From the NCBI RefSeq assembly GCF_001687605.2, contig NZ_CP016539.2, positions 588,501 to 652,500 of the forward strand: 64,000 bases of DNA, written 5' to 3'. The stretch's first letter is position 1, and each line of letters opens with the position of its first letter. Positions 1-64,000 of the stretch are shown one piece after another. Made by a program: the position numbers and the translations under genes. The stretch is from Planococcus plakortidis (GTDB lineage Bacteria; Bacillota; Bacilli; Bacillales_A; Planococcaceae). Under the pieces are notes generated by a model, which was given only the letters and a program-made list of their open reading frames with translations, ran no database searches and had not been told where the DNA came from.

Positions 1-36
1 GTGCGCAGCAAAATCGGAGAGGGGTATGTGGCATGA
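1..36 (+). CDS. possible 3' end of an upstream gene (partial)
   Basis: The first reading frame is open from base 1 and stops at TGA 34-36, which would give a C-terminus ending ...KIGEGYVA. Its stop overlaps the ATG at 33 in an ATGA arrangement, which is typical of translationally coupled genes. Only eleven residues are visible, so no function can be given and chance is possible. Confidence 0.3.
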   Translation: MRSKIGEGYVA

Positions 37-866
37 AACGCAGATGGCCGGTTTTAGCATTGACGACGCTCGGGGCATACGGAATTTACCGGAAATATAA
101 AGACATGACGCGGCTTGTTAAACCGACATGGCCGGAAGTCCGGCACGCCGGTGAAGTGGAACAGGCAAGAACGGACAATCTTCCAAAACCGATCGCCAAA
201 TGGCTGGAAGTGAGCGGCGCGATCGGCCGGGAACAGGTGATGGGCGTTTACGTAAAGCAAGTGGGCTGGATGAAAACGAAACCCGACCAGGAAGAATGGA
301 GTGAATCGACCGCCGAGCAATACAGCTTTATGGAGCCGCCGTCGTTTTATTGGAAAGCGCGCATGAAAGTGGACGGCTTGTTCGTTACAGGGGCCGACAG
401 TTTTCGGGATGGCCGCGCGGGCATGCGCCTCCGCTTTGCGGGCCTCGTGCCGATCAACCGGTCGATGCCGGACGGCAAGCTGGATGAATCGGCCTTGCAG
501 CGCTTTTTAATGGAGATGGCGTGGCTTCCGGGACTGGTGTTCAGCCCGTACGTGCGGTTTTTGAACAGCAATGCCCATTCCGTGGAAGCGGAAATGACCT
601 ATAACGGGTCGACCGCCAATGTAACCTTCGAGTTTGATGAAACAGGGCGCATGAAGCGGGCGCGGGCGATGCGCTATAAAGACGTCGGCGAAGAGGCGAA
701 GCGCTTGCCGTGCATTGCCGAAGTGCATGAATGGCAACAAGTCGACGGCATCGAAATCCCGCGTCGCATCGACATTACGTGGATCATCGACGGCCAAGCC
801 TTCACGTGGTATAAATTCACTGTCGAAGCCGCCAAATTCAATCCGCGCGTTCCGGATGCCTGGTAA
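33..866 (+). CDS. DUF6544-family protein
   Basis: A 277-residue protein with a basic N-terminus and a short hydrophobic stretch (residues 5-18), so it may be membrane-anchored or just N-terminally hydrophobic. The layout (PIAKWLEVSGAIG near residue 53, aromatic-rich centre, a conserved EIPRRIDITW segment near 240) is that of the DUF6544 family (formerly DUF6920), whose biochemical role is unknown. A GGAGAGGGG ribosome site precedes the ATG. It may be the last gene of an operon entering from the left. The next gene has its own promoter. Confidence 0.7.
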   Translation: MKRRWPVLALTTLGAYGIYRKYKDMTRLVKPTWPEVRHAGEVEQARTDNLPKPIAKWLEVSGAIGREQVMGVYVKQVGWMKTKPDQEEWSESTAEQYSFMEPPSFYWKARMKVDGLFVTGADSFRDGRAGMRLRFAGLVPINRSMPDGKLDESALQRFLMEMAWLPGLVFSPYVRFLNSNAHSVEAEMTYNGSTANVTFEFDETGRMKRARAMRYKDVGEEAKRLPCIAEVHEWQQVDGIEIPRRIDITWIIDGQAFTWYKFTVEAAKFNPRVPDAW

Positions 867-912
867 AGGCCGGAAATGTAACAGAAAGTTCTTTGTTTTT
901 TGATAAATCACC

Positions 913-941
913 TTGACCCAAATCATCGCAGGGGGTATCAT
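913..941 (+). promoter_or_regulatory. sigma-A promoter of the yitJ-metH transcript
   Basis: TTGACC (913-918), a 17-base spacer, then TATCAT (936-941). Five of six bases match the consensus in each hexamer. It lies about 30 bases before the riboswitch, so transcription should start near 948. Confidence 0.7.
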
Positions 942-969
942 GTGGGAATACTGAAAACTGCATAGTGAA

Positions 970-1078
970 TTCTTATCTAGAGAAGTCGAGGGACTGGCCC
1001 GATGACGCTTCAGCAACCAGCCGTTAGGTCAGGTGCTAATTCCAGCAGGCATATGCCTGGCAGATGAAAAGGAACGAG
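970..1078 (+). ncRNA. SAM-I (S-box) riboswitch
   Basis: The S-box core is clear: TTCTTATCTAGAG at the start of P1, then GAGGGACTGGCCCGATGA, CAGCAACC, a P3 hairpin with AGGTGCTAATTCC, the GCAGGCATATGCCTGGC P4 hairpin and the closing GATGAAAAGGAACGAG side. It is followed directly by an intrinsic terminator. From knowledge of the family, binding of S-adenosylmethionine favours the terminator, so the downstream methionine genes are transcribed when SAM is low. YitJ carries the classical S-box in Bacillus subtilis. Confidence 0.96.
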
Positions 1079-1090
1079 TCCGATATCGTA

Positions 1091-1120
1091 AAGCCTTCTT
1101 TTTCATGGAAGGCTTTTTTT
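1091..1120 (+). terminator. riboswitch-controlled terminator
   Basis: AAGCCTTC pairs with GAAGGCTT around a loop of about ten bases, followed by a run of T. It is the expression platform of the S-box riboswitch and lies 58 bases upstream of the yitJ start. Confidence 0.92.
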
Positions 1121-1177
1121 GTTTCATATCGATGCGTCCGCAGCTGCACGGCAAAATCAGACAGAGGAGGACGAATC

Positions 1178-3022
1178 ATGTTATTGGATGAACTGAAAAA
1201 ACGGATGCTGACGGCGGACGGCGCCATGGGAACGCTGTTGTACTCGTACGGCATCGAATATTGCAACGAGGAATTGAACATCCAGCGCCCGGAAGTGATC
1301 GAGAAGATCCACCGCGATTATATCGCAGCCGGGGCCGACATTATCCAAACGAACACATACGGGGCGAATGCCCATAAACTGGCGCGCTACGGGCTCGAAG
1401 AACAGACCGAAGCGATCAATAAAGCAGCGATCGCCATCGCCAATAAAGCCGCAAAAGACGGCGGGCAGTTTGTCGTCGGTACGATCGGCGGCATCCGCGG
1501 CATCCGGAAAAGCGATGCCACTTTGGATGAAATCGTCGCTATGGTCGACCAGCAGGCGAAGCATTTATTGTCCGGCGACCCGGACGGCTTATTGCTCGAG
1601 ACGTATTACGATTTCGAGGAACTGGCGGCGACCGTCACCCATTTGAAGAAACTGACAGACGCCCCTTTAATCGCGCAATTGTCGATGCACGAACCCGGCA
1701 TTTTGCAAAACGGCATGAGCTTAAACGAAGGATTGAAACGGCTCGATGCGCTCGGCGCGGAAATCGTCGGCGTCAATTGCCGGCTTGGCCCGCACCATAC
1801 CATCCAAGCATTTGAAGGCGTCGAACTGCCGGAAAAAGCGTTTTTATCCGCTTATCCGAACGCTTCGCTATTGGATATCGAAGACGGGCGCATCGTCTAT
1901 GAATCGGAAGCCGATTATTTCGGCCGTGCGGCACTGCTTTTGCGCGAAGAAGGCGTGAGACTCATCGGCGGTTGTTGCGGCACGACGCCAAAACATATCG
2001 AAGCAGTGAAAAAACGCATCGGCCATTTGCAGCCGATCACCGAAAAGAAAGTCGAAGAGAAAAAGCCGATTGTCATCCGCGAGGCGGAGGCGTTAAAAGA
2101 CAAGCCCTTGCACGAAAAAGCGAAAACCGAGCGGACGATCATCGTCGAACTCGATACGCCGCGCCATTTGGACATCGAGAAATTCCTTGAAGGTTCAAAG
2201 GCATTGGACGCAGAAGGCATAGACGCCATCACGATGGCCGACAATTCACTCGCTTCGCCGCGCATCAGCAATATGGCGATGGGTTCGATCATCAAGCACA
2301 AGCAGGATGTCAGACCTCTTGCGCATATTACGTGCCGCGACCGTAATTTGATTGGCTTGCAATCGCATATCATGGGGCTGGATGCACTCGGCATCCACGA
2401 CATACTCGCCGTCACGGGCGACCCGACCAAAGTCGGCGATTTCCCAGGCGCGACAAGCGTCTACGACGTGTCGAGCATGGAGTTGATCCAGCTCATCAAA
2501 AAGCTCAATGAAGGCATTTCATTTTCCGGGAAACCGTTGCGGAAAAAAGCGAACTTCTCAGTTGCCGCCGCGTTCAACCCGAATGTCCGTGTGGTGGAAC
2601 GGGCGGTTCAAAGGCTCGAGAAGAAAATCGAAGCCGGTGCGGATTACTTCATTTCGCAGCCGGTCTACACAAAAGAGAAAATCATCGAAATCCACGAAGC
2701 AACGAAGCATTTGGACACGCCGATTTTCCTCGGGGTCATGCCGCTGACGAGCATCCGCAGCGCCGACTTCTTGCATAACGAAGTGCCGGGCATCAAATTG
2801 TCGGAAGAAGCACTTGACCGCATGCGGGCTTGCGGTGAAGACAAGGAAAAAGCGACCGCAGAAGGCATACAGATCGCAAAAGAATTGATCGACACGGCAG
2901 CGGAATTGTTCAACGGCATTTATTTGATCACGCCATTTGTGCGCTACGACATGACGGTGGAATTGATCCGCCACATCCGACAACTAGATTTAAAGAAAGC
3001 GAGCGATCGTGCCTATGCCTAA
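1178..3022 (+). CDS. yitJ: bifunctional homocysteine S-methyltransferase / methylenetetrahydrofolate reductase
   Basis: A 614-residue two-domain enzyme. Residues 1 to about 300 are a Zn-dependent homocysteine methyltransferase, with AMGTLLYSYG at the start and the metal-binding cysteines in VNCRLGP and GGCCGTT. Residues from about 320 onward are a MetF-type flavoprotein (HITCRDRN, AVTGDP, FISQPVYT) that makes 5-methyltetrahydrofolate. The length matches B. subtilis YitJ. The start is placed at ATG 1178 behind AGAGGAGG. A longer frame opens at 1064 but would begin inside the riboswitch. The stop overlaps metH, so the pair should make and use methyl-THF under SAM control. Confidence 0.95.
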   Translation: MLLDELKKRMLTADGAMGTLLYSYGIEYCNEELNIQRPEVIEKIHRDYIAAGADIIQTNTYGANAHKLARYGLEEQTEAINKAAIAIANKAAKDGGQFVVGTIGGIRGIRKSDATLDEIVAMVDQQAKHLLSGDPDGLLLETYYDFEELAATVTHLKKLTDAPLIAQLSMHEPGILQNGMSLNEGLKRLDALGAEIVGVNCRLGPHHTIQAFEGVELPEKAFLSAYPNASLLDIEDGRIVYESEADYFGRAALLLREEGVRLIGGCCGTTPKHIEAVKKRIGHLQPITEKKVEEKKPIVIREAEALKDKPLHEKAKTERTIIVELDTPRHLDIEKFLEGSKALDAEGIDAITMADNSLASPRISNMAMGSIIKHKQDVRPLAHITCRDRNLIGLQSHIMGLDALGIHDILAVTGDPTKVGDFPGATSVYDVSSMELIQLIKKLNEGISFSGKPLRKKANFSVAAAFNPNVRVVERAVQRLEKKIEAGADYFISQPVYTKEKIIEIHEATKHLDTPIFLGVMPLTSIRSADFLHNEVPGIKLSEEALDRMRACGEDKEKATAEGIQIAKELIDTAAELFNGIYLITPFVRYDMTVELIRHIRQLDLKKASDRAYA

Positions 3023-6000
3023 ACATTTAATTGAACAGCAACTCGAAAAACGCATCTTGATCATTGACGGCGCGATGGGAACGATGATCCAAAACGCGGA
3101 TCTGTCCGCAGAAGATTTCGGTGGTGAGGAATACGACGGCTGCAATGAATATTTGAATATTGTCCGTCCCGACGTGCTTGAAGGAGTACACGACGCTTAT
3201 TTGGAAGCGGGTGCTGATATCATCTGTACGAACACATTCGGCGGCACGCCAGTCGTCCTCGATGAGTACGGGCTCGGGCATCGTGCAGCGGAAATCAATC
3301 AAAAAGCGGTCGAAATCGCCAAAAAGAGCCAAGCGAAATATTCGACGCCAGAATGGCCGCGCTTTGTTGCGGGTGCACTCGGGCCGACGACGAAAACTTT
3401 GTCGGTAACAGGCGGTATCACGTTTGATGAATTAAAGCAGGATTTCCAAGTACAGGCGAAAGCCTTGATCGAAGGGGGAGCGGATCTATTACTCCTTGAG
3501 ACGAGCCAGGATATGCTCAATGTCAAAGCGGCGACGATTGCCATTCGCGATGCTTTTGAAGAAACTGGTGTGGAATTGCCGGTGATGATTTCAGGGACGA
3601 TCGAGCCGATGGGCACGACGCTTGCCGGGCAGACGATTGAAGCGTTCTATGTATCGATCGAACACATCAAGCCGCTTTCAGTCGGCTTGAACTGCGCGAC
3701 AGGGCCGGAATTCATGACCGACCATTTGCGTTCATTGTCTGAATTATCTTCAGGTTACGTCAGCTGCTACCCGAACGCCGGGCTGCCGGACGAAGAAGGG
3801 CATTACCACGAAACGCCGGAATCCTTGTCGAAAAAACTGCGCGGCTTTGCTGAAAAAGGCTGGCTCAATGTCGTCGGCGGCTGTTGCGGCACGACGCCTG
3901 CACATATCAAAGCGGTGCGTGAAGCGGTCGACGGGCTGGCCCCGCGCGAACGCAATGAAACAAGCCATGGCCATGCAGTATCCGGTATCGAAGTACTCGA
4001 ATACGACGAGTCGATGCGCCCGCTATTTGTCGGCGAACGCACGAATGTCATCGGTTCGCGCAAATTCAAGCGGCTCATTATCGAAGGGAAGTTCGAGGAA
4101 GCGGCAGAAATCGCCCGTGCCCAAGTGAAGAACGGGGCGCACGTCATCGATATTTGCCTGGCGAACCCGGACCGCGATGAACTGGAGGACATGGCGGCAT
4201 TCATGCAGGAAGTCGTCAAAAAAGTGAAAGTGCCGCTCGTCATCGACTCCACGGACGAAGACGTCATCGAAGCGTCGCTGAAATTCTCGCAAGGCAAGGC
4301 GATCATCAACTCGATCAATCTGGAAGACGGCGAAGAACGCTTTGATGCGGTCATGCCGCTCGTGAAAAAATATGGCGCTTCGGTCGTTGTCGGCACGATT
4401 GACGAAATCGGCATGGCCGTGACGCGTGAGCGCAAACTCGAAATTGCGGAACGTTCGTACGGATTGCTGACCGAAAAATGGGGAATCGCCCCGGAAGACA
4501 TCATTTTCGATCCGCTCGTGTTCCCGGTCGGAACGGGCGATGAGCAATACATCGGCTCGGCGGTGGAAACGGTTGAAGGCATCCGCCTCATCAAGGAAAA
4601 GCTGCCGCGCGCCTTGACGATCCTCGGCGTGTCGAACGTGTCGTTCGGTTTGCCGCCGGTCGGCCGTGAAGTGCTCAATGCCGTTTATCTTTACCATTGC
4701 ACACAAGCCGGGCTTGATTACGCAATCGTCAACACCGAGAAGCTTGAGCGCTTTGCGTCGATTCCGAAAGAAGAAGTGAAGATGGCGGAAGAATTGTTGT
4801 TCGAGACGACCGATAAAAACTTGGCGGACTTCACGGATTTCTACCGCGATAAGAAAAAGGAAAAAACCGAAGACGATATTCCGGATACCGTGCCGGAGCG
4901 CCTCGCGTACTATATTCTTGAAGGCACGAAAGAAGGACTCATCCCGGATCTTGAAAAAGCGCGGGAGATGTACGAAGACCCGCTTGAGATCATCAACGGC
5001 CCGCTTATGGAAGGCATGGCGGAAGTCGGCCGCTTGTTCAACGACAACCAGCTGATCGTCGCGGAAGTGCTGCAATCAGCAGGCGTCATGAAAGCGGCAG
5101 TCTCTTATCTTGAAGGCTTCATGGAGAAAAAAGAAGACGATAGCGGAAAAGGCAAGGTTGTACTCGCGACCGTCAAAGGAGACGTCCACGACATCGGCAA
5201 AAACTTGGTCGATATCATCCTGTCGAATAACGGATTCAAGGTTATCGACATCGGCATCAAAGTGACGCCGGCGGAACTGATCGAAGTGATCCGCAAAGAA
5301 CAGCCGGACATCGTCGGCTTGTCGGGGCTGCTCGTCAAATCCGCCAAGCAGATGGTGCTGACGGCGCAGGATTTCCGCGAAGCGGATATCGACGTGCCGA
5401 TCCTGGTCGGTGGAGCGGCCTTATCCCGACGCTTCACCGAAACGAAGATCGCCGCGGAATACGACGGCCCGGTCATTTATGCAAAAGACGCCATGCAGGG
5501 GCTGGACCTCGCGAACCGACTGCAAAGCGGCACCGGTAAAGCGGAATTGCTCGATGAACTCGGCGCCAAGCAGGAAAAGCGCCAGGCACAGGAAGCCGCG
5601 CGTGCTGAAAAAGGAGCCGTTGCTGTTGCCGAAAAACCGGTCAAGACCGTGCGCGAAGATGCGCCAGTTTACGTGCCGAACGATTTGCGCAGGCATGTCT
5701 CGAAAGAGTATTCAGTGGCGCACCTGTATCCATACGTTAATATGCGCACCTTGATCGGCCATCATTTGGGGCTGCGGGGGTATAGCGATAAACTCTTGCA
5801 GCAAGGCGACGCGCGGGCAGTGGAATTGCATGAACTCGCAACGAAGTTTCTCCAGTCCGGGTTCTTGAAGCCGGCGGGGATGTATCAATTCTTCCCGGCG
5901 CAATCGGACGGTGACGACGTCATCATCTACGATCCGAAAGATGCCAAGACAGAAATCGAGCGCTTCACCTTCCCGCGCCAACAAAAAGCGCCGTTCTTGT

Positions 6001-6452
6001 GTTTGGCCGATTATTTGAAATCGGTGAGCAGCGGCGAGATGGATTATGTCGCGTTCATGCAAGTGACGGCAGGACACGGCGTCCGTGCAGAAGCGACGCG
6101 CTTGAAAGAAGCGGGGCGTTTCCTGGAAAGCCATGCGCTGCAGGCGACCGCTTTGGAACTGGCAGAAGGTTTCGCAGAACGCATGCATCAGGAAATCCGC
6201 GACCAATGGGGATTCCCGGACGCGACGGACTTCTCGATGCGTGACCGGTTCGCGGCGAAATACCAGGGGCAGCGTTTCTCGTTCGGCTACCCGGCCTGCC
6301 CGAATCTGGAGGACCAGGCGAAGCTGTTCAATCTCATCAAACCGGAAGACATCGGCGTCCACTTGACGGAAGAATTCATGATGGACCCGGAAGCATCGGT
6401 TTCGGCGATCGTTTTCGCCCATCCGGATGCGCGTTATTTCAATGTAGAGTAA
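3009..6452 (+). CDS. metH: cobalamin-dependent methionine synthase
   Basis: A full-length modular MetH of about 1147 residues that transfers the methyl of 5-methyltetrahydrofolate to homocysteine through cobalamin. Modules in order: homocysteine/Zn domain (NCATGP, GGCCGTTPAH), pterin-binding domain (GERTNVIGSRKF), cobalamin cap and binding domain with the His ligand motif D725-x-H727-x-x-G730, and a C-terminal AdoMet reactivation domain (VSKEYSVAHLYPYVNMRTL onward). The start is GTG 3009 or ATG 3015. Both overlap the end of yitJ and neither has a strong ribosome site, which suggests translational coupling. The strain should therefore need or scavenge B12. Confidence 0.95.
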   Translation: MPMPKHLIEQQLEKRILIIDGAMGTMIQNADLSAEDFGGEEYDGCNEYLNIVRPDVLEGVHDAYLEAGADIICTNTFGGTPVVLDEYGLGHRAAEINQKAVEIAKKSQAKYSTPEWPRFVAGALGPTTKTLSVTGGITFDELKQDFQVQAKALIEGGADLLLLETSQDMLNVKAATIAIRDAFEETGVELPVMISGTIEPMGTTLAGQTIEAFYVSIEHIKPLSVGLNCATGPEFMTDHLRSLSELSSGYVSCYPNAGLPDEEGHYHETPESLSKKLRGFAEKGWLNVVGGCCGTTPAHIKAVREAVDGLAPRERNETSHGHAVSGIEVLEYDESMRPLFVGERTNVIGSRKFKRLIIEGKFEEAAEIARAQVKNGAHVIDICLANPDRDELEDMAAFMQEVVKKVKVPLVIDSTDEDVIEASLKFSQGKAIINSINLEDGEERFDAVMPLVKKYGASVVVGTIDEIGMAVTRERKLEIAERSYGLLTEKWGIAPEDIIFDPLVFPVGTGDEQYIGSAVETVEGIRLIKEKLPRALTILGVSNVSFGLPPVGREVLNAVYLYHCTQAGLDYAIVNTEKLERFASIPKEEVKMAEELLFETTDKNLADFTDFYRDKKKEKTEDDIPDTVPERLAYYILEGTKEGLIPDLEKAREMYEDPLEIINGPLMEGMAEVGRLFNDNQLIVAEVLQSAGVMKAAVSYLEGFMEKKEDDSGKGKVVLATVKGDVHDIGKNLVDIILSNNGFKVIDIGIKVTPAELIEVIRKEQPDIVGLSGLLVKSAKQMVLTAQDFREADIDVPILVGGAALSRRFTETKIAAEYDGPVIYAKDAMQGLDLANRLQSGTGKAELLDELGAKQEKRQAQEAARAEKGAVAVAEKPVKTVREDAPVYVPNDLRRHVSKEYSVAHLYPYVNMRTLIGHHLGLRGYSDKLLQQGDARAVELHELATKFLQSGFLKPAGMYQFFPAQSDGDDVIIYDPKDAKTEIERFTFPRQQKAPFLCLADYLKSVSSGEMDYVAFMQVTAGHGVRAEATRLKEAGRFLESHALQATALELAEGFAERMHQEIRDQWGFPDATDFSMRDRFAAKYQGQRFSFGYPACPNLEDQAKLFNLIKPEDIGVHLTEEFMMDPEASVSAIVFAHPDARYFNVE

Positions 6453-6458
6453 TAGGGA

Positions 6459-6484
6459 CGGACCGGGGGAGCCCGGTCCGTTTT
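6459..6484 (+). terminator. terminator of yitJ-metH
   Basis: CGGACCGGG pairs perfectly with CCCGGTCCG around a four-base loop, followed by TTTT. It lies 7 bases after the metH stop. Confidence 0.93.
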
Positions 6485-6669
6485 AAAATTATAAAAGAAG
6501 TAATGACCGTCGAAACTTATGAAAAGAGTAGATACTGTTGTCAGATCAAAATAATCAATGATGATGCTAAGTGGTTTGGAGAAGTGTCTGCGCGTAAAAC
6601 CTTCTGCTCAATAATGCTGCGCATTACTTCGCAAAGATAATGTCTCCCGTAGTTCGACCTTATCTTTCC

Positions 6670-6771
6670 TGTGGATCAGCGAGACGACCGAGACCCCGCA
6701 AGCAGCGAAGCGGCTGAGGAGGCTTGGGCGCGAGCCCACGGAAAGCGGGCAGTAAACTTCGGAAAGCCACC
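6670..6771 (+). repeat. Bacillales-type extragenic repeat, copy 1
   Basis: Within the 430-base gap between metH and the next gene. It contains GAGACCCCGCAAGCAGCGAAGCGGC followed by GAGGAGGCTTGGGCGCGAGCCC and GGAAAGCGGGCAG in separate blocks, the familiar GC-rich extragenic element scattered through Bacillales genomes. Related copies lie at 38886-39044, 50684-50790 (reverse) and 53744-53847. The rest of the gap (6485-6669) shows nothing recognisable. Confidence 0.7.
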
Positions 6772-6801
6772 TTGAATTTAATTGTTTGATATATGATAAA
6801 G

Positions 6802-6826
6802 CGGACTGGCAGACCCCGGTCCGTTT
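6802..6826 (+). terminator. hairpin with T-run before the monooxygenase gene
   Basis: CGGACTGG pairs with CCGGTCCG (one G-T pair) and is followed by TTTTT. It resembles the metH terminator 340 bases upstream and may be a duplicated second terminator. No gene ends nearby. Confidence 0.55.
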
Positions 6827-6882
6827 TTCTTTGTGTTCGAGTGGTAAGATGAAGAGTAGAGAGTTACAGGAGGTGGGGACGG

Positions 6883-7884
6883 ATGACCGTCTTGAATATT
6901 TTGGATTACTCGCCGATCGATGAAGGCGAAACGGCAGCTTCCGCGCTTCGTTCGACTGCGGAGCTCGCGCGTCTTGCGGACCGTTTGGGCTATAAACGCT
7001 ATTGGGTCGCCGAGCATCATCAAGTGTTTTCGGTCGCGGGCAGTTCGCCGGAGATGCTCATGATGCATCTCGCGACACTCACCGAACGCTTGCGGATCGG
7101 TTCCGGCGGCGTCATGTTGCCGCATTACAGCGCCTATAAAGTGGCGGAGAATTTCCGTCTGCTCGAAGCGTTGCATCCGAACCGGATTGACCTGGGCGTC
7201 GGGCGCTCGCCAAGCTTCCGGCTCGTCAACCAGGCGCTCAATGAATCAAAAGGCAAGCGCGTCCCTTACGCCCAGCAACTCATCGACCTGGAGAAGTATA
7301 TCACCGATGATGTGGACAGCGAACACCGCTTCCAGAAACTGAAAGCGACGCCGATCACAGAAACAGCGCCTGAACTATGGCTGCTCGGGACTGGCGAAGG
7401 CTCGGCGAAACTCGCGGCTGAACGGGGCATGGCTTATGCGTATGCACATTTCGCCCGCCCTGAACAGGCGGGCATCGACGCGATCAAACGCTACCGGGAA
7501 ACGTTTACCCCGTCTGGACTACGGAAACAGCCACACGTCGCGATCGCTGTTTTCGCCATTATCGGCGAGACGGAAGAGCAAGCCGAACAGCTCGCCAAAG
7601 CGTTCGACCTATGGCTGTTGTTCGTCGAATCGGATTTCCAGCCGCCATATTACCCATCGGTCGAAACCGCTGAAAAGCGGCGCCTGAGTGCAGCCGAGCG
7701 AGAACGCGTCGAACGCAACCGGAGCCGCATGCTCGTCGGCACGGCCGAACAAGTCAAACGGCAAATCGAAACCGTCGCCGGACAATTCGGAGCCGATGAA
7801 ATCACCATTATCCCGAATATCGCCGGCCACCAATCGCGCATGGACACCGTGCGTTTATTGGCTGAAGCATTCAATATGCAGTGA
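6883..7884 (+). CDS. LLM-class flavin-dependent oxidoreductase (luciferase-like)
   Basis: A 333-residue bacterial-luciferase-like monooxygenase of the single-component MsnO8-type group. Visible family marks are LDYSPIDEG at the N-terminus, RYWVAEHHQ near residue 40, RIGSGGVMLPHYS near 90, and RIDLGVGRSPS near 110. The C-terminus has LVGTAEQVKRQIE. Such proteins use reduced FMN and oxygen, and the substrate cannot be read from the sequence. The start has a strong CAGGAGGTGG site. The gene stands alone between a hairpin and the TRAP operon. Confidence 0.87.
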   Translation: MTVLNILDYSPIDEGETAASALRSTAELARLADRLGYKRYWVAEHHQVFSVAGSSPEMLMMHLATLTERLRIGSGGVMLPHYSAYKVAENFRLLEALHPNRIDLGVGRSPSFRLVNQALNESKGKRVPYAQQLIDLEKYITDDVDSEHRFQKLKATPITETAPELWLLGTGEGSAKLAAERGMAYAYAHFARPEQAGIDAIKRYRETFTPSGLRKQPHVAIAVFAIIGETEEQAEQLAKAFDLWLLFVESDFQPPYYPSVETAEKRRLSAAERERVERNRSRMLVGTAEQVKRQIETVAGQFGADEITIIPNIAGHQSRMDTVRLLAEAFNMQ

Positions 7885-8058
7885 ACGGATTGGGAAATCC
7901 AATATAAGTAAGTATTTCTCAGTATTGTCCTAATAATGGCATGCTTTGGATGAATAAGTATTCTAAAAATTTTATAAAGACTGAGAATATGAAATATTGC
8001 CTTTTATTTAAGGAAATTGTCCTTTATAATAGTAAAAAACCTATTAGGAGGGGAACAT

Positions 8059-9039
8059 ATGAACAAATATAAATTAAGCGCTTTCACGGCAGTAGTCGCT
8101 GGCGCCATGACGCTTGCGGCTTGTGGCGGCGGTGAAGAAGGGGGATCCGGCGGCGAGGGCGGCGGAGAAGGCCTCGAGTCGAACATCGTAACGATTGCAA
8201 CAGGCGGTGCATCAGGCCCTTATAACATCATCGGTTCCACGCTTGCCGATGTATACAGCAATGAGTACGGCGTCAACTCCCGTACACAGACGACCGGCGC
8301 TTCCGTTGAAAACGTCAACTTAATGAAGGAAGATAAAATCGAAATGGCGTTCACGATGAGTGATGTGGTCAGCCAGGCCGTTAACGGGGAAGAAAGCTTC
8401 ACGGAACCGACTGACAAAATCAGCCAAATCGCGGCACTCTACCCGAACTATGTGCAAATCGTGACGACAGAGGATTCCGGCATCGAAACTTTCGATGACC
8501 TTGTCGGCAAACGCATTGCCGTTGGCGACCAGAACTCCGGAGTCGAAGTCAATGCCCGCACACTTCTTGAAGGGCATGGCATCACATATGACGACATCCA
8601 AGTCGATTACCTTGGCTACGCAGAAGCGGCAGACGGCTTGCGCGCCGGGCAATTGGACGCGGCGTTCTTGACGAGCGGCCTGCCGAACGCTTCACTTCTG
8701 GAGCTTTCCGAAACACTCGATATCCGCATGGTGTCAATCGACCCTGCCGATGTGGAGGAAATTGCACAGGACAAGAGCTATTTCGTCGCGCTTGATATCC
8801 CGGCAGACACGTATGGAAATGAAGAAGCGGTTCCGACTGCAGCGATCATGAATGCTTTGGTCGTCCGTTCCGATATGAGCGAGGATGATGTCTACAAATT
8901 GACACAGACGTTCTTCGACAACCTGGAAACACTCGGGAATTCCCACCAGGCAGCAACCGACATCACGCTTGAAAAAGCGCAGGAAGGCCTAGTGGCGCCA
9001 TTGCACCCAGGCGCTGAACGCTACTATAGTGAACAATAA
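8059..9039 (+). CDS. TAXI-family TRAP transporter substrate-binding lipoprotein
   Basis: A 326-residue secreted lipoprotein. A signal peptide ends in the lipobox LAAC near residue 19, followed by a Gly/Glu linker. The mature part opens with IVTIATGGASGPYNIIG, the typical TAXI solute-receptor start. ATG 8059 has AGGAGGGG six bases upstream, and a longer frame from 8017 lacks this. A TATAAT at 8025-8030 may be the -10 of its promoter. It should deliver an organic acid to the fused permease encoded two genes downstream. Confidence 0.92.
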   Translation: MNKYKLSAFTAVVAGAMTLAACGGGEEGGSGGEGGGEGLESNIVTIATGGASGPYNIIGSTLADVYSNEYGVNSRTQTTGASVENVNLMKEDKIEMAFTMSDVVSQAVNGEESFTEPTDKISQIAALYPNYVQIVTTEDSGIETFDDLVGKRIAVGDQNSGVEVNARTLLEGHGITYDDIQVDYLGYAEAADGLRAGQLDAAFLTSGLPNASLLELSETLDIRMVSIDPADVEEIAQDKSYFVALDIPADTYGNEEAVPTAAIMNALVVRSDMSEDDVYKLTQTFFDNLETLGNSHQAATDITLEKAQEGLVAPLHPGAERYYSEQ

Positions 9040-9496
9040 AAAGCTTTTGGGGGGAGGAGCATTCATTGCGGTGCTCCTTTTTTTCCTGCTGATAAAACTG
9101 CCGGTCATTGCCTTTGAAACAGATGGCGAGCGGTTTTATTTGAAGGAAGAGGCATTCGAATTATCGTGGATCCATTCGGTCGAAAAAGAGGAATGGCGCG
9201 AATACTACGAACGGGATGGGCAGATGCTTCGGCTGACGGAAACCCATTTCAAGACATTCGGGGCAGGGGTTCCGTCAGATGGCACGATTTTGCCGTCGGA
9301 TGACGGATTTGTCCATATGCGGATCGACCGGGAATTCGAGGAACTGAATTTAACGGTATCGGAAAACGCCCAGACCATGATCCGTGCCGGCGGGCGGGAA
9401 ATGCCGCTATACAGCTTAGCTGAAGATTACGGCACGTTCCGCATTTCGGTCGAGTACATTCATTTATGGAATTATGTAGGAGGGAAGACATTATGA
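9029..9496 (+). CDS. DUF1850-domain protein of the TRAP operon
   Basis: About 155 residues with one N-terminal membrane segment (FIAVLLFFLLIKLPVIAF), then a small extracytoplasmic domain (SWIHSVEKEEWREYYER, LRLTETHFKTFGAGVPS) typical of DUF1850, a family habitually placed between TAXI receptors and fused TRAP permeases. The frame opens at GTG 9029, overlapping the receptor gene by 11 bases without a good ribosome site. GTG 9071, behind GGGGGGAGGAG, is a plausible alternative start. The 3' end overlaps the permease start in ATGA. Confidence 0.85.
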   Translation: MNNKKLLGGGAFIAVLLFFLLIKLPVIAFETDGERFYLKEEAFELSWIHSVEKEEWREYYERDGQMLRLTETHFKTFGAGVPSDGTILPSDDGFVHMRIDREFEELNLTVSENAQTMIRAGGREMPLYSLAEDYGTFRISVEYIHLWNYVGGKTL

Positions 9497-11520
9497 CCAA
9501 AGATAACCGGGATTTGGATGTCGAGAGCGTATCGGCACATCCCGAAGATAAAAACGTCAACCAGGAAGTGCTGGAGAAATACGATGTGGATGCGAAAGTC
9601 CGTAAACTGCGCAGCCGCAATATCGTTTTCGCCATCGCGGCCATCGCCATCGCTTATTCCCTTTATCACCTTTGGGTGACATTCAATCCGCTGCCTGCGC
9701 TTCAGGCGCGCTCGATTCACGTAGCGGTCGGGATGGGGCTTGTGTTCCTCGTCTATCCGGCATTCAAGAAGCAGGACAAGACACGCATCCCGTTCTATGA
9801 CTGGATATTGTTCTTATTCAGTTTGGCCACTGCCGGGTATTTGATCTACGAATACGAAGCGATCATGACGACGCGCGGCGGGATTCCGAACACGCTCGAC
9901 ATCATCATGGCCATCGCGACCGTCGTCCTTGTACTCGAGGCGGCGCGCCGCGTAACCGGCATCATCCTGCCGGTTCTCGCGCTTGTGTTCCTCGTCTATC
10001 CGTTTATCAGCCACAATTTGTGGATGCCGGATATGCTCATGACACGGCCGTTTGACCTTGGCGATATTTTCGGCCAATTGTACTTGAAGACGGAAGGTTT
10101 GTATTCGACGGCGATTTCCGCTTCCTTGCAATTCATCTTCCTGTTCATCTTGTTCGGCGCGTTCCTCGCGAAATCGGGGATGGGCCAATTGTTCAATGAC
10201 CTGGCGATGGCTCTTGCCGGATCCAAACAGGGCGGCCCGGCGAAAGTCGCGGTCATCTCATCCGGCTTCATGGGAAGCATCAACGGTTCCGCGATCGCAA
10301 ACGTTGTCGGAACCGGCGCGTTCACGATTCCCTTAATGAAGAAAATCGGCTACCACCGGAACTTTGCAGGCGCTGTCGAAGCGAGTGCCTCGGTCGGCGG
10401 GCAGATCCTGCCGCCGATCATGGGCGCCAGTGCCTTCATCATGGCAGAAACGACAGGCATCGCCTACGGCACGATTGCGCTTGCTGCACTGTTGCCAGCG
10501 GTCCTGTATTTCCTCGGCGTCATCATGCAAGTCCATTTCCGCGCCGGCAAAGACAGCTTGCGGGGCATCCCGAAAGCCGACTTGCCGCGCACGAAGGAAG
10601 TGCTGAAAGAAAAAGGGCATCTGCTTTTGCCGATCGTAGGGTTGATCTTCATGCTCTACACCGGCATGCCGATCGCTTATGCCGCCTTCTACACGATCGT
10701 ATTGACTGTTGTCGTCGCGGCGTTCCGCAAATCGACGCGCATGGGCGTCCGCGATATCCTCGAAGCGCTTGAAAACGGCGCGCGCCAATCGCTTTCCGTC
10801 ATGATCGCCTGTGCGGTCGTCGGGATCATCATCGGCGTCGTCAGCCTGACAAGCTTCGGGACCGTCATGACATCTGCGATCACGGCATTCGGTGCCGGCT
10901 CCCTGTTCTGGACTTTGTTCCTGACGATGCTTGCATCGATCGTGCTTGGCATGGGCTTGCCGTCCATTCCGGCATACATCATCACGGCGACGATGACGGC
11001 ACCGGCACTTGCCGAGTTCGGCATTCCCGTGCTCGTCGCGCATTTGTTCGTGTTCTACTTCGGGATCTTCGCGAACATCACGCCTCCTGTCGCACTGGCT
11101 GCCTTTGCGGGTGCCGGGGTATCCGGAGGGGATCCGATGCGGACCGGCTTCAATGCCTTGAAGCTCGCGATCGCCGGGTTCATCATCCCGTACCTGTTTG
11201 TCTATAATCCAGCGATGCTGATGATCGACACGACGGATGTGGCGGTCAATGCGACAGAATTCGCCTTGCCGCCGATACTCGAGATCCTCCTGATCACGGT
11301 AACCGCGATCATCGGGATCATCGCACTCAGTGCTGCAGCGGAAGGCTATTTCCAGACGCGCATGAATGTCGTGACGCGTATCCTGCTCGGTGCCGGCGCA
11401 TTGATGACGATTGTCCCGGAAACCTTGACGGATACGATCGGTCTGGTCATCGTGCTTGGGATCTTCGCCTTGAATTACATGAATGCACGCAAGAAAAACC
11501 AGTCGCCAAATGCGGCCTGA
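9493..11520 (+). CDS. fused TRAP transporter permease (DctQM type)
   Basis: A 675-residue multi-pass membrane protein in which the small (4-TM) and large (12-TM) TRAP subunits are fused, as usual for TAXI systems. Family marks include SGFMGSINGSAIANVVGTGAFTIP in two adjoining pieces near residues 255-280, and GGQILPPIMGASAFIMAE near 300. It drives Na+- or H+-coupled uptake of the ligand caught by the receptor. The start is ATG 9493 behind TAGGAGGG, overlapping the preceding stop by 4 bases. A strong terminator follows. Confidence 0.94.
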   Translation: MTKDNRDLDVESVSAHPEDKNVNQEVLEKYDVDAKVRKLRSRNIVFAIAAIAIAYSLYHLWVTFNPLPALQARSIHVAVGMGLVFLVYPAFKKQDKTRIPFYDWILFLFSLATAGYLIYEYEAIMTTRGGIPNTLDIIMAIATVVLVLEAARRVTGIILPVLALVFLVYPFISHNLWMPDMLMTRPFDLGDIFGQLYLKTEGLYSTAISASLQFIFLFILFGAFLAKSGMGQLFNDLAMALAGSKQGGPAKVAVISSGFMGSINGSAIANVVGTGAFTIPLMKKIGYHRNFAGAVEASASVGGQILPPIMGASAFIMAETTGIAYGTIALAALLPAVLYFLGVIMQVHFRAGKDSLRGIPKADLPRTKEVLKEKGHLLLPIVGLIFMLYTGMPIAYAAFYTIVLTVVVAAFRKSTRMGVRDILEALENGARQSLSVMIACAVVGIIIGVVSLTSFGTVMTSAITAFGAGSLFWTLFLTMLASIVLGMGLPSIPAYIITATMTAPALAEFGIPVLVAHLFVFYFGIFANITPPVALAAFAGAGVSGGDPMRTGFNALKLAIAGFIIPYLFVYNPAMLMIDTTDVAVNATEFALPPILEILLITVTAIIGIIALSAAAEGYFQTRMNVVTRILLGAGALMTIVPETLTDTIGLVIVLGIFALNYMNARKKNQSPNAA

Positions 11521-11528
11521 AGAATGAA

Positions 11529-11569
11529 ATGAAACCGCCAGGAAATTTCCTGGCGGTTTCATTTTTTTA
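11529..11569 (+). terminator. terminator of the TRAP operon
   Basis: A near-perfect stem (ATGAAACCGCCAGGAA against TTCCTGGCGGTTTCAT) followed by seven T. Confidence 0.95.
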
Positions 11570-11607
11570 TCCGGAATCCAAATACAATGAAAATGGATGC
11601 CTTCATT

Positions 11608-12573
11608 TTAAAGGTTTGACCAAGTTGCAGTTCCGTCATCTTCATCAAATTCAATGATGACATCCGTGACATTCTTGATGTTCTCTTTCAGTTTCTCTTC
11701 GATATAATCCCGGATTTCGTCTGCTTCTTCAATCGTCATCGACGGATCGACTTCGACCCTGATTTCAATATGCAGGCTATCCCCTTCTTTAATGGCATAC
11801 AGATCCTGGATGTCCCTAATTTGTGGATGTTCCATGATCCTTGCGCCGATTCGTGCTTGCAAACCAAGATCCGCTACACCCAGTACGCCGGCCGCATTGT
11901 CCAAGAAAATACGGCCGACGACGACAATGAGTGCGATCCCGATCAGGATGGAAGCATAGCCGGTCGCGCTATGGAAAGGCGTATAGGTGGAGACCACAAT
12001 GGCCAACAAGGCCAATAGGGCACCACCGACTGCTACATTATCTTCCAAAAAGACCAGCTTGGTGGCCGGATTCGCCTCTTTGGCATGGCGGTAGCTCGCG
12101 GGAATGATCTTAAAGCCGCTCACTTCCTCTTTCGGCAAGTGGGCGGTGATTTCTTTCATGGCTTTATAAAGAACAATGGCTTCGAGTATCGCTGCCGCTC
12201 CCAAGACACCAACATTAAGCCAGAACCAGTCCTCGGAATGGGCGGCATTTGAAATGTGGTGGATTCCTTCCACGATCGTTTCGTAAGCGAGCACCCCGAC
12301 TACAAGGACTGCGCCCAGTAGCACCAAGTTCACTAAACGCCCGAATCCGCCAGGAAAACGTTCGGTCGGCTGCTTCTTGCTGAGCGCAGAGCCGATAAAG
12401 ACGAAAAACTGGTTAGCGGCATCGCCGAAGCTATGCATCATTTCTGCAAACATCGCAACATTGCCGGTGATGAGGTAAGCAGCAGTTTTAATGATTGCGA
12501 CAATCGTATTCACAATAGCTGCCCAAAGAGCGGATTTGGTCCCGAATTTCAACAAGCTGATAAATTCTTTCAT
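11608..12573 (-). CDS. cation diffusion facilitator family transporter (ZnT9-like)
   Basis: A 321-residue membrane protein with about six membrane segments and a C-terminal cytoplasmic domain (ISIRVEVDPSMTIEEADEIRD type). HSFGDAANQ in the second helix is the CDF metal-site helix. FLEDNVAVGG in the fifth resembles the SLC30A9-like branch, and the usual HPYGH loop is replaced by ERFPGGFGR. It exports Zn2+ or a related divalent ion. The start is moved to ATG 12573 behind GAAGGAAAAG. A longer frame reaches 12639 without a ribosome site. Confidence 0.88.
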   Translation of the reverse strand: MKEFISLLKFGTKSALWAAIVNTIVAIIKTAAYLITGNVAMFAEMMHSFGDAANQFFVFIGSALSKKQPTERFPGGFGRLVNLVLLGAVLVVGVLAYETIVEGIHHISNAAHSEDWFWLNVGVLGAAAILEAIVLYKAMKEITAHLPKEEVSGFKIIPASYRHAKEANPATKLVFLEDNVAVGGALLALLAIVVSTYTPFHSATGYASILIGIALIVVVGRIFLDNAAGVLGVADLGLQARIGARIMEHPQIRDIQDLYAIKEGDSLHIEIRVEVDPSMTIEEADEIRDYIEEKLKENIKNVTDVIIEFDEDDGTATWSNL

Positions 12574-12780
12574 AACTTTTCCTTCTTTCCAGGAAATTGA
12601 TAAGTATATGTAATTCGTTTCCCTTAATTTCAGTCGCAAAACATTGAAAGAAAGCAGGGCCGGGCGAATTTTACCCTTCCTGTGTATAATGGAGCTAAAA
12701 AAGCATATTTTTCGAATGTGTCCATTATTTGGGCGACAGGGATCGATTCAATAGCTGATCAAGCAGCAAGGAGGACGGAT

Positions 12781-13923
12781 ATGGGGAAAAGCCTTCTGTT
12801 TTCAAATGTTTTGGTAGTGGATGAGGATGGTGTAGAGCGGATAGATGTGCTGACCGCAGATGGGCGTATCGAAAAAATGGGGCATGGGCTCGTGGCTAAG
12901 GATGCGCAAGCCTTTGATGGCCGCGGCAAAATCCTGATGCCGGGGTTCATCGATATCCATGTGCACGGGGCGAACGGGTTCGATGTGATGGATGCGGACG
13001 CTGCGGCGCTGTCGGGCATCGCGCAAGCTTTGCCGAAAGAAGGGGTGACGGCGTTTGTTGCGACAACGATGACGCAAACCGAAGGACGCATCGCACGTGC
13101 TGTCGAAACGGCAGGGAAGTATAGAAGCGCGGACGGCGAAGCGGAATTGCTCGGGATCCATCTCGAAGGGCCGTTTTTGTCTCCGGAACAGGCGGGTGCA
13201 CAAAATCCCGAGCATTTCCTGAAACCTGAGCTTGATTTATTCAACCATTGGCAAGCGCTTGGCGGCGGCCGTATCCGCATCGTCACCTTGGCGCCCGAGC
13301 TCGAAGGGGCGGATAAATTTATCGCGGGACTCGAAGCGTCGGGGGTGATCGCCTCCATCGGGCATTCGGCGGCGACTTATGAACAAACGGTCGCCTCGAA
13401 CGCGCAGCATGTGACGCATCTATTCAATCAAATGACGGCGTTCCATCACCGCGAACCGGGCGTGGTGGGGGCAGCGATGCTGGATTCACGTTTCCGGGTC
13501 GAGTTGATCGCGGATTTGATCCATAACCATCCAGCGGCGGTGAAACTGGCGTATCAACAGATCGGTGCGGGGCGGTTGATCCTGATTACCGATGCGATGC
13601 GCGCCAAAGGCCTTGGTTATGGCAATTATGATCTCGGCGGCCAGACCGTGGTGGTCGATGAAACAGGGACAAGGATCCAGACGGGGAGGCTCGCCGGAAG
13701 TGTATTGACGATGGATCGGGCTCTCCGGAATGTCCGCGATTTGGCGCAATGCAGTTTGCCGGAACTCGCACAGATGAGTTCCGGAAATGCCGCAGCGGCA
13801 CTCGGGCTTCACGGTAAAGGGAAGATTGCGCGCGGAATGGATGCCGACCTCGTGCTGATGACGGAAGCGCTGGAAGTGGAATTGACTGTATGCCGAGGGG
13901 AGATCGCTTTTTCGGCAAATTAA
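12781..13923 (+). CDS. nagA: N-acetylglucosamine-6-phosphate deacetylase
   Basis: A 380-residue amidohydrolase that deacetylates GlcNAc-6-phosphate to glucosamine-6-phosphate. Metal and substrate motifs are all present: DIHVHGANGFD near residue 60, HLEGPFLSPEQAGAQNPEH near 125, IGHSAATYEQ and THLFNQMTAFHHREPG near 200-220, and the catalytic Asp in LITDAMRAKG. The start is ATG 12781 behind GCAAGGAGG. No nagB or GntR regulator lies next to it, so it appears separated from the rest of an amino-sugar pathway. Confidence 0.93.
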   Translation: MGKSLLFSNVLVVDEDGVERIDVLTADGRIEKMGHGLVAKDAQAFDGRGKILMPGFIDIHVHGANGFDVMDADAAALSGIAQALPKEGVTAFVATTMTQTEGRIARAVETAGKYRSADGEAELLGIHLEGPFLSPEQAGAQNPEHFLKPELDLFNHWQALGGGRIRIVTLAPELEGADKFIAGLEASGVIASIGHSAATYEQTVASNAQHVTHLFNQMTAFHHREPGVVGAAMLDSRFRVELIADLIHNHPAAVKLAYQQIGAGRLILITDAMRAKGLGYGNYDLGGQTVVVDETGTRIQTGRLAGSVLTMDRALRNVRDLAQCSLPELAQMSSGNAAAALGLHGKGKIARGMDADLVLMTEALEVELTVCRGEIAFSAN

Positions 13924-13956
13924 AATGCCTGGATGAACAATCCAGGCATTCTTTTG
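13924..13956 (+). terminator. terminator between nagA and the convergent lipoprotein gene
   Basis: AATGCCTGGA pairs with TCCAGGCATT around a seven-base loop and is followed by CTTTT. It probably serves both converging genes. Confidence 0.85.
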
Positions 13957-13957
13957 G

Positions 13958-14584
13958 TTACTGAGCGGTTAATTCGCTTTCTGTAACCCATTTATGGTTG
14001 CTGACTGACTCTCCGGTTTCGGTATTTTCGAAATCGACCATATAGACGGTCGTTTCTTCAGCACTGTCGACTGCTGCACTTGCGCCTTCCATGCCTTCCA
14101 TATGGTCAGCCGCGAGCGTCACGGCATCGCCTTCAGTGTAAGGGGCATCTTGCGCATCTTCAAGTTCTTCATGAATCACCCATTTATGGTTTTCGACAGG
14201 TGCCCCTCCGTCTGTCGGCGTGTAGCTGACGCTGTAGGCAGTCGTGTCGTATGCACCGGCGATGGTCGCTGTGGCACCATCCATTCCCGGCATATGGTCT
14301 GCTTGAATGGTCGCCTTATCCCCGACAGCATATGTCGGATTAGCGGCTTCCATCAACTCATCCGGCACTTCGCCATCGCTTGAATGGTCCATGCCTCCGT
14401 GGCCATCGCTTTCTTCGCGTTCTTCTGGGTCATCGATTTCTTCGAGCACTTTGCCTGCTTCGTTGGTCGTCTCGGATTGTTCTTCGGGAGCGGCTGAATT
14501 ATCCGCTTCCTCGCCTCCGCACGCGGCAAGTGTCAGGGCTGCTGCGAGCGATGCGCTGCCCATCATGAGTTTTTTCCTGATCAT
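13958..14584 (-). CDS. YdhK-like lipoprotein with two DUF1541 repeats
   Basis: A 208-residue lipoprotein. The lipobox LAAC lies near residue 21, followed by an acidic linker with HGGMDHS, then two copies of the DUF1541 domain (first near 85-140, second near 145-205). Each has a DHM-GM start (QADHMPGMDGA, AADHMEGMEGA) and a NHKWV end. DUF1541/YdhK proteins are often found near copper-handling genes, and a His/Met-rich surface fits metal binding. That role is inferred. It is divergent from the BNR lipoprotein gene. Confidence 0.88.
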   Translation of the reverse strand: MIRKKLMMGSASLAAALTLAACGGEEADNSAAPEEQSETTNEAGKVLEEIDDPEEREESDGHGGMDHSSDGEVPDELMEAANPTYAVGDKATIQADHMPGMDGATATIAGAYDTTAYSVSYTPTDGGAPVENHKWVIHEELEDAQDAPYTEGDAVTLAADHMEGMEGASAAVDSAEETTVYMVDFENTETGESVSNHKWVTESELTAQ

Positions 14585-14747
14585 CCAATTCCCTCGTTTC
14601 CTGAAAATCTATTTCTACCTGCCACATACCCGATACGTGGCGAGGTATGTATTTTGTGACAAAGATGCATCATTTTGCGCAATTAGTTGACCTTTTATTC
14701 GGACCATGAAACTATAGAAACAGCACAACAGAGAGGAAGATCGAGCG

Positions 14748-15731
14748 ATGAAAAACAACTGGTTATGGCCGGTGATCGCAGCCGGGCTGTTCATTTCAGC
14801 TTGCGGCGCAGAAACGGCTCAACAGGAAACAGAAAATCCAGCTGACGCGTCTCCCGAATCAACTGAAGAAACCGAAACGGCTTCAGCTGTGGATAGTGCG
14901 GCAATGGAGCTGGAAGTGCCGTTTGACGGCGTGATGGATCACGTCCATGGCATGGGTTATATCGAAGAAAACGGCGGCTTGTATTTCGCTTCGCATCATG
15001 GATTGAAAGTGCACCGCGACGGAAAGTGGACGGAAATCGAAGATCAATACCATGATTTCATGGGCTTTAATGCGACAGCAACCGGTTTTGTGTCATCAGG
15101 GCATCCTGATATGCAATCCGGCATGCAAAATCCGCTCGGCATCAAACGCAGCGATGATGGGGGAGAAACTTTCGAAGACCTCGGGTTTGAAGGAGAAACG
15201 GATTTTCATGAAATGGCAGTCGGCTACAATACGAATAATTTATTCGTCTTCAATCCGCAGGCGAATTCCGAAATGGAAACCGGCTTCCACCGCAGCGACG
15301 ATGCCGGAGAGACCTGGCAGCAGACAGCAGCAGAAGGGCTTGACGGGAAAGTGACCTATCTTGCGATGCATCCCGACGATTCGATGATGATCGCAGCAGC
15401 GTCGAACCAGGGAATCTTCTTGTCTGAAGATGGCGGCGAGAGCTTCACGCGCATCACGGAAGGTGAACTCGGAACGGCCGCATTCTTCAGTGAAGACGCG
15501 CTTTATTATGGCACGTACAGTGAACAGGCAAAACTGGTGAAACGCGACTTGTCAGGCGAGGAGCAGGAGATTTCCTTGCCGGAGATGACGGAAGACGGAG
15601 TTGTCTATGTTGCGCAGCATCCGGAAAATCCGGAGCAGTTGGCGATTTACACCGTCAAGGGCCATGCGTGGCAAACACAGGATGCCGGTGAAAACTGGAC
15701 ACAAATCTTGAATGCGGGGCAAGTGCAGTAA
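14748..15731 (+). CDS. BNR/WD40-like repeat lipoprotein (F510_1955 family)
   Basis: A 327-residue lipoprotein: signal peptide with ISAC lipobox near residue 19, acidic linker, then a beta-propeller with repeated Asp-box-like units (RSDDGGETFEDLG, RSDDAGETWQQT, SEDGGESFTRI, TQDAGENWTQI). HVHGMGYIEENGGLYFASHH near the start of the mature part matches the F510_1955-type proteins annotated as glycosyl hydrolases. No catalytic proof is visible, so a binding or structural role is equally possible. The ribosome site is GAGAGGAAG. It is divergently paired with the YdhK-like gene. Confidence 0.82.
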   Translation: MKNNWLWPVIAAGLFISACGAETAQQETENPADASPESTEETETASAVDSAAMELEVPFDGVMDHVHGMGYIEENGGLYFASHHGLKVHRDGKWTEIEDQYHDFMGFNATATGFVSSGHPDMQSGMQNPLGIKRSDDGGETFEDLGFEGETDFHEMAVGYNTNNLFVFNPQANSEMETGFHRSDDAGETWQQTAAEGLDGKVTYLAMHPDDSMMIAAASNQGIFLSEDGGESFTRITEGELGTAAFFSEDALYYGTYSEQAKLVKRDLSGEEQEISLPEMTEDGVVYVAQHPENPEQLAIYTVKGHAWQTQDAGENWTQILNAGQVQ

Positions 15732-15786
15732 GCAGTAATGAGTGAATACCTTATTTAGTGGAAGCCTAGCATGACAAACGATCAAT

Positions 15787-15817
15787 ACCCGCCCTCAAAT
15801 CTGAGGGCGGGTGTTTT
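15787..15817 (+). terminator. terminator between converging genes
   Basis: CCCGCCCTCA pairs with TGAGGGCGGG around four bases, followed by TGTTTTTT. Confidence 0.9.
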
Positions 15818-17302
15818 TTACGTCAGCAAAGCTTTTCCGGAAATTGAGCGTGCGCAATGGATGCCACTTGCGGCGACGCCGATCGTGCCGCCGCCAGGGA
15901 AGATATGGTCACCCGTCAGATACAGTTCCGGCAAACCGCTATGATGTGAAATGGACTTGAACAACGCCGCATCCAAAGTCTGCGCGAAGCCGCCCACATA
16001 GCCGTTCGGACGTCCGGTATAATGCTGCCAGGCGAGCGGGGCGCCGCTTTCGACATGGACGATCGCCGAACGGAATCCTGGGATATGCTGCTCGATCAAC
16101 TCCAGCATGCGCTCTGAGAGTTCGGTGCGCATCGCTTCATAATCCTCCTGCGGCTGCCAATAGCCGGGCTTCGAATGCGTCGAAATGGTCACCGTCTGGA
16201 AGCCTTCAGGGGCGCGCAGCCGGTCATCGGGCCGTGATGCCGACATGAAGAAATGATGCCCTTCGTCCATGGCCGCACCGCTCGAGAGCTGGCGGAATTC
16301 GGGGAGAGGTTCTGACAGTTTCTCTGCATCGATCGCCAAGTATAAAGTCAAAGTCGTCCAGGTTTCGGTGCCGATGCCTTCTTGCAGCGGGCGTTTCAAT
16401 CGGTGATGATGATCGACCGGCAACAGCTCGGTCAATTGCTGGATCGGCGCATTGAAGACGACGGCGTCCGCTTCGTAGGAATTGCCGCGCTGGTCGCGGG
16501 CATGCCAGACGCCTTCTTGATACTCAAGCGTCTGTACGGTGCGCGGCTTTTTTACTTTGCCGCCATTTTCTTTAATGCTGTCCGCCATCAATTCCGCGAA
16601 ACGGTACAAGCCGCCCGGGACGTAATAAGCGCCTTCATGGTAAATATCGAGCGCCACTGCCGCAAGCAGATACGAGACATCTTCCGTTGTCGTCTGCATG
16701 CTGTCGATCAACAGCCCATCGAGCACATGGCGGAACGCATCGAGTTCGTGGAGGCCGTGCTTTTTCAACACGTCACCGAGTGTCAGCCGGAACTTCGGCA
16801 ACAGGCGCAAGTGAACCGGGCGCAAAGCTTTCACGAGCGCCGCCCATTCCCGCACATTGGCAGGCGGCAGCGCAGGCAGCGGCCCCATCAAGGTACGGGT
16901 GATGCGCGCCGTGCGATACAATTCCGCATAGAACGACAAGATCGCGGTTCGGTGCTCCGGAAAATGGGCAGCGAGTTCACGGACATGCGTCCTGCGGTCC
17001 TTGTGGAAAACGAAAGTGCCTGACGGATGGACCATTTCCATCACCCGCCCGAGCGGCTCGAGATCCATTTGCTTTCCGAGATGGCGGAATACGCGTTCAT
17101 GGATGCCGCCGGGTTCGAGTCCCATGCCGAGGGTGGCGCCGACCGGGAATAGGTACGGGTGGCGCTTATATTTTCCGGCGCAGCCGCCGAGTTCAACTGC
17201 GGCTTCGAGCACGGTCACTTCATAGCCTTCTTTTGCCAGCAAGGAGCCGGCCGTCAATCCGCCGATGCCGGCGCCGACGACCAATATGCGTTTCGTCATC
17301 AT
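15818..17302 (-). CDS. phytoene-desaturase-like FAD-dependent oxidoreductase
   Basis: A 494-residue flavoprotein of the CrtI/CrtO-like amine-oxidase superfamily. The dinucleotide-binding fold is VVGAGIGGLTAG near residue 8, with VLEAAVELGGCAG after it, and the C-terminal FAD segment is LYLTGDHIFPGGGTIGV. Planococci make carotenoids, so a desaturase/isomerase-type reaction is possible, but no crt gene is nearby. The position beside copper-related genes gives no clear clue. The start is ATG 17302 or 17299 behind GAGGGG. Confidence 0.82.
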   Translation of the reverse strand: MMTKRILVVGAGIGGLTAGSLLAKEGYEVTVLEAAVELGGCAGKYKRHPYLFPVGATLGMGLEPGGIHERVFRHLGKQMDLEPLGRVMEMVHPSGTFVFHKDRRTHVRELAAHFPEHRTAILSFYAELYRTARITRTLMGPLPALPPANVREWAALVKALRPVHLRLLPKFRLTLGDVLKKHGLHELDAFRHVLDGLLIDSMQTTTEDVSYLLAAVALDIYHEGAYYVPGGLYRFAELMADSIKENGGKVKKPRTVQTLEYQEGVWHARDQRGNSYEADAVVFNAPIQQLTELLPVDHHHRLKRPLQEGIGTETWTTLTLYLAIDAEKLSEPLPEFRQLSSGAAMDEGHHFFMSASRPDDRLRAPEGFQTVTISTHSKPGYWQPQEDYEAMRTELSERMLELIEQHIPGFRSAIVHVESGAPLAWQHYTGRPNGYVGGFAQTLDAALFKSISHHSGLPELYLTGDHIFPGGGTIGVAASGIHCARSISGKALLT

Positions 17303-17358
17303 TTCCCCTCATTTCTCCCATGAAAAAACGCCCGGCAGATCAGCCGGACGCATCTTGC

Positions 17359-17688
17359 TTATGCCACTTGTCTGCAAGCTTCTGCGCATTTCATGCAAGC
17401 TTCCGCGCATTTTTGGCAATGGTCATGGTCATGTTTTTTGCATTCGTTTCCGCATGCTTCGCAAATCTCCGCACATACTTTCGCGAGTTGTGACACAAAC
17501 GGCGAGTTGCGTTCGATCGCTTGGGCGAGATAGCTGCAGATGTCTGCACATTCGCGGTCGAGCCGGATGCACTCGGCCATCATTTTCACATCGTCTTCCT
17601 TCAGGCAAGCATCGAAACAATGGTTGCACGCCACCATGCATTCATGGAGCGTCTTGGACAGTTCTGCGTGTTGTGCATGTTCTACCAT
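17359..17688 (-). CDS. cysteine-rich four-helix copper-binding protein (DUF326, Csp-like)
   Basis: A 109-residue all-helical protein with 16 cysteines, many as CxxxC or CxxC pairs along the helices (CMVACNHCFDAC, CAEICEACGNEC, CQKCAEACMKCAEAC), plus HDHDH. This is the pattern of YhjQ/Csp3-type copper-storage proteins, where the helix-bundle core is lined by thiols that bind many Cu(I). No signal peptide is present, so it should act in the cytosol. The ribosome site AGGAGG lies just upstream of ATG 17688. Confidence 0.92.
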   Translation of the reverse strand: MVEHAQHAELSKTLHECMVACNHCFDACLKEDDVKMMAECIRLDRECADICSYLAQAIERNSPFVSQLAKVCAEICEACGNECKKHDHDHCQKCAEACMKCAEACRQVA

Positions 17689-17776
17689 TCCGTAAAACCT
17701 CCTATAAGAATTATGGTCATTCGCTTATTCCTTGGATTTCCCGCCTGACAGGAAAATAAACAATGGCGAGTGGATT

Positions 17777-17998
17777 CTATCCGTTTTTGCGCAGTCCTGG
17801 CTTCTGCTCAAGTTCTTTCATGCGCTTGCGGAACTCGTCTTCCGACAGCTCGCCGCGCGAGAAGCGCTCTTTCAATAACTGCGCTTCGTGGTGGGGAGGT
17901 GGCAGTTTATGAGGTTTATGGCGAATGAAAAACAGCACAAGGCACAGGATGATGAGCACGACCATCAAAGCGACGAGGACAATAAAGAGCCTGAACAT
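17777..17998 (-). CDS. SHOCT-domain small membrane protein
   Basis: 73 residues: one N-terminal membrane helix (residues 3-25), a basic/His-rich linker (RHKPHKLPPPHH), then a SHOCT motif (LLKERFSRGELSEDEFRKRMKELE). SHOCT segments are short oligomerisation motifs. Similar proteins often sit beside copper-storage and copper-efflux genes, which fits the neighbouring Csp-like gene 90 bases downstream on the same strand. Confidence 0.85.
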   Translation of the reverse strand: MFRLFIVLVALMVVLIILCLVLFFIRHKPHKLPPPHHEAQLLKERFSRGELSEDEFRKRMKELEQKPGLRKNG

Positions 17999-18141
17999 AA
18001 GCGTTCACTCCGTTCGCTTTCTTTTCTTCCAGTTTACGCCAAAAGACCGAAAATTGCGTCTTTTTAAGTTACAAAAATATATTCTTGTAAGATGCTAGAT
18101 ATGCTACGCTTATGGATAATTCAGGAAAAGGAGGAAGTGGC

Positions 18142-18696
18142 ATGTTTGTACATAAGATTGATGAAGAGTTAGCGTTGAAATTGGTCGAGATGCAAGACGC
18201 AGAGCGGATTTTTGAATTGACGGACCGTTCGCGTGCTGCACTGAAGGAATGGCTGCCATGGCTCGATCACACGAAAACCGTCGAGGATACGAAAAATTTC
18301 ATCCAGTCGTGCGCTGAAAGTTTCGCGCTCGGAAAAAGCTTGAATTGCGCGATTGTCTACCAAGGCGAACTGGCCGGAATCGCCGGCTTCAACGAAATCA
18401 ATGAAGCGAAACAGACGGCCTATATCGGCTATTGGCTCGACACGGAATACCAGGGACAGGGCATCATGACAAGGGTGGCGGGAGCGCTGACAGATTATGC
18501 GCTAACGGAGCGTGGGCTCAACAAAGTCGAGATCCGCGCAGCGGTCGGCAACGGGAAAAGCCGCAACATCCCGATCCGTCTCGGCTTTACGGAAGAAGGC
18601 GTAATCCGCCAAGCGGAATGGCTCTACGATCATTTCGTCGACCACGTTGTCTACGGCATGCTGAAATCGGAATGGCCACCTGAAAAAGACGCGTGA
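18142..18696 (+). CDS. GNAT-family N-acetyltransferase (RimJ/RimL type)
   Basis: A 184-residue acetyltransferase. The start is at ATG 18142 behind AAAAGGAGGAAG. An in-frame ATG at 18112 has no site. Motif A is YIGYWLDTEYQGQGIMTR, giving the acetyl-CoA pyrophosphate loop (QGQGIM), followed by IRAAVGNGKSRNIPIRLGF. This organisation matches ribosomal-protein serine acetyltransferase-like proteins such as YdaF. The substrate is not known. The downstream genes start after a further promoter-like gap. Confidence 0.88.
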   Translation: MFVHKIDEELALKLVEMQDAERIFELTDRSRAALKEWLPWLDHTKTVEDTKNFIQSCAESFALGKSLNCAIVYQGELAGIAGFNEINEAKQTAYIGYWLDTEYQGQGIMTRVAGALTDYALTERGLNKVEIRAAVGNGKSRNIPIRLGFTEEGVIRQAEWLYDHFVDHVVYGMLKSEWPPEKDA

Positions 18697-18789
18697 AATT
18701 CATCCATCTTTTTTTACGCAATGTTTCCCACAGCCTTCCTCATTTAGTAAAATAAGAAGGAAACTAGAATTACAGGAGGAATATTATCT

Positions 18790-19080
18790 ATGAAGCATTT
18801 TCTACTCGGCCTTCTTGTGTCAGGCCTTATCGCACTCATCGCTTTCCTGGCAGATGACTGGTCGCTATTGTTCCCGATTGCGGGGGCCGTCGCCGTCATC
18901 GCACTCGTCTGGGCGGTCATCTCGTCCGCCACGGCAGGCAAGCAAGTGAAATCTTCATTCAACACGAGCTCGGAACGCCGCCGGGCACAGCAGGCGCGCA
19001 ACGCCAAAGTGAAAAACCTTGTGCTGTTCGCGTTGCCGAACCTGGTGTTGGCGCTCGTCGGGTTGTTCATACTTTCCTAA
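18790..19080 (+). CDS. small membrane protein, three predicted TM helices
   Basis: 96 residues with hydrophobic helices at about 4-21, 26-47 and 77-95 and a basic cytoplasmic loop (SSERRRAQQARNAKVK). CAGGAGGA lies 8 bases before ATG 18790. I do not recognise a characterised family. It is 20 bases upstream of a methyltransferase gene and probably co-transcribed with it. Confidence 0.75.
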   Translation: MKHFLLGLLVSGLIALIAFLADDWSLLFPIAGAVAVIALVWAVISSATAGKQVKSSFNTSSERRRAQQARNAKVKNLVLFALPNLVLALVGLFILS

Positions 19081-19099
19081 AACGGAAGAGGGGGATGTC

Positions 19100-19858
19100 A
19101 TGCTCAGCTATTATAGTTCCTTGTCTGCTGAAGTTTATGACCTGGATAAGCCGATCGGCAAATCGTTCGGCGATGTCGAGTTCTACAGGGAGCGGCTCGC
19201 AGGAAACGAAGGGCGTATTTTAGAACCCGCCACAGGGACCGGGCGCTTGCTTGTGCCGCTATTAGAAGATGGCCTTCACATCGACGGCTTCGACAGTTCA
19301 TCTGAAATGCTTGATATTTGCCGCGCCCATTGCAAAGAACGCGGTTTGCATCCGAAATTATTCGAAGCGGATATGGAAACCTTCCGGATCGACGTCGAAT
19401 ACGATGCGATCATTTTGCCGGCCGGGACGTTCCAATTGCTTGCAGGGCGCGAACAGGCAATCAAAGCCTTGAAGAATTTCCGCAAGCATCTGGCGCCAGG
19501 TGGCCGTCTGCTCGTCGACCTCTATGTTCCGCAAGGTTTCGAGATCGACCGGCCGAGAACACGGACGTGGCAGACAAAAGCAGGCGCAGTGATCACGCTC
19601 GAGAGCAAGACCGTCGAAGTCGATTGGATCAAGCAATGTTCCGTGTCGCATAACCGCTACGAGAAATGGCAGGGCGGCAAGCTAGTCCAGACCGAACTCG
19701 AACGCTTCCCGATGCGCTGGTACGGCGTCGAGGAATTCAAGCTTCTGCTCGGCAGCCAGGGGTTCGAGGATATCATCGTGTCGTCCAATTACGAATACGG
19801 CCAATACCCGAAAGACGCTCAGCATGCCATCACCTTTGAAGCCATCGCACATATCTAA
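19100..19858 (+). CDS. class I SAM-dependent methyltransferase
   Basis: 252 residues. The SAM-binding motif I is ILEPATGTGRLLVPLL near residue 38, followed by an acidic motif II (DGFDSSSEMLDIC) and motif III (DAIILPAGTFQLL). The fold is that of Methyltransf_25-type enzymes. The substrate is unknown. The start is ATG 19100 behind GGAAGAGGGGG. A longer frame from 19019 would overlap the upstream gene and lacks a site. Confidence 0.87.
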   Translation: MLSYYSSLSAEVYDLDKPIGKSFGDVEFYRERLAGNEGRILEPATGTGRLLVPLLEDGLHIDGFDSSSEMLDICRAHCKERGLHPKLFEADMETFRIDVEYDAIILPAGTFQLLAGREQAIKALKNFRKHLAPGGRLLVDLYVPQGFEIDRPRTRTWQTKAGAVITLESKTVEVDWIKQCSVSHNRYEKWQGGKLVQTELERFPMRWYGVEEFKLLLGSQGFEDIIVSSNYEYGQYPKDAQHAITFEAIAHI

Positions 19859-19862
19859 AGAT

Positions 19863-19899
19863 CAAAAGCTGTTTGGAGAAAACCTCCAAACAGCTTTTT
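19863..19899 (+). terminator. terminator after the methyltransferase gene
   Basis: AAAAGCTGTTTGGAG pairs with CTCCAAACAGCTTTT, followed by further T. Confidence 0.94.
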
Positions 19900-20097
19900 G
19901 CATGCCCGAAATTCTCTTTATGGCAGGAGGTATTGGTTTCATTAGCAGTTGAACCGAAAGATTCTTTGCACGCGGTGGTTAGATTCGGCGTTATTTCGGG
20001 TAAACTCGGTAAGGTCTGGAAGTGAAATCGCTACAGCGACCACTTATGGAAATATACTACATATAGGCTTTCAGGCAGAACGAAAAGGGGGGCAAGC

Positions 20098-21036
20098 ATG
20101 ATTACCATACATAAATCCTCTGCGGACGGCACTTTACAAACAATTGAGGCAATCGAGAAGAATTGCTGGATCAATATGGTGGCGCCTTCCGAAGGGGAAA
20201 CCAGGGAAATAGCGGAACGCTGCAATATCCCCATAGAATTTTTAGAGGATCCATTGGATTTGGAAGAAAGCGCACGGATTGAATACGATGAAGAGACGAA
20301 TTGCACATTGATCATCAATGACTTGCCGATTGTCGATGACAATAGCCCACAGCTCGACTCGTATATCACGATCCCCATCGGCATCATTTTGGGGGGAGAT
20401 TTTATCGTCACCATCTGCAGCCAGGCGACGAACTCTGTAGAAAACGTCATCAGGAAAAACGTGAACACGGCGATGAAGAATCGCTTTGCGCTCGAAGTGC
20501 TATTGGCGATTTCCACCCAATACATAGTGAACCTGAAGAAACTGAACAGGCAGCGCCTCAAGGTCGAAAGCAATTTGAAGGACTCCTTAACGAACAAGCA
20601 ACTCTATAAGATCATGGAGATCGAAAAGAGCCTGGTCTACTTCCTGACCTCATTGAAAGCGAATGGGGACGTCATCACGAAGCTGTTCCGGACGCCTTCG
20701 GTCAAATTGTATGAAGACGACGAAGACTTATTGGAAGACGTGAAAATCGAGAACAACCAAGGAATCGAAACGACCGAGTTGTATACGAGGATCCTGGACA
20801 GCATCACGGGATCGTATTCTTCGCTCATATCGAATGAATTGAACAACACGATGAAAACCTTGACCCTTTTCACGGTTTTCCTGACCTTGCCGACCTTGAT
20901 CTTCAGCTTTTTCGGGATGAACGTGGCCTTGCCGATTTCCGGCGAACAGCCGGGGTCGTGGATCACGACACTGGTCCTGTCAGCCATTTTGATGCTGGTC
21001 ATCGCTGTTTCTCTATGGAAAAGAAGGATATTCTAG
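20098..21036 (+). CDS. corA: CorA-family magnesium transporter
   Basis: 312 residues: a long N-terminal cytoplasmic domain (about 1-245) and two C-terminal membrane helices. The signature GMN (in FFGMNVALP) closes the first helix, as in CorA/ZntB pentameric channels. The last residues are basic (WKRRIF). Mg2+ uptake is the usual role, with Co2+/Ni2+ transport possible. The ribosome site is AAAAGGGGGG. It is monocistronic, with a terminator right after the stop. Confidence 0.92.
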   Translation: MITIHKSSADGTLQTIEAIEKNCWINMVAPSEGETREIAERCNIPIEFLEDPLDLEESARIEYDEETNCTLIINDLPIVDDNSPQLDSYITIPIGIILGGDFIVTICSQATNSVENVIRKNVNTAMKNRFALEVLLAISTQYIVNLKKLNRQRLKVESNLKDSLTNKQLYKIMEIEKSLVYFLTSLKANGDVITKLFRTPSVKLYEDDEDLLEDVKIENNQGIETTELYTRILDSITGSYSSLISNELNNTMKTLTLFTVFLTLPTLIFSFFGMNVALPISGEQPGSWITTLVLSAILMLVIAVSLWKRRIF

Positions 21037-21039
21037 CGG

Positions 21040-21071
21040 AAAACGCCTGGAGAAAATTCCAGGCGTTTTTC
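21040..21071 (+). terminator. terminator of corA
   Basis: AAAACGCCTGGA pairs with TCCAGGCGTTTT around a short A-rich loop, with extra T. Confidence 0.93.
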
Positions 21072-21230
21072 ATGTGCTTTTTAATTGGAATCCATCCGCA
21101 AAATAATTAGAGGGTTCGTGAGCGGCAAGGCGAATGTATATACTTACAATCGACAGTGCGGATCTATGCCGCTTGCCATTACCGCTGCCTTGGCCATGGG
21201 AATTCATCTTCCAAAAAAGGAGTGTAGAAC

Positions 21231-21725
21231 ATGGATGACAAAGAAAGGCTTCCGTTCCAATCGTCCCCGGTACGCCCGATTTTCGAAAAGTTTTCGACTG
21301 CGCGTGATGTATCGCTCGTCTACGGCGACCCGATCGAGATGCAAGGCCGGTCCATCATCCCGGTTGCGCGCATCCGCTACAGCGTCGGGGCAGGTGCTGG
21401 CGGCGGCTACGAACGGGAGGACAAAGATGCAGAATCGCCCGGTTTCGAAGAAGTTGAAGGCGGACACGGGGAAGGGGCAGGCGGGTCATTTTCGGTCAAA
21501 CCTATCGGCATCTACGACGTGACAGCGGAAAAAACCGTCTATCGCCCGATCGTCCCGATCGAGCTTATCGTCATGCTGCCGCTCGTGATGACAGGCCTCG
21601 GATTCTTGATGGCCTCGAGCCAGAACAGCGGCAAAGGCGGTAAGCATAAGAAACGCATGCAAGCCGGAAAACGCTGCGAGAAGAAAGGCAGGGGCAAGAA
21701 AATGAAAGGCCTGCATAGCGGCTGA
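21231..21725 (+). CDS. gerW: GerW/YtfJ-family sporulation-type protein
   Basis: A 164-residue protein with the GerW core: ARDVSLVYGDPIEMQGRSII, then VARIRYSVGAGAGGGY, a Gly/Glu-rich centre, SVKPIGIYDVT, a hydrophobic helix (IELIVMLPLVMTGLGFLMA) and a very basic tail (KKRMQAGKRCEKKGRGKKMKG). In B. subtilis YtfJ/GerW is needed for L-alanine spore germination. In non-sporulating relatives its role is unknown. The start ATG 21231 has AAAGGAG upstream. Confidence 0.85.
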   Translation: MDDKERLPFQSSPVRPIFEKFSTARDVSLVYGDPIEMQGRSIIPVARIRYSVGAGAGGGYEREDKDAESPGFEEVEGGHGEGAGGSFSVKPIGIYDVTAEKTVYRPIVPIELIVMLPLVMTGLGFLMASSQNSGKGGKHKKRMQAGKRCEKKGRGKKMKGLHSG

Positions 21726-21736
21726 AGAGAAAGCGA

Positions 21737-21771
21737 AACCCACCTGGAGATTGATTGCCAGGTGGTTTTTT
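21737..21771 (+). terminator. terminator of the gerW-like gene
   Basis: AACCCACCTGG pairs with CCAGGTGGTTT around ten bases, followed by T-run. Confidence 0.88.
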
Positions 21772-21789
21772 TGGGGGTAAAGCAGTCTT

Positions 21790-22209
21790 CTATTTAGTAT
21801 TAAGTAATTGAATGAGTGGCTTTTCGGAAGAAATAATATCCACTTGATGTTCCATACAGGCAAAAGAGAAATGCAGGAAGTGGATGCCCCTTTGCTTTTC
21901 CTGTTCCTTCAAATTAGATTGATGCGCCAAAAAAGTGAGAAGATCGGATTGGTGATAAATGCGATAAGCAGGAGCCGTACCACAGCCAGACATACTGGTA
22001 AAATCTTCGGAAGTCGCCGAGTAGAAAGCATATGAACGAAAATCAATATGCCATCTATCCACTGTGCCAGGAAGGTTCAAGAGCAGGTCAGTTTCATTTT
22101 CGCTGCCACATACAAACACCCGCACTGCTGCCTCTGGAAGCCTGGTTTCTGCAAACCCTTCAAAAGCTATAAAATAATTTTCTCGTGATAACAAACTGGC
22201 ATCTCGCAT
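21790..22209 (-). CDS. hypothetical protein, 139 aa
   Basis: A 139-residue protein not recognised. It has a good TTGGAGGAT site 12 bases before ATG 22209 and no membrane segment or signal peptide. Three cysteines (CGSE, CGTAP, FACME) and several histidines are scattered. It is more A+T-rich than its neighbours and sits between the gerW terminator and a convergent-side regulator gene, which hints at recent acquisition. Coding status rests on length, ribosome site and lack of overlap. Confidence 0.6.
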   Translation of the reverse strand: MRDASLLSRENYFIAFEGFAETRLPEAAVRVFVCGSENETDLLLNLPGTVDRWHIDFRSYAFYSATSEDFTSMSGCGTAPAYRIYHQSDLLTFLAHQSNLKEQEKQRGIHFLHFSFACMEHQVDIISSEKPLIQLLNTK

Positions 22210-22247
22210 GGTATCCTATCCTCCAAGCTTGGTCATTCTGTGTGCGA

Positions 22248-22763
22248 TTAAACCGTCTTTGACGACACCAACAGAAATTTCACTTCCTTGTCGGTCAGAT
22301 TGAACCAATAATGCGTTTGGCTGGCGTCGAACATCGTCGAATCGCCAGGGCCGATCGTTGAGCGTTCGCCTGCGACTTCGACAGTCAATTCGCCTTCGAC
22401 GACGAAGAGGAACTCGTAGCCGCTATGGGCAAAAGGATTGCCTTCGCTGTCGCCAGGATGCAAGGTGACGAGCACCGGGACGAAATTCGCTTCCTGGACG
22501 CCATGTGTCAGGTCTTTGTAGTAAAATCGCTCGAGCCGCGATGTCCAGTCGGCCGCGTCTTGTTCCGAAAAAAAGACGCTCGGGTCGACGTGAAGCGCAT
22601 CGGCGATTTTCCTGAGCGATTCCAGGGTGACGCTCGATTTGCCGCGTTCCACTTGCGACAGGAAACTGATCGAGACGCCCGTGTTCTCCGCCAATTGTTT
22701 CAATGTCAGCTTGCGCTCTTTGCGCAGTATTTTTAAAGTCGTGCCAATGGATGGATCAGCCAT
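22248..22763 (-). CDS. XRE-family regulator with C-terminal cupin domain
   Basis: 171 residues. The N-terminal helix-turn-helix (LKILRKERKLTLKQLAENTGVSISFLSQVE, written in two adjoining parts around residues 9-38) is followed by a cupin sensor (HPGDSEGNPFAHSGYEFLFVVEGELTVEV, about 105-133, also in parts). Such regulators usually control an adjacent uptake or catabolic gene. It is divergent from the MFS gene, with an imperfect dyad in between. The start is moved to ATG 22763 behind GAGGAA rather than 22814. Confidence 0.9.
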   Translation of the reverse strand: MADPSIGTTLKILRKERKLTLKQLAENTGVSISFLSQVERGKSSVTLESLRKIADALHVDPSVFFSEQDAADWTSRLERFYYKDLTHGVQEANFVPVLVTLHPGDSEGNPFAHSGYEFLFVVEGELTVEVAGERSTIGPGDSTMFDASQTHYWFNLTDKEVKFLLVSSKTV

Positions 22764-22856
22764 AACGGATTCCTCACTTTTTCTACATGCTCCTTTTATC
22801 ATACAGGAGGCCACAGAACAGGGGCAAATAACGCTAAAATTAATTTTGAAATGTTA

Positions 22857-22890
22857 TTGACAGAAAATTGATAGTTATCTAAACTATTGC
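22857..22890 (+). promoter_or_regulatory. promoter with overlapping dyad upstream of the MFS gene
   Basis: TTGACA (22857-22862), 17-base spacer, TAAACT (22880-22885). The spacer and -10 contain an imperfect inverted repeat ATAGTT-ATCT-AAACTAT (22871-22887), a candidate operator for the divergent XRE-cupin regulator. The operator assignment is inference. Confidence 0.6.
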
Positions 22891-22947
22891 TCAAGGAGAA
22901 AATTAAAGTGTCACTTCAATTTTTGTGAATCAAAGGGGGAAATCAGT

Positions 22948-24258
22948 TTGGATAAGAAAACAACACGCCGAGTCCTGACGGCGAGTCTTGTGGGGAGCTC
23001 GATCGAATGGTTCGATTATTTCCTGTACGGGACGATGGCTGCACTGGTCTTTAACCAATTATTTTTCGTCAATGAAGATCCGACCGTCGGCTTGATGCTG
23101 GCGTATGCTTCATTTGCCTTGGCATTCTTCATCCGCCCGTTCGGCGGCATCATCTTCAGCCACATCGGCGACCGCATCGGACGCAAGAAAACCTTGGTCA
23201 TCACGCTTAGCCTGATGGGTATCGCGACATTCGGCATGGGCTTATTGCCGACCTACCAGGCAATCGGCATCTGGGCGCCGATCCTGTTGATCACGCTGCG
23301 CCTCGTCCAGGGGCTTGGCATCGGCGGCGAATGGGGCGGGGCGCTATTGCTTGCGACCGAGTATGCACCGCCTGAAAAACGCGGCTTGTTCGGAAGCATC
23401 CCGCAAATGGGGGTCACCATTGGGCTTGTGCTCGGTACGCTCGCTTTATGGATCATGAATTTGCTACCGAACGACGCCTTCATGACATGGGGCTGGCGCG
23501 TGCCGTTCATCTTGAGCGCCTTGCTCGTCGTGTTCGGCTTGTGGATCCGCAAAGGCGTCAACGAAACACCGGAATTCAAGGCGGTCCAGGCATCTGGGGA
23601 GATCCCGAAAGTGCCGATCGTCGAAACTTTGAAATACCACTGGCGTGAAGTGTTGATCGCCATCGGGGCGAAAGTCGTCGAGACGGCGCCGTTTTATATT
23701 TTCGGCACGTTCATCGTATCCTACGCGACGACCAATCTCGGGTTCTCACGCACAGCGACACTCGGAGCGGTCATGGTCGCGACAGTCATCACCACGATCC
23801 TGATCCCGGTGATGGGCTCATTGTCTGACCGTGTCGGGCGCAAAAAATTGTATATCACGGGAGCGGCTGCGATGGCTCTATTCGCGTTCCCGTATTTCTG
23901 GATGATTCACCAAGGTTCCGTATTCATGCTCGTGCTGGCGACGATCATCGGCCTCGGCGTCATTTGGGCACCGATCACCGCTGTCCTTGGCACGATGTTC
24001 TCGGAAATCTTCGACGCCAAAGTGCGCTATACTGGTGTCACGCTCGGCTACCAGATCGGTGCTGCGCTCGCGGGTGGTACCGCACCGCTAGTCGCGACGG
24101 CGCTTCTCGCACGCTTCGACAATTCGTATGTGCCGGTGGCCATCTACATCATCTTCACCGCGTTGATTTCGCTTGTTTCCATCTGGGCAGTGAAAGACTT
24201 GAAACAAAAACAAGCGGCGCATCCAGCCGCCACCATAGCAAAAGAGAGCCGCGCATAA
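22948..24258 (+). CDS. MFS transporter, metabolite:H+ symporter (MHS) family
   Basis: A 436-residue, 12-TM permease. It opens with SLVGSSIEWFDYFLYGTMAAL, the hallmark of the ShiA/ProP-like MHS group. GDRIGRKKTL in loop 2-3 and SDRVGRKK in loop 8-9 are the MFS signatures. Members carry betaines, dicarboxylates, shikimate and similar acids. The coupling to an ornithine-cyclodeaminase-like gene 27 bases downstream suggests an amino acid or derivative as substrate (inference). The start is TTG 22948 behind AAAGGGGG. Confidence 0.9.
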   Translation: MDKKTTRRVLTASLVGSSIEWFDYFLYGTMAALVFNQLFFVNEDPTVGLMLAYASFALAFFIRPFGGIIFSHIGDRIGRKKTLVITLSLMGIATFGMGLLPTYQAIGIWAPILLITLRLVQGLGIGGEWGGALLLATEYAPPEKRGLFGSIPQMGVTIGLVLGTLALWIMNLLPNDAFMTWGWRVPFILSALLVVFGLWIRKGVNETPEFKAVQASGEIPKVPIVETLKYHWREVLIAIGAKVVETAPFYIFGTFIVSYATTNLGFSRTATLGAVMVATVITTILIPVMGSLSDRVGRKKLYITGAAAMALFAFPYFWMIHQGSVFMLVLATIIGLGVIWAPITAVLGTMFSEIFDAKVRYTGVTLGYQIGAALAGGTAPLVATALLARFDNSYVPVAIYIIFTALISLVSIWAVKDLKQKQAAHPAATIAKESRA

Positions 24259-24285
24259 GCGGTTCTTTTTCTTTAGGAGGGCCCC

Positions 24286-25269
24286 ATGAAAATCATCAAC
24301 GAACAGCAAATCCAGCAAAACTACAAAATGAGTGACGCGATCGGAGACGTCACCGCCTTGCTACACGCCAAGCAGCAAGGAAAGATCGACAACCCGCACC
24401 GCACAGTCCTTGATTTCCCGGAGCGGCAAGCCTCTGCCTTGTACATGCCGAGCGCCGATACACAAGAGGAACTCGCAGGCGTCAAAGTGGTGACTATTTT
24501 TCCGGACAATCCGAAACAAGGCAAGCCGACGACGCAAGGGGTGATTTTATTATCCGACGCGAAAAACGGCGAGCATGTCGCGATGATGACCGCCTCGTAT
24601 TTGACACGGCTGCGCACCGGCGCGCTCAGTGCCATCGCCACCGATCATCTCGCACGCAAGGACAGCCGCGTGCTCGCGGTCATCGGGACCGGCGCCATGG
24701 CGTTCGAGCAAGTGCTCGGCGTGCTCGAAGTCCGGGACATCGAGACGATTTTGCTGTTTAACCGCACAGAAGAAAAAGCCATGCGCTTTAAAGAACAATT
24801 GGAAGCGTTCGGTGTCCAAGCCAGAATCGAAATCGCAGCGAATGCGAAACAAGCTGTCGAAGCAGCGGACATCGTCGCTTGTGCCACGCGCTCGACTGAA
24901 CCGGTATTTGACGGCAATGACTTGAAGCCAGGCACGCACATCAACGGCGTCGGCTCGTATTTGCCGCATATGCGCGAGATGGACGAAACGACCATTGCGC
25001 GGGCGGATAAAATTGTCGCAGACGATCTCGCAGGCGTCCAGGAAGAGGCGGGGGAGTTGATCCACGCCGCGGATTCCGGCAAGTGGTCGTTCGACCGGCT
25101 CCATGCGGAACTGGCCGAACTCGTAACGGGACAAAGTAAAGGGCGCGAGACAGAAGATGAGATCACGTTCTTCAAATGTGTCGGGGCGGCGTATTTCGAT
25201 TTAGCTGTCGCGAAAGGCGTTTACCGGAAAGCGCAGGACGGCAAGATGGGAACGGATGTTGAACTGTAA
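24286..25269 (+). CDS. ornithine cyclodeaminase / mu-crystallin family dehydrogenase
   Basis: 327 residues. The N-terminal half carries the family substrate site (ALYMPS, MTASYLTRLRTGALSAI). The NAD-binding part has VIGTGAMAFEQ (GxGxxA-type) near 133. The C-terminus has INGVGSYLPHMREMD and ADDLAGVQEEAGEL. Family members act as ornithine cyclodeaminase, alanine dehydrogenase or ketimine reductase. The lysine and aspartate of the substrate site would decide, and I cannot choose. It is co-transcribed with the MFS gene and ends at a strong terminator. Confidence 0.9.
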   Translation: MKIINEQQIQQNYKMSDAIGDVTALLHAKQQGKIDNPHRTVLDFPERQASALYMPSADTQEELAGVKVVTIFPDNPKQGKPTTQGVILLSDAKNGEHVAMMTASYLTRLRTGALSAIATDHLARKDSRVLAVIGTGAMAFEQVLGVLEVRDIETILLFNRTEEKAMRFKEQLEAFGVQARIEIAANAKQAVEAADIVACATRSTEPVFDGNDLKPGTHINGVGSYLPHMREMDETTIARADKIVADDLAGVQEEAGELIHAADSGKWSFDRLHAELAELVTGQSKGRETEDEITFFKCVGAAYFDLAVAKGVYRKAQDGKMGTDVEL

Positions 25270-25280
25270 ATGAAAACACG

Positions 25281-25316
25281 AAACTGCCCAGAGGCCTGGC
25301 CTCTGGGCAGTTTTTG
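25281..25316 (+). terminator. terminator of the MFS-cyclodeaminase operon
   Basis: AAACTGCCCAGAGG pairs with CCTCTGGGCAGTTT around five bases, followed by TT. The downstream gene converges on it. Confidence 0.94.
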
Positions 25317-25324
25317 TATTCGGA

Positions 25325-26179
25325 TTATGAGTCAGCCGGCGTGCCGGGTTCGATCTCATACGATTTCTGGACGGTTTCGTTGCGCTCGCCCAGTCCTTCA
25401 GTGGTCGTTTTGCTCCACATCGCTTCCATGTGTTCTTTCACTTGCGGAATCATTTTTTCCGGGATGACGTTGCGGTATTGATTCGTTTCGCCGAGAATCA
25501 CTTTGACCGATGGCTCGGTGACTTCTTCCGGGTCGAATTGTTCGTAAGGGAAAGCGGCTTTCTCGTAGTCGAAGACCGTTTCTTCCGAATCGGACTGCCA
25601 GTTTTTCCACGTCTCGAACTCGCGGTCGTTAAAGCCAGTCAAATATGGCCCAGGGTTGATCGTCGCCACTTCCACCTTGAATTCCTGCAGCTCCTTGCTC
25701 AAGGAATCCGCGAAAGCTTCCGTCGCGTGTTTCGTGCCGCAATAAGGCCCCATCAACGGGTCTGCCATCAAGCCGGAAACAGAAGAGACGAAGACGATGC
25801 GGCCGGCGCGTTTTTCGATCATTTGGCGCGCAAAGCCTTTCGTCAACAGGATCGGCCCGAAGACATTGACCTCGAATTGGTGGCGCAGGTTTTCTTCCGG
25901 GATGTCGACAAGCGATCCGCCTTCGGACACTGCCGCGTTGTTTACCAAGACATCGATGTCCCAGCCCCACGCTTTTTCACGGTCTTTCGGGTTGGTGACG
26001 TCCAATTTCTCGATTTGCATCGACACGCCGCGCTCTTTCGCTTCCTGCTCCAACGCGGAAACCTGGGAAATGATTTCAACGCCTGCGATGACGGATTTTC
26101 CTTGTTCCGCCAAGCTGAACGCAATATTCTTGCCGAATCCGGTGCCGGCACCGGTAATCAATATTTTTTCAGTTGCCAT
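25325..26179 (-). CDS. SDR-family oxidoreductase
   Basis: 284 residues. The classical short-chain dehydrogenase marks are present: TGAGTGFGKNIA at the cofactor site, VLVNNAAVSEGG near 80, FVSSVSG, and the catalytic YCGTK near 155. The C-terminus is longer than usual (about 35 extra residues, with QVKEHMEAMWSKTTTEGLGER). The substrate is unknown. GAGGAGGAATT precedes ATG 26179. Confidence 0.88.
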   Translation of the reverse strand: MATEKILITGAGTGFGKNIAFSLAEQGKSVIAGVEIISQVSALEQEAKERGVSMQIEKLDVTNPKDREKAWGWDIDVLVNNAAVSEGGSLVDIPEENLRHQFEVNVFGPILLTKGFARQMIEKRAGRIVFVSSVSGLMADPLMGPYCGTKHATEAFADSLSKELQEFKVEVATINPGPYLTGFNDREFETWKNWQSDSEETVFDYEKAAFPYEQFDPEEVTEPSVKVILGETNQYRNVIPEKMIPQVKEHMEAMWSKTTTEGLGERNETVQKSYEIEPGTPADS

Positions 26180-26327
26180 GGTGAATTCCTCCTCGGGTTG
26201 TTTGCTTTCGTTGATTTACTTATACTTCCAATGCATACCCGGGATGCGCCCTAACTTAAACGGAAATTGGCCAAATCGAAAAGAGACGAACCGTCTTCGG
26301 TTCATCTCTTCGAAAGCTGTAAGTTAA

Positions 26328-26906
26328 TTATAGAGAAGAATGATTTCGTGTTTCCAACCCGTGGAGAAGCTTCGCCGATGCCAAGCGGTTCCTCACCGAA
26401 ATGCCGATCCATGCAGCGAGTACCGCTTTGATGACGCCGACGAGAATGAACGGTGCAAATCCGCCCATGAAGGCGCCCGCCCAGGAAAGTTCCGCGAAGA
26501 TCTTCAGCCACACTGTCCCGAAACCGAGCGCGACGAACATGCCGAGAATATTGGCGACGACGGCGTTCCGGATGGTGAAGCCCATCTTCTCGAGGTAATA
26601 GCCGATGACGAAAGCGGTCGGGATGAACCCGAATAAATAGCCGCCCGTCGGCCCGAACAAACTGCCCAATCCGCCAGACATTTGCGCGAAAACCGGCATG
26701 CCGGCAGCGCCGATAGCGAGATAGACCAAGATCGATAATGTCCCATAGCGAGCGCCTAAAATCGTGGCGGCAAGGCCGATCGCCAAAGTCTGCCCGGTGA
26801 TTGGCACGAGCGGCAAGGGGATGGTGACTTGAGCGAGGATGCCGATAATGGCGGCGAACAAAGCCGTCACGATCATCATCCGCAATTTGTTGTTTGATGC
26901 TGTCAT
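26328..26906 (-). CDS. bioY: biotin transporter substrate-binding subunit BioY
   Basis: 192 residues, about six membrane helices. BioY marks include PLPLVPITGQTLAI near residue 30 and the QMSGGLGSLFGPTGGYLFGF segment near 75-95, which matches the biotin-binding S-component of ECF transporters. No energy-coupling genes lie nearby, so it probably uses a shared ECF module. The start is ATG 26906 behind AAGGGAC. The in-frame ATG at 26924 has no site. A BirA operator lies just upstream. Confidence 0.93.
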   Translation of the reverse strand: MTASNNKLRMMIVTALFAAIIGILAQVTIPLPLVPITGQTLAIGLAATILGARYGTLSILVYLAIGAAGMPVFAQMSGGLGSLFGPTGGYLFGFIPTAFVIGYYLEKMGFTIRNAVVANILGMFVALGFGTVWLKIFAELSWAGAFMGGFAPFILVGVIKAVLAAWIGISVRNRLASAKLLHGLETRNHSSL

Positions 26907-26928
26907 GTGAAAACGTCCCTTCATTTTT

Positions 26929-26957
26929 AGTTAACTAAAATATAAAATAAGTTAACA
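26929..26957 (-). promoter_or_regulatory. BirA operator upstream of bioY
   Basis: Two GTTAAC half-sites (26930-26935 and 26951-26956) separated by exactly 15 A/T-rich bases. On the coding strand this reads TGTTAAC-N15-GTTAACT, the known Gram-positive BirA operator. It lies 24 bases before the bioY start, so biotinyl-AMP-loaded BirA should repress the gene when biotin is plentiful. Confidence 0.92.
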
Positions 26958-27110
26958 CAATGATATCCGAACGGCAAAGAGGAAGTCAATAAGCTTTTCG
27001 CCGAACAAGAGAGTGGACCCGACCATGAGCGCAAAAATGAGGACGAATGCTGCAGGGATGCAATGATAAAATGAGAAAGATAGAATAGAAAGTAAAGGAG
27101 GGCGGCGGCT

Positions 27111-27686
27111 ATGGAGATTCAAGCGAAGTTCACGTTCGATGAGATGTGGGAGAAATTCCTGGCTTGCGACCGGGCACACGACGGCTTGTTTTTCACATGC
27201 GTCAAGACGACGAAGATCTATTGCCGTCCGTCCTGCCGGTCGCGCAAGCCGAAAAAGCGCAACGTGGAATTCTGTTTCTCCGTCGAAGAAGCGGAGAATC
27301 GCGGATTCCGGGCATGCAAAAGATGCCAGCCGGAAATCGGGCAGTCACCAGCGATTGAATTCACCCAGCGAGTCATCGCCTTCTTGAGGGGCCATTACGA
27401 CCAAAAAATCGGCTTGGACGAAGTGGCTGCCCATATCGGCATGAGCCCCTCCTATGTGGACCGGCTGTTCAAACAGGAAACCGGTGAAACGCCGCGCTCT
27501 TATCTGGAAAAGATCCGCATCGACAAAGCGGCCGATTTACTTGCGAACACCGGTAAGACGAATTTGGAAATTTCCCTCGAGGCCGGCTTTCAAAGCACGT
27601 CTCATTTTTATAAAGTGTTCAGGCAGCTGAAACAGCAATCGCCGGGCGACTACAGAAAAGCGAAAGGAGCGCGGCACAATGGATAG
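27111..27686 (+). CDS. adaA: methylphosphotriester methyltransferase and AraC-type activator AdaA
   Basis: 191 residues. The N-terminal Ada zinc domain has C38, C42, C69 and C72, the same positions as in E. coli Ada. C38 is the methyl acceptor from phosphotriesters. Residues from about 85 on form an AraC-type two-helix DNA-binding domain (VAAHIGMSPSYVDRLFKQETG and EISLEAGFQSTSHFYKVFRQ). Methylated AdaA activates the alkylation-repair genes. The ribosome site is AAAGGAGGGCGG. Its 3' end overlaps alkA by 8 bases. Confidence 0.95.
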   Translation: MEIQAKFTFDEMWEKFLACDRAHDGLFFTCVKTTKIYCRPSCRSRKPKKRNVEFCFSVEEAENRGFRACKRCQPEIGQSPAIEFTQRVIAFLRGHYDQKIGLDEVAAHIGMSPSYVDRLFKQETGETPRSYLEKIRIDKAADLLANTGKTNLEISLEAGFQSTSHFYKVFRQLKQQSPGDYRKAKGARHNG

Positions 27687-28581
27687 CGAAATGGAACCAT
27701 CAAGGCTGAAAATCCCTGCGCCGGCCGATTTTAATTTCACGGAATGCCTGGCCATTCTCGGCCGCTCCGACCAGGAACTGCTCCATACAATCAAAGACGG
27801 GCGAATCACCAAGCTGTTGGTTCTTGAAAATGAAGTGGCCTTATTCGATTTGAGTTATTCCGAAGGGGCGCTGCACATCGAATTTCCGCACCAGTCGCCG
27901 TCCCAACAAGGGAAGCAGGCAGTCGTCCGGTATGTGACAGACTGGTTCGACTTGGAGACAGATTTACAGCCGTTTTACGCGATGGCGGCACGCGACCCGC
28001 TTCTTCGGAAAGTCGTGGAGCATCACGCAGGGCTCCGGATAATGGGCATGCCGGATTTATTTGAAGCGTTCGTGTGGGCGATCACCGGCCAGCAGATCAA
28101 TTTGACTTTCGCCTACACCTTGAAACGGCGCTTGATCGAGCAGTTCGGAACTTCGCATCTAGTGGGCGGAATCGAGTATTGGGCGTTTCCGTCCGCCGAC
28201 ACGATCGCTTCGCTGCAAGTGGAGCAACTGAAGAAGCTGCAATTTTCGGGGAGGAAAGCGGAATACATCATCGGCATCGCCCGTGAACTGGCTGAAGGCC
28301 GTCTCGCAAAAGACGAACTGCTCGAAAAAACAGAGCAGCAAGCCGAAAAACAATTGGTGGCGATCCGCGGCGTCGGGCCATGGTCCGCGCATTACGTCAT
28401 GATGAAATGCCTGCGCTTCAACTCCGCGTTTCCGGTATCCGACGTCGGCTTGCACAATGCCTTGAAGCAGCAATTAGGGCTCGAGCAAAAACCGGCGATT
28501 GCCGAGATTGAGAAGTTAGCGGAACCCTGGGTAGGCTGGCAAGCGTACGCGACATTTTATTTATGGAGGGTGTTATTATGA
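27679..28581 (+). CDS. alkA: DNA-3-methyladenine glycosylase II
   Basis: 300 residues. The HhH-GPD fold is visible: AITGQQINLTFAYTLKRRLIE, then the hairpin-helix-hairpin LVAIRGVGPWSAHYVMM, and the catalytic aspartate in FPVSDVGLHNAL. It removes alkylated bases such as 3-methyladenine from DNA. The gene overlaps adaA upstream and the methyltransferase gene downstream, which makes a tight repair operon. Confidence 0.94.
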   Translation: MDSEMEPSRLKIPAPADFNFTECLAILGRSDQELLHTIKDGRITKLLVLENEVALFDLSYSEGALHIEFPHQSPSQQGKQAVVRYVTDWFDLETDLQPFYAMAARDPLLRKVVEHHAGLRIMGMPDLFEAFVWAITGQQINLTFAYTLKRRLIEQFGTSHLVGGIEYWAFPSADTIASLQVEQLKKLQFSGRKAEYIIGIARELAEGRLAKDELLEKTEQQAEKQLVAIRGVGPWSAHYVMMKCLRFNSAFPVSDVGLHNALKQQLGLEQKPAIAEIEKLAEPWVGWQAYATFYLWRVLL

Positions 28582-29075
28582 GTGAACTGCATCAAGTGGA
28601 TTACCCATCGCCGATTGGCGTCGTTGAAATCACCGGCACCGAACAAGGCATCGTATCGCTTTATTTCAGCGAACGGGAGCAGCCGCTCTATGCGGTGGAC
28701 GTGGATACACCTCAAGTGCTGAAAGACGCGTTACAGCAACTGGATGAATATTTCAAAGGGCAGCGCATGGAATTCACCGTGCCGTGTCTTTCGTCCGGAA
28801 CCGACTTCCAGCAAAAAGTATGGGCGGCGCTGCCCGCGATTCCTTACGGCGAAACGGCCTCGTACCGCGATATCGCAAGGGCTGTCGGCAACGAAAAATC
28901 CGTCCGGGCAGTGGGGAACGCCAATAGCAAAAACAAGATCAGCATCATCATCCCGTGCCACCGCATCATCGGGTCGAACGGCAAATTGACCGGCTATGCC
29001 GGCAGCCTGACACGCAAGGAATGGCTGTTGAAGCACGAACAAGCGGTCCGGAACGGCCAATCACTCGATACATGA
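28578..29075 (+). CDS. ogt: methylated-DNA--protein-cysteine methyltransferase
   Basis: 165 residues. The active site PCHRIIG is centred on Cys127, which takes the methyl from O6-methylguanine. The helix-turn-helix-like VWAALPAIPYGETASYRDIA and the Asn hinge (VGNANSKNKISIII) are also present. The start is ATG 28578 behind TGGAGGG, overlapping the alkA stop in ATGA. By operon it corresponds to adaB of Bacillus. By length it is closer to Ogt. Confidence 0.94.
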   Translation: MSELHQVDYPSPIGVVEITGTEQGIVSLYFSEREQPLYAVDVDTPQVLKDALQQLDEYFKGQRMEFTVPCLSSGTDFQQKVWAALPAIPYGETASYRDIARAVGNEKSVRAVGNANSKNKISIIIPCHRIIGSNGKLTGYAGSLTRKEWLLKHEQAVRNGQSLDT

Positions 29076-29078
29076 AAA

Positions 29079-29117
29079 AAAGGGCAGCAAATCCGAGCGA
29101 TTTGCTGCCTTTTCCTG
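29079..29117 (+). terminator. terminator of adaA-alkA-ogt
   Basis: AAGGGCAGCAAATC pairs with GATTTGCTGCCTTT, followed by T. Confidence 0.93.
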
Positions 29118-29128
29118 TGGCCTGCCGA

Positions 29129-29689
29129 TTAGTTTTCAAGCGTCTTGATGACGACTGCGGGATTGCCGCCGACGACGGTATTCGCCGGAACGTCTTTCAC
29201 GACCACGGCGCCGGAAGCGATGACGGCGTTGTCTCCGATCGTGACGCCAGGGTTGATGACCGCCCGCCCGCCGATCCACACATTATCGCCGATGCGCACC
29301 CCTTTGCCGTATTCGTAGCCGGAAAGCCGCTGTTCGATATCGAGCGGATGGGTCGCCGTATAGATATGGACGCCAGGGCCGACGAGGCAATTATCGCCGA
29401 TGCGGATGTCGCAGACGTCGAGGAAGACGCAGTCGAAATTGGCGAAGAAATTGTGGCCAACATGGATATTGTAGCCGTAGTCGCAGCGGAAATTCGGCTC
29501 GATGTACAAATGGTCGCCGCTCGAGCCGAGCAATTGGCTCATGAAGCGCTTGCGTTCCTGCCCATCGGTCTCCATCGATTTATTGAACAAACGCAATAGC
29601 CGCTTCGCGTTCACGCGCTCGCGCACGAGTACCGGATCGTCCGCCCGGTAAAGCGCCCCGGCCAGCATTTTGTCTTTTTCCGTATTCAT
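29129..29689 (-). CDS. maa: maltose/sugar O-acetyltransferase
   Basis: 186 residues. It has an N-terminal Mac domain ([19 protein letters not shown]) and a left-handed beta-helix of hexapeptide repeats ([35 protein letters not shown] with the catalytic His). The C-terminal [10 protein letters not shown] is typical of CysE/LacA/Maa trimeric acetyltransferases, which use acetyl-CoA. The start is ATG 29689 behind AGAGGGA, with a TTG directly before it. Confidence 0.92.
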
Positions 29690-29713
29690 CAAAATCCCTC
29701 TTTCCCGATCTAA

Positions 29714-29968
29714 TTAAAATCCAAATAGCCGCCTCGCGATAAAGGCGAATGCCGCGACCGCGGTAATGAACGCCGCCACGAAAAACGCCACGGCATAGGA
29801 TACCAGATTGCCCGGCAGCACCGCTTCGCCGATTTCAAAGAAATAGAAATGGATCGCGACCGGTTCCGTGGCATGGCGCATCAGCCATACTTGGACGCCT
29901 TTGACGGCAAAGAGGATGCTGATGGCCAGCAGAACCGAAAACGCCGTCCAGCGAATGCCTTTCCACAC
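29714..29968 (-). CDS. small two-TM membrane protein
   Basis: 84 residues beginning at GTG 29968, which has GGGAGGCGG eight bases upstream. An upstream ATG at 30064 in frame lacks a site. Two hydrophobic segments (about 7-30 and 52-78) flank HATEPVAIHFYFFEIGE. The family is not recognised. It lies 22 bases upstream of the maa gene on the same strand and may share its transcript. Confidence 0.65.
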   Translation of the reverse strand: MWKGIRWTAFSVLLAISILFAVKGVQVWLMRHATEPVAIHFYFFEIGEAVLPGNLVSYAVAFFVAAFITAVAAFAFIARRLFGF

Positions 29969-30106
29969 AAGAACCGCCTCCCTATTGGTGATATGGATAT
30001 TATAACAGAGAAGAAAAACCGCCCGTAATGAAGTTTTCGAATTCTTAGGAAAATTTACATGCAATTAACAGGAAAAACTTTATACTAGAGGAAAGGGGTG
30101 GAAACA

Positions 30107-30772
30107 ATGAAAACAATCAACCGGACAATCCAAGGGGACAAAGGCCAGGCGATCAATTACAGCCTTGTCCTGAACCAGGACCAGACGAGAAAACTCGCGA
30201 TCTTCCTGCCGGGCATCGGCTATACGGCCAAAAGCCCGTTATTTCATTACACGGAGCGCCTGCTCGCAGAACAGGAATATGATATCCTGCGCATCAATTA
30301 CGATTATACGAACCCGTTGTACGACCAGTACACGATGGCAGAGATCGACGAAGCGGTAAAACGTGACGTCAAACAAGTGGTCGACCAAGTGCTGAAAGGA
30401 AGCATTTACGAAAAATTCTTCCTCGTAGCCAAATCGCTCGGCACGATCGCGCTCGCAAGCGAACTCGAGCGCAAGAAATTCAAGGGCGCGAAAACCGTCT
30501 GGCTGACGCCGCTCATCAAGCACGAGGACGTCTTCAAGGCGATGAAAGAGTGCCCGAATCCTGCGCTGAGCTTCATCGGCGACAAAGACCATTATTACGA
30601 CCGCAACCGGATGGAAGAACTCCAGGCCAATAGCCGCCTGGATTCGCACGTCTTGAACGAGGTCAACCACGGCATGGACTTTATCGGCGATCCATTGAAA
30701 TCGATCGACATCCTGAAAGACGTCATCACGGACATCCGGGATTTCTCGAACAAGAGCATCGAACACGCCTGA
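30107..30772 (+). CDS. alpha/beta hydrolase fold protein
   Basis: 221 residues. The nucleophile elbow is LVAKSLGTIAL (Ser in AKSLG, a variant of GxSxG). A likely acid is in FIGDKDHYYD and the His is in LNEVNHGMDF, which gives a complete triad in order. The N-terminal FLPGIGYTAKSPLFH is the oxyanion region. The substrate is unknown. ATG 30107 has GAAAGGGGTGG upstream. A GTG at 30098 is a less likely start. Confidence 0.82.
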   Translation: MKTINRTIQGDKGQAINYSLVLNQDQTRKLAIFLPGIGYTAKSPLFHYTERLLAEQEYDILRINYDYTNPLYDQYTMAEIDEAVKRDVKQVVDQVLKGSIYEKFFLVAKSLGTIALASELERKKFKGAKTVWLTPLIKHEDVFKAMKECPNPALSFIGDKDHYYDRNRMEELQANSRLDSHVLNEVNHGMDFIGDPLKSIDILKDVITDIRDFSNKSIEHA

Positions 30773-30778
30773 CCAGGA

Positions 30779-30803
30779 ACCGCCCGCGAGGCGGTTTTTT
30801 CAT
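30779..30803 (+). terminator. terminator after the hydrolase gene
   Basis: AACCGCC-CGCGA-GGCGGTT hairpin followed by TTTT. Confidence 0.88.
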
Positions 30804-30857
30804 GCCGTTTTTTTACTGGCGTGACGGGGTATAGTCTCAGCAAAAGGAGGGTGCACG

Positions 30858-31304
30858 ATGGCATTCGATTACGATCTGGACTATAAAAACCTGGACTTGA
30901 GGAGAAACCCCGAACTATACCGCGTCGGAAAAGGTGAGCAGGGTGTACTCCTCGTCGAACCGTATAAAAGCGAAATCCTGCCCCATTGGCGCTTCAAGAC
31001 GCCGGACATCGCCCAGGAATCGTGCGACAAGATTTCCGAGATGTTCGAGGAGTACCGCAAACAGGACGATTTCGTCGGCATGGACATGGCCCGCAAATTC
31101 ATCCAGATGGGCTACACCCGTGCGCGGCGCTACACCAATTACAAAGGCGGCCGCAAATATAACGAAGACGGTTCGATCAAAGACCGCCAGATTGACGAGG
31201 AAAAAGCCGAATCCGCAGCCATCTTCAAAAAACGCTGGGACGAAATCCGCGAAGACGAGGATTATTTGCGCCGCAAAAAAGACCACCAGAAAAAATACGG
31301 CTGA
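30858..31304 (+). CDS. DUF4385-family protein
   Basis: 148 residues, rich in charged amino acids, with FDYDLDYKNLDLRRNPELYR at the start and FIQMGYTRARRYTNYKGG near 85, the signature of DUF4385. The C-terminus is a Lys-rich helix (FKKRWDEIREDEDYLRRKK). The function is unknown. The conserved basic-aromatic segment hints at nucleic-acid contact (inference). The ribosome site is AAAAGGAGGG. Confidence 0.85.
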   Translation: MAFDYDLDYKNLDLRRNPELYRVGKGEQGVLLVEPYKSEILPHWRFKTPDIAQESCDKISEMFEEYRKQDDFVGMDMARKFIQMGYTRARRYTNYKGGRKYNEDGSIKDRQIDEEKAESAAIFKKRWDEIREDEDYLRRKKDHQKKYG

Positions 31305-31374
31305 ACCCGCAAAAGCGTGAAACGCAGCCGCCAAAAAAACGTCGAATAGACGATAGGAAAGGGGGAGTGCGATA

Positions 31375-31734
31375 ATGAATCCATTTTGGAAAACGCTGGC
31401 CCTGGCAGCCGTCTTGCTTTTGCTCGGGGCTTGCGGCGGACAGACGTTCACGAACGGCGAAGAGTCCGGATCATACGCCGGCATCCTGATGGTGGAAGGC
31501 GAAGAATATCTATGGGAAGGCGAACTGGATGGCAGCGAATACAGCGAATCCGCGCGGCTTGGTGCCATCACCCAATCGACCGAACCGGAAGTCATGCCGA
31601 CTGCCGATTTTTCTTCCAACTTCCTCGCTGAAGGCGCCGAGATCTACACAAGCAACGAAGACCCCGACGTGCTCCTCGCCAAACGGCAAGACGGCAGCTG
31701 GGATGTGTTCAGGAAAAGTGAAGGACAGGAATAG
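31375..31734 (+). CDS. hypothetical lipoprotein
   Basis: 119 residues. The signal peptide ends in LGAC (Cys near residue 20), and the mature part is acidic (EYLWEGELDGSEYSES, SNEDPDVLLAKRQDGSWDVF). The family is not recognised. AAAGGGGGAG lies before ATG 31375. It is 70 bases downstream of the DUF4385 gene with no terminator between, so they are perhaps co-transcribed. Confidence 0.72.
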   Translation: MNPFWKTLALAAVLLLLGACGGQTFTNGEESGSYAGILMVEGEEYLWEGELDGSEYSESARLGAITQSTEPEVMPTADFSSNFLAEGAEIYTSNEDPDVLLAKRQDGSWDVFRKSEGQE

Positions 31735-31737
31735 CGA

Positions 31738-31768
31738 AACTGCATCCGATCGGGTGCGGTTTTTTTGT
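31738..31768 (+). terminator. terminator of the lipoprotein gene
   Basis: GCATCCGA pairs with TCGGGTGC (one G-T pair), followed by GGTTTTTTT. The tandem repeat array begins in its T-run. Confidence 0.82.
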
Positions 31769-32024
31769 GGGATGGGGAGGGTTTTTTGCGGAAAGGAGAG
31801 GTTTATTTGTGGAATGAGGCGGATTATTTGTGGAATAAAAAGTTTATTTGTGGAATAGAGCGATTTATTTGTGGAATGAAGCAGGTTTTGTGAAATAGAG
31901 AGTTTGTTTGTGGAAAGGAGAAGTTTATTTGTGGAATGAAGCGGATTATTTGTGGAATAAAAAGTTTATTTGTGGAAAGGAGAAGTTTGTTTGCGGAATG
32001 AATCAGTTTATTTGTGGAATTAAG
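31761..32024 (+). repeat. about 13-copy minisatellite of about 21 bases
   Basis: Tandem units of the form TTTATTTGTGGAAT(G/A)... with variable 3' ends (GAAGCGGA, AAAAAG, AGAGCGA, AGGAGAAG). The TTTGTGGAA core recurs about thirteen times. A block at 31801-31853 recurs nearly exactly at 31922-31975, so groups of units were duplicated together. There are no long unique spacers, so this is not CRISPR. The open frames that cross it are by-products of the period, which is close to a multiple of three. Confidence 0.88.
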
Positions 32025-32218
32025 ATATTGTCATATTTTATCGATTGGGTATTCGCTGCCCCTGCTTTTTATTGGTGGTGTGTAGATAAAGATAGGGAAA
32101 AATCGCTTGCCGGCACGCGGCGTCAGGAATGTTGGTGCTTGGACCAGAAATTTGATTGGTGGATCAGAACTAATTAACTTCCATTCATTTGCGTAGCAGA
32201 ATGCCCGAACACAATGAA

Positions 32219-32331
32219 ATTTGGGCACCTGTCCCGGGCAGCTGAAAGCGCGGTGTCCTGTCGCATCAGCTGCATGACCCGCCACTGCGAGCCCTAAGCA
32301 GCCTCCTGGAACGCAGCCGAAAAGCGCAATC
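32219..32331 (-). repeat. interspersed repeat, copy A
   Basis: Read on the minus strand this matches 42371-42490: GCGTTCCAGG(A/G)GGCTGCTT, GGGCTCGCAG, GTCATGCAGCTGATGCGACA and TTTCAGCTGCCCGGG are shared blocks. Copies differ by scattered substitutions. Each contains inverted repeats (AGCTG...CAGCT). No coding sense is apparent. It lies in the 710-base gene-free stretch before the LacI-type gene. Confidence 0.75.
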
Positions 32332-32446
32332 TTCTCCTCTCGCTTCTTTTCAATCCCACACACATTCATTTCCAACAAACAGATGCAAAATAATGGGGGA
32401 TGGTGTAATCTGAAAGCCAAGCAGATCAACGGAAAAGGATGAATGT

Positions 32447-33436
32447 ATGATGAAACCGACAGTCAATGCCAAGGATGTCGCAAAGCTCGCAGGGGTCTCC
32501 CAGTCCTCAGTTTCACGCGTGTTTTTCGACGGAGCGAAAGTCACCGAAAAAACCCGCCAAAAAGTGTTGGCCGCAGCCGAAGAGCTTGGCTACCGGCCGA
32601 ATGAATACGCCAGAAGCCTGATCACCAACAGTTCAAAAATCATCGGCCTGGTCATGAAAGGCGTCCAGAACCCCTTCTATCCGCAGGTCCTCAAGCAATT
32701 CACCACTTCGTTCAAAAAGCACGGCTATAGCGTCTTGTTCGTCCATACGAACAATGACGAAATCCAAAGCGACGACATCGACACCTTGCTCAATTACAAC
32801 GTGGCGGGAGTGATCATCACGGATGCGTCGATGTCGATGAACGTCGCAGAAGCGTTTCAGGCCAACCGCATTCCGCTAGTCTTTTTCAATCGCAAACTGA
32901 CAAGCAGCCAATTCCATTCGGTGTGCTGCAATAACTTGAACGCCAGCCGTAAAATCGCTGAATACCTGGTGGCGGGTGAAACGGGGGAGATGGTGTATAT
33001 TTCCGGAAACGAAGACACCTCGACGAGCCGTGAGCGCGAACAGGGATTTGCGGAAGTATTGAAGCAGCGGGGCATCGCCTATAAAAAATACACCTCGGAT
33101 TTCAGCTATAACGGAGGTTACGAAACCGCGCAGAAGATCCTGTCGGAAGGAGCGGCCCCATCTGCCGTTTTTGCGGCGAACGATATCATGGCGCTCGGTG
33201 TCCTGGATGCCTTCCGCAAGCAAGGCGTCAAGATTCCCGAAGACGTCAAAGTGATCGGCTTCGACAATATCGACATGGCTTCCTGGCCGGCGTACGAACT
33301 GACGACGTGGGAACAGCCGATCGAAAAAATGGTCGATGAAACGGTAAATTATTTGCTGTCGGAAATCGGCGAATACACGGGCCGGGCGCGGGCTGTCGAA
33401 GTGGAAGGAAGCTTCGTGGAAAGAAAAACCACATAA
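32447..33436 (+). CDS. LacI-family transcriptional regulator
   Basis: 329 residues. The N-terminal helix-turn-helix is VNAKDVAKLAGVSQSSVSRV, with the hinge helix (EELGYRPNEYARSL) after it. The periplasmic-binding-protein-like ligand domain follows (IIGLVMKGVQNPFYPQVL, VFAANDIMALGVLDAF, IGFDNIDMASW). GGAAAAGGA lies upstream of ATG 32447. It directly precedes two palindromes and a catabolic operon, so local repression released by a pathway ligand is likely. Confidence 0.93.
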   Translation: MMKPTVNAKDVAKLAGVSQSSVSRVFFDGAKVTEKTRQKVLAAAEELGYRPNEYARSLITNSSKIIGLVMKGVQNPFYPQVLKQFTTSFKKHGYSVLFVHTNNDEIQSDDIDTLLNYNVAGVIITDASMSMNVAEAFQANRIPLVFFNRKLTSSQFHSVCCNNLNASRKIAEYLVAGETGEMVYISGNEDTSTSREREQGFAEVLKQRGIAYKKYTSDFSYNGGYETAQKILSEGAAPSAVFAANDIMALGVLDAFRKQGVKIPEDVKVIGFDNIDMASWPAYELTTWEQPIEKMVDETVNYLLSEIGEYTGRARAVEVEGSFVERKTT

Positions 33437-33444
33437 TCTGTGGT

Positions 33445-33473
33445 TGACTTTCTGAAATAATTAAAATATTCTT
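33445..33473 (+). promoter_or_regulatory. promoter of the HisD-like operon
   Basis: TTGACT (33445-33450), 17-base spacer, TATTCT (33468-33473). It starts just after the regulator stop and lies upstream of both palindromic operators. Confidence 0.6.
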
Positions 33474-33491
33474 GTTCTTAACAACAGTTTT

Positions 33492-33540
33492 GCATACGTA
33501 TTCAAAAAGAGCTTGTAGCTTGATTTGAATACGTATGCAA
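33492..33540 (+). promoter_or_regulatory. paired LacI-type operators
   Basis: Two 14-base near-palindromes built on ATACGTAT: TGCATACGTATTCA at 33492-33505 and TGAATACGTATGCA at 33527-33540. They are mutually inverted and 35 bases apart centre to centre. The central CG dyad is typical of LacI/GalR-family sites. Both fall in the 5' leader just after the promoter, so binding would block initiation or elongation. Binding by the adjacent regulator is inferred. Confidence 0.85.
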
Positions 33541-33565
33541 GAAATCAGTAATGGAGGTTTTCATA

Positions 33566-34846
33566 ATGGTCAAAGTATTGAAAGCAGGGAAATCACAGGA
33601 AGAAGTGAGCGCAAACGATTCGAAAGTATCGCAGATCGTTGCAGAGGCGTTGAAGGACGTGGAAACGCGCGGAGACGCAGCGGTCCGTGAACTGTCCGAA
33701 AAATTCGATAAATGGGCGCCTGAATCGTTCCGCTTGTCTGATGCGGAAATAAATGAAATCGTTTCCAAAGTTCCAGACAGCGTCATCGAAGACATCAAGT
33801 TCGCACAAAAGAACATCAAGGCGTTCGCCGAAGCGCAGCTCGATTCCTTGAATGATGTCGAAGTGGAACAGATCCCGGGTGTGGTTCTGGGGCATAAAAA
33901 CATCCCCGTCAACAGCGTCGGCTGCTACATCCCAGGAGGCCGCTACCCGATGGTCGCTTCCGCCCATATGAGCGTTTTGACAGCGAAAGTCGCTGGCGTT
34001 AAACGCGTCATCGCATGCACACCGCCGATCAACGGCGAAATCCCGCACGCGACGATTGCGGCGATGTCCCTTGCCGGAGCGGATGAGATCTACTTGCTCG
34101 GCGGCATCCAGGCAATGGGAGCGATGGCGATCGGCACGGAAACGATCGAAGCGGTCGACATGATCGTCGGGCCGGGCAATGCGTTTGTCGCAGAAGCGAA
34201 GCGCCAGCTTTACGGCCGCGTCGGCATCGACTTGTTCGCCGGGCCGACCGAAACTTTGGTCGTTGCTGATCATACGGCTGATGCGGAAATGGTCGCCACC
34301 GATATTCTCGGGCAAGGCGAACATGGGCCGACTTCACCGGGAGCGTTGATCACCACTTCAGAGCAGCTCGCGAACGAAACCGTGAAAGAAATCGAACGCC
34401 AATTGGAGACCTTGCCGACAGCGGACGTCGCGCGTGTATCCTGGGATGATTACGGGCAGATCCTGCTTGTCGATTCAATCGAAGAAGCGCGCATCGAAGC
34501 GGACCGTTTGGCATTTGAACACGTCGAGATCCTGACGGAAGATCCGGATTACTTCCTGGAACACATGACCAATTATGGGTGCTTATTCCTTGGTCCGGAA
34601 ACGAACGTCGCGTATGGCGACAAAGTCATCGGCACGAACCATACCTTGCCGACAAAAGGCGCCGCCCGCTACACTGGCGGACTATGGGTCGGGAAATTCA
34701 TCAAGACCGTCACCTACCAGAAAGTGACGACACCCGAAGCAAGCGCCTATATCGGGGAATATGCAGCGCGCTTGTGCCAATTGGAGAATTTCGCAGGGCA
34801 TGCCGAGCAGGCACTCCTCCGCGTCAGAAGATACGGCAAGAACTAA
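33566..34846 (+). CDS. histidinol-dehydrogenase-like (HpsN-type) dehydrogenase
   Basis: A 426-residue Zn-dependent NAD dehydrogenase of the HisD superfamily. All catalytic positions known from E. coli HisD are in place: Q250 and H253 (GQGEHGP), E318-H319, D352 ([13 protein letters not shown]) and H412 (ENFAGHAEQ). No other histidine gene is nearby, and the gene lies in a LacI-controlled operon with a GntP permease. It is therefore more likely a catabolic relative such as sulfopropanediol 3-dehydrogenase HpsN, oxidising a primary alcohol to a carboxylate. The start is ATG 33566 behind TGGAGG. Confidence 0.85.
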
Positions 34847-34877
34847 TTCTATTTAGGTGGTATGGGAGGAATAACAG

Positions 34878-36194
34878 ATGCTTGGTTTCATCGGCATGTT
34901 TGGTGGATTGATTTTACTCATTGTCCTGACGATGCGCGGCATGAACTTGCTCATCGCAGCGCCGCTTACGGCATTGTTCGTGGCGGTATTGAACGGTTTG
35001 CCTTTATTCCCGCAGCTTGCGGGAGATGGGGCAGCCAATTATTTGACGAATTATATGGACGGCTTCACCGGCTTTATCGCGTCCTGGTACTTAATGTTCC
35101 TGACCGGGGCGATTTTCGGGAAAGTGATGGAAGACACGGGCGCTGCCGACAGCGTTTCGCGCTGGATCGTCGGCAAGATGGGCATGAAACGCGCAGCGCT
35201 TGCGGTCGTCCTTGCCTGTGCCGTCCTTACATATGGCGGTGTCAGCTTGTTCGTCGTCGCGTTCTCGGTGTACCCGATGGCGCTCAGCCTCTTTAAACAA
35301 GCGAATTTGCCGCGCCGTTTCATTCCGGCGGCACTCGCTTTCGGTTCGACGACATTCACGATGACGTCTGCCGGCTCACCGGAAATCCAGAACTGGATCC
35401 CGATTGAATTTCTCGGCACTTCGCCGTATGCCGGCTGGGAAGTCAGCGCGATCGTCGCAGTGTTCATGATGGTCTTCGGTTATTGGTGGCTGACGAAAAT
35501 GATCAACAAAGCGAAAGCGAAAGGCGAAGAGTTCGAATCACGCCCAACCGACCCGGACAATGAATCGCGCAAAGAATTGCCGAACCCGCTCCTCAGCATG
35601 GTTCCGCTTCTTGTCGTCCTTGGGTTCTCGTACATCTTCCATGATTCGCTCGGCACTTCCGCGTTGATTATCGCCTTGACTGGCGGGATCGTCTCGACTT
35701 GCCTGATCAACATCAAATTCATCCGCAATTTGAGCAAAGCGCTCGGCGACGGCGCAATGGGAGCGGTCATCGCGATCGCCAACACCGCCGCAGTCGTCGG
35801 CTTCGGCGGAGTCGTCAAAGCGACGCCATCTTTTGAAGCAGCCGTCGATGTCATGACCGGCATCCCGGGCAGCCCGTTGATCGGCGGGGCACTCGCTGTC
35901 GCGGTCATCGCCGGGCTCACCGGATCGTCTTCTGGCGGCCAGGCGATTGCGCTTCCGCTGCTCGCGCCCCATTATCTCGATATGGGCGTGGACCCGGAAG
36001 CCTTGCACCGGACCGTCGCCATTTCGTCCGGCTCGCTTGATTCCTTGCCGCAAGGCGGTTACGTCGTCACGACGATCCGCTCGATCGCGGGGGAAACCCA
36101 CCGCGACGCCTATCCGGCATTCGGCGCATTGTCCGTTGTCGTGCCGCTTCTCGGTGCGGTACTCGCTGTGATTTTATTCTCAATCGGCCTATAA
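34878..36194 (+). CDS. GntP-family permease
   Basis: A 438-residue membrane protein of about 12 helices. GntP-type marks include FGSTTFTMTSAGSPEIQNWIP in the centre and the C-terminal half with AGLTGSSSGGQAIALPLLAP. Family members import gluconate and other hydroxy acids with H+. The start is ATG 34878 behind GGGAGGAATAA, 31 bases after the HisD-like gene. It is the likely importer of the operon's substrate. Confidence 0.9.
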   Translation: MLGFIGMFGGLILLIVLTMRGMNLLIAAPLTALFVAVLNGLPLFPQLAGDGAANYLTNYMDGFTGFIASWYLMFLTGAIFGKVMEDTGAADSVSRWIVGKMGMKRAALAVVLACAVLTYGGVSLFVVAFSVYPMALSLFKQANLPRRFIPAALAFGSTTFTMTSAGSPEIQNWIPIEFLGTSPYAGWEVSAIVAVFMMVFGYWWLTKMINKAKAKGEEFESRPTDPDNESRKELPNPLLSMVPLLVVLGFSYIFHDSLGTSALIIALTGGIVSTCLINIKFIRNLSKALGDGAMGAVIAIANTAAVVGFGGVVKATPSFEAAVDVMTGIPGSPLIGGALAVAVIAGLTGSSSGGQAIALPLLAPHYLDMGVDPEALHRTVAISSGSLDSLPQGGYVVTTIRSIAGETHRDAYPAFGALSVVVPLLGAVLAVILFSIGL

Positions 36195-36201
36195 GATTCA
36201 C

Positions 36202-36243
36202 ATGCCCAACAGCTATCCGATTCGGAAGTTGTTGGGTTTCCTT
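36202..36243 (+). terminator. weak hairpin after the GntP gene
   Basis: CCCAACA...TCCG-ATT-CGGA...TGTTGGG hairpin with an internal bulge, followed by TTTCC. It may attenuate rather than end the transcript before the last two genes of the operon. Confidence 0.5.
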
Positions 36244-36276
36244 GTATCATCCATCCTAAAAAAGAGGTGAACTCAT

Positions 36277-37215
36277 ATGGAGAAATTGACAATACTCGGA
36301 GCGGGAACGATGGGGCATTCGATCGCCCTGTCCGCGGCCTGGTCCGGCCACACGCCGACCGTCTACGGGATCAACGAACAGGACGTCACGAATGCGGACA
36401 AAGGCTTGGCGCAAAAACTGGCCGTCATGGCAGACAATGGCTTGTTCGATAACAATGAAGCGCAGGCAATCCGCGAGAGAATCCTATTTACGACATCGCT
36501 TGAAGAAGCGATAGGAGAGGCGACATTCATTCTCGAAGTCGTCCCGGAAAAGCTGCAATTGAAACGAGACTTGTATAAGCAATTGGAAAGCCTCGTCGAT
36601 CCTTCGGTCATCATCGCAAGCAACACATCAGGTTTCAAGCCTTCGCTGCTCGCTGAAGGAATGAACCATCCGGAACGCTTCATCGTCGCCCATTTCTGGA
36701 ACCCAGGACATTTGATCCCGCTTGTCGAAGTCGTTAACGGGGAACGGACCCAAGAAGAAGCGACCGCACGCACGATGGCCTTATTGAAGGCGATGAATAA
36801 AAAACCGATTCTGCTGAACAAGGAATTGCCGGGCTTCATCGGCAACCGCCTGCAATATGCATTGTTCCGGGAAGCGCAAGCGCTGTTGGATGCGGGCGCT
36901 GCGAGCAAGGAAGACATCGATGCCGCGGTCACTTACAGCATCGGGCGGCGCCTTCCGGTAACGGGGCCGTTGATGACGGCGGATATGGGCGGGCTCGATG
37001 TGTTCTCGGCCATCTCGAATTATTTATTCGAAGACTTAGCGGACGATCAGCGCTCCGGCAAAATCTTGTCAGAGTTGGTCGACCAGCACAAGCTCGGCGA
37101 TAAAACAGGGCAAGGCTTCTACGAGTGGGCGCCCTACGTGTCCGAAGAAATCAACCGCAAACGCGAGCAGACCTTGATCCAGTTTTTGAAAAACGATTTG
37201 GAACAGGAGGGCTAA
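36277..37215 (+). CDS. 3-hydroxyacyl-CoA-dehydrogenase-family protein (L-gulonate/carnitine dehydrogenase-like)
   Basis: 312 residues. The Rossmann motif ILGAGTMGHSIALSAAWSGH starts at residue 6. FILEVVPEKLQLKRDLY and ASNTSGFKPS follow. The catalytic His lies in VAHFWNPGHLIPLVEV, the variant typical of L-gulonate 3-dehydrogenase and carnitine dehydrogenase rather than fatty-acid enzymes. It should oxidise a beta-hydroxy acid. The ribosome site is AAAGAGGTG. It is two bases from the next gene. Confidence 0.87.
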   Translation: MEKLTILGAGTMGHSIALSAAWSGHTPTVYGINEQDVTNADKGLAQKLAVMADNGLFDNNEAQAIRERILFTTSLEEAIGEATFILEVVPEKLQLKRDLYKQLESLVDPSVIIASNTSGFKPSLLAEGMNHPERFIVAHFWNPGHLIPLVEVVNGERTQEEATARTMALLKAMNKKPILLNKELPGFIGNRLQYALFREAQALLDAGAASKEDIDAAVTYSIGRRLPVTGPLMTADMGGLDVFSAISNYLFEDLADDQRSGKILSELVDQHKLGDKTGQGFYEWAPYVSEEINRKREQTLIQFLKNDLEQEG

Positions 37216-37216
37216 G

Positions 37217-37981
37217 ATGACAAATTATTTCGCTGAACTCAAAGGGCAAACGGTCGTCGTCACCGGCGGCAGCAAAGGCATCGGCAAAGACATCGCGCTG
37301 ACATTCGCCGAACTCGGCGCAAACGTCGCGATTTCCGGAAGAAACGAGGAAGCGCTCGCAGCCGCGCTTGAGGAACTGCGTGCCCATAACCCGAAGTGCA
37401 TCGCGGTTGCAGGCGATTTGAGCGATATTGGTGAAGTGAGAAAATTGATCGATACCGCGGCCGAGGAGTTCGGCACAATCGACGTGCTCGTCAACAACGC
37501 CGGCGTCAATATCGCGAAGCCAGCGTTGGAGGTGACGGAAGAAGATTGGGATGCGGTGCTCGATTTGAACTTGAAATCCGCCTTTTTCGCTAGCCAGGCA
37601 GCAGCGAAATACATGCTCGCGCAAAACAGCGGCCGCATCATCAACATCGCGTCGCAAATGGCCTTTGTCGGTTATATCAAGCGCGCCGCGTATTGCTCGA
37701 GCAAAGGCGGCATGGTGCAGATGACGAAAGCGCTCGCGGTCGAATGGGCGAAGCAAGGCATCCGCGTCAACGCCGTTGCGCCGACATTCGTTGAGACGGA
37801 GTTTACGGAGAAGATGTTCGAGGACCAGGCGTTCAAAGACGACGTCAACAGCCGCATCCTGCTTGACGGCCTGTCGCAGCCGAAAGACACATCCGGCGCG
37901 GTATTGTATTTAGCGTCTAATCTATCGAATTTCGTCACCGGCGAAACGATCAAAGTCGACGGCGGCTGGACCGCGATATAA
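37217..37981 (+). CDS. SDR-family oxidoreductase (gluconate 5-dehydrogenase-like)
   Basis: 254 residues with all classical SDR marks: TGGSKGIGKDIAL near 16, NNAGVN near 92, the catalytic Ser/Tyr/Lys (NIASQMAFVG and YCSSK near 158), and the C-terminal VTGETIKVDGGW. The length is standard. The ribosome site GGAGGG lies inside the end of the preceding gene. It is the last gene of the operon, probably acting on a hydroxyl of the imported acid. Confidence 0.9.
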   Translation: MTNYFAELKGQTVVVTGGSKGIGKDIALTFAELGANVAISGRNEEALAAALEELRAHNPKCIAVAGDLSDIGEVRKLIDTAAEEFGTIDVLVNNAGVNIAKPALEVTEEDWDAVLDLNLKSAFFASQAAAKYMLAQNSGRIINIASQMAFVGYIKRAAYCSSKGGMVQMTKALAVEWAKQGIRVNAVAPTFVETEFTEKMFEDQAFKDDVNSRILLDGLSQPKDTSGAVLYLASNLSNFVTGETIKVDGGWTAI

Positions 37982-38009
37982 GAAGAGTGATGTGTGGCAT
38001 TCAGATGAA

Positions 38010-38243
38010 GATAGCGAGGGTTTGGGTGTGGAAGTGTTTTTGGATTCTATTAATGCTTCAGCAATATAGCCGCTGCCTTGCTTTGGGTTGAGCTCCCGCC
38101 GTAAGTCAAGAAGAACACTTGTCTTACGGCTTCGCTTCACCCTGGAGGCTTGGCAGCTGAGAGATTTCATTGCATCTAGATTGTTTAAATGGATTTGCTT
38201 CTGTAATCAGTTGCCGTCTAGCGGGGGAATCGCTTCCCCGGGT
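38010..38243 (+). repeat. tandem structured element, copy 1
   Basis: First of three units of about 235 bases (unit-to-unit spacing 248 and 246). It has an inner stem GCCGTAAG (38098-38105) / CTTACGGC (38123-38130) with a 17-base loop, an outer stem CTGCC/GGCAG, and ends in GGGGGAATCGCTTCCCC. No gene fits it. Confidence 0.85.
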
Positions 38244-38257
38244 GATAGTTAAAGTAA

Positions 38258-38491
38258 GATAGCGAGGGTTTGCTTGTGGAAACGTTTCGGTTTTCTGGTT
38301 GAGCATCGTCTTGGCAGTCGCCGCCATGCTTTGGGATGGCCTCTTGCAATAAGCCAAGAAAAGCACTTGTCTTATTGCGTCGGCTCACCCTTGACGCTTG
38401 GCGGCTTGGAGATTTCGTTACATGTTGCTTGTTTAAAGTGATCTGCTTCTATACCTAGTTGCCGGCTAGTGGGGGAATCGCTTCCCAGAGT
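38258..38491 (+). repeat. tandem structured element, copy 2 (divergent)
   Basis: The same layout as copy 1 but more diverged. The inner stem is GCAATAAG (38346-38353) / CTTATTGC (38371-38378), again with a 17-base loop, and the outer stem is CCGCC/GGCGG. Changes on one side of each stem are matched on the other. Confidence 0.85.
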
Positions 38492-38503
38492 AAGCTTGAA
38501 GCA

Positions 38504-38735
38504 GATAGTGAGAGTTTGTCTGTCAAACTGCTTTGGTATTCGATTCGAGTATCATGTGGGTAGCCGCTGCCGTGCTTTGGGTTGAGCTCCCGCCGTAAGC
38601 CAAGAAGAACACTTGTCTTACGGCTTCGCTTCACCCTGGACGCTCGGCAGCTGAGAGATTTCATTGCATCTAGATTGTTTAAATGGATTTGTTTCTGTAA
38701 TCAGTTGCCGGCTAGCGGGGGAATCGCTTCCTGAA
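38504..38735 (+). repeat. tandem structured element, copy 3
   Basis: Nearly identical to copy 1 over its central 150 bases. The inner stem is GCCGTAAG (38592-38599) / CTTACGGC (38617-38624), with a 17-base loop. It ends in GGGGGAATCGCTTCC. Confidence 0.85.
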
Positions 38736-38885
38736 ATGAGGCATCCATCTAACGGGAATTGAATCAGAAACTTTGTTGATCATAGGGATGAGCGAGAGTT
38801 CATTTTCTGTTCTATATGAAACGATGTACAAAGTATAGTGCATTTCCAGATGTAGCTTAGATAGAATGAAGAAATATTTTTCCGC

Positions 38886-39044
38886 TCTAAAGGCGGAGGC
38901 GAAGCGAAAGGTGGGGACGCCTGAAGGATCAGCGGGTTTGAGAGACCCCGCAGGAGTGCGTACTTTGCACGACGAGGAGGCTCGATTCCCGCCCTTAGGC
39001 AAGCATCCACCTGCAGCGCAGCCTCAAACACTAAACGATTTCCA
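38886..39044 (+). repeat. Bacillales-type extragenic repeat, copy 2
   Basis: AGGCGGAGGCGAAGCGAAAG, GTGGGGACGCCTGAAGGATC, GAGACCCCGCAGGAGTGCG and CGACGAGGAGGCTC, ending with AGGCAAGCATCCACCTGCAG. A longer version of the GC-rich extragenic element. With the three tandem units it fills the 1.1-kb gene-free stretch between the catabolic operon and the symporter gene. Confidence 0.72.
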
Positions 39045-39081
39045 TATGTAAAGTGGCGATCCATAATCATATCTCCACAGA

Positions 39082-39118
39082 GAAAGCCTCCCGGTATCGC
39101 CGGGAGGCTTTCTTCTAT
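39082..39118 (-). terminator. terminator of the symporter gene
   Basis: GAAAGCCTCCCGG pairs with CCGGGAGGCTTTC around a five-base loop, just past the stop of the minus-strand gene. Confidence 0.88.
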
Positions 39119-39119
39119 T

Positions 39120-40388
39120 TTATGCTTCTTGCGTGTCGATCGTTGTTTCTTCTGTCAAGCCGTGCTTTTTCTCGGTTTCTGCGACCATCAATGCACAAGC
39201 CGCATCGCCGGAAATATTGATTGCGGTGCGGGACATGTCAAGCAGGCGGTCGATCCCGAGCACAAGCCCGATGCCTTCAACCGGAAGGCCGACACTCGAC
39301 AGGACCATCGCGAGCATGATCAGCCCGACACCAGGAACGCCGGCTGTCCCGATACTCGCAAGCACAGCCGTCAAGACGACCGTCAGCAATTGGCCGAAAG
39401 TCAGGTCGACCATGAAGGCCTGGGCGATGAACATCGTCGCAGCCCCTTGCATGATCGCCGTGCCGTCCATATTGATCGTTGCGCCGAGCGGTTGGACGAA
39501 GGAACTGACCGACTTCGGAATCTTCAAGTCACGTTGCGCCACTTCCATCGATACCGGAAGCGTGCCCGTGCTGCTCGATGTACTGAAAGCGACCGTCATG
39601 GCCGGCATAAAGGTCTTGAAGAACCAGACCGGGCTCTTTTTCGCCATCAGCCACACGGTGCCGCCATAGGTCAAGATGGCGTGGATCAAAAGCGCGCCGA
39701 TGACGACGAGCATATAGGAACCCATCGCCTGGATCGCCGCGAGGCCTTGCGAACCGATCGCCGTGGCAATCAAGCCGAATGTGCCGTACGGGGCAAAACG
39801 CATGACGATGCCGACAAGGTACATCATGATTTCATTGCCCTGTTCGACGAGATTCAAGATGCCTTTCGTCTTGTCGCCAAGCGCGGTAAGCGCCAGGCCG
39901 ACAAAGACCGCGAAGACGATGATCTGGAGCATATTGCCTTCGGTCATCGCTTCAAGCGGGTTTTTCGGGATGATGTTGAGCAAGGTGTCGGCGATCGACG
40001 GGGCATCGTCCGGGCTGTAAGTCGCCGCGTCGATATCGAAATCACCTGCAGCACCTGGCTGGACGAGTGCAGATAAGCCGAGCCCGATGGTGATGGCGAT
40101 GGTCGTCGTCACGAGGAAATACGAAATCGTCTTGATGCCGATGCGGCCCAGTTTCGCCGGATCGCCAAGCCCTGCAGTTCCGAGGACAATCGACAAGAAC
40201 ACGAGCGGCACGACGAGCATGCTGATAAGGGCAAGGAAAATCTGCCCGACCGGCACGAAAACGTAAGGATTGAGTATTTCGAAAACTTCAGGCGCAAAAA
40301 GATTTAACAGCAAACCTGTGATCGCACCTAAGATCAAGGCACTGATGACTTTAAACGTTAAGCCTTTCTTTTTCTTCAATTCATCCAC
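39120..40388 (-). CDS. dicarboxylate/amino acid:cation symporter (GltP/DctA family)
   Basis: 422 residues, eight membrane helices plus two re-entrant loops. The family signatures are clear: AFSTSSSTGTLPVSM (serine-rich re-entrant loop), NMDGTAIMQGAATMF in helix 7, and VPGVGLIMLAMVLSSVGLPVEGIGLVLGIDRLLDMSRTAINISGD (in pieces) near the end. It imports glutamate, aspartate or C4-dicarboxylates with Na+ or H+. The start is GTG 40388 (or the adjacent TTG 40391) behind GAAGAAAG. Confidence 0.93.
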   Translation of the reverse strand: MDELKKKKGLTFKVISALILGAITGLLLNLFAPEVFEILNPYVFVPVGQIFLALISMLVVPLVFLSIVLGTAGLGDPAKLGRIGIKTISYFLVTTTIAITIGLGLSALVQPGAAGDFDIDAATYSPDDAPSIADTLLNIIPKNPLEAMTEGNMLQIIVFAVFVGLALTALGDKTKGILNLVEQGNEIMMYLVGIVMRFAPYGTFGLIATAIGSQGLAAIQAMGSYMLVVIGALLIHAILTYGGTVWLMAKKSPVWFFKTFMPAMTVAFSTSSSTGTLPVSMEVAQRDLKIPKSVSSFVQPLGATINMDGTAIMQGAATMFIAQAFMVDLTFGQLLTVVLTAVLASIGTAGVPGVGLIMLAMVLSSVGLPVEGIGLVLGIDRLLDMSRTAINISGDAACALMVAETEKKHGLTEETTIDTQEA

Positions 40389-40558
40389 CAACTTTCTTCA
40401 TTTAAGGAAACGCATAAAAACAAGTGTAACCGAAGCGGAACAAAAGCAACAGTTTCAACAGACCTCTCTGCTTGGAAAGGGATTCCCTAAAAAAATGCAA
40501 CTATTCTTATAGATCTGTCGTCTATCATGATAGAATTACGGCGAAAAGAGGTAAAAAT

Positions 40559-41443
40559 ATGGTTAAGAAAGCAGTCATCGCAGGCGGCACGGGGTTCATC
40601 GGAACGTACTTGAAAGAAAAATACGAGCGTCTCGGCTACCGCGTTCACATCATTTCCAGACAGTCAGGGCATATCCAATGGGACGACGCACGCGCCATGA
40701 AAGATGCGCTTGACGGGGCCAAACTGGTGATCAACCTCGCCGGGAAATCCGTCAATTGCCGCTACACCGAAGCGAATAAACGCGAGATTTTTAATTCCCG
40801 CACCGAAACGACCGAGACGCTTGGCCGAGTGATCAAAGCATGCAGCACCGCTCCCGAATTATGGGTCAATGCCAGCACAGCCACGATTTACCGCCATGCC
40901 GAAGACCGCCCCATGACGGAGCGGGATGGGGAAATCGGGCGCGGATTTTCCGTAGCCGTCGCGAAAGCCTGGGAAGACAGCTTCTTTTCATGCCACTTGC
41001 CGGACACGCGCCAAGTGGCATTGCGCATCGCCATTGTCCTCGGTGACGGCGGCGTCATGGAGCCGTACCGCAAGCTCGTGAAATACGGGCTCGGCGGCAA
41101 ACAAGGAAGTGGCCGGCAGATGTTCAGCTGGATCCATATCGAAGACTTGTACCGCACCGTGCGTTTCATGCAGCACCGCGATGAACTGTCGGGCGTCTTC
41201 AACGCATCCGCGCCGAATCCGGTCACGAACCAGGAATGGATGAAAATGCTGCGACAATCGATGAACCGCCGTGCCGGGCTCCCTGCATCGAAATGGATGC
41301 TCGAAACAGGCGCAGCCGCACTCCGGACCGAAACGGAATTGATCCTGAAAAGCCGCTGGGCCGTGCCGGAGCGGCTCGTGCGGGAAGGTTTCCGCTTCCG
41401 CTATCCGGGCCTCAGGAGCGCGCTGGCTGACTTGAATAATTAA
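40559..41443 (+). CDS. TIGR01777-family NAD-dependent epimerase/dehydratase-like protein
   Basis: 294 residues. The N-terminal Rossmann motif is VIAGGTGFIGTYL, followed by VINLAGKSVNCRYTEANKREI, the TIGR01777 mark, and SRTETTETLGRVI. The SDR-type Tyr is less obvious, which is usual in this group. The C-terminal DUF1731-like part ends RFRYPGLRSALADL. The function is unknown; older notes call it a cell-division inhibitor homologue. The start is moved to ATG 40559 behind AAAAGAGGT. Confidence 0.88.
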   Translation: MVKKAVIAGGTGFIGTYLKEKYERLGYRVHIISRQSGHIQWDDARAMKDALDGAKLVINLAGKSVNCRYTEANKREIFNSRTETTETLGRVIKACSTAPELWVNASTATIYRHAEDRPMTERDGEIGRGFSVAVAKAWEDSFFSCHLPDTRQVALRIAIVLGDGGVMEPYRKLVKYGLGGKQGSGRQMFSWIHIEDLYRTVRFMQHRDELSGVFNASAPNPVTNQEWMKMLRQSMNRRAGLPASKWMLETGAAALRTETELILKSRWAVPERLVREGFRFRYPGLRSALADLNN

Positions 41444-41539
41444 GAAACGCAGGCATTCAACAGAATGTCTGTATTTTTATGCGCAATTCTGCACCAGGTA
41501 GGGTATGCTAAAGACAAACAGACTTTGGGGGAAATAGCC

Positions 41540-42280
41540 ATGAAAGAACGTTTGGATCCGATCCATGCAGCAAAAGTATTTGTCGAAACGAATTTCCGCC
41601 ATTGCCGTGGTGCGCTGCTTGCGGGAAGCGTCGTGCGCGGGCAGGAGACGGCGACTTCGGACCTCGATATCGTCGTGTTCGATGAAACCTTGATGAACTC
41701 GTACCGTGAGTCCTTGTTCGCGTTCGGCTGGCCGATCGAAGTATTCGTCTACAATCTTACGTCGTATAAAATATTTTTCGAAAACGACCGGAAAGCCGCC
41801 AAGCCAAGCATGCCGCGCATGGTCAGCGAAGGCATCGTCCTGAAAGACACCGGCATCATGGAAAGCATCCAGCAGGAAGCGAAAGCCTTGCTCGAAGAAG
41901 GGCCGGAACCGTGGAGCACGGACACGATCCGCACGAAACGCTATTTCATCACCGATGTGCTCGACGACTTGCGGGGCAGCGAAGACCGGAAAGAACGGCT
42001 GTTTTGCGTCAACACGCTGTCGGATTTGGTGAGCGAATTCATCTTGCGCACCGAGCGCAAATGGATCGGCTCGTCCAAGTGGGTGATCCGTTCACTCGAA
42101 GCGCACGACCATGAACTGGCAGTCCGCTTTGTCGAAGCCTTCGAGCATTTTTACTGGACCGACGAAACGGCGCATATCATCGAATTCGTCGAAAGCGTGC
42201 TCGAGCCATACGGCGGCCGCTTGTTCGACGGGTTCTCGATCGGGAAAGCGGAAGCGGAGAGGAAGCCGGAGAAGCTTTGA
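41540..42280 (+). CDS. nucleotidyltransferase-domain protein
   Basis: 246 residues. The polymerase-beta-type catalytic motif is G29-S30 ... D41-x-D43 (in ATSDLDIVVF). The middle and C-terminal helices resemble the small kanamycin-nucleotidyltransferase-like fold. The substrate is unknown (antibiotic, tRNA or protein). The start is ATG 41540 behind TTGGGGG. An upstream in-frame ATG at 41465 has no site. Such genes can be toxin-like, but no partner gene is adjacent. Confidence 0.82.
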   Translation: MKERLDPIHAAKVFVETNFRHCRGALLAGSVVRGQETATSDLDIVVFDETLMNSYRESLFAFGWPIEVFVYNLTSYKIFFENDRKAAKPSMPRMVSEGIVLKDTGIMESIQQEAKALLEEGPEPWSTDTIRTKRYFITDVLDDLRGSEDRKERLFCVNTLSDLVSEFILRTERKWIGSSKWVIRSLEAHDHELAVRFVEAFEHFYWTDETAHIIEFVESVLEPYGGRLFDGFSIGKAEAERKPEKL

Positions 42281-42370
42281 GGTTATGATTCAAGAGGATT
42301 TAGTTTTTATGAATGAATGACACAACTAATAAAACAGGACATATTATGAAAAGAAGTGATAGGAAAAGCT

Positions 42371-42490
42371 TTCGTTTTTCGACTGCGTTCCAGGGGGCTG
42401 CTTGGGGCTCGCAGGATGCGAGTCATGCAGCTGATGCGACAGGACGTCGCGTTTTCAGCTGCCCGGGGATGGGGCGGGTGCCCGGCCAAC
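42371..42490 (+). repeat. interspersed repeat, copy B
   Basis: Matches 32219-32331 in the opposite orientation (GCGTTCCAGGGGGCTGCTT, GTCATGCAGCTGATGCGACA, TTTCAGCTGCCCGGG). It continues into a GC-rich tail (to about 42560) with no counterpart at the first site. The stretch 42281-42699 has no gene I can support. Confidence 0.75.
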
Positions 42491-42699
42491 GTGCCAAAGA
42501 GCGCGGCACGTTTGTCTCGCCAGCCCGCGCGGTCCCACAGGCGTCAGCCCCCTTCCACTTCGTCTCTAGTTTTAGAGTATAGGATCTCTGCTTCAGCATA
42601 CTCAATATGAGATGTAGAAGAGCATCATGCTTTGCAGCTCAAGGTGCCTTAATCACAGGGCTTACAATTATTCGATCAAGTACGTCTATAATGAAATAA

Positions 42700-42737
42700 A
42701 ATTCGCCGTCAAGTGAACATTAGGACGGCGAATTTTA
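42700..42737. terminator. isolated hairpin
   Basis: AAATTCGCCGTC pairs perfectly with GACGGCGAATTT around a 13-base loop and is followed by TAAT. No gene ends close to it. Confidence 0.6.
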
Positions 42738-42783
42738 ATATAAAAATAAATAAAACCTCTCTATATTAACCGAGAGCTTTCAT

Positions 42784-42806
42784 AAAAAAACACCGCTAAA
42801 AGCGAT
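42784..42806 (-). terminator. terminator of the 42.8-kb lipoprotein gene
   Basis: On the minus strand, AACATCGCT pairs with AGCGGTGTT and is followed by seven T. Confidence 0.82.
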
Positions 42807-42807
42807 G

Positions 42808-43185
42808 TTAGTTGTCAGTAGTTAATAGTAAATTTTCAGTTTGGCCATTCCATGTAATTTCTACTTCAATTTCCTCGTCCTCTTGAATAACAGCGCATCC
42901 TTCACAACTACTTCTCCCGGTATCCGCGGTTCCTTCATTTAGTGTAATTCCTGTTCCTTCTGAACCGCTTCCACTGGCTTCTATTTCATAATCTATCATT
43001 TCAGGTGCATTGCCTTCTCCTACGTATTTAATTGTTCCGCTTTTTTCTTGATTTGTCCCATCAGAAACGTCCACAACATAAAACACATCCCAGTTTTCAC
43101 TGCTGCCCGAGAAGTTGTATCTATCACCATCTACACATCCACTTAAATCGAACGCAAGAACCAGAAGTCCAATTATCTTTTTCAT
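42808..43185 (-). CDS. hypothetical lipoprotein
   Basis: 125 residues. The signal peptide ends in LSGC (Cys near 17). The mature part is acidic and Gly/Ser-rich, with a CEGC pair (SSCEGCAVIQEDEEIEVEITW) near residue 95 and an Ig-like beta pattern at the C-terminus. The family is not recognised. It is clearly more A+T-rich than the genes on either side, which suggests acquisition. GGAGGGAGC precedes ATG 43185. Confidence 0.75.
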   Translation of the reverse strand: MKKIIGLLVLAFDLSGCVDGDRYNFSGSSENWDVFYVVDVSDGTNQEKSGTIKYVGEGNAPEMIDYEIEASGSGSEGTGITLNEGTADTGRSSCEGCAVIQEDEEIEVEITWNGQTENLLLTTDN

Positions 43186-43400
43186 AAAGCTCCCTCCAAT
43201 CTTTGATATAAGTTCTACTTAATGGGAGCTGTTCCCTGTTCTTCATTATTCTACCTTATTATTCAGAAAATATTCACAATATCTTTCATAAAACAATGGT
43301 TTTACTTGATTATTGTGGGGCAATGGAAAGTTGAATAGGTTGTTTACATTTTTAGCGTTGAAAACACTGATTTTGTGCCTAGGTGGCTAAACTCTGGAGA

Positions 43401-43955
43401 TCACACGGAAATATGTTTCGCCGATTCCAATGCAGATTGTTTTTGCAGAAGAAATTTCAATCCGACACCCATTTTCAATCCGCCATCTATCAGAGCAAAC
43501 ACAAGAAAAGGGACATCCACAAGCAGTAAGCCAAGTGCACCGTTGCCAATTGTCAAAATGGCGAGCACTACCATCCAACTGCCTTGAGAGAAATAAAAAA
43601 GGACGAAATGGATTCCGACGGCAATGAACAGGCTCAGCCAAAATACTCTAAGGTCCGAAAAGCCGATGACGAGTCCGCATGCTGTACATAAAGCAACATT
43701 TAGAAAAATTGCCCAGTTATCCAGCTGATCTTGAAACTTAGAGTTTTTGCCGTATGCCAGTTTCTGGTTCACAAAAGGCAATACCAAAATCAACATGAAT
43801 CCGATCGCATAACCGAACCCAAGCAATATAGGGTGAACGAGCAGTGGCCCTCCGGCAAATGCGGCGGCGATAATAATCATTCCGATGTAGAGAAGCCAAA
43901 CCCCACTTGTTCGTTGAGTGGGGTATTTAATTGGATAATCCGATTTAATCGTCAA
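43401..43955 (-). CDS. hypothetical multi-pass membrane protein
   Basis: 184 residues with about six hydrophobic helices (from SGVWLLYIGMIIIAAAF near residue 17 to FLVFALIDGGLKMGVGL near 155). The family is not recognised with certainty. GCGGGAGGAATAG lies just before ATG 43955. Base composition is A+T-richer than the average here, like the adjoining lipoprotein gene. Confidence 0.78.
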   Translation of the reverse strand: MTIKSDYPIKYPTQRTSGVWLLYIGMIIIAAAFAGGPLLVHPILLGFGYAIGFMLILVLPFVNQKLAYGKNSKFQDQLDNWAIFLNVALCTACGLVIGFSDLRVFWLSLFIAVGIHFVLFYFSQGSWMVVLAILTIGNGALGLLLVDVPFLVFALIDGGLKMGVGLKFLLQKQSALESAKHISV

Positions 43956-44042
43956 ATGCTATTCCTCCCGCTTTATAATAAGTTCTAATGTCAGATACGA
44001 ATCAAGGCCATAAAAGTTTCCTGGAAATCTTCGGCATAAAAA

Positions 44043-44088
44043 AACCTTCACCGTGCATGAGAAATCTGCACGATGAAGGCTTTTTTTT
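44043..44088 (-). terminator. bidirectional-type terminator
   Basis: CCTTCACCGTGCA pairs with TGCACGATGAAGG (one mismatch), with A-run on one side and T-run on the other. It ends the 44.1-kb minus-strand gene. Confidence 0.88.
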
Positions 44089-44089
44089 A

Positions 44090-44650
44090 TTAATACATTT
44101 CCAAACGCTGCAATTCCTGCCCGTCTGCATCGAGCAATTGAAGCGGGATCGGGCGTTCTTCGGGTGCGTTCTCGGTAAACCAGACCGCTTTTCCGGCAAG
44201 CCCGGTTTCTTCCATTAACTCGCCCGGGAAGCGTTCGCCGAGCAAAAGTTGATCAGCCGGCATTTCGCCGATCTGCACGTGGCGCCCGTCTGCCGGGTCG
44301 AACAGGCCGTAGACAAAACCGTCTTCATGGCTCATATAATTATCGATCCGGTCGGGGTCATCGAACGAAGGGATGGTGCCTTCACTTCTCGTCTCGAGCC
44401 GCCAGCCGAACCACGATTCCGTCGCCGTCGCCGCGCCGAAATGGCCATCCCCGCGGATGAAGAAAAACAGCGCGCGGCCGTTCAGTTCATACACAGGCGT
44501 CAGCACCAAATCATCGTCACCGTCGCGCACGGCCTGTTCCGCCGTCTCGACGGTATCCGAGCTCCACACGAGCGCAATGATCAAGGCTGCAGCGAGCACG
44601 AGGCCGATCAATACGAGCATGCGTTTTTGGATTAAATTTTGTAGGGTCAT
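44090..44650 (-). CDS. hypothetical membrane-anchored protein
   Basis: 186 residues with one N-terminal membrane helix (MLVLIGLVLAAALIIALVW) and an acidic extracytoplasmic domain (LNGRALFFFIRGDGHFGAATA, HEDGFVYGLFDPADGRHVQIGE). The family is not recognised. GGAAGGGGAAATT lies before ATG 44650. It is followed by its own terminator. Confidence 0.75.
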   Translation of the reverse strand: MTLQNLIQKRMLVLIGLVLAAALIIALVWSSDTVETAEQAVRDGDDDLVLTPVYELNGRALFFFIRGDGHFGAATATESWFGWRLETRSEGTIPSFDDPDRIDNYMSHEDGFVYGLFDPADGRHVQIGEMPADQLLLGERFPGELMEETGLAGKAVWFTENAPEERPIPLQLLDADGQELQRLEMY

Positions 44651-44715
44651 CCATAATTTCCCCTTCCGTATCTCGTTGCTTCCATTATACGGTATTTCAT
44701 TCGATAGGGGGAAAT

Positions 44716-44746
44716 GAAAAAACGCCCGGATGCACCGGGCGTTTTC
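44716..44746 (-). terminator. terminator of the 44.7-kb gene
   Basis: AAAACGCCCGG pairs with CCGGGCGTTTT around five bases. On the minus strand it is followed by TTTTTT-rich sequence. Confidence 0.9.
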
Positions 44747-44747
44747 G

Positions 44748-45170
44748 TCAGTCTTTTTCCGTCAAGAACGTGATGACCATAAACAAGGCGAAGGCGAACA
44801 GCAACAGCGTGCCGCCGACGATGAAGAAGATCAAGACGAACGTATCGTTCATATTGAACGGATTTAAATTATAGAACCACATGCCGGCGGTCAGACCGAC
44901 TGCCCCGATCATCGCAAGGAATCCGTGGATGGTCACGAGTTTTTTGTACTTCACCGTATACAGGCGGTAGAAAACGCCCCAGGCAAAGACCGATAGCCAG
45001 CCGACGAGCAGGATGTGGGCGTGAATCGGGCGCAGCGCGTAATCCATCTGGCCGGCCATATGCGAGCCGAGATACGTCCCAAGCAAACCAAAAATCGCCG
45101 AGAACTGGATCAGGCGCAGGCTCCATTTTTTCTCTACTGAATTATTGCGCGGTGTAGCTGTATTGTTCAT
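44748..45170 (-). CDS. four-TM protein resembling a fragment of haem-copper oxidase subunit I
   Basis: 140 residues with four membrane helices. RPIHAHILLVGWLSVFAWGVFYRLY carries an H-x-H pair in a setting like cbb3-type/NnrS-like haem proteins, and the last helix is followed by FLTEKD. Similar small proteins in Bacillales are annotated as cytochrome-c-oxidase-like. Its length is far below a full subunit I. The start is moved to ATG 45170 behind AGGAGG. Confidence 0.75.
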   Translation of the reverse strand: MNNTATPRNNSVEKKWSLRLIQFSAIFGLLGTYLGSHMAGQMDYALRPIHAHILLVGWLSVFAWGVFYRLYTVKYKKLVTIHGFLAMIGAVGLTAGMWFYNLNPFNMNDTFVLIFFIVGGTLLLFAFALFMVITFLTEKD

Positions 45171-45309
45171 GTAAATCCTCCTATAGCTTTTGGGCACAGC
45201 GCCGAACAATGACGGCCGCTGCAAATCCCCTGAATTCGTATGACTGTATCATACCGCACGAATATAAACGCTATATGAACGCGGCGTGACAGATCATCGA
45301 CAATTTTCC

Positions 45310-46164
45310 TTACGGTGCATCGCTTTCGGCCAGCGGTTCAACGATTCCATGCGCCTTTGTTTCCTGTTTCAGGCCTTTGGCGAGGCGGTAGATGATCCAG
45401 GCCGTGAGCAATGCACTGATGATCATGATGATGATGTTCGCGAACGCTTTCGTTTCGATGTCAGCCATCGTCGTGACGACAAACCAGTCGATCGCGAAAA
45501 CCTCATCGACCGGCACATACATCGACAAAGCCGCCAGCGCATTGTTGAGCATGTGGAACAAAATCGGCAGCAATAAATTACCGGTGCGCAAATACAGGAG
45601 CGACGCGATAATGCCGAACAGGAACGCGCCGACGAAATCAAGATGCAGCACGCCGAACAGCAAACTCGAGATCAAGATGCCGCCCCACATCGAGGTTTTC
45701 GCCGCGAAACGAGTTAAGAACACACCGCGGAAGACGAATTCCTCGACAATGGGCGCGAGGATCACGAGCGTCAGCAACATGAAATATTCATATCCGCTAC
45801 CGCCCTGCATGTCGACCGGCTCGAGCAATAATTCCGCAAGCCACGGAAAAGCCGGGGAGAGGATGGTGAGCTGCAGCCAGAAAATCGCCAGCGAAAACGC
45901 AATCGACACGAATACCATGCCGACAATGGCAGGGAGCCATGGCTTGATGCCTTTCGTGGTAGCCACTTCACTCAGCGACCAATCGGGATTCTTGCCCCAA
46001 TAATAATGAAAGAAAAAATACGGGACGACAATATAAAAGGCAATCTGCACCGCGATTTCGGTCGTGACGGCATCCGCGCCAATCAGCATGAAAATGATCA
46101 AAGTCGCAAGGACGCCGAGGATGGTGAAGAGAATCAAATAACGCGATTTCATTTCAGCGAACAT
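45310..46164 (-). CDS. CPBP-family intramembrane glutamic endopeptidase
   Basis: 284 residues with about eight helices. The three family motifs are complete: E141-E142-x-x-x-R146, H174 (LLFGVLHLDF) and H204 followed by N207-N208 (ILFHMLNN). CPBP/Rce1-type proteases cleave membrane substrates. In Firmicutes some act in bacteriocin immunity or protein maturation. The ribosome site is AAAGGAGG before ATG 46164. Confidence 0.92.
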   Translation of the reverse strand: MFAEMKSRYLILFTILGVLATLIIFMLIGADAVTTEIAVQIAFYIVVPYFFFHYYWGKNPDWSLSEVATTKGIKPWLPAIVGMVFVSIAFSLAIFWLQLTILSPAFPWLAELLLEPVDMQGGSGYEYFMLLTLVILAPIVEEFVFRGVFLTRFAAKTSMWGGILISSLLFGVLHLDFVGAFLFGIIASLLYLRTGNLLLPILFHMLNNALAALSMYVPVDEVFAIDWFVVTTMADIETKAFANIIIMIISALLTAWIIYRLAKGLKQETKAHGIVEPLAESDAP

Positions 46165-46329
46165 AAATGGCCTCCTTTTCTGCCTTAATTATACGGAAGA
46201 TCGGGCGGTTTGTTTCATATTGAATGAGATTCTTCCCGAATTCCACTCCCTTATCCAAAAATTACCGTATTGAAGAGAGCGTTTTCAGGGTAAGATGGTA
46301 GAAAAGGCAATGGAGACGGAGGGATGGCA

Positions 46330-48318
46330 ATGGGGAAAGGGAAGCTATGGATGGCCGGGCTTGGGGCGACGCTTGTGCTTGCGGCGTGTTCTGACGAGGA
46401 AGCGGAAACGCCGGTGCCGGAAGAAGCGGAGCCGGAGACGGTCGCATCGCCGGAACCGCGCGCAGAGGAATTCATGGAGTTGTGGCAAGCGGGCGAATAC
46501 GAAACGCTATATGAGGAATTCTTGACGGAGCGCGCCAAGTCGGCGTTCAGCGAAGAGACCTTCATTGAGTGGCAAGTGGAACTCGAAGAGCAATTGTCGC
46601 TGTCGGAGCGTGAGATCGATTGGCAAGTGGGCGAAGAGCCGTGGCTGAAAAACGAGCCGGCGGATATCCCGCTGACGATTTCGATGGACAGCGTCATCGG
46701 CGAGATCGAATTCGGCAAGACCTTGAGCTTTGTCTACGAGGAGACAGAAGAAAACGAAGCGGGCGAATGGTTCGCGGAATGGGATCCTTCCTTCATCTTG
46801 CCGAACCTGTCGGAAGGCGATAATGTATCCGTGCAAATCAGCGATACCGAACGCGGCGAGATCGTCGACCGCAACGGCAAGGTCATCGCCGGCAATACGG
46901 ATGCATATGAAATCGGCGTCGTGCCGGGGAATTTCGACCGCGACGATTACACGGAGCGGCTTGCGGGGCTTTTGGATTTGTCCGTCGAAGACATTGACGC
47001 AGAACTCGAAAAGCCGTGGGTCGAGCCGCATCATTACGTGCCGCTCGGGACTGTCCGGCCGGACCGCGAGAAATTGAACCGGCTGTTTGCGATTCCCGGC
47101 ACGAAGCGCACGAAAGTGACGATGCGCCATTATCCGTACGGCGAGTCGATGGCGCATCTGACCGGGTACATCGCGCCGATCACCGCTGAACAGCTGGAAG
47201 AACGCAAGGGGCAAGGCTACGGCCAAGGCGATATTGTCGGCCGCGAAGGCTTGGAGGAAATTTTCGAAACCGAGTTGCGCGGGAAACGCGGGGGCAAGAT
47301 CTTGATTGAAAAGACCGCACAGAACGAAACGATCACCGCCGTCGACAACTCCTCGGCAGCCGGCGAGACGATCGAACTGACGATCGATGCGGAGCTCCAA
47401 CAGGAAATCTATCAAGAGATGGGCGATAAGCCGGGCACTGCCGCTGCGGTCGACCCGTACACCGGCGAGACGCATGTGCTGGTCAGTTCGCCGGCTTACG
47501 ACCCGAACGATTTCATTCCCGGCATCAAGGAAAGCCGCTTCCGAGAGCTCGCCGATGATCCGGACCAGCCCTTCTTCAACCGGGCAGCTGCGGCCTATCC
47601 GCCGTCCTATGTGATGCAGCCGATCACGGCGGCCGTCGCCATGAAGGAAGGGACGCTCGACCCGGCAGAAGGCATCGAGATCGACGGGGAAACGTGGCAG
47701 AAGTTCCCGTCCTGGAACGATTTCCGCATCACCCGCCCGAATCCGGGTGTCAAAAATCCGGTCGACTTGGAAAAAGCGCTCGTCCACTCCGACAGCATCT
47801 ATTTCGCGATCCAGGCGACCAATATGCCGGACGATAGTTTCACGGAAGGCTTGAATGAATTCGGCTTCGGCACGGCCTTCGACTATCCGCTGCAGCTTGC
47901 GGCGTCTGAAATCTCGGAAAGCGGAACGTTCGGCTCGGAAGGCCAGCTCGCGAGTTCCGCATCCGGACAGAGCCAAGTGCGCCTCAATATCCTCCATACG
48001 GCGCTCATGTACGGCACCTTTTTGGCGGACGGCGACCTGAAAAAGCCGGTCCTAATCAAAGACGCCGAAGAAGAAAACCTGAAGCAGGGCCTCTTCAGTG
48101 CAGAACAAGCGGAATCGGTCCGCGCAGCGTTTGAACAAGCAGGCGACGAAGAGGGACATGAGCTTGCCGGCAAGACGGCTGTCATCAAAACCGACGGCGG
48201 CGACATGGCCTGGTTCGCCGGTTACGACCCGAAAGTCGGCAATCTGTCCGCTGCGGTCATGATGGAAGATGAGAAAGACGCAGCGGGCATTGCGGGCGCA
48301 TTGTTCAGGGATGAATAA
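46330..48318 (+). CDS. PBP2a/MecA-like lipoprotein lacking transpeptidase catalytic motifs
   Basis: A 662-residue lipoprotein: lipobox LAAC with Cys20, acidic linker, NTF2-like MecA N-terminal domain (about 45-155), PBP dimerisation domain (from ISDTERGEIVDRNGKVIAG) and transpeptidase domain. The framework matches class-B PBP2a (TRTLIE-type GREGLEEIFE, IDGETWQKFPSW, SDSIYFAIQA). However, the SxxK motif has become Y427-V-M-Q430, SxN is S487-D-S489 and KTG is K615-T-A617. The active-site Ser and Lys are both gone, so it should be catalytically dead. The frame is intact over the full length. The start is ATG 46330 behind GGAGGG. Confidence 0.88.
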   Translation: MGKGKLWMAGLGATLVLAACSDEEAETPVPEEAEPETVASPEPRAEEFMELWQAGEYETLYEEFLTERAKSAFSEETFIEWQVELEEQLSLSEREIDWQVGEEPWLKNEPADIPLTISMDSVIGEIEFGKTLSFVYEETEENEAGEWFAEWDPSFILPNLSEGDNVSVQISDTERGEIVDRNGKVIAGNTDAYEIGVVPGNFDRDDYTERLAGLLDLSVEDIDAELEKPWVEPHHYVPLGTVRPDREKLNRLFAIPGTKRTKVTMRHYPYGESMAHLTGYIAPITAEQLEERKGQGYGQGDIVGREGLEEIFETELRGKRGGKILIEKTAQNETITAVDNSSAAGETIELTIDAELQQEIYQEMGDKPGTAAAVDPYTGETHVLVSSPAYDPNDFIPGIKESRFRELADDPDQPFFNRAAAAYPPSYVMQPITAAVAMKEGTLDPAEGIEIDGETWQKFPSWNDFRITRPNPGVKNPVDLEKALVHSDSIYFAIQATNMPDDSFTEGLNEFGFGTAFDYPLQLAASEISESGTFGSEGQLASSASGQSQVRLNILHTALMYGTFLADGDLKKPVLIKDAEEENLKQGLFSAEQAESVRAAFEQAGDEEGHELAGKTAVIKTDGGDMAWFAGYDPKVGNLSAAVMMEDEKDAAGIAGALFRDE

Positions 48319-48334
48319 ACAGGGAGAGGTGGAC

Positions 48335-49279
48335 ATGAAAAGCTTTTCGACGCATGACGAACAGCTCGCGATCCTGAAAAGCCGCGGACTCGCAATCGAA
48401 GACGAAGCGGCGGCAAGACGCGTGCTGTCGCGCGACAATTACTACGCGCTGATCGATGGTTACAAGGAGCCGTTCCTTGAGCGCAATGAAACGAAAAATC
48501 CGTACGGCGAGGAACTGTACGAAACCGGCACGACGTTCAATCATATCCTCGCGCTGTACCAATTCGACCGCAAGCTGCGATTGCTTGTGCTCGGGGAATT
48601 ATTGAAGTTCGAGCGCAGCATCAAGTCCAAGCTTGCCTACCGGTTTTCCGAACGCTTCCCGGAAGTCGACAGCTTTCTCGACAGTGCGAATTACAGTCCG
48701 GACGAAATTCATTTTCACGAACGCGACCGCATTACGGTGACGCTCAATAATCTGATCGAAAGCCACCGAAAGCGCCACCGCGTGCGCTACCCCGAGCTCC
48801 GTGAGTTCTACGAAAAGCACAAGAACTTGCCGCTCTGGGTGCTCGTCAATTTCCTGTCGCTCGGCCAGATCACGAACTTCTACACGGTCATCGACCAAGA
48901 CTTGCGCATGCGCATCGCACAGGATTTTGCAGACGATGCAGGAGAGCATGGCACCGGACTGAACGCAGCGGAACTCGACGAGATCCTGTCGATTGCGTTC
49001 CCGTTCCGGAACAAAGCGGCGCATGAAGAAGTGCTGTATTCGTTCCGGCTCAGGTCCCCGCTCGAACTTACGCGCTTGGAGGCGCAGCTGCATCAGGAAA
49101 AAGGCCAGATCACCCGCGGCACGACGGCTTCCCTCATTAAAGTTCTGAAAGCTGTGTCGCCAGCAGATGAGTATGAAGTTTTCACTCGGGAGCTGTTGGA
49201 ATTGATCCGGAGCTTGGAGGAAGCGTTGCCGGAGCGGCCGTATGTGTGGATTATGAAAAGTGCGGGATTCCGCGAATAA
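48335..49279 (+). CDS. Abi-family (Abi_2, AbiD/AbiF-like) protein
   Basis: 314 residues with the Abi_2 pattern: HDEQLAILKSRGLAIEDE at the start, LSRDNYYALIDGYKEPF near 33-50, YQFDRKLRLLVLGELLKFERSIKS near 83-106, and the HEPN-like FPFRNKAAHEEVLYSFRLR near 228-246 (R-x4-HE). Related proteins cause phage abortive infection in lactococci, probably as RNases. A defence role here is inferred. The start is ATG 48335 behind GGGAGAGG, 17 bases after the PBP-like gene. Confidence 0.85.
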   Translation: MKSFSTHDEQLAILKSRGLAIEDEAAARRVLSRDNYYALIDGYKEPFLERNETKNPYGEELYETGTTFNHILALYQFDRKLRLLVLGELLKFERSIKSKLAYRFSERFPEVDSFLDSANYSPDEIHFHERDRITVTLNNLIESHRKRHRVRYPELREFYEKHKNLPLWVLVNFLSLGQITNFYTVIDQDLRMRIAQDFADDAGEHGTGLNAAELDEILSIAFPFRNKAAHEEVLYSFRLRSPLELTRLEAQLHQEKGQITRGTTASLIKVLKAVSPADEYEVFTRELLELIRSLEEALPERPYVWIMKSAGFRE

Positions 49280-49339
49280 AAAAGACTTTGAGACAGTCTT
49301 TTGGTATTTATAGAGCTTGGTTGCTGTACATTCCAGCAA

Positions 49340-49377
49340 CTGAGTGGATTATAAAAGAAGCAGGATTCCGCGAATAG
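49340..49377 (+). pseudogene. duplicated remnant of the Abi gene's 3' end
   Basis: This segment repeats the last codons of the Abi gene (49249-49279) with few changes: GTGGATTATAAAAG(A)AGCAGGATTCCGCGAATAG against TGGATTATGAAAAGTGCGGGATTCCGCGAATAA. The copies are about 98 bases apart. It is a relic of a partial tandem duplication or of a lost second Abi gene. Confidence 0.7.
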
Positions 49378-49413
49378 AAAAAAGGCCTGGTCCGCGGACC
49401 AGGCCTTTTTTCT
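49378..49413 (+). terminator. perfect palindromic terminator between converging genes
   Basis: AAAAAAGGCCTGGTCCG and its exact complement form an uninterrupted hairpin with A- and T-tails. It serves the Abi side and the convergent MFS gene. Confidence 0.93.
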
Positions 49414-49414
49414 A

Positions 49415-50599
49415 TTAAAGACTCTGTGATTTTTGATAGTTACGTATACTGCGTTCAATCGCCGGGCGCGTTATCGAGAACACCGCACAGCCGAGCGCAA
49501 TTAGTACGATTACGGCGCCGACCCAGGCGGTGCTCGTGACGGAGCCGGTTTGCGTCAAGGTGAGGCCGCCGACTGCGGAGCCGAGCGCGATGCCGACTTG
49601 CAGCGCGGAGTTATTGAAGCTCTGCTGGATGTCGGATGTGGCCGGATCGGTTTCGATCAAATAGCTTTGCTGCGGCGGGGCAAGTGCCCAGCTGAGCGCG
49701 GCCCAAATGACCATCACCGGCAAGAACACGATAAGCGAGAATGTCGTGAACGGAAGCACGAATAAGCTGACGGCAAACGCCGAGATGACGATAAGGATGC
49801 TCTTTTTCGAGCCGATTGAATCGGACATGGTGCCGCCGATTGCGCCGCCGCTCACTGCCGCGATGCCGAAGATCAAGTAACAGGCGCTGACCCAGAACGG
49901 GCTGAGCTGCATGGTCGTTTCCAGAAACGGCGTGAAGTAGGCATATACGGTGTAATGGCCGGCGAGCATGAACAGCGTCGCGAGGTGGGCGGTGCCGATC
50001 TTGGCACTCGCCACCGCTTTTAATTGCTGCTTAAGCGGAATCGCCGTGCCTCCTGGGATCGGCTGGATGTAAAGCGCGATCAAGGCCATCGAACCGAGCG
50101 ACAAGGCTGCGATCGCAAGGAAAATGACGCGCCAGCCGAACGCATCGGCGATCAGGATGCCGAGCGGGACGCCGAGCACGAGCGACGAGCTGATTCCCAT
50201 GAAGATCAAGCCGATCGCTTTCGCGCGGTAAGGCGGCTCGACGATTTTTGCGGCGATGGTCAAGGCCAATACGACGATGAGCGCCGTACTCGCCGCGGTA
50301 ATGACGCGCGCGATCATCATCCATGTGAAGTCGGGGCTGAAGAAGGTCATGATGTTCCCGAGGAAAAAGATGAACATGGAAACCAAATACACTTTCTTGC
50401 GCTCAAAGCGGCTCGTCGCAATGAGCAGCACCGGGCCGGCCACGGCATAAATCAAGGCGAACAAGGTGATCAACTGGCCGGCAGCGCTCACGGACACATC
50501 GAACTCTTCGGCGATGGTCGGCAAGATGCCGCCGATGATCAATTCCACAAGCCCGACCGCCACTGTGGCGAGGGCTAAAATATAAACTTTCAAATTCAT
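49415..50599 (-). CDS. MFS transporter (AraJ/DHA1-type efflux)
   Basis: A 394-residue, 12-TM permease. It opens with [20 protein letters not shown] and has [17 protein letters not shown] in loop 2-3, typical of drug:H+ antiporter-1-like AraJ/YdhP proteins. [16 protein letters not shown] lies in the second half. It is probably an exporter of small molecules. AAAGGAAG precedes ATG 50599. Confidence 0.9.
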
Positions 50600-50683
50600 T
50601 ACATACGCTTCCTTTCATATATACAAGTTTTACGGATTTGCGCCTTTTAATGGCTGGAGTGTTTCACCAGATATTCCGCAAAA

Positions 50684-50790
50684 CAGCTGGCTTTCCGGGG
50701 GGCTCGAGCTGAACTAATTCGGGCTATACGCCCGAATGGATTTCAGCACTTCGCTGAACCCCCAGGAGTCTGCGCTGTTTTGCTCCATAT
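50684..50790 (-). repeat. Bacillales-type extragenic repeat, copy 3 (diverged, reverse)
   Basis: GGCTTTCCGGGGGGCTCGAG, GAATGGATTTCAGCACTTCG and CCCCCAGGAGTCTGCGCTG fit the reverse orientation of the GC-rich element, but the centre is altered. It lies in the 540-base gap 50600-51136. Confidence 0.55.
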
Positions 50791-50869
50791 CTTTTGCGTA
50801 TCAGCTGAGTGGTCTCATCTTTTCAAGGCTTCGTAAGTCCAACTTGCAGAAGTATCTTCAGAAAATAAA

Positions 50870-50922
50870 AAAAATCCTGATTACAGAAAACGAAAAGATC
50901 GCTTTCTGTAATCAGGATTTTT
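50870..50922. terminator. long isolated hairpin
   Basis: A 20-base perfect stem (50870-50889 against 50903-50922, AAAAATCCTGATTACAGAAA) around a 13-base loop, with A-run before and T-run after. It looks like a terminator, but no gene ends nearby on either strand. Confidence 0.75.
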
Positions 50923-51136
50923 CGGTTCCTGGTAGAGACCCTTAAGCCGTATCCTTAAGGTTATACAGATAGATTATGGGGGTTATTCACTTTGAACAGC
51001 TTACTACATAGACAGGTTTTATGCAAGAGAATATACAATAGACGTCCGACCTCTTGGGAAACCGAAACTTTTTCAAGGACTGGCCGTATACTTCATTACA
51101 ATGGAAAACACAGCAAAATAAGAAAGGGTGGAGACG

Positions 51137-51304
51137 ATGAAATCGACAGGGCACGTCTTTCTCATGCTCGGGTTCATCTTTTTGATTTTGAGTTTCACGG
51201 GCGATATGTCGCCGGCGCTCGGCATCGCGTTCCTGGCGCTCGGCATTATCTACAGCTCTGAAAACGCCGATAAAAAAGCGAAAAAGCCAAAAGGCAATTC
51301 TTAA
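51137..51304 (+). CDS. small hydrophobic protein, 55 aa
   Basis: A short gene with AAAGGGTGGAG six bases before ATG 51137. It encodes 55 residues with two hydrophobic stretches (HVFLMLGFIFLILSF and ALGIAFLALGIIYS) and a lysine-rich tail (DKKAKKPKGNS). The family is not recognised. It ends 45 bases before a strong hairpin terminator, which supports it as a real monocistronic gene. Confidence 0.7.
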   Translation: MKSTGHVFLMLGFIFLILSFTGDMSPALGIAFLALGIIYSSENADKKAKKPKGNS

Positions 51305-51348
51305 GATTTTCTGGGGATTGGCGGATCCCGCTAGTCACTCGGAGCGAA

Positions 51349-51398
51349 AGCCTGTATCGTAGATGATAACAAATCTACCGGTACAGGCTTTTTTCATT
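51349..51398 (+). terminator. terminator of the 55-aa gene
   Basis: AAGCCTGTA-TCG-TAGAT pairs with ATCTA-CCG-GTACAGGCTT (small internal mismatch), then TTTTTT. Confidence 0.88.
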
Positions 51399-51421
51399 TT
51401 AACAGGAATAGGGGAATATCA

Positions 51422-52105
51422 ATGAACATACTCGTAGTCGAAGACGACCGGACGATCGCTTCCGGCCTGACATATTCGCTCGAACAGGAAGGCTTCACCA
51501 CGGTGTTATGCCACACGGCAAAAGATGCCACCGCAGCAATCGAAGGGCAGCTCTCGGCAATCGATTTATGCCTCTTCGACCTGTCCTTGCCCGATGGCAG
51601 CGGCTATGATTTATGCGCGCTTGTGAAAAAGAAAAGCGACATCCCGGTCATTTTCCTGACGGCTTTCGATGATGAAGTGAATGTCGTCATGGGGCTCGAT
51701 ATGGGCGCGGACGATTACATTACCAAACCGTTCCGCGTGCGTGAATTATTGTCGCGCATCAATTCCGTATTGCGCCGCTATCAGCGTCATGCACAGCCGA
51801 AGACCGTCGTCGAACTGGGCGACGTTCAGATCAACACTTCGGATGGCAAAGTCCATAAAGCGGGCAATGAAGTTCTCCTCACTGCGCTCGAATATCGCTT
51901 GCTGCTCATTTTCGCGAACCACCTCGGCCAAGTGCTGACGCGGGCGCAATTGCTCGACCGCATCTGGGACGTCGGCGGCGATTTCGTCAACGATAATACG
52001 CTGACGGTCTACATTAAACGGCTGCGCGAAAAGCTGGAAGATGATCCCGCACGCCCCGAACTCATCAAAACGGTCCGCGGCATGGGCTATAAGGCGGGTG
52101 AGTAA
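51422..52105 (+). CDS. OmpR-family response regulator
   Basis: 227 residues. The receiver has the acidic pair at D8-D9, phospho-acceptor D53 (LCLFDLSLPDG) and K102 (YITKPF). The C-terminal winged helix is ALEYRLLLIFANHLGQVLTR ... DNTLTVYIKRLREKLE. It partners the histidine kinase gene two bases downstream and probably acts on the four 11-bp-spaced sites before the ABC genes. The start is ATG 51422 after a GGAATAGGGG stretch. Confidence 0.94.
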   Translation: MNILVVEDDRTIASGLTYSLEQEGFTTVLCHTAKDATAAIEGQLSAIDLCLFDLSLPDGSGYDLCALVKKKSDIPVIFLTAFDDEVNVVMGLDMGADDYITKPFRVRELLSRINSVLRRYQRHAQPKTVVELGDVQINTSDGKVHKAGNEVLLTALEYRLLLIFANHLGQVLTRAQLLDRIWDVGGDFVNDNTLTVYIKRLREKLEDDPARPELIKTVRGMGYKAGE

Positions 52106-52107
52106 GG

Positions 52108-53112
52108 ATGCTGCGCAATATTGAAATCCGCTGGCTGCTGCTTGCACTTATCACGATCAGTGCGCTCGGCACGATCTTCTCAGCCATCTTCGTTTCCTAT
52201 ATAGCCGCGTGGTTCGTGCTCGGCGTTGCGTTATTGCTGAGTGCAACGGCGATCATCTTCACCTGGTGGCGCTACCGGGAAATCGAGCGCTTGTCCGGTT
52301 TCCTCCAGCAAATCAGCAGCGGCGATTTTCAGCTCGACGTGCGCGACAACCGCGAAGGCGAGCTGAGCTTACTCAAGACGCAAATCTACAAAGTGACGAA
52401 AATGCTGTCGGAACACGGCGCGCTGCTCACTGAAGACAAAGGCAAGCTGACGAACGCCATCTCGGACATTTCCCATCAATTAAAAACGCCGCTCACCTCG
52501 ATGATGGTCATGGCGGACCTGTTGCGCGACAGCGACTTGGATGACGCGAAGCGCAGGGAATTCATCCGCAACCTCCACACACAGCTCGAGCGCATGGACT
52601 GGCTTGTGGCGTCATTACTCAAACTGTCGAAGATTGACGCCGGCACGATTTCATTCAAACAAGACCGCATCCCGGTGTCCAAGCTCATCGAAAAAGCGGT
52701 CGAACCCTTGCTCATCCCGATGGACATCAAAATGCAGGATTTGCAGATCGAAGGCGACCCGAATGCCGTGTTCAGTGGCGACCTCAACTGGACGGCCGAA
52801 GCACTCATCAACATCCTGAAGAACTGCGTCGAACATACCGGGGAAGGCGGCAAGCTCACCATCCGCTACGGTGAAAACGCGCTCTACACCGATATCACAA
52901 TCGAAGACAACGGCAGCGGCATCTCGAGAAAAGACTTACCGTACATCTTCAAGCGCTTCTATAAAGGCGAAAACGCGGCCGACGATTCGGTCGGCATCGG
53001 CCTCGCCATGGCCTACAGCATCATCACCAGCCAGAGCGGCGGCATCGAAGTCGCAAGCACACCCGGTGAGGGCACCCGCTTCCATATCAAATTCTACAAG
53101 CAGGTGATCTAG
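52108..53112 (+). CDS. intramembrane-sensing histidine kinase
   Basis: 334 residues. Two membrane helices (about 9-31 and 34-53) are joined by a very short loop, so there is no extracellular sensor. A short HAMP-like linker leads to the H-box ISDISHQLKTPLTS with H123, then the N-box (NILKNCVEHT) and G-boxes (DNGSGIS, GIGLAM). The architecture is that of BceS/VncS-like kinases that sense through an ABC exporter, which matches the exporter genes 800 bases downstream. Confidence 0.93.
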   Translation: MLRNIEIRWLLLALITISALGTIFSAIFVSYIAAWFVLGVALLLSATAIIFTWWRYREIERLSGFLQQISSGDFQLDVRDNREGELSLLKTQIYKVTKMLSEHGALLTEDKGKLTNAISDISHQLKTPLTSMMVMADLLRDSDLDDAKRREFIRNLHTQLERMDWLVASLLKLSKIDAGTISFKQDRIPVSKLIEKAVEPLLIPMDIKMQDLQIEGDPNAVFSGDLNWTAEALINILKNCVEHTGEGGKLTIRYGENALYTDITIEDNGSGISRKDLPYIFKRFYKGENAADDSVGIGLAMAYSIITSQSGGIEVASTPGEGTRFHIKFYKQVI

Positions 53113-53221
53113 CGCCTGCTTTTTTTGGTGGAACGAAAAAACAGAAACGCCGCGCCGTCGGAATTCCTGTTCAGTATTTATTAGTTAACCTTAAGGTTTA
53201 TCACGAGGTGCTATTAAACCA

Positions 53222-53428
53222 TCAGACGACCAGCGCAATGCTGGCAACACCCCAAGCGGTAACGCCCCATACCCACCATATCAAATGCTTGGTATCTTCG
53301 GCAGTTTCCCCACTGTCCGGCTTCGCCTTGACCCGCGCAAGCTTCGCATCCATCCGTTTCTTCATCGAAAGGAACACAAGCAAGCCGATAAGGATGAACC
53401 CGCCCATAAACCACAATAAGAAATCCAC
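53222..53428 (-). CDS. small membrane protein
   Basis: 68 residues with two hydrophobic segments (FLLWFMGGFILIGLLVFLS and LIWWVWGVTAWGVASIALVV) around a Lys-rich loop (KKRMDAKLARVKAKPDSGE). The start is GTG 53428 behind GGAGGGAAAA. The family is not recognised. It sits between the two-component genes and their ABC exporter, on the opposite strand. Confidence 0.7.
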   Translation of the reverse strand: MDFLLWFMGGFILIGLLVFLSMKKRMDAKLARVKAKPDSGETAEDTKHLIWWVWGVTAWGVASIALVV

Positions 53429-53591
53429 GTTTTCCCTCCTCTATATGGGTGAGTCGTTTCACGCTAAATCCGTGCAACCAACTGAACTCAATAGGAGTTT
53501 TGATAATGAAATTGTAACATGGAATCAATACCCGGAAATTCCCTTCCACTTTCAAACGGACTAAAACAGATCTCCAGCCAATATTCCTTAA

Positions 53592-53645
53592 GTGACCAGA
53601 TTGTCACTTAAAAGTCACCGGACAGTCATGAACCCTCTCTATACT
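53592..53645 (+). promoter_or_regulatory. four direct repeats of 11-bp period and -10 of the ABC operon
   Basis: GTGAC (53592), GTCAC (53603), GTCAC (53614) and GTCAT (53625) recur at exactly 11-bp steps, one helical turn, and are followed by TATACT (53640-53645). No recognisable -35 hexamer stands at the proper distance. This is the layout of an activator-dependent promoter bound by an OmpR-type regulator. The assignment to the adjacent regulator is inferred. Confidence 0.75.
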
Positions 53646-53743
53646 GAAGTTATCAGGTAAATCAAGAGTTCATAATCTGGTGAATGTATTCCGTTAATTT
53701 TTGATTAACCCGCATCTCTATCTATTTGATGATAGAAAAATGA

Positions 53744-53847
53744 AGTAAACTGCGAAGACGCCTGCGGGAAAGCGAGACAGCTAAGACCCTGCAGGAGTGC
53801 AGCGACGAAGCGGCTTAGCGCTCGCCCGCGGCAAGCGTAGCAGCTTT
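53744..53847 (+). repeat. Bacillales-type extragenic repeat, copy 4
   Basis: CGCCTGCGGGAAAGCGAGAC, AGACCCTGCAGGAGTGCAGC, GACGAAGCGGCTTAGCGCTC and GCCCGCGGCAAGCGTAGCAG in succession. It lies between the putative exporter promoter and the exporter's first gene, so it would be part of the 5' leader. Confidence 0.75.
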
Positions 53848-53908
53848 ACGGAATGCTTCGAAAATACTCGATTTCAATATAAACAGTAACCAAACGGAGG
53901 GTACACTC

Positions 53909-54592
53909 ATGACAATCATGGAAGTAAAAAACTTATCAAAAGTATACGGCAAGGATGAAATGGCAGTCATCGCACTCGACGATGTGTCGTTTAGCGTCAA
54001 CAAAGGCGAATTCATCTGCATCATCGGGCCATCGGGTTCCGGCAAATCGACTTTGCTTCACCTGCTCGGCGGCGTCGACCGACCGTCTAGCGGCAAGGTC
54101 TCAATCGACGGCACGGACATCTATCAACTCGACGAAACGCAGCTCGCGATTTTCCGCCGCCGCCAAATCGGCTTGATCTATCAATTCTACAACTTAATCC
54201 CAATCTTGACGGTCGAAGAAAACATCACCTTGCCGATGCTGCTCGATGAACAACGCGTCGACAAACATCAATTCCGAAAAATCTCCGAGGCGCTAGGGCT
54301 CGACCAACGCCTCAACCATTTGCCGAACCAATTATCCGGCGGCCAGCAGCAGCGCGTGTCGATCGGACGTGCGCTCGTCAGCAACCCGGCAATCATGCTC
54401 GCGGACGAGCCGACCGGAAACTTGGATAGCAAAAACAGCGAGGAAATCATGGAGCTCCTGAAGATGTTCAACAAAACCTTCAAGCAGACTTTGATCGTCA
54501 TCACACACGATGAGCGCATCGCCTTGCAAGCCGACCGCGTCATTTCGATCGAAGACGGCAAGATCGCCAAAGACGAGGTCATCCGCTCATGA
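53909..54592 (+). CDS. ABC transporter ATP-binding protein (MacB/LolD type)
   Basis: 227 residues with Walker A GPSGSGKST (40-48), Q-loop in QFYNLIPILTVEEN, signature LSGGQQQRVSIGRAL, Walker B IMLADEPTGNLD and the H-switch in VITHDE. The type drives FtsX/MacB-like permeases. ACGGAGGG precedes ATG 53909. It overlaps the permease gene in ATGA. Confidence 0.95.
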   Translation: MTIMEVKNLSKVYGKDEMAVIALDDVSFSVNKGEFICIIGPSGSGKSTLLHLLGGVDRPSSGKVSIDGTDIYQLDETQLAIFRRRQIGLIYQFYNLIPILTVEENITLPMLLDEQRVDKHQFRKISEALGLDQRLNHLPNQLSGGQQQRVSIGRALVSNPAIMLADEPTGNLDSKNSEEIMELLKMFNKTFKQTLIVITHDERIALQADRVISIEDGKIAKDEVIRS

Positions 54593-57174
54593 ACATCGTC
54601 AATAAAGTCACCGTCCGCCACTTGAAGGAAAACAAACGGCGCTCGCTTGTCACCATCATCGGCGCCATCATTTCCGTCGCCATGATCACCGCCGTCGCAA
54701 CGCTCGGCGTGTCGTTTCTCGATCTGTTGATTCGCGGGGACATCGAAGAAAACGGCGAATGGCATGTGCAGTATCAAGACGCAAATGTCGAACAGCTCGA
54801 AGCGGTTGCTAAAGACGACAACACCGAACAGCTTATTGTCACGAGCGATGGCTTTGCCGCATTCGACAGCGCCAAAACGGAAAACAAACGTTATCTTTAT
54901 TTTCGCAACTTCGAAGCACAAGGCATGGATCATTTCCCGCTTGCGCTCACAGAAGGGCGCTTGCCTGAAAACGCCAATGAAGTCGTTATCTCGGAAACTT
55001 TAAACACTAATTCCGACGAAACGTACCAAGTCGGCGACACTTTGACCGCTGGCATAGGCGAACGCATGCACAGCTTGGAAAATCGCAAGCTGTCAGAGTT
55101 CGATGCCATGCAATTCGGTGAAGGCGATACGTTTAATGAAGAACTGGTTAATGTAGAAGAGCAAACCTTCGACATCGTCGGCATCATCGAGCAGCCGGGC
55201 TGGGAAGTGTCTTGGCTGCCGGTCGTGAGCGTCGTCGGATTTACTGACACCAACACGGCCGCAGTGGATGACACGTTTGACGGTTACGTTGTCGCTTCAA
55301 AAATCAACAATGATTTATTCGATGATGCCAAAGCGTTTGCCGAAGCACAAGGCATTCCGTCGGTTGACTTCAACTCGGATCTTCTGCGCTTATACGGCGC
55401 GACGCAAAACGATAATTTGCGGTCGACCTTGTTCTCGCTCGCCGGCATCATGATGGGCATCGTTGTCATCGGCTCCGTGGCCCTTATCTACAACGCGTTC
55501 GCCATCAGCGTCTCCGAACGCGCACGCCATCTCGGCATGCTCGCAAGCGTCGGGGCGACGAAACGCCAGAAACGCAACTCGGTATTTTTCGAAGGGGCCA
55601 TCATCGGCGCCATCAGCATTCCGTTTGGCATACTTGCGGGGCTTGGCGGCATTTGGGTGACCTTCCAGTTCGTAAACACCTTCTTGCAAGGCGCGCTCAA
55701 TGTCGAGCAAGAGCTCGAAGTCGTTGTCACGCCGATGATGCTTGTCGTCGCAATCGGCGTCTCGGCACTGACGATTTTGATTTCAACGTACATTCCGGCG
55801 CAAAAAGCGTCGAAGATCTCGGCGATCGACGCCATCCGCCAAACGCAAGACATCAAACTGACGGGGAAAGCCGTGAAGACCTCGAAATGGGTGCGCAAGC
55901 TGTTTGGCTTGGAAGCGGAAATCGGCTTGAAAAACTTGAAGCGCAACCGCAAACGTTATTTGGCTACGGTGTTCTCACTGGTCATTTCGATTGTCTTGTT
56001 CTTGTCGGTGACGTATTTCACCAATAACTTGAAAACATCGCTTGAAATGACGCAAAGCGAGCTGCGATACGATATCCAATTGTATGGCGGTGAACTGAAC
56101 GAAGATAGCCTCGAACAATACGCAAACCTTCCGGATGTCACGGAGGCCGGCTTGATGCGTCAGGCAGGAGGCGAAGCGCATATCTCGCAAGACCGATTGC
56201 CGGAAGCCTTGCTTGAAGAAATTGAACGGGGCGAAACGGAGCTCGTCGACGACCGCTACCGATATTACGTGTCGGTCTATGCCATGGACAGTGAAAACTT
56301 CGAGCAATACGCAGAACAAATCGGCGTCGATCCAGCCGATTTCGGACAGGAAACGCCGCGTGCCATCCTTATCGACAAAGTAGTCTACCAAGACGGCATG
56401 TCCGGCACGTTGAAAGAAACGGAGACTGTCAAAGTGGAGCAAGGCGAGAGTTTAGAACTTCTTGGCAGTTCCATCGATGAAATGGGTGAGGAAATCGAAC
56501 CGGAAGTGCTCGCCAATGTCGAAATCGCCGCGCTGACAGACGAAACGCCTGCGGGTGTGTCCGCTTCCTATCTCGGCAATTTGGATTTGATCGTGCCGAT
56601 GGATGCGCTCGATGAACTCGGCTTTATCGCGGACGACACGTACCCGTCCATCACGCTTGCATCGAGCGACCCAATGAAAACGGAAGCCGAGATTCTGGAA
56701 ATCAACGAAGCGGGTATTGACATCTCGAATGTCTTCCAGCGGCGCCAGCAAGAAGAACAATTGGTCTTGCTCATGCAAGTGTTCACGTATGGCTTCATCA
56801 CCTTGATCTCGCTCATTTCCATCGCGAACATCTTCAACACCATCTCGACCAGCGTTCAGCTCAGAAAACGGGAATTCGCCATGCTGCGCTCGGTCGGCAT
56901 GACCCCGAAAGGCTTCAATAAAATGATTCGTTACGAAAGCCTGTTCTACGGCGTCAAAGCACTCGCTTACGGTTTGCCGATAAGTTTCGCGGCGATGGTT
57001 GCCATGCATTTTGCACTCGGCCAGACCTTCGATTACGGATTCATCGTCCCGTGGGGCAGCGTCGCCTTTGTCATCGTCGTCATCTTCTTGATCGTCGGAG
57101 CGGCGATGCTGTACTCGATCGCGAAAATTAAAAACGATAACATCATTGAGAGTTTGAAACAGGAAAATGCATAA
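54589..57174 (+). CDS. ABC transporter permease with two FtsX domains
   Basis: 861 residues. An N-terminal helix and a large extracytoplasmic domain (about 45-275) are followed by three helices. A second such unit runs from about 455 (YLATVFSLVISIVLFLSVTYF) with another large external domain (475-730) and three final helices. Both halves carry FtsX marks (ISVSERARHLGMLASVGATKRQ, QLRKREFAMLRSVGMTPKGF). The size and kinase type suggest export or resistance to peptides or envelope stress rather than uptake. Confidence 0.93.
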   Translation: MNIVNKVTVRHLKENKRRSLVTIIGAIISVAMITAVATLGVSFLDLLIRGDIEENGEWHVQYQDANVEQLEAVAKDDNTEQLIVTSDGFAAFDSAKTENKRYLYFRNFEAQGMDHFPLALTEGRLPENANEVVISETLNTNSDETYQVGDTLTAGIGERMHSLENRKLSEFDAMQFGEGDTFNEELVNVEEQTFDIVGIIEQPGWEVSWLPVVSVVGFTDTNTAAVDDTFDGYVVASKINNDLFDDAKAFAEAQGIPSVDFNSDLLRLYGATQNDNLRSTLFSLAGIMMGIVVIGSVALIYNAFAISVSERARHLGMLASVGATKRQKRNSVFFEGAIIGAISIPFGILAGLGGIWVTFQFVNTFLQGALNVEQELEVVVTPMMLVVAIGVSALTILISTYIPAQKASKISAIDAIRQTQDIKLTGKAVKTSKWVRKLFGLEAEIGLKNLKRNRKRYLATVFSLVISIVLFLSVTYFTNNLKTSLEMTQSELRYDIQLYGGELNEDSLEQYANLPDVTEAGLMRQAGGEAHISQDRLPEALLEEIERGETELVDDRYRYYVSVYAMDSENFEQYAEQIGVDPADFGQETPRAILIDKVVYQDGMSGTLKETETVKVEQGESLELLGSSIDEMGEEIEPEVLANVEIAALTDETPAGVSASYLGNLDLIVPMDALDELGFIADDTYPSITLASSDPMKTEAEILEINEAGIDISNVFQRRQQEEQLVLLMQVFTYGFITLISLISIANIFNTISTSVQLRKREFAMLRSVGMTPKGFNKMIRYESLFYGVKALAYGLPISFAAMVAMHFALGQTFDYGFIVPWGSVAFVIVVIFLIVGAAMLYSIAKIKNDNIIESLKQENA

Positions 57175-57176
57175 GA

Positions 57177-57213
57177 AAAACGCGCTCTGCCTTTTGGCGG
57201 AGCGCGTTTTTTG
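57177..57213 (+). terminator. terminator of the ABC operon
   Basis: AAAACGCGCTCTGCC pairs with GGCGGAGCGCGTTTT (one mismatch), then further T. Confidence 0.93.
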
Positions 57214-57222
57214 CATAGAACA

Positions 57223-57513
57223 TTAGATTCTACGAACAGTGTCTTTCTTGCGGAAAATCCCGATCAATAACAACACCAAGCCGATAATGAACGTGCTAGG
57301 GTACAGGATGGCAAGCATCGCCACTGCGGCCCAGCCGCTTCGCTCATAATGGGCATAGCCCATACTGACAAGCCAGGAAAACAAGGGGCAAATGATAAAC
57401 ATCGTCGTGACGCCCCAGATGATGTATTTGCCTTTACGCGAATAGTCCTTACCGAGCTGAAAGGCGAGAAGCAGCGAGACGAGCAAAATGCCACTGGCTG
57501 CGGCGTATTCCAT
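57223..57513 (-). CDS. small membrane protein, three TM
   Basis: 96 residues with hydrophobic helices near 4-20, 31-50 and 65-85, ending in a basic tail (IFRKKDTVRRI). The start is moved to ATG 57513 behind AAAGGAGG. The family is not recognised. It converges on the ABC operon's terminator. Confidence 0.7.
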   Translation of the reverse strand: MEYAAASGILLVSLLLAFQLGKDYSRKGKYIIWGVTTMFIICPLFSWLVSMGYAHYERSGWAAVAMLAILYPSTFIIGLVLLLIGIFRKKDTVRRI

Positions 57514-57692
57514 ATTGAACAGCCTCCTTTTGGTGGATGCCAATCTGAGGTGAGTGTCTGTATAGTTGAGTACAGTTTAACACAAATTTCCAAGTGCTGA
57601 AGTTCTGCTTGAAAACCAACCAGCGATCTTACCGAAAAGGTTTCCAATTATTCCCTGAGGGTAACAGGGTAGGAGAGTTGGGAGGAGAAAAA

Positions 57693-57917
57693 ATGAATAA
57701 CCGATGGAAAAATGCGTTATGGGTGATCCCCACTTATGGCGCAGTCGCTTTGATTATAGGGTACATCATAGAAGGAAAGCCGGTTTGGAATCTGGTCATC
57801 AGTTCCGTCATTGCTGGATTTCTTCTTTCTGTATTTATTTGGCCGCGCATGGAGAAGAAGCGGCTAGCAAAAGAGAAGAAGACACAAACCAACTGGGAGG
57901 ATAATCGGAATGATTAA
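57693..57917 (+). CDS. small two-TM membrane protein (paralogue 1)
   Basis: 74 residues: ALWVIPTYGAVALIIGYIIEGKPVWN, then LVISSVIAGFLLSVFIWPRM, and a Lys-rich tail. The layout (a helix, an EGKP/GGEPDW turn, VISS/VGSLIAGF, RP, basic tail) is shared with the next gene, so the two are probably duplicates. The start is ATG 57693 behind TTGGGAGGAG. It overlaps the next gene by 8 bases. Confidence 0.72.
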   Translation: MNNRWKNALWVIPTYGAVALIIGYIIEGKPVWNLVISSVIAGFLLSVFIWPRMEKKRLAKEKKTQTNWEDNRND

Positions 57918-58116
57918 CCTTACAGTAAAAGCTATTTTATGGGCAGTAGCATACGCTGTCGTCGCGTTTTGGGTGAGTTACATATTTGGAGGCGAGCCGG
58001 ATTGGTTGTTTGTTGTCGGCTCATTGATTGCCGGATTCATTCTATTCGGTGTGCTGCGGCCCATCGTCCAGAACAAGCGCCGCAAGAAACAAGAGCGGGC
58101 AGGTGAACGTGTATGA
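57910..58116 (+). CDS. small two-TM membrane protein (paralogue 2)
   Basis: 68 residues with VAYAVVAFWVSYIFGGEPDW and VGSLIAGFILFGVLRPIV and a basic tail (KRRKKQERAGERV). It is a likely paralogue of the preceding gene. GGGAGGATAAT precedes ATG 57910. Its stop overlaps the next start in ATGA. Confidence 0.72.
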   Translation: MINLTVKAILWAVAYAVVAFWVSYIFGGEPDWLFVVGSLIAGFILFGVLRPIVQNKRRKKQERAGERV

Positions 58117-58445
58117 ACTGGCCGGAAATCAAGGAATACCTGACAGAGCCGATCATTTCGAAACAAAAGGACCCTTTGCTTATTTTTCCGTTAGGGGTTC
58201 TCGCTGCCTGGGCCGGGACAATGGTCTACCGAAGCAGTGGCATCACGTATTTTGAGTATCTGCAGTGGATGATTCCAGTCGCCATCCTTGCTTTCGCTTT
58301 ATACTTTTTGCTGATTGCCTGGCTGAAAAAGCAGAGGGCAAAAAATAATCTATTCTACAAACGTCGATCACCAATAGATCGGCGTTTTTATTATGCGCTT
58401 AGGAGCCACCAACAAGCCTGCAAAACCGATTTCTCCACACCATAA
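58113..58445 (+). CDS. small membrane protein, C-terminus read through a hairpin
   Basis: 110 residues with two helices (PLLIFPLGVLAAWAGTMVY, WMIPVAILAFALYFLLIAWL) and a basic stretch (KKQRAKNN). The natural end of such a protein would be here, but the frame stays open for about 34 more residues that translate a terminator-like hairpin (58362-58390). The stop codon may have been lost by mutation, leaving an unusual tail (KRRSPIDRRFYYALRSH). Confidence 0.65.
   Translation: MNWPEIKEYLTEPIISKQKDPLLIFPLGVLAAWAGTMVYRSSGITYFEYLQWMIPVAILAFALYFLLIAWLKKQRAKNNLFYKRRSPIDRRFYYALRSHQQACKTDFSTP
58362..58390 (+). terminator. terminator-like hairpin inside a reading frame
   Basis: AACGTCGAT pairs with ATCGGCGTT (one G-T pair) around eight bases, followed by TTTTA. 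It should end the three-gene transcript. Confidence 0.75.
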
Positions 58446-58535
58446 AAATAATTTATCCCACACCCCAAAAACCTATTCTCCAAATGAGCAGTAAGTGCTA
58501 TTATATGTAAGATATTCCAAATCGAGAGGGAGAAA

Positions 58536-59828
58536 ATGATGAGCAGGACGAACATTCAATCAGATAGAGAGAGCATTTATTTTATTCTTAGCGTCATTAT
58601 CAGTGTGTTGATTTATGTGTTGGCCGCCGTATCCATTATCGGAATCGCCATCGCCTTGGCGATTTTTGCCTTTTTGCTATTCACGAATGCAGTCATGCTC
58701 GGGACAATCCGTGGCAACGGGGTGCGCATCCACGAGCGCCAATTCCCGGATGTCTACGAACGCGTAAAGATATTGTCTGCGCAAATGGAAATCGGCCGAG
58801 TCCCAGACGTATTCGTCGTTCAATCGGAAGGAGCACTCAACGCTTTTGCAACACGCTTCTTCGGGCGCGACATGGTCGTGTTGTATTCGGAAGTGTTTGA
58901 ACTGGCGCGCGAGCAAGGCCAAGATGAACTGGATTTTATCATCGCCCACGAACTGGCTCACGTAAAACGCTGCCACGTCTGGAAAAACCTGTTGATCCTG
59001 CCGGCCGGGTTCATCCCGTTCCTCAGTACGGCGTATAGTCGCTCGTGTGAATACACATGCGATCGCCACGCCGCCTACGAAATTCAAGATGCTGCTGCTG
59101 CGAAACGCGCATTGACACTGCTTGGCATCGGCAAGAAAGCATATGCGGAAGTGAACGAAGATGCGTACCGTGAACAGATCCACACCGAATCGAATGCATT
59201 CGTTTGGCTGGCCGAAGTATTGTCGACGCATCCGCGTTTGCCAAAACGCATCCAATCGATCGACTGGTTCAGCAAGGCCGACGTCAAATTCTACCAGCCG
59301 AAACACGGCCGGATTGCTCTTGGGGCAGTCGCCATCGCTCTTGCCTTGAGCTTGGCGTACGCTGGAGTTCTTGGCGTGTTCGCCACCACCTCAGCTATTG
59401 CCGATTCGTTCTTACCCGAATTTGACGATGCGTTCTACGATGAAATGTATAGCATCGAAGGTGAGACTCCGCTCATGGCAGCCGCAGCAGCAGGTGATGT
59501 CGCTGGTGTCGAACAAGCACTCGCTGACGGTGAGGACATTCATGCGAAAGACTCGGAAGGCTCTGACGCCTTGATGTACGCCGTCCACTGGGGCGACCCT
59601 GAGGTGATCCAAACATTGGTAGACGCAGGGGCCAAGGTGAACACATCCGACTATTACACAACGGCCTTAGCAGTTGCCGTCATGTACGAAGATTACGAGA
59701 GCGCCAAACTGCTTATCGAAAATGGCGCCGACCCAACATTTGAAGGACCCGACGGCTTAAGCGCTATTGATGAAATGGGCGCAGATTCCGAAGAAGAGTT
59801 CATGGAAATGCTCGAACAAGGCTATTAA
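58536..59828 (+). CDS. M48 metallopeptidase fused to ankyrin repeats
   Basis: 430 residues. Two N-terminal membrane helices (16-38, 40-58) precede an M48 peptidase with H138-E139-L-A-H142 and the third ligand E172 in the ExxxD motif (EYTCD), giving a complete Zn site. A further helix (IALGAVAIALALSLAYAGVL, about 268-287) leads to an ankyrin segment (about 305-425) of three repeats, such as ETPLMAAAAAGDVAGVEQAL, DALMYAVHWGDPEVIQTLVD and TALAVAVMYEDYESAKLLIE. The peptidase is HtpX-like. The ankyrin part would lie across the membrane or on the same face, depending on the topology. It may work with envelope proteins. Confidence 0.9.
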   Translation: MMSRTNIQSDRESIYFILSVIISVLIYVLAAVSIIGIAIALAIFAFLLFTNAVMLGTIRGNGVRIHERQFPDVYERVKILSAQMEIGRVPDVFVVQSEGALNAFATRFFGRDMVVLYSEVFELAREQGQDELDFIIAHELAHVKRCHVWKNLLILPAGFIPFLSTAYSRSCEYTCDRHAAYEIQDAAAAKRALTLLGIGKKAYAEVNEDAYREQIHTESNAFVWLAEVLSTHPRLPKRIQSIDWFSKADVKFYQPKHGRIALGAVAIALALSLAYAGVLGVFATTSAIADSFLPEFDDAFYDEMYSIEGETPLMAAAAAGDVAGVEQALADGEDIHAKDSEGSDALMYAVHWGDPEVIQTLVDAGAKVNTSDYYTTALAVAVMYEDYESAKLLIENGADPTFEGPDGLSAIDEMGADSEEEFMEMLEQGY

Positions 59829-59838
59829 TAGATATCAA

Positions 59839-59879
59839 CAAACAAGCGTCGATCGCTAACAGATCGACGCTTGTTTCAT
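59839..59879 (+). terminator. terminator of the M48-ankyrin gene
   Basis: AACAAGCGTCGATC pairs with GATCGACGCTTGTT around seven bases, with T after. It overlaps the end of the convergent lipoprotein gene. Confidence 0.93.
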
Positions 59880-60122
59880 TTTTACGCTGCCGTCATCGCC
59901 ATCGACATGATCGATGCCCCATTCACAATTTCCTGCGTTCTCCCACTCCACTTCATAGCGCCCCCAACTGTACTCGATGGACAGGACCTCCGCATCTCCG
60001 AACGGATTCGTATGAAGCTCTTCAATGATTGCGAGGACTTCGGATTCAGTGATCTGCGGTTGTTGCATGCAGCCTATAAGAAAAATACTTAAGAATATAA
60101 TGAGCAAACTCAAGCGCTTCAT
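59856..60122 (-). CDS. small lipoprotein
   Basis: 88 residues. The signal peptide ends in LIGC (Cys near 18). The mature part has SEVLAIIEELHTNPFGDAEVLSIEYSWGRYEVEWENAGNC, read in parts, and HVDGDDGSVKMKQASIC. It resembles small Bacillus lipoproteins of unknown role. The start is ATG 60122 behind AAAGAGGTG. The 3' end runs into the terminator of the converging M48 gene. Confidence 0.75.
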   Translation of the reverse strand: MKRLSLLIIFLSIFLIGCMQQPQITESEVLAIIEELHTNPFGDAEVLSIEYSWGRYEVEWENAGNCEWGIDHVDGDDGSVKMKQASIC

Positions 60123-60324
60123 GGCTTCACCTCTTTCCCAGATAGACGCGACTGCATCGACAAAAGTTACATAGATTTTGGCTGAATAGGTTATGTGTTG
60201 GCGCTCGGCGGGTAGGCAGGGAGTAACCCCCAATCAGTCAGCAATCGGAATGACCTTGATGAATAACAGACACGGCCCTACTTACATGAACCCTCAAAAC
60301 CTTAAGTAGAGAGGACTGTTTGAA

Positions 60325-60480
60325 ATGAAGAAATTTGCAGGACTTATCTTGGCAAGCGGTTTGGCATTGTCGGCATGTTCAGGAGACAGCGAACCGGAAA
60401 CGGAACCGCTTGAAGAAAACGACGGCGCGGATGATACATTGACCGATACGGAGGATGGCGAAGAGGAAGAAGAGGATTGA
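60325..60480 (+). CDS. stub lipoprotein, truncated paralogue
   Basis: A 51-residue lipoprotein. MKKFAGLILASGLALSAC plus SGDSEPETEPLEENDGADD matches the first about 40 residues of the 61.5-kb lipoprotein almost residue by residue. It then ends in an acidic run (EDGEEEEED) where the other continues with a 170-residue domain. The ribosome site is AGAGAGGA. Either a domain was lost after duplication or a short secreted peptide is kept on purpose. Confidence 0.75.
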   Translation: MKKFAGLILASGLALSACSGDSEPETEPLEENDGADDTLTDTEDGEEEEED

Positions 60481-60539
60481 CCCGGTGCCGGTATCGGTAA
60501 TAGGGTTTTGAAAACACCGACATAAAAATAAGAGCTGGG

Positions 60540-60574
60540 AAAAGAGCCTGTGCAACCGCAGGCTCTTTTTTGTG
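60540..60574 (+). terminator. terminator after the stub lipoprotein
   Basis: AAAAGAGCCTG pairs with CAGGCTCTTTT, followed by T. Confidence 0.92.
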
Positions 60575-60784
60575 TGTAAATCAATTTTCCAGCAGGACTG
60601 TTATCTCCTTGTGATGAATAGGTAATATCAGTGAAATAACCCATTTAATTGGTAATTATATATTTCATCTAGTATAATTTGTCATTAACAACATAACATT
60701 TATTCGTCATTCCGATGAAGAAAAGATGACACGAGAGGCCGTCTTGATTCACTGGACACCAAAGAAATGAGGAGGACGAGGAGA

Positions 60785-61450
60785 ATGATTAAAAAATGGT
60801 TTGCGGCAGGAACGATCGGTGCAGCATTGACGCTCAGCGCCTGCGGTTCGGATACGACCGAGGTCAATGAGGAACAAGATACGACAGCTTCCGAAAGCGT
60901 GGAAGAGACGGAAGAAGAAGTCGGCGAAGCAGAAGAAGAGCCTGCTGAGGAACAAGCAGCGGAAGAAGAAACGGAAGAGTCGGAAGCGGGCAAACGCTCG
61001 AATCCGGTAGCGGTCGGTGAGACGAAAGTAGTCGACATCACCATCTTCGACAATGAGTCCAATTCCTACGAAGGCAAAGCGGAAATCACTGTCAATTCCG
61101 TGACGCGCGGCGAGGAAGCATGGGAAGAAATCCAAAGCACAAACGAATTCAACGAAGAGCCTGCAGAAGGCCATGAATACCTGATGGCTGACGTGACGGC
61201 GACACTCGTGGAAGCGGAAACGGAAGACTACGCCTGGTATGTGGATGCCATGAACTTCAGCTTCATCGGCAGCGACGGCTCGCCGTATGACTGGACATCG
61301 GTCGTCGTGGAGCCCGAATTGAACGGGGAAGTCTATGAAGGCGGCACGTTGGATGGCAAAGTGGTCAATATGGTGAAACAAGATGATCCGATCCTCTTGG
61401 TCTTTGAAGACGGAAATTGGGACAATGTGTTCTTCAGCACAGAGGAATAA
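60785..61450 (+). CDS. lipoprotein with DUF4352/DUF5067-like domain
   Basis: 221 residues. The lipobox LSAC (Cys near 19) is followed by a Glu-rich linker (about 25-65) and then an immunoglobulin-like domain: NPVAVGETKVVDITIF, EYLMADVTATLVEAE, NFSFIGSDGSPYDW. That is the DUF4352-like pattern of exported proteins. The start is moved to ATG 60785 behind GAGGAGGACGAGGAG. The gene lies 33 bases before the next lipoprotein gene and probably shares its transcript. Confidence 0.82.
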   Translation: MIKKWFAAGTIGAALTLSACGSDTTEVNEEQDTTASESVEETEEEVGEAEEEPAEEQAAEEETEESEAGKRSNPVAVGETKVVDITIFDNESNSYEGKAEITVNSVTRGEEAWEEIQSTNEFNEEPAEGHEYLMADVTATLVEAETEDYAWYVDAMNFSFIGSDGSPYDWTSVVVEPELNGEVYEGGTLDGKVVNMVKQDDPILLVFEDGNWDNVFFSTEE

Positions 61451-61483
61451 AACGGAGAAACCACAAAGGGAGAAGGATATTTT

Positions 61484-62146
61484 ATGAAGAAATTTGCAGC
61501 AATCATCGCAGCGAGCGGTTTGGCACTCGCCGCTTGCTCGAGCGACAGCGAACCTGAAACGGAACCGGTTGAAGAAACTGACGGAGCGGCAGACACGATG
61601 ACCGAGACGCAGGATGCAGATGCAGAAGAAGCGGAATCAGATGAAGAAGGCGGAAGCGTCAGCGTCGATGAAGGGCTGTTTGACGTCGAAGTAACCATTC
61701 CGTCCTCGTTCTTCGAAGGGGAAGACCCGGAACAAGTCGCAGCGAACGTCGACAACGCAGAAGAAGCGATCGTCAATGACGACGGTTCCATCACTTACAA
61801 AATGTCGAAAGCCCAGCACGAAGAAATGATGGAAGAAGTCGCAACAAGTGTCAAAGAAGCGACCACTACCATCACCGAGTCCGGTGACTATCCGTCTATC
61901 CAGGCAATCGAAACATCCGACAACTACGACCAATTCATCGTCCAAGTCGACCGTGAAGCGTACGAAAACAGCTTCGACGGCATTGCGACGATGACCCTTG
62001 GAGTAGTCGGTTCCTTGTATCAGCTATTCAACGGGGAAGACCCTGACAGCTACAAAGTCATCGTCGAGATGGAAGACGCGGAGAGCGGGGAAGTGTTCAA
62101 TACGACTACTTATCCTGAGGCGTTGGAAGAGATGGGTGAAGAGTAG
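61484..62146 (+). CDS. acidic lipoprotein, paralogue of the stub
   Basis: 220 residues. The lipobox LAAC (Cys near 18) is followed by a Glu/Asp-rich linker to about residue 60, and then a conserved domain (FDVEVTIPSSFFEGEDPEQ, SITYKMSKAQHEEMMEEV, VVGSLYQLFNGEDPDSYKV). Homologous domains occur in Bacillus lipoproteins of unknown function. The start is ATG 61484 behind AAAGGGAGAAGG. A terminator follows the stop. Confidence 0.82.
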   Translation: MKKFAAIIAASGLALAACSSDSEPETEPVEETDGAADTMTETQDADAEEAESDEEGGSVSVDEGLFDVEVTIPSSFFEGEDPEQVAANVDNAEEAIVNDDGSITYKMSKAQHEEMMEEVATSVKEATTTITESGDYPSIQAIETSDNYDQFIVQVDREAYENSFDGIATMTLGVVGSLYQLFNGEDPDSYKVIVEMEDAESGEVFNTTTYPEALEEMGEE

Positions 62147-62158
62147 AATAAATTTCAA

Positions 62159-62194
62159 GAAGCCCGAATCCTTTATTGGATTCGGGCTTCTTAT
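62159..62194 (+). terminator. terminator of the lipoprotein pair
   Basis: AGAAGCCCGAATCC pairs with GGATTCGGGCTTCT around five bases. The following 150 bases are strongly A+T-rich. Confidence 0.93.
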
Positions 62195-62363
62195 TATGAA
62201 AAAATTTTTAAAAAAAATTTGCTTTGAAAATAAATTAGAATTTTATCAATAAAAATAAAAAAATTCTGTTTATTATAAATTTTTTATGCTATTATGAGAA
62301 AAAGTTTTCTTAAAACATATTTTTTACTGTGTCACTGTAATTTTAGAAAGTAGGGAATCTATC

Positions 62364-62906
62364 ATGGATGAAATTCACCAAAAGATTAAGCATTTAAGAA
62401 TCGAACAAGGTTTAACTTTGAAAGACCTGAGCGAGAAGACAAATCTATCTGTCAGTTTTTTATCACAAATTGAGCGAGGATCTTCCTCTTTGGCGATTAC
62501 TTCTTTAAAAAAAATAGCGGATGCATTCGAAGTTCCGATCACATTTTTCTTCGACACTGAAGTGAACCACAATTACATGCTCCCGGCGAAAGAAAGAAAA
62601 CCTTTCAAGTTGGAAGGGGCGCCGACAACATACAGTCGATTGAACGGTGAATTCGGCGGCAGGAGTTTGGAGCCGCTGCTCGTTACGTTAGCTCCAAATC
62701 AGGAGCAAAATCAGACTTCGAATCACCCGGGTGAAGAATTCTATTATGTTTTGAAAGGAGCTGCCTTATTCAAGGTGGATGGCAAAGAATATATCGTGAG
62801 AGAAGGTGATTCCATTCACTATCCTTCAGAAGTGCCTCATTCCTGGGAAAATATTTTGAACGAAGAAACGGTCATCCTATGCGTCCTGACTCCGGTGATT
62901 TTTTAA
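62364..62906 (+). CDS. XRE-family regulator with C-terminal cupin domain
   Basis: 180 residues. The helix-turn-helix (IKHLRIEQGLTLKDLSEKTNLSVSFLSQIE, in adjoining parts at 8-37) is followed by a cupin sensor with NHPGEEFYYVLKGAALFKVDG and HYPSEVPHSWENIL. It has the same architecture as the 22.5-kb regulator but only modest sequence similarity. It is 28 bases upstream of the hydantoinase-type gene, so it probably controls that operon. The gene and its flank are A+T-rich relative to the window. Confidence 0.9.
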   Translation: MDEIHQKIKHLRIEQGLTLKDLSEKTNLSVSFLSQIERGSSSLAITSLKKIADAFEVPITFFFDTEVNHNYMLPAKERKPFKLEGAPTTYSRLNGEFGGRSLEPLLVTLAPNQEQNQTSNHPGEEFYYVLKGAALFKVDGKEYIVREGDSIHYPSEVPHSWENILNEETVILCVLTPVIF

Positions 62907-62933
62907 TTTAAATGAAGGAGAGTTGATTATTCA

Positions 62934-64000
62934 ATGAGAGTAGCTACTGATATTGGAGGAACATTTACAGATTTGGTTTATGTCGATGATCAAGGTGTTG
63001 TGGGAGTTGCAAAGTCCCACACGACTCCCCCCAATTTTGAACAGGGAATCATTGACGTCATTAAAAAAAGTGAAATTGACCAGCAAACGATTGAAACCTT
63101 TATCCATGGAACGACTGTCATTATCAACGCTCTAACTGAACGAAAAGGTGTGAAAACCGGGCTCATCACGACGCAAGGTTTCCGAGATGTATTGGAAATC
63201 GGAAGAGGAAATCGGCCGGATCTGTTCAACGTGCGCTACAAGAAACCGGCTCCTTTTGTGGAACGCTACCTGCGGCAAGAGGTGGAAGAACGATTGAACC
63301 AAAAAGGCGAAATCGTTGTTCCGCTCGACCAAGATCGCATTAAAGAATTGGTGGCTTATTTTAAAAAGGAACAAGTAGAAGCACTCGCCGTTTCTTATTT
63401 GCATGCCTATAAAAATCCGGAACACGAGCAGCAGACGGTCCAATTGATCAAAGAGCTTTGGCCGGAAATCTCAGTCACTGCTTCCCATGAAGTCACCAAA
63501 GAATGGAGAGAATATGAACGTACTAATACAGCAGTTTTGAATTCGTACGTTAAACCGATTGCATCAAAATATATTAATAAACTGGATGCGAAATTGCTTG
63601 AAAATAAGGCCAATAGCTTTAACTATATTATGCAATCCAACGGAGGGACGACGACATTTGAACAGGCCAAAAAGACGCCAATCAATATGGTCGAATCCGG
63701 GCCGGTTGCCGGTATATATGGTGCAGCCTACCTGGGAGAAATCATTGGAGAGAAAAATGTCATTGCCTTCGATATCGGTGGGACGACGGCAAAGTGCTCG
63801 CTCATCAGCAACGGCGAGGTAAAGGTCTCTACGGATTATTACATCGAAAAGGATAACCTGAATGCAGGATATCCGATCAAATCCCCCGTCGTTGATATTG
63901 TGGAAATCGGAAACGGCGGTGGCTCAATTGCCTGGATAGATGAAGCAGGATCGTTGAAAGTCGGTCCCCATTCAGCAGGAGCTGTGCCAGGCCCTGTGGC
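62934..64000 (+). CDS. hydantoinase/oxoprolinase family protein, HyuA-type (partial)
   Basis: The frame is open from ATG 62934 to the window edge (355 codons; the rest lies outside). It begins with RVATDIGGTFTDLVYVDD, the ATP-binding phosphate-1 motif of hydantoinase A/oxoprolinase. FIHGTTVIINALTERKG, KEWREYERTNTAVLNSYV, MQSNGGTTTFEQA and VIAFDIGGTTAKCSLI follow in the expected order. It hydrolyses hydantoins, 5-oxoproline or similar ring compounds with ATP, or acts as an acetone-carboxylase-like subunit. Its HyuB partner is expected just beyond the edge. Confidence 0.93.
   Translation, partial: MRVATDIGGTFTDLVYVDDQGVVGVAKSHTTPPNFEQGIIDVIKKSEIDQQTIETFIHGTTVIINALTERKGVKTGLITTQGFRDVLEIGRGNRPDLFNVRYKKPAPFVERYLRQEVEERLNQKGEIVVPLDQDRIKELVAYFKKEQVEALAVSYLHAYKNPEHEQQTVQLIKELWPEISVTASHEVTKEWREYERTNTAVLNSYVKPIASKYINKLDAKLLENKANSFNYIMQSNGGTTTFEQAKKTPINMVESGPVAGIYGAAYLGEIIGEKNVIAFDIGGTTAKCSLISNGEVKVSTDYYIEKDNLNAGYPIKSPVVDIVEIGNGGGSIAWIDEAGSLKVGPHSAGAVPGPV

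Follow-up and report, generated by a model that had tools for sequence, protein, structure and literature searches.

A family of composite intergenic repeats with a conserved hairpin in Planococcus

Beyond the 3' end of a dicarboxylate symporter gene of Planococcus plakortidis lie three similar units arranged head to tail. They were found in a stretch of 64,000 nucleotides, which is called the window here. The stems of these units change on both sides between copies, and the original prediction proposed a structured RNA at 38010-38735 of a kind that was not recognized. Are the units an RNA of this one locus, the remains of a duplication, or members of a larger family?

The tandem arrangement was confirmed. 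The units start at about 38010, 38258 and 38504, with periods of 248 and 246 bp, and units 1 and 3 are 75-76% identical to the middle unit (ungapped copies of 229 nt). The inner stem encloses a loop of 17 nt in all three units, as predicted, and this loop contains a CAAG/CTTG sub-stem with a 7-nt loop of its own. The co-changes described for the inner stem are present at 38098-38130, 38346-38378 and 38592-38624, as are those of the outer stem (CTGCC/GGCAG in units 1 and 3, CCGCC/GGCGG in unit 2). The predicted extent holds for the tandem units but not for the element: the array belongs, as one module, to a composite some 1 kb long, which reaches to about 39025, just short of the terminator of the symporter gene. 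The features are as follows; for the units, the linker and the GC-rich domain the strand given is the probable folding strand.

38010-38257, minus strand: unit 1, with the hairpin core at about 38069-38157 and the inner stem at 38098-38105/38123-38130
38258-38503, minus strand: unit 2, with the hairpin core at about 38318-38406 and the inner stem at 38346-38353/38371-38378
38504-38735, minus strand: unit 3, with the hairpin core at about 38563-38652 and the inner stem at 38592-38599/38617-38624
38736-38883, minus strand: linker module joining the array to the GC-rich domain, its spacing conserved in other copies
38884-39025, minus strand: GC-rich imperfect stem domain, the type of which varies among sister species at the same locus
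39080-39114: intrinsic terminator of the dicarboxylate symporter gene, a hairpin with a T-rich tail, found by a scan on the plus strand and by a script on the strand of the gene
39120-40391, minus strand: dicarboxylate symporter gene; the composite sits just beyond its terminator

Small conserved open reading frames were rejected on inspection. The minus-strand frames of units 1 and 3 start at an ATG that reads ACG in unit 2, as it does in many other copies, and the frame listed for unit 2 has no sequence in common with the other two.

Selection on the hairpin and the folding strand

Compared with dinucleotide shuffles, the fold of unit 3 reaches a z-score of -2.7 for the minus strand and of -3.5 for the plus strand, which, coming from one sequence, is only moderate evidence when taken alone. 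Covariation was assessed in 338 non-redundant units with an APC-corrected G-test of all of the approximately 20,000 column pairs. The null was a set of 60 alignments simulated on the tree, in which the number of changes in each column was preserved; the procedure is a home-made analogue of R-scape and is distinct from R-scape itself. The column pairs 90-100, 81-109 and 73-116 rank first to third (E <= 0.05). All three are proposed stem pairs, and stem pairs make up 9 of the 14 top-scoring column pairs. Parsimony gives 139 changes from one base pair to another.

A set of 55 diverse hairpins leads to the same result. Under the named structure 96.5% of their cells pair, and pairing falls to 34-49% when the partner is slid by 1-3 columns. 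Both sides have changed in 12 of the 19 pairs, and double-change cells number 123 versus 29 in shuffles. Between orthologous units of two sister species identity is 92% in the stems and 82% in the remaining sequence, with 18 double changes, some of which may stem from conversion between copies. The tree-based test and the diverse set give good support to the original proposal that selection on base pairing maintains the hairpin, and the units show the statistically supported covariation by which structured RNAs are recognized.

If the units were merely the debris of neutral tandem duplication, they would share an ancestry and their pairing would be unconstrained. Unit copies do recombine, so that apparent co-changes can be inherited together; however, in the test against the tree-based null as well as in the independent distant set the covariation is concentrated in the stem, and the double changes between orthologous units also argue against this account. 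It is largely refuted and we regard it as highly improbable.

A folding RNA tolerates G-U pairs, and these appear as A-C on the opposite strand. On the plus strand, departures from Watson-Crick pairing reconstructed by parsimony lead to A-C in 146 cases versus 52 to G-T, and the same kinds of change number 1669 and 1206, respectively, in unpaired columns. The independent distant set contains 19 A-C cells versus 5 G-T cells. Judged by the excess of A-C over G-T in these two sequence sets, the folding strand is probably the minus strand of the window. The prediction had read the stems on the other strand, opposite to the one that tolerates G-U pairs. A single-stranded DNA intermediate would be expected to leave the same A-C mark.

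A dispersed family of composite elements

A search with the unit found 48 places in the window's own genome. The model of the hairpin core matched 47 places there above 60 bits, at about 32 intergenic sites, and a profile run over the fetched loci gave 53 matches, fragments included. The family has about 50 copies in this Planococcus genome, and the window array is one local instance of it. The candidate RNA has therefore been upheld in its pairing constraint and not as an RNA specific to this locus, since the units belong to a dispersed, high-copy repeat family. A mobile-repeat family free of structural constraint had been named beforehand as an outcome that would tell against the candidate; the family proved to be repeat-like, and it is constrained.

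The hairpin core is present in all 46 of the Planococcus genomes searched. Of 215 further genomes of the order, 46 have it too, and these represent four other genera of the family. Two main subfamilies can be told apart: A, with a period of about 246-247 bp, and B, with a period of about 216 bp and a different 3' part. In distant species conservation is limited to the hairpin core; the period of one array there is about 155-167 bp. No match to the family was found in phages. The single plasmid match is NZ_CP025126.1 (L299), which is 7 kb long, was deposited for Planococcus sp. MB-3u-03 as a linear plasmid and contains three matching places; it may be a misfiled chromosomal contig, because its genes are of chromosome type.

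The element that went unrecognized at first is indeed without a matching family in Rfam 15, the covariance models of which gave nothing at the gathering score for the units and no hit better than chance (E about 0.9 or worse). Rfam matches elsewhere in the window are a SAM riboswitch (970-1070) and a purine riboswitch (50889-50988), and a match to Bacillaceae-1 RNA lies separately at 42408-42463.

An arm of 29 nt, located 107-166 bp beyond the last unit, is common to 27 of the 33 arrays (match cut-off 18; the best shuffle scored 17 of 29) and forms the start of the GC-rich imperfect stem domain. On the probable RNA strand a composite consists of the GC-rich stem domain with exchangeable inserts, the linker, and between one and four tandem units, each about 247 or 216 bp long, in this order. 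The inserts of the GC-rich domain are interchangeable, and one of them, present in several composites, is Bacillaceae-1 (RF01690). The hairpin tip is replaced in several copies by a module of about 90 bp, beginning GAATTGGCGAAAGGAAGTTGAGCC, as at 3925-4012 of locus L063. A related form of this module is found inside the GC-rich domains of L041, L042, L045 and L062. Distinct modules, a variable number of tandem units and a dispersed, intergenic distribution are the properties of a BOX-like modular repeat. It is conceivable, if rather doubtful, that structured modules enter the hairpin tips and stem domains of other modules at precise points via an RNA or single-stranded DNA intermediate, in a plug-and-play fashion, in which case long mosaic folded trailers would be built behind terminators across the Planococcaceae.

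Searches for a mobilising transposase of the family, and for inverted repeats of at least 12 nt bounding the array or the composite, found none. Nor was a clean empty site with a target duplication found, the loci devoid of units differing too much to show one. A MITE would carry both terminal inverted repeats and such a duplication. The genome encodes a RAYT-like Y1 transposase (L304; G000:C1:2348288-2348623), and a Y1 match is present in 29 of the 46 Planococcus genomes. This protein was rejected as the mobilising agent, because 12 loci with Y1 genes contained neither a unit nor a module of the family. Some Y1 flanks hold other repeats; the TGTCCCTGTGCACCACACAATT form beside the gene in L306 and L308 is a separate family. 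A group II intron or its derivative was also rejected, with no RVT_1 in the genome and no Rfam group II match in the window, and a reverse transcriptase as the mobilising agent likewise found no support.

Turnover and placement of the elements

Remnants of the composite are kept at the window locus in twelve close relatives. Eleven of them have one to three units, and one (G021) has the linker and the GC-rich domain but no unit. The closest relative (G033) carries two units and a different type of GC-rich domain at this locus, and one of the two matches unit 2 over part of its length only. Most element sites are common to this relative and the window's genome, and unit numbers at other sites are 1, 4 and 2 in the relative versus 4, 2 and 1, respectively. 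Sister species differ in unit number, unit identity, domain type and hairpin tip, while the sites stay. In one genome (G145) homogenisation within the array is suggested, because its units are near-identical, and recombination between units would be the simplest account of the turnover. Short tandem repeats such as TTCCACAAACAAATCGCTT occur downstream of the units in relatives (loci L103-L107), and TTTATCAGCGATT repeats lie behind the same symporter gene in a distant relative (L113).

These data bear on the possibility that the units are multi-copy genes for a regulatory non-coding RNA, each unit being a functional hairpin domain that binds protein or RNA and works in trans, at a dose set by copy number. 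Strong covariation, a conserved loop sequence and old orthologous sites kept between species, with stems better conserved than the rest, would agree with such genes. Variation of copy number and domain content among sister species and the loss or exchange of the hairpin tip in some copies would not, and in the window no sigma-70-type promoter was found between the symporter terminator and the array. We consider this explanation unlikely.

The 33 arrays of the window's genome comprise 12 between convergent genes, 21 between tandem genes, the RNA strand being in sense in 17 of these, and none between divergent genes. The other intergenic gaps, taken from the fetched loci of three genomes, comprise 17 convergent, 156 tandem and 65 divergent ones; genes were called for this purpose by a simple script based on codon statistics. 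In 29 of the 33 arrays the RNA strand runs in the same direction as the gene on its 5' side; distant loci showed no clear rule of gene orientation. A cis-regulatory leader or riboswitch was rejected, since the RNA strand comes after the 3' end of a gene in those 29 arrays and none of the 33 is placed between divergent genes. Terminators were detected at 37 of 44 element-bearing gene ends versus 18 of 44. Their adjacency was dropped as a sign of target choice, because anything downstream of a gene follows its terminator and the association is partly trivial.

Convergent enrichment, absence between divergent genes, the sense orientation to the preceding gene and the more common terminators could also indicate a transcription insulator selected by the host, in which read-through or 3'-to-5' decay between convergent genes would be blocked by the folded trailer of the minus strand. 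However, purifying selection on a parasitic repeat predicts the same placement, and the pneumococcal repeats show it (PMC3049150). Moreover, the structure lacks its own U-tract and the orientation rule is absent in distant relatives, which makes an insulator a quite improbable explanation.

It is reasonably probable that these elements are non-coding interspersed repeats, modular and structured, which form one family and work like the pneumococcal BOX elements. The searches that found no mobilising transposase, terminal inverted repeats or clean empty site count against this reading, as do the lack of a promoter-like site between the symporter terminator and the array and of a clear orientation rule in distant relatives. 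The units of such a family would multiply and shuffle by recombination between copies, and a trans-acting agent would spread the composites. Selection would act on the folded single strand, most likely RNA produced by read-through from the preceding gene, or alternatively a single-stranded DNA intermediate. Behind terminators a long folded 3' trailer would be tolerated, and it may buffer convergent neighbours against read-through. The family is large and absent from Rfam, the selection on its fold is strongly evidenced, and the papers searched contained no description of it or of any such family in the genus. Orthologous sites that differ in units and modules are a natural test bed for the spread, shuffling and fixation of structured repeats behind genes.

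Comparison with known repeats

The bcr1 repeat of the Bacillus cereus group, one of several stem-loop repeat families, is, like the Planococcus family, a dispersed intergenic stem-loop repeat of a group of Bacillales, 147-167 bp in length; compared by description, it differs in that the part of the account describing it mentions no tandem composite (PMC2267715). REP repeats of the REP/RAYT type flank the Y1 transposase gene, whereas the Planococcus units do not (12 loci). Bacillaceae-1 RNA occurs as an insert within the GC-rich domain of several composites and is not matched by the tandem units.

BOX elements are built as boxA-boxB(n)-boxC. Their boxB module is about 45 bp long, and the Planococcus units are several-fold larger, about 247, 216 or 156 bp depending on the subfamily. 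The Planococcus family also differs in its host, the Planococcaceae, and in the exchange of hairpin tips and inner domains for other modules. BOX elements of Streptococcus pneumoniae contain tandem boxB modules in variable number, are enriched between convergent genes, show insertion of repeats into each other and can be co-transcribed as 3' trailers (PMC3049150). The likeness is one of architecture only, and the family is not called a member of BOX: both are composite, intergenic and structured, both are built of tandem modules in variable number, and both are enriched between convergent genes.
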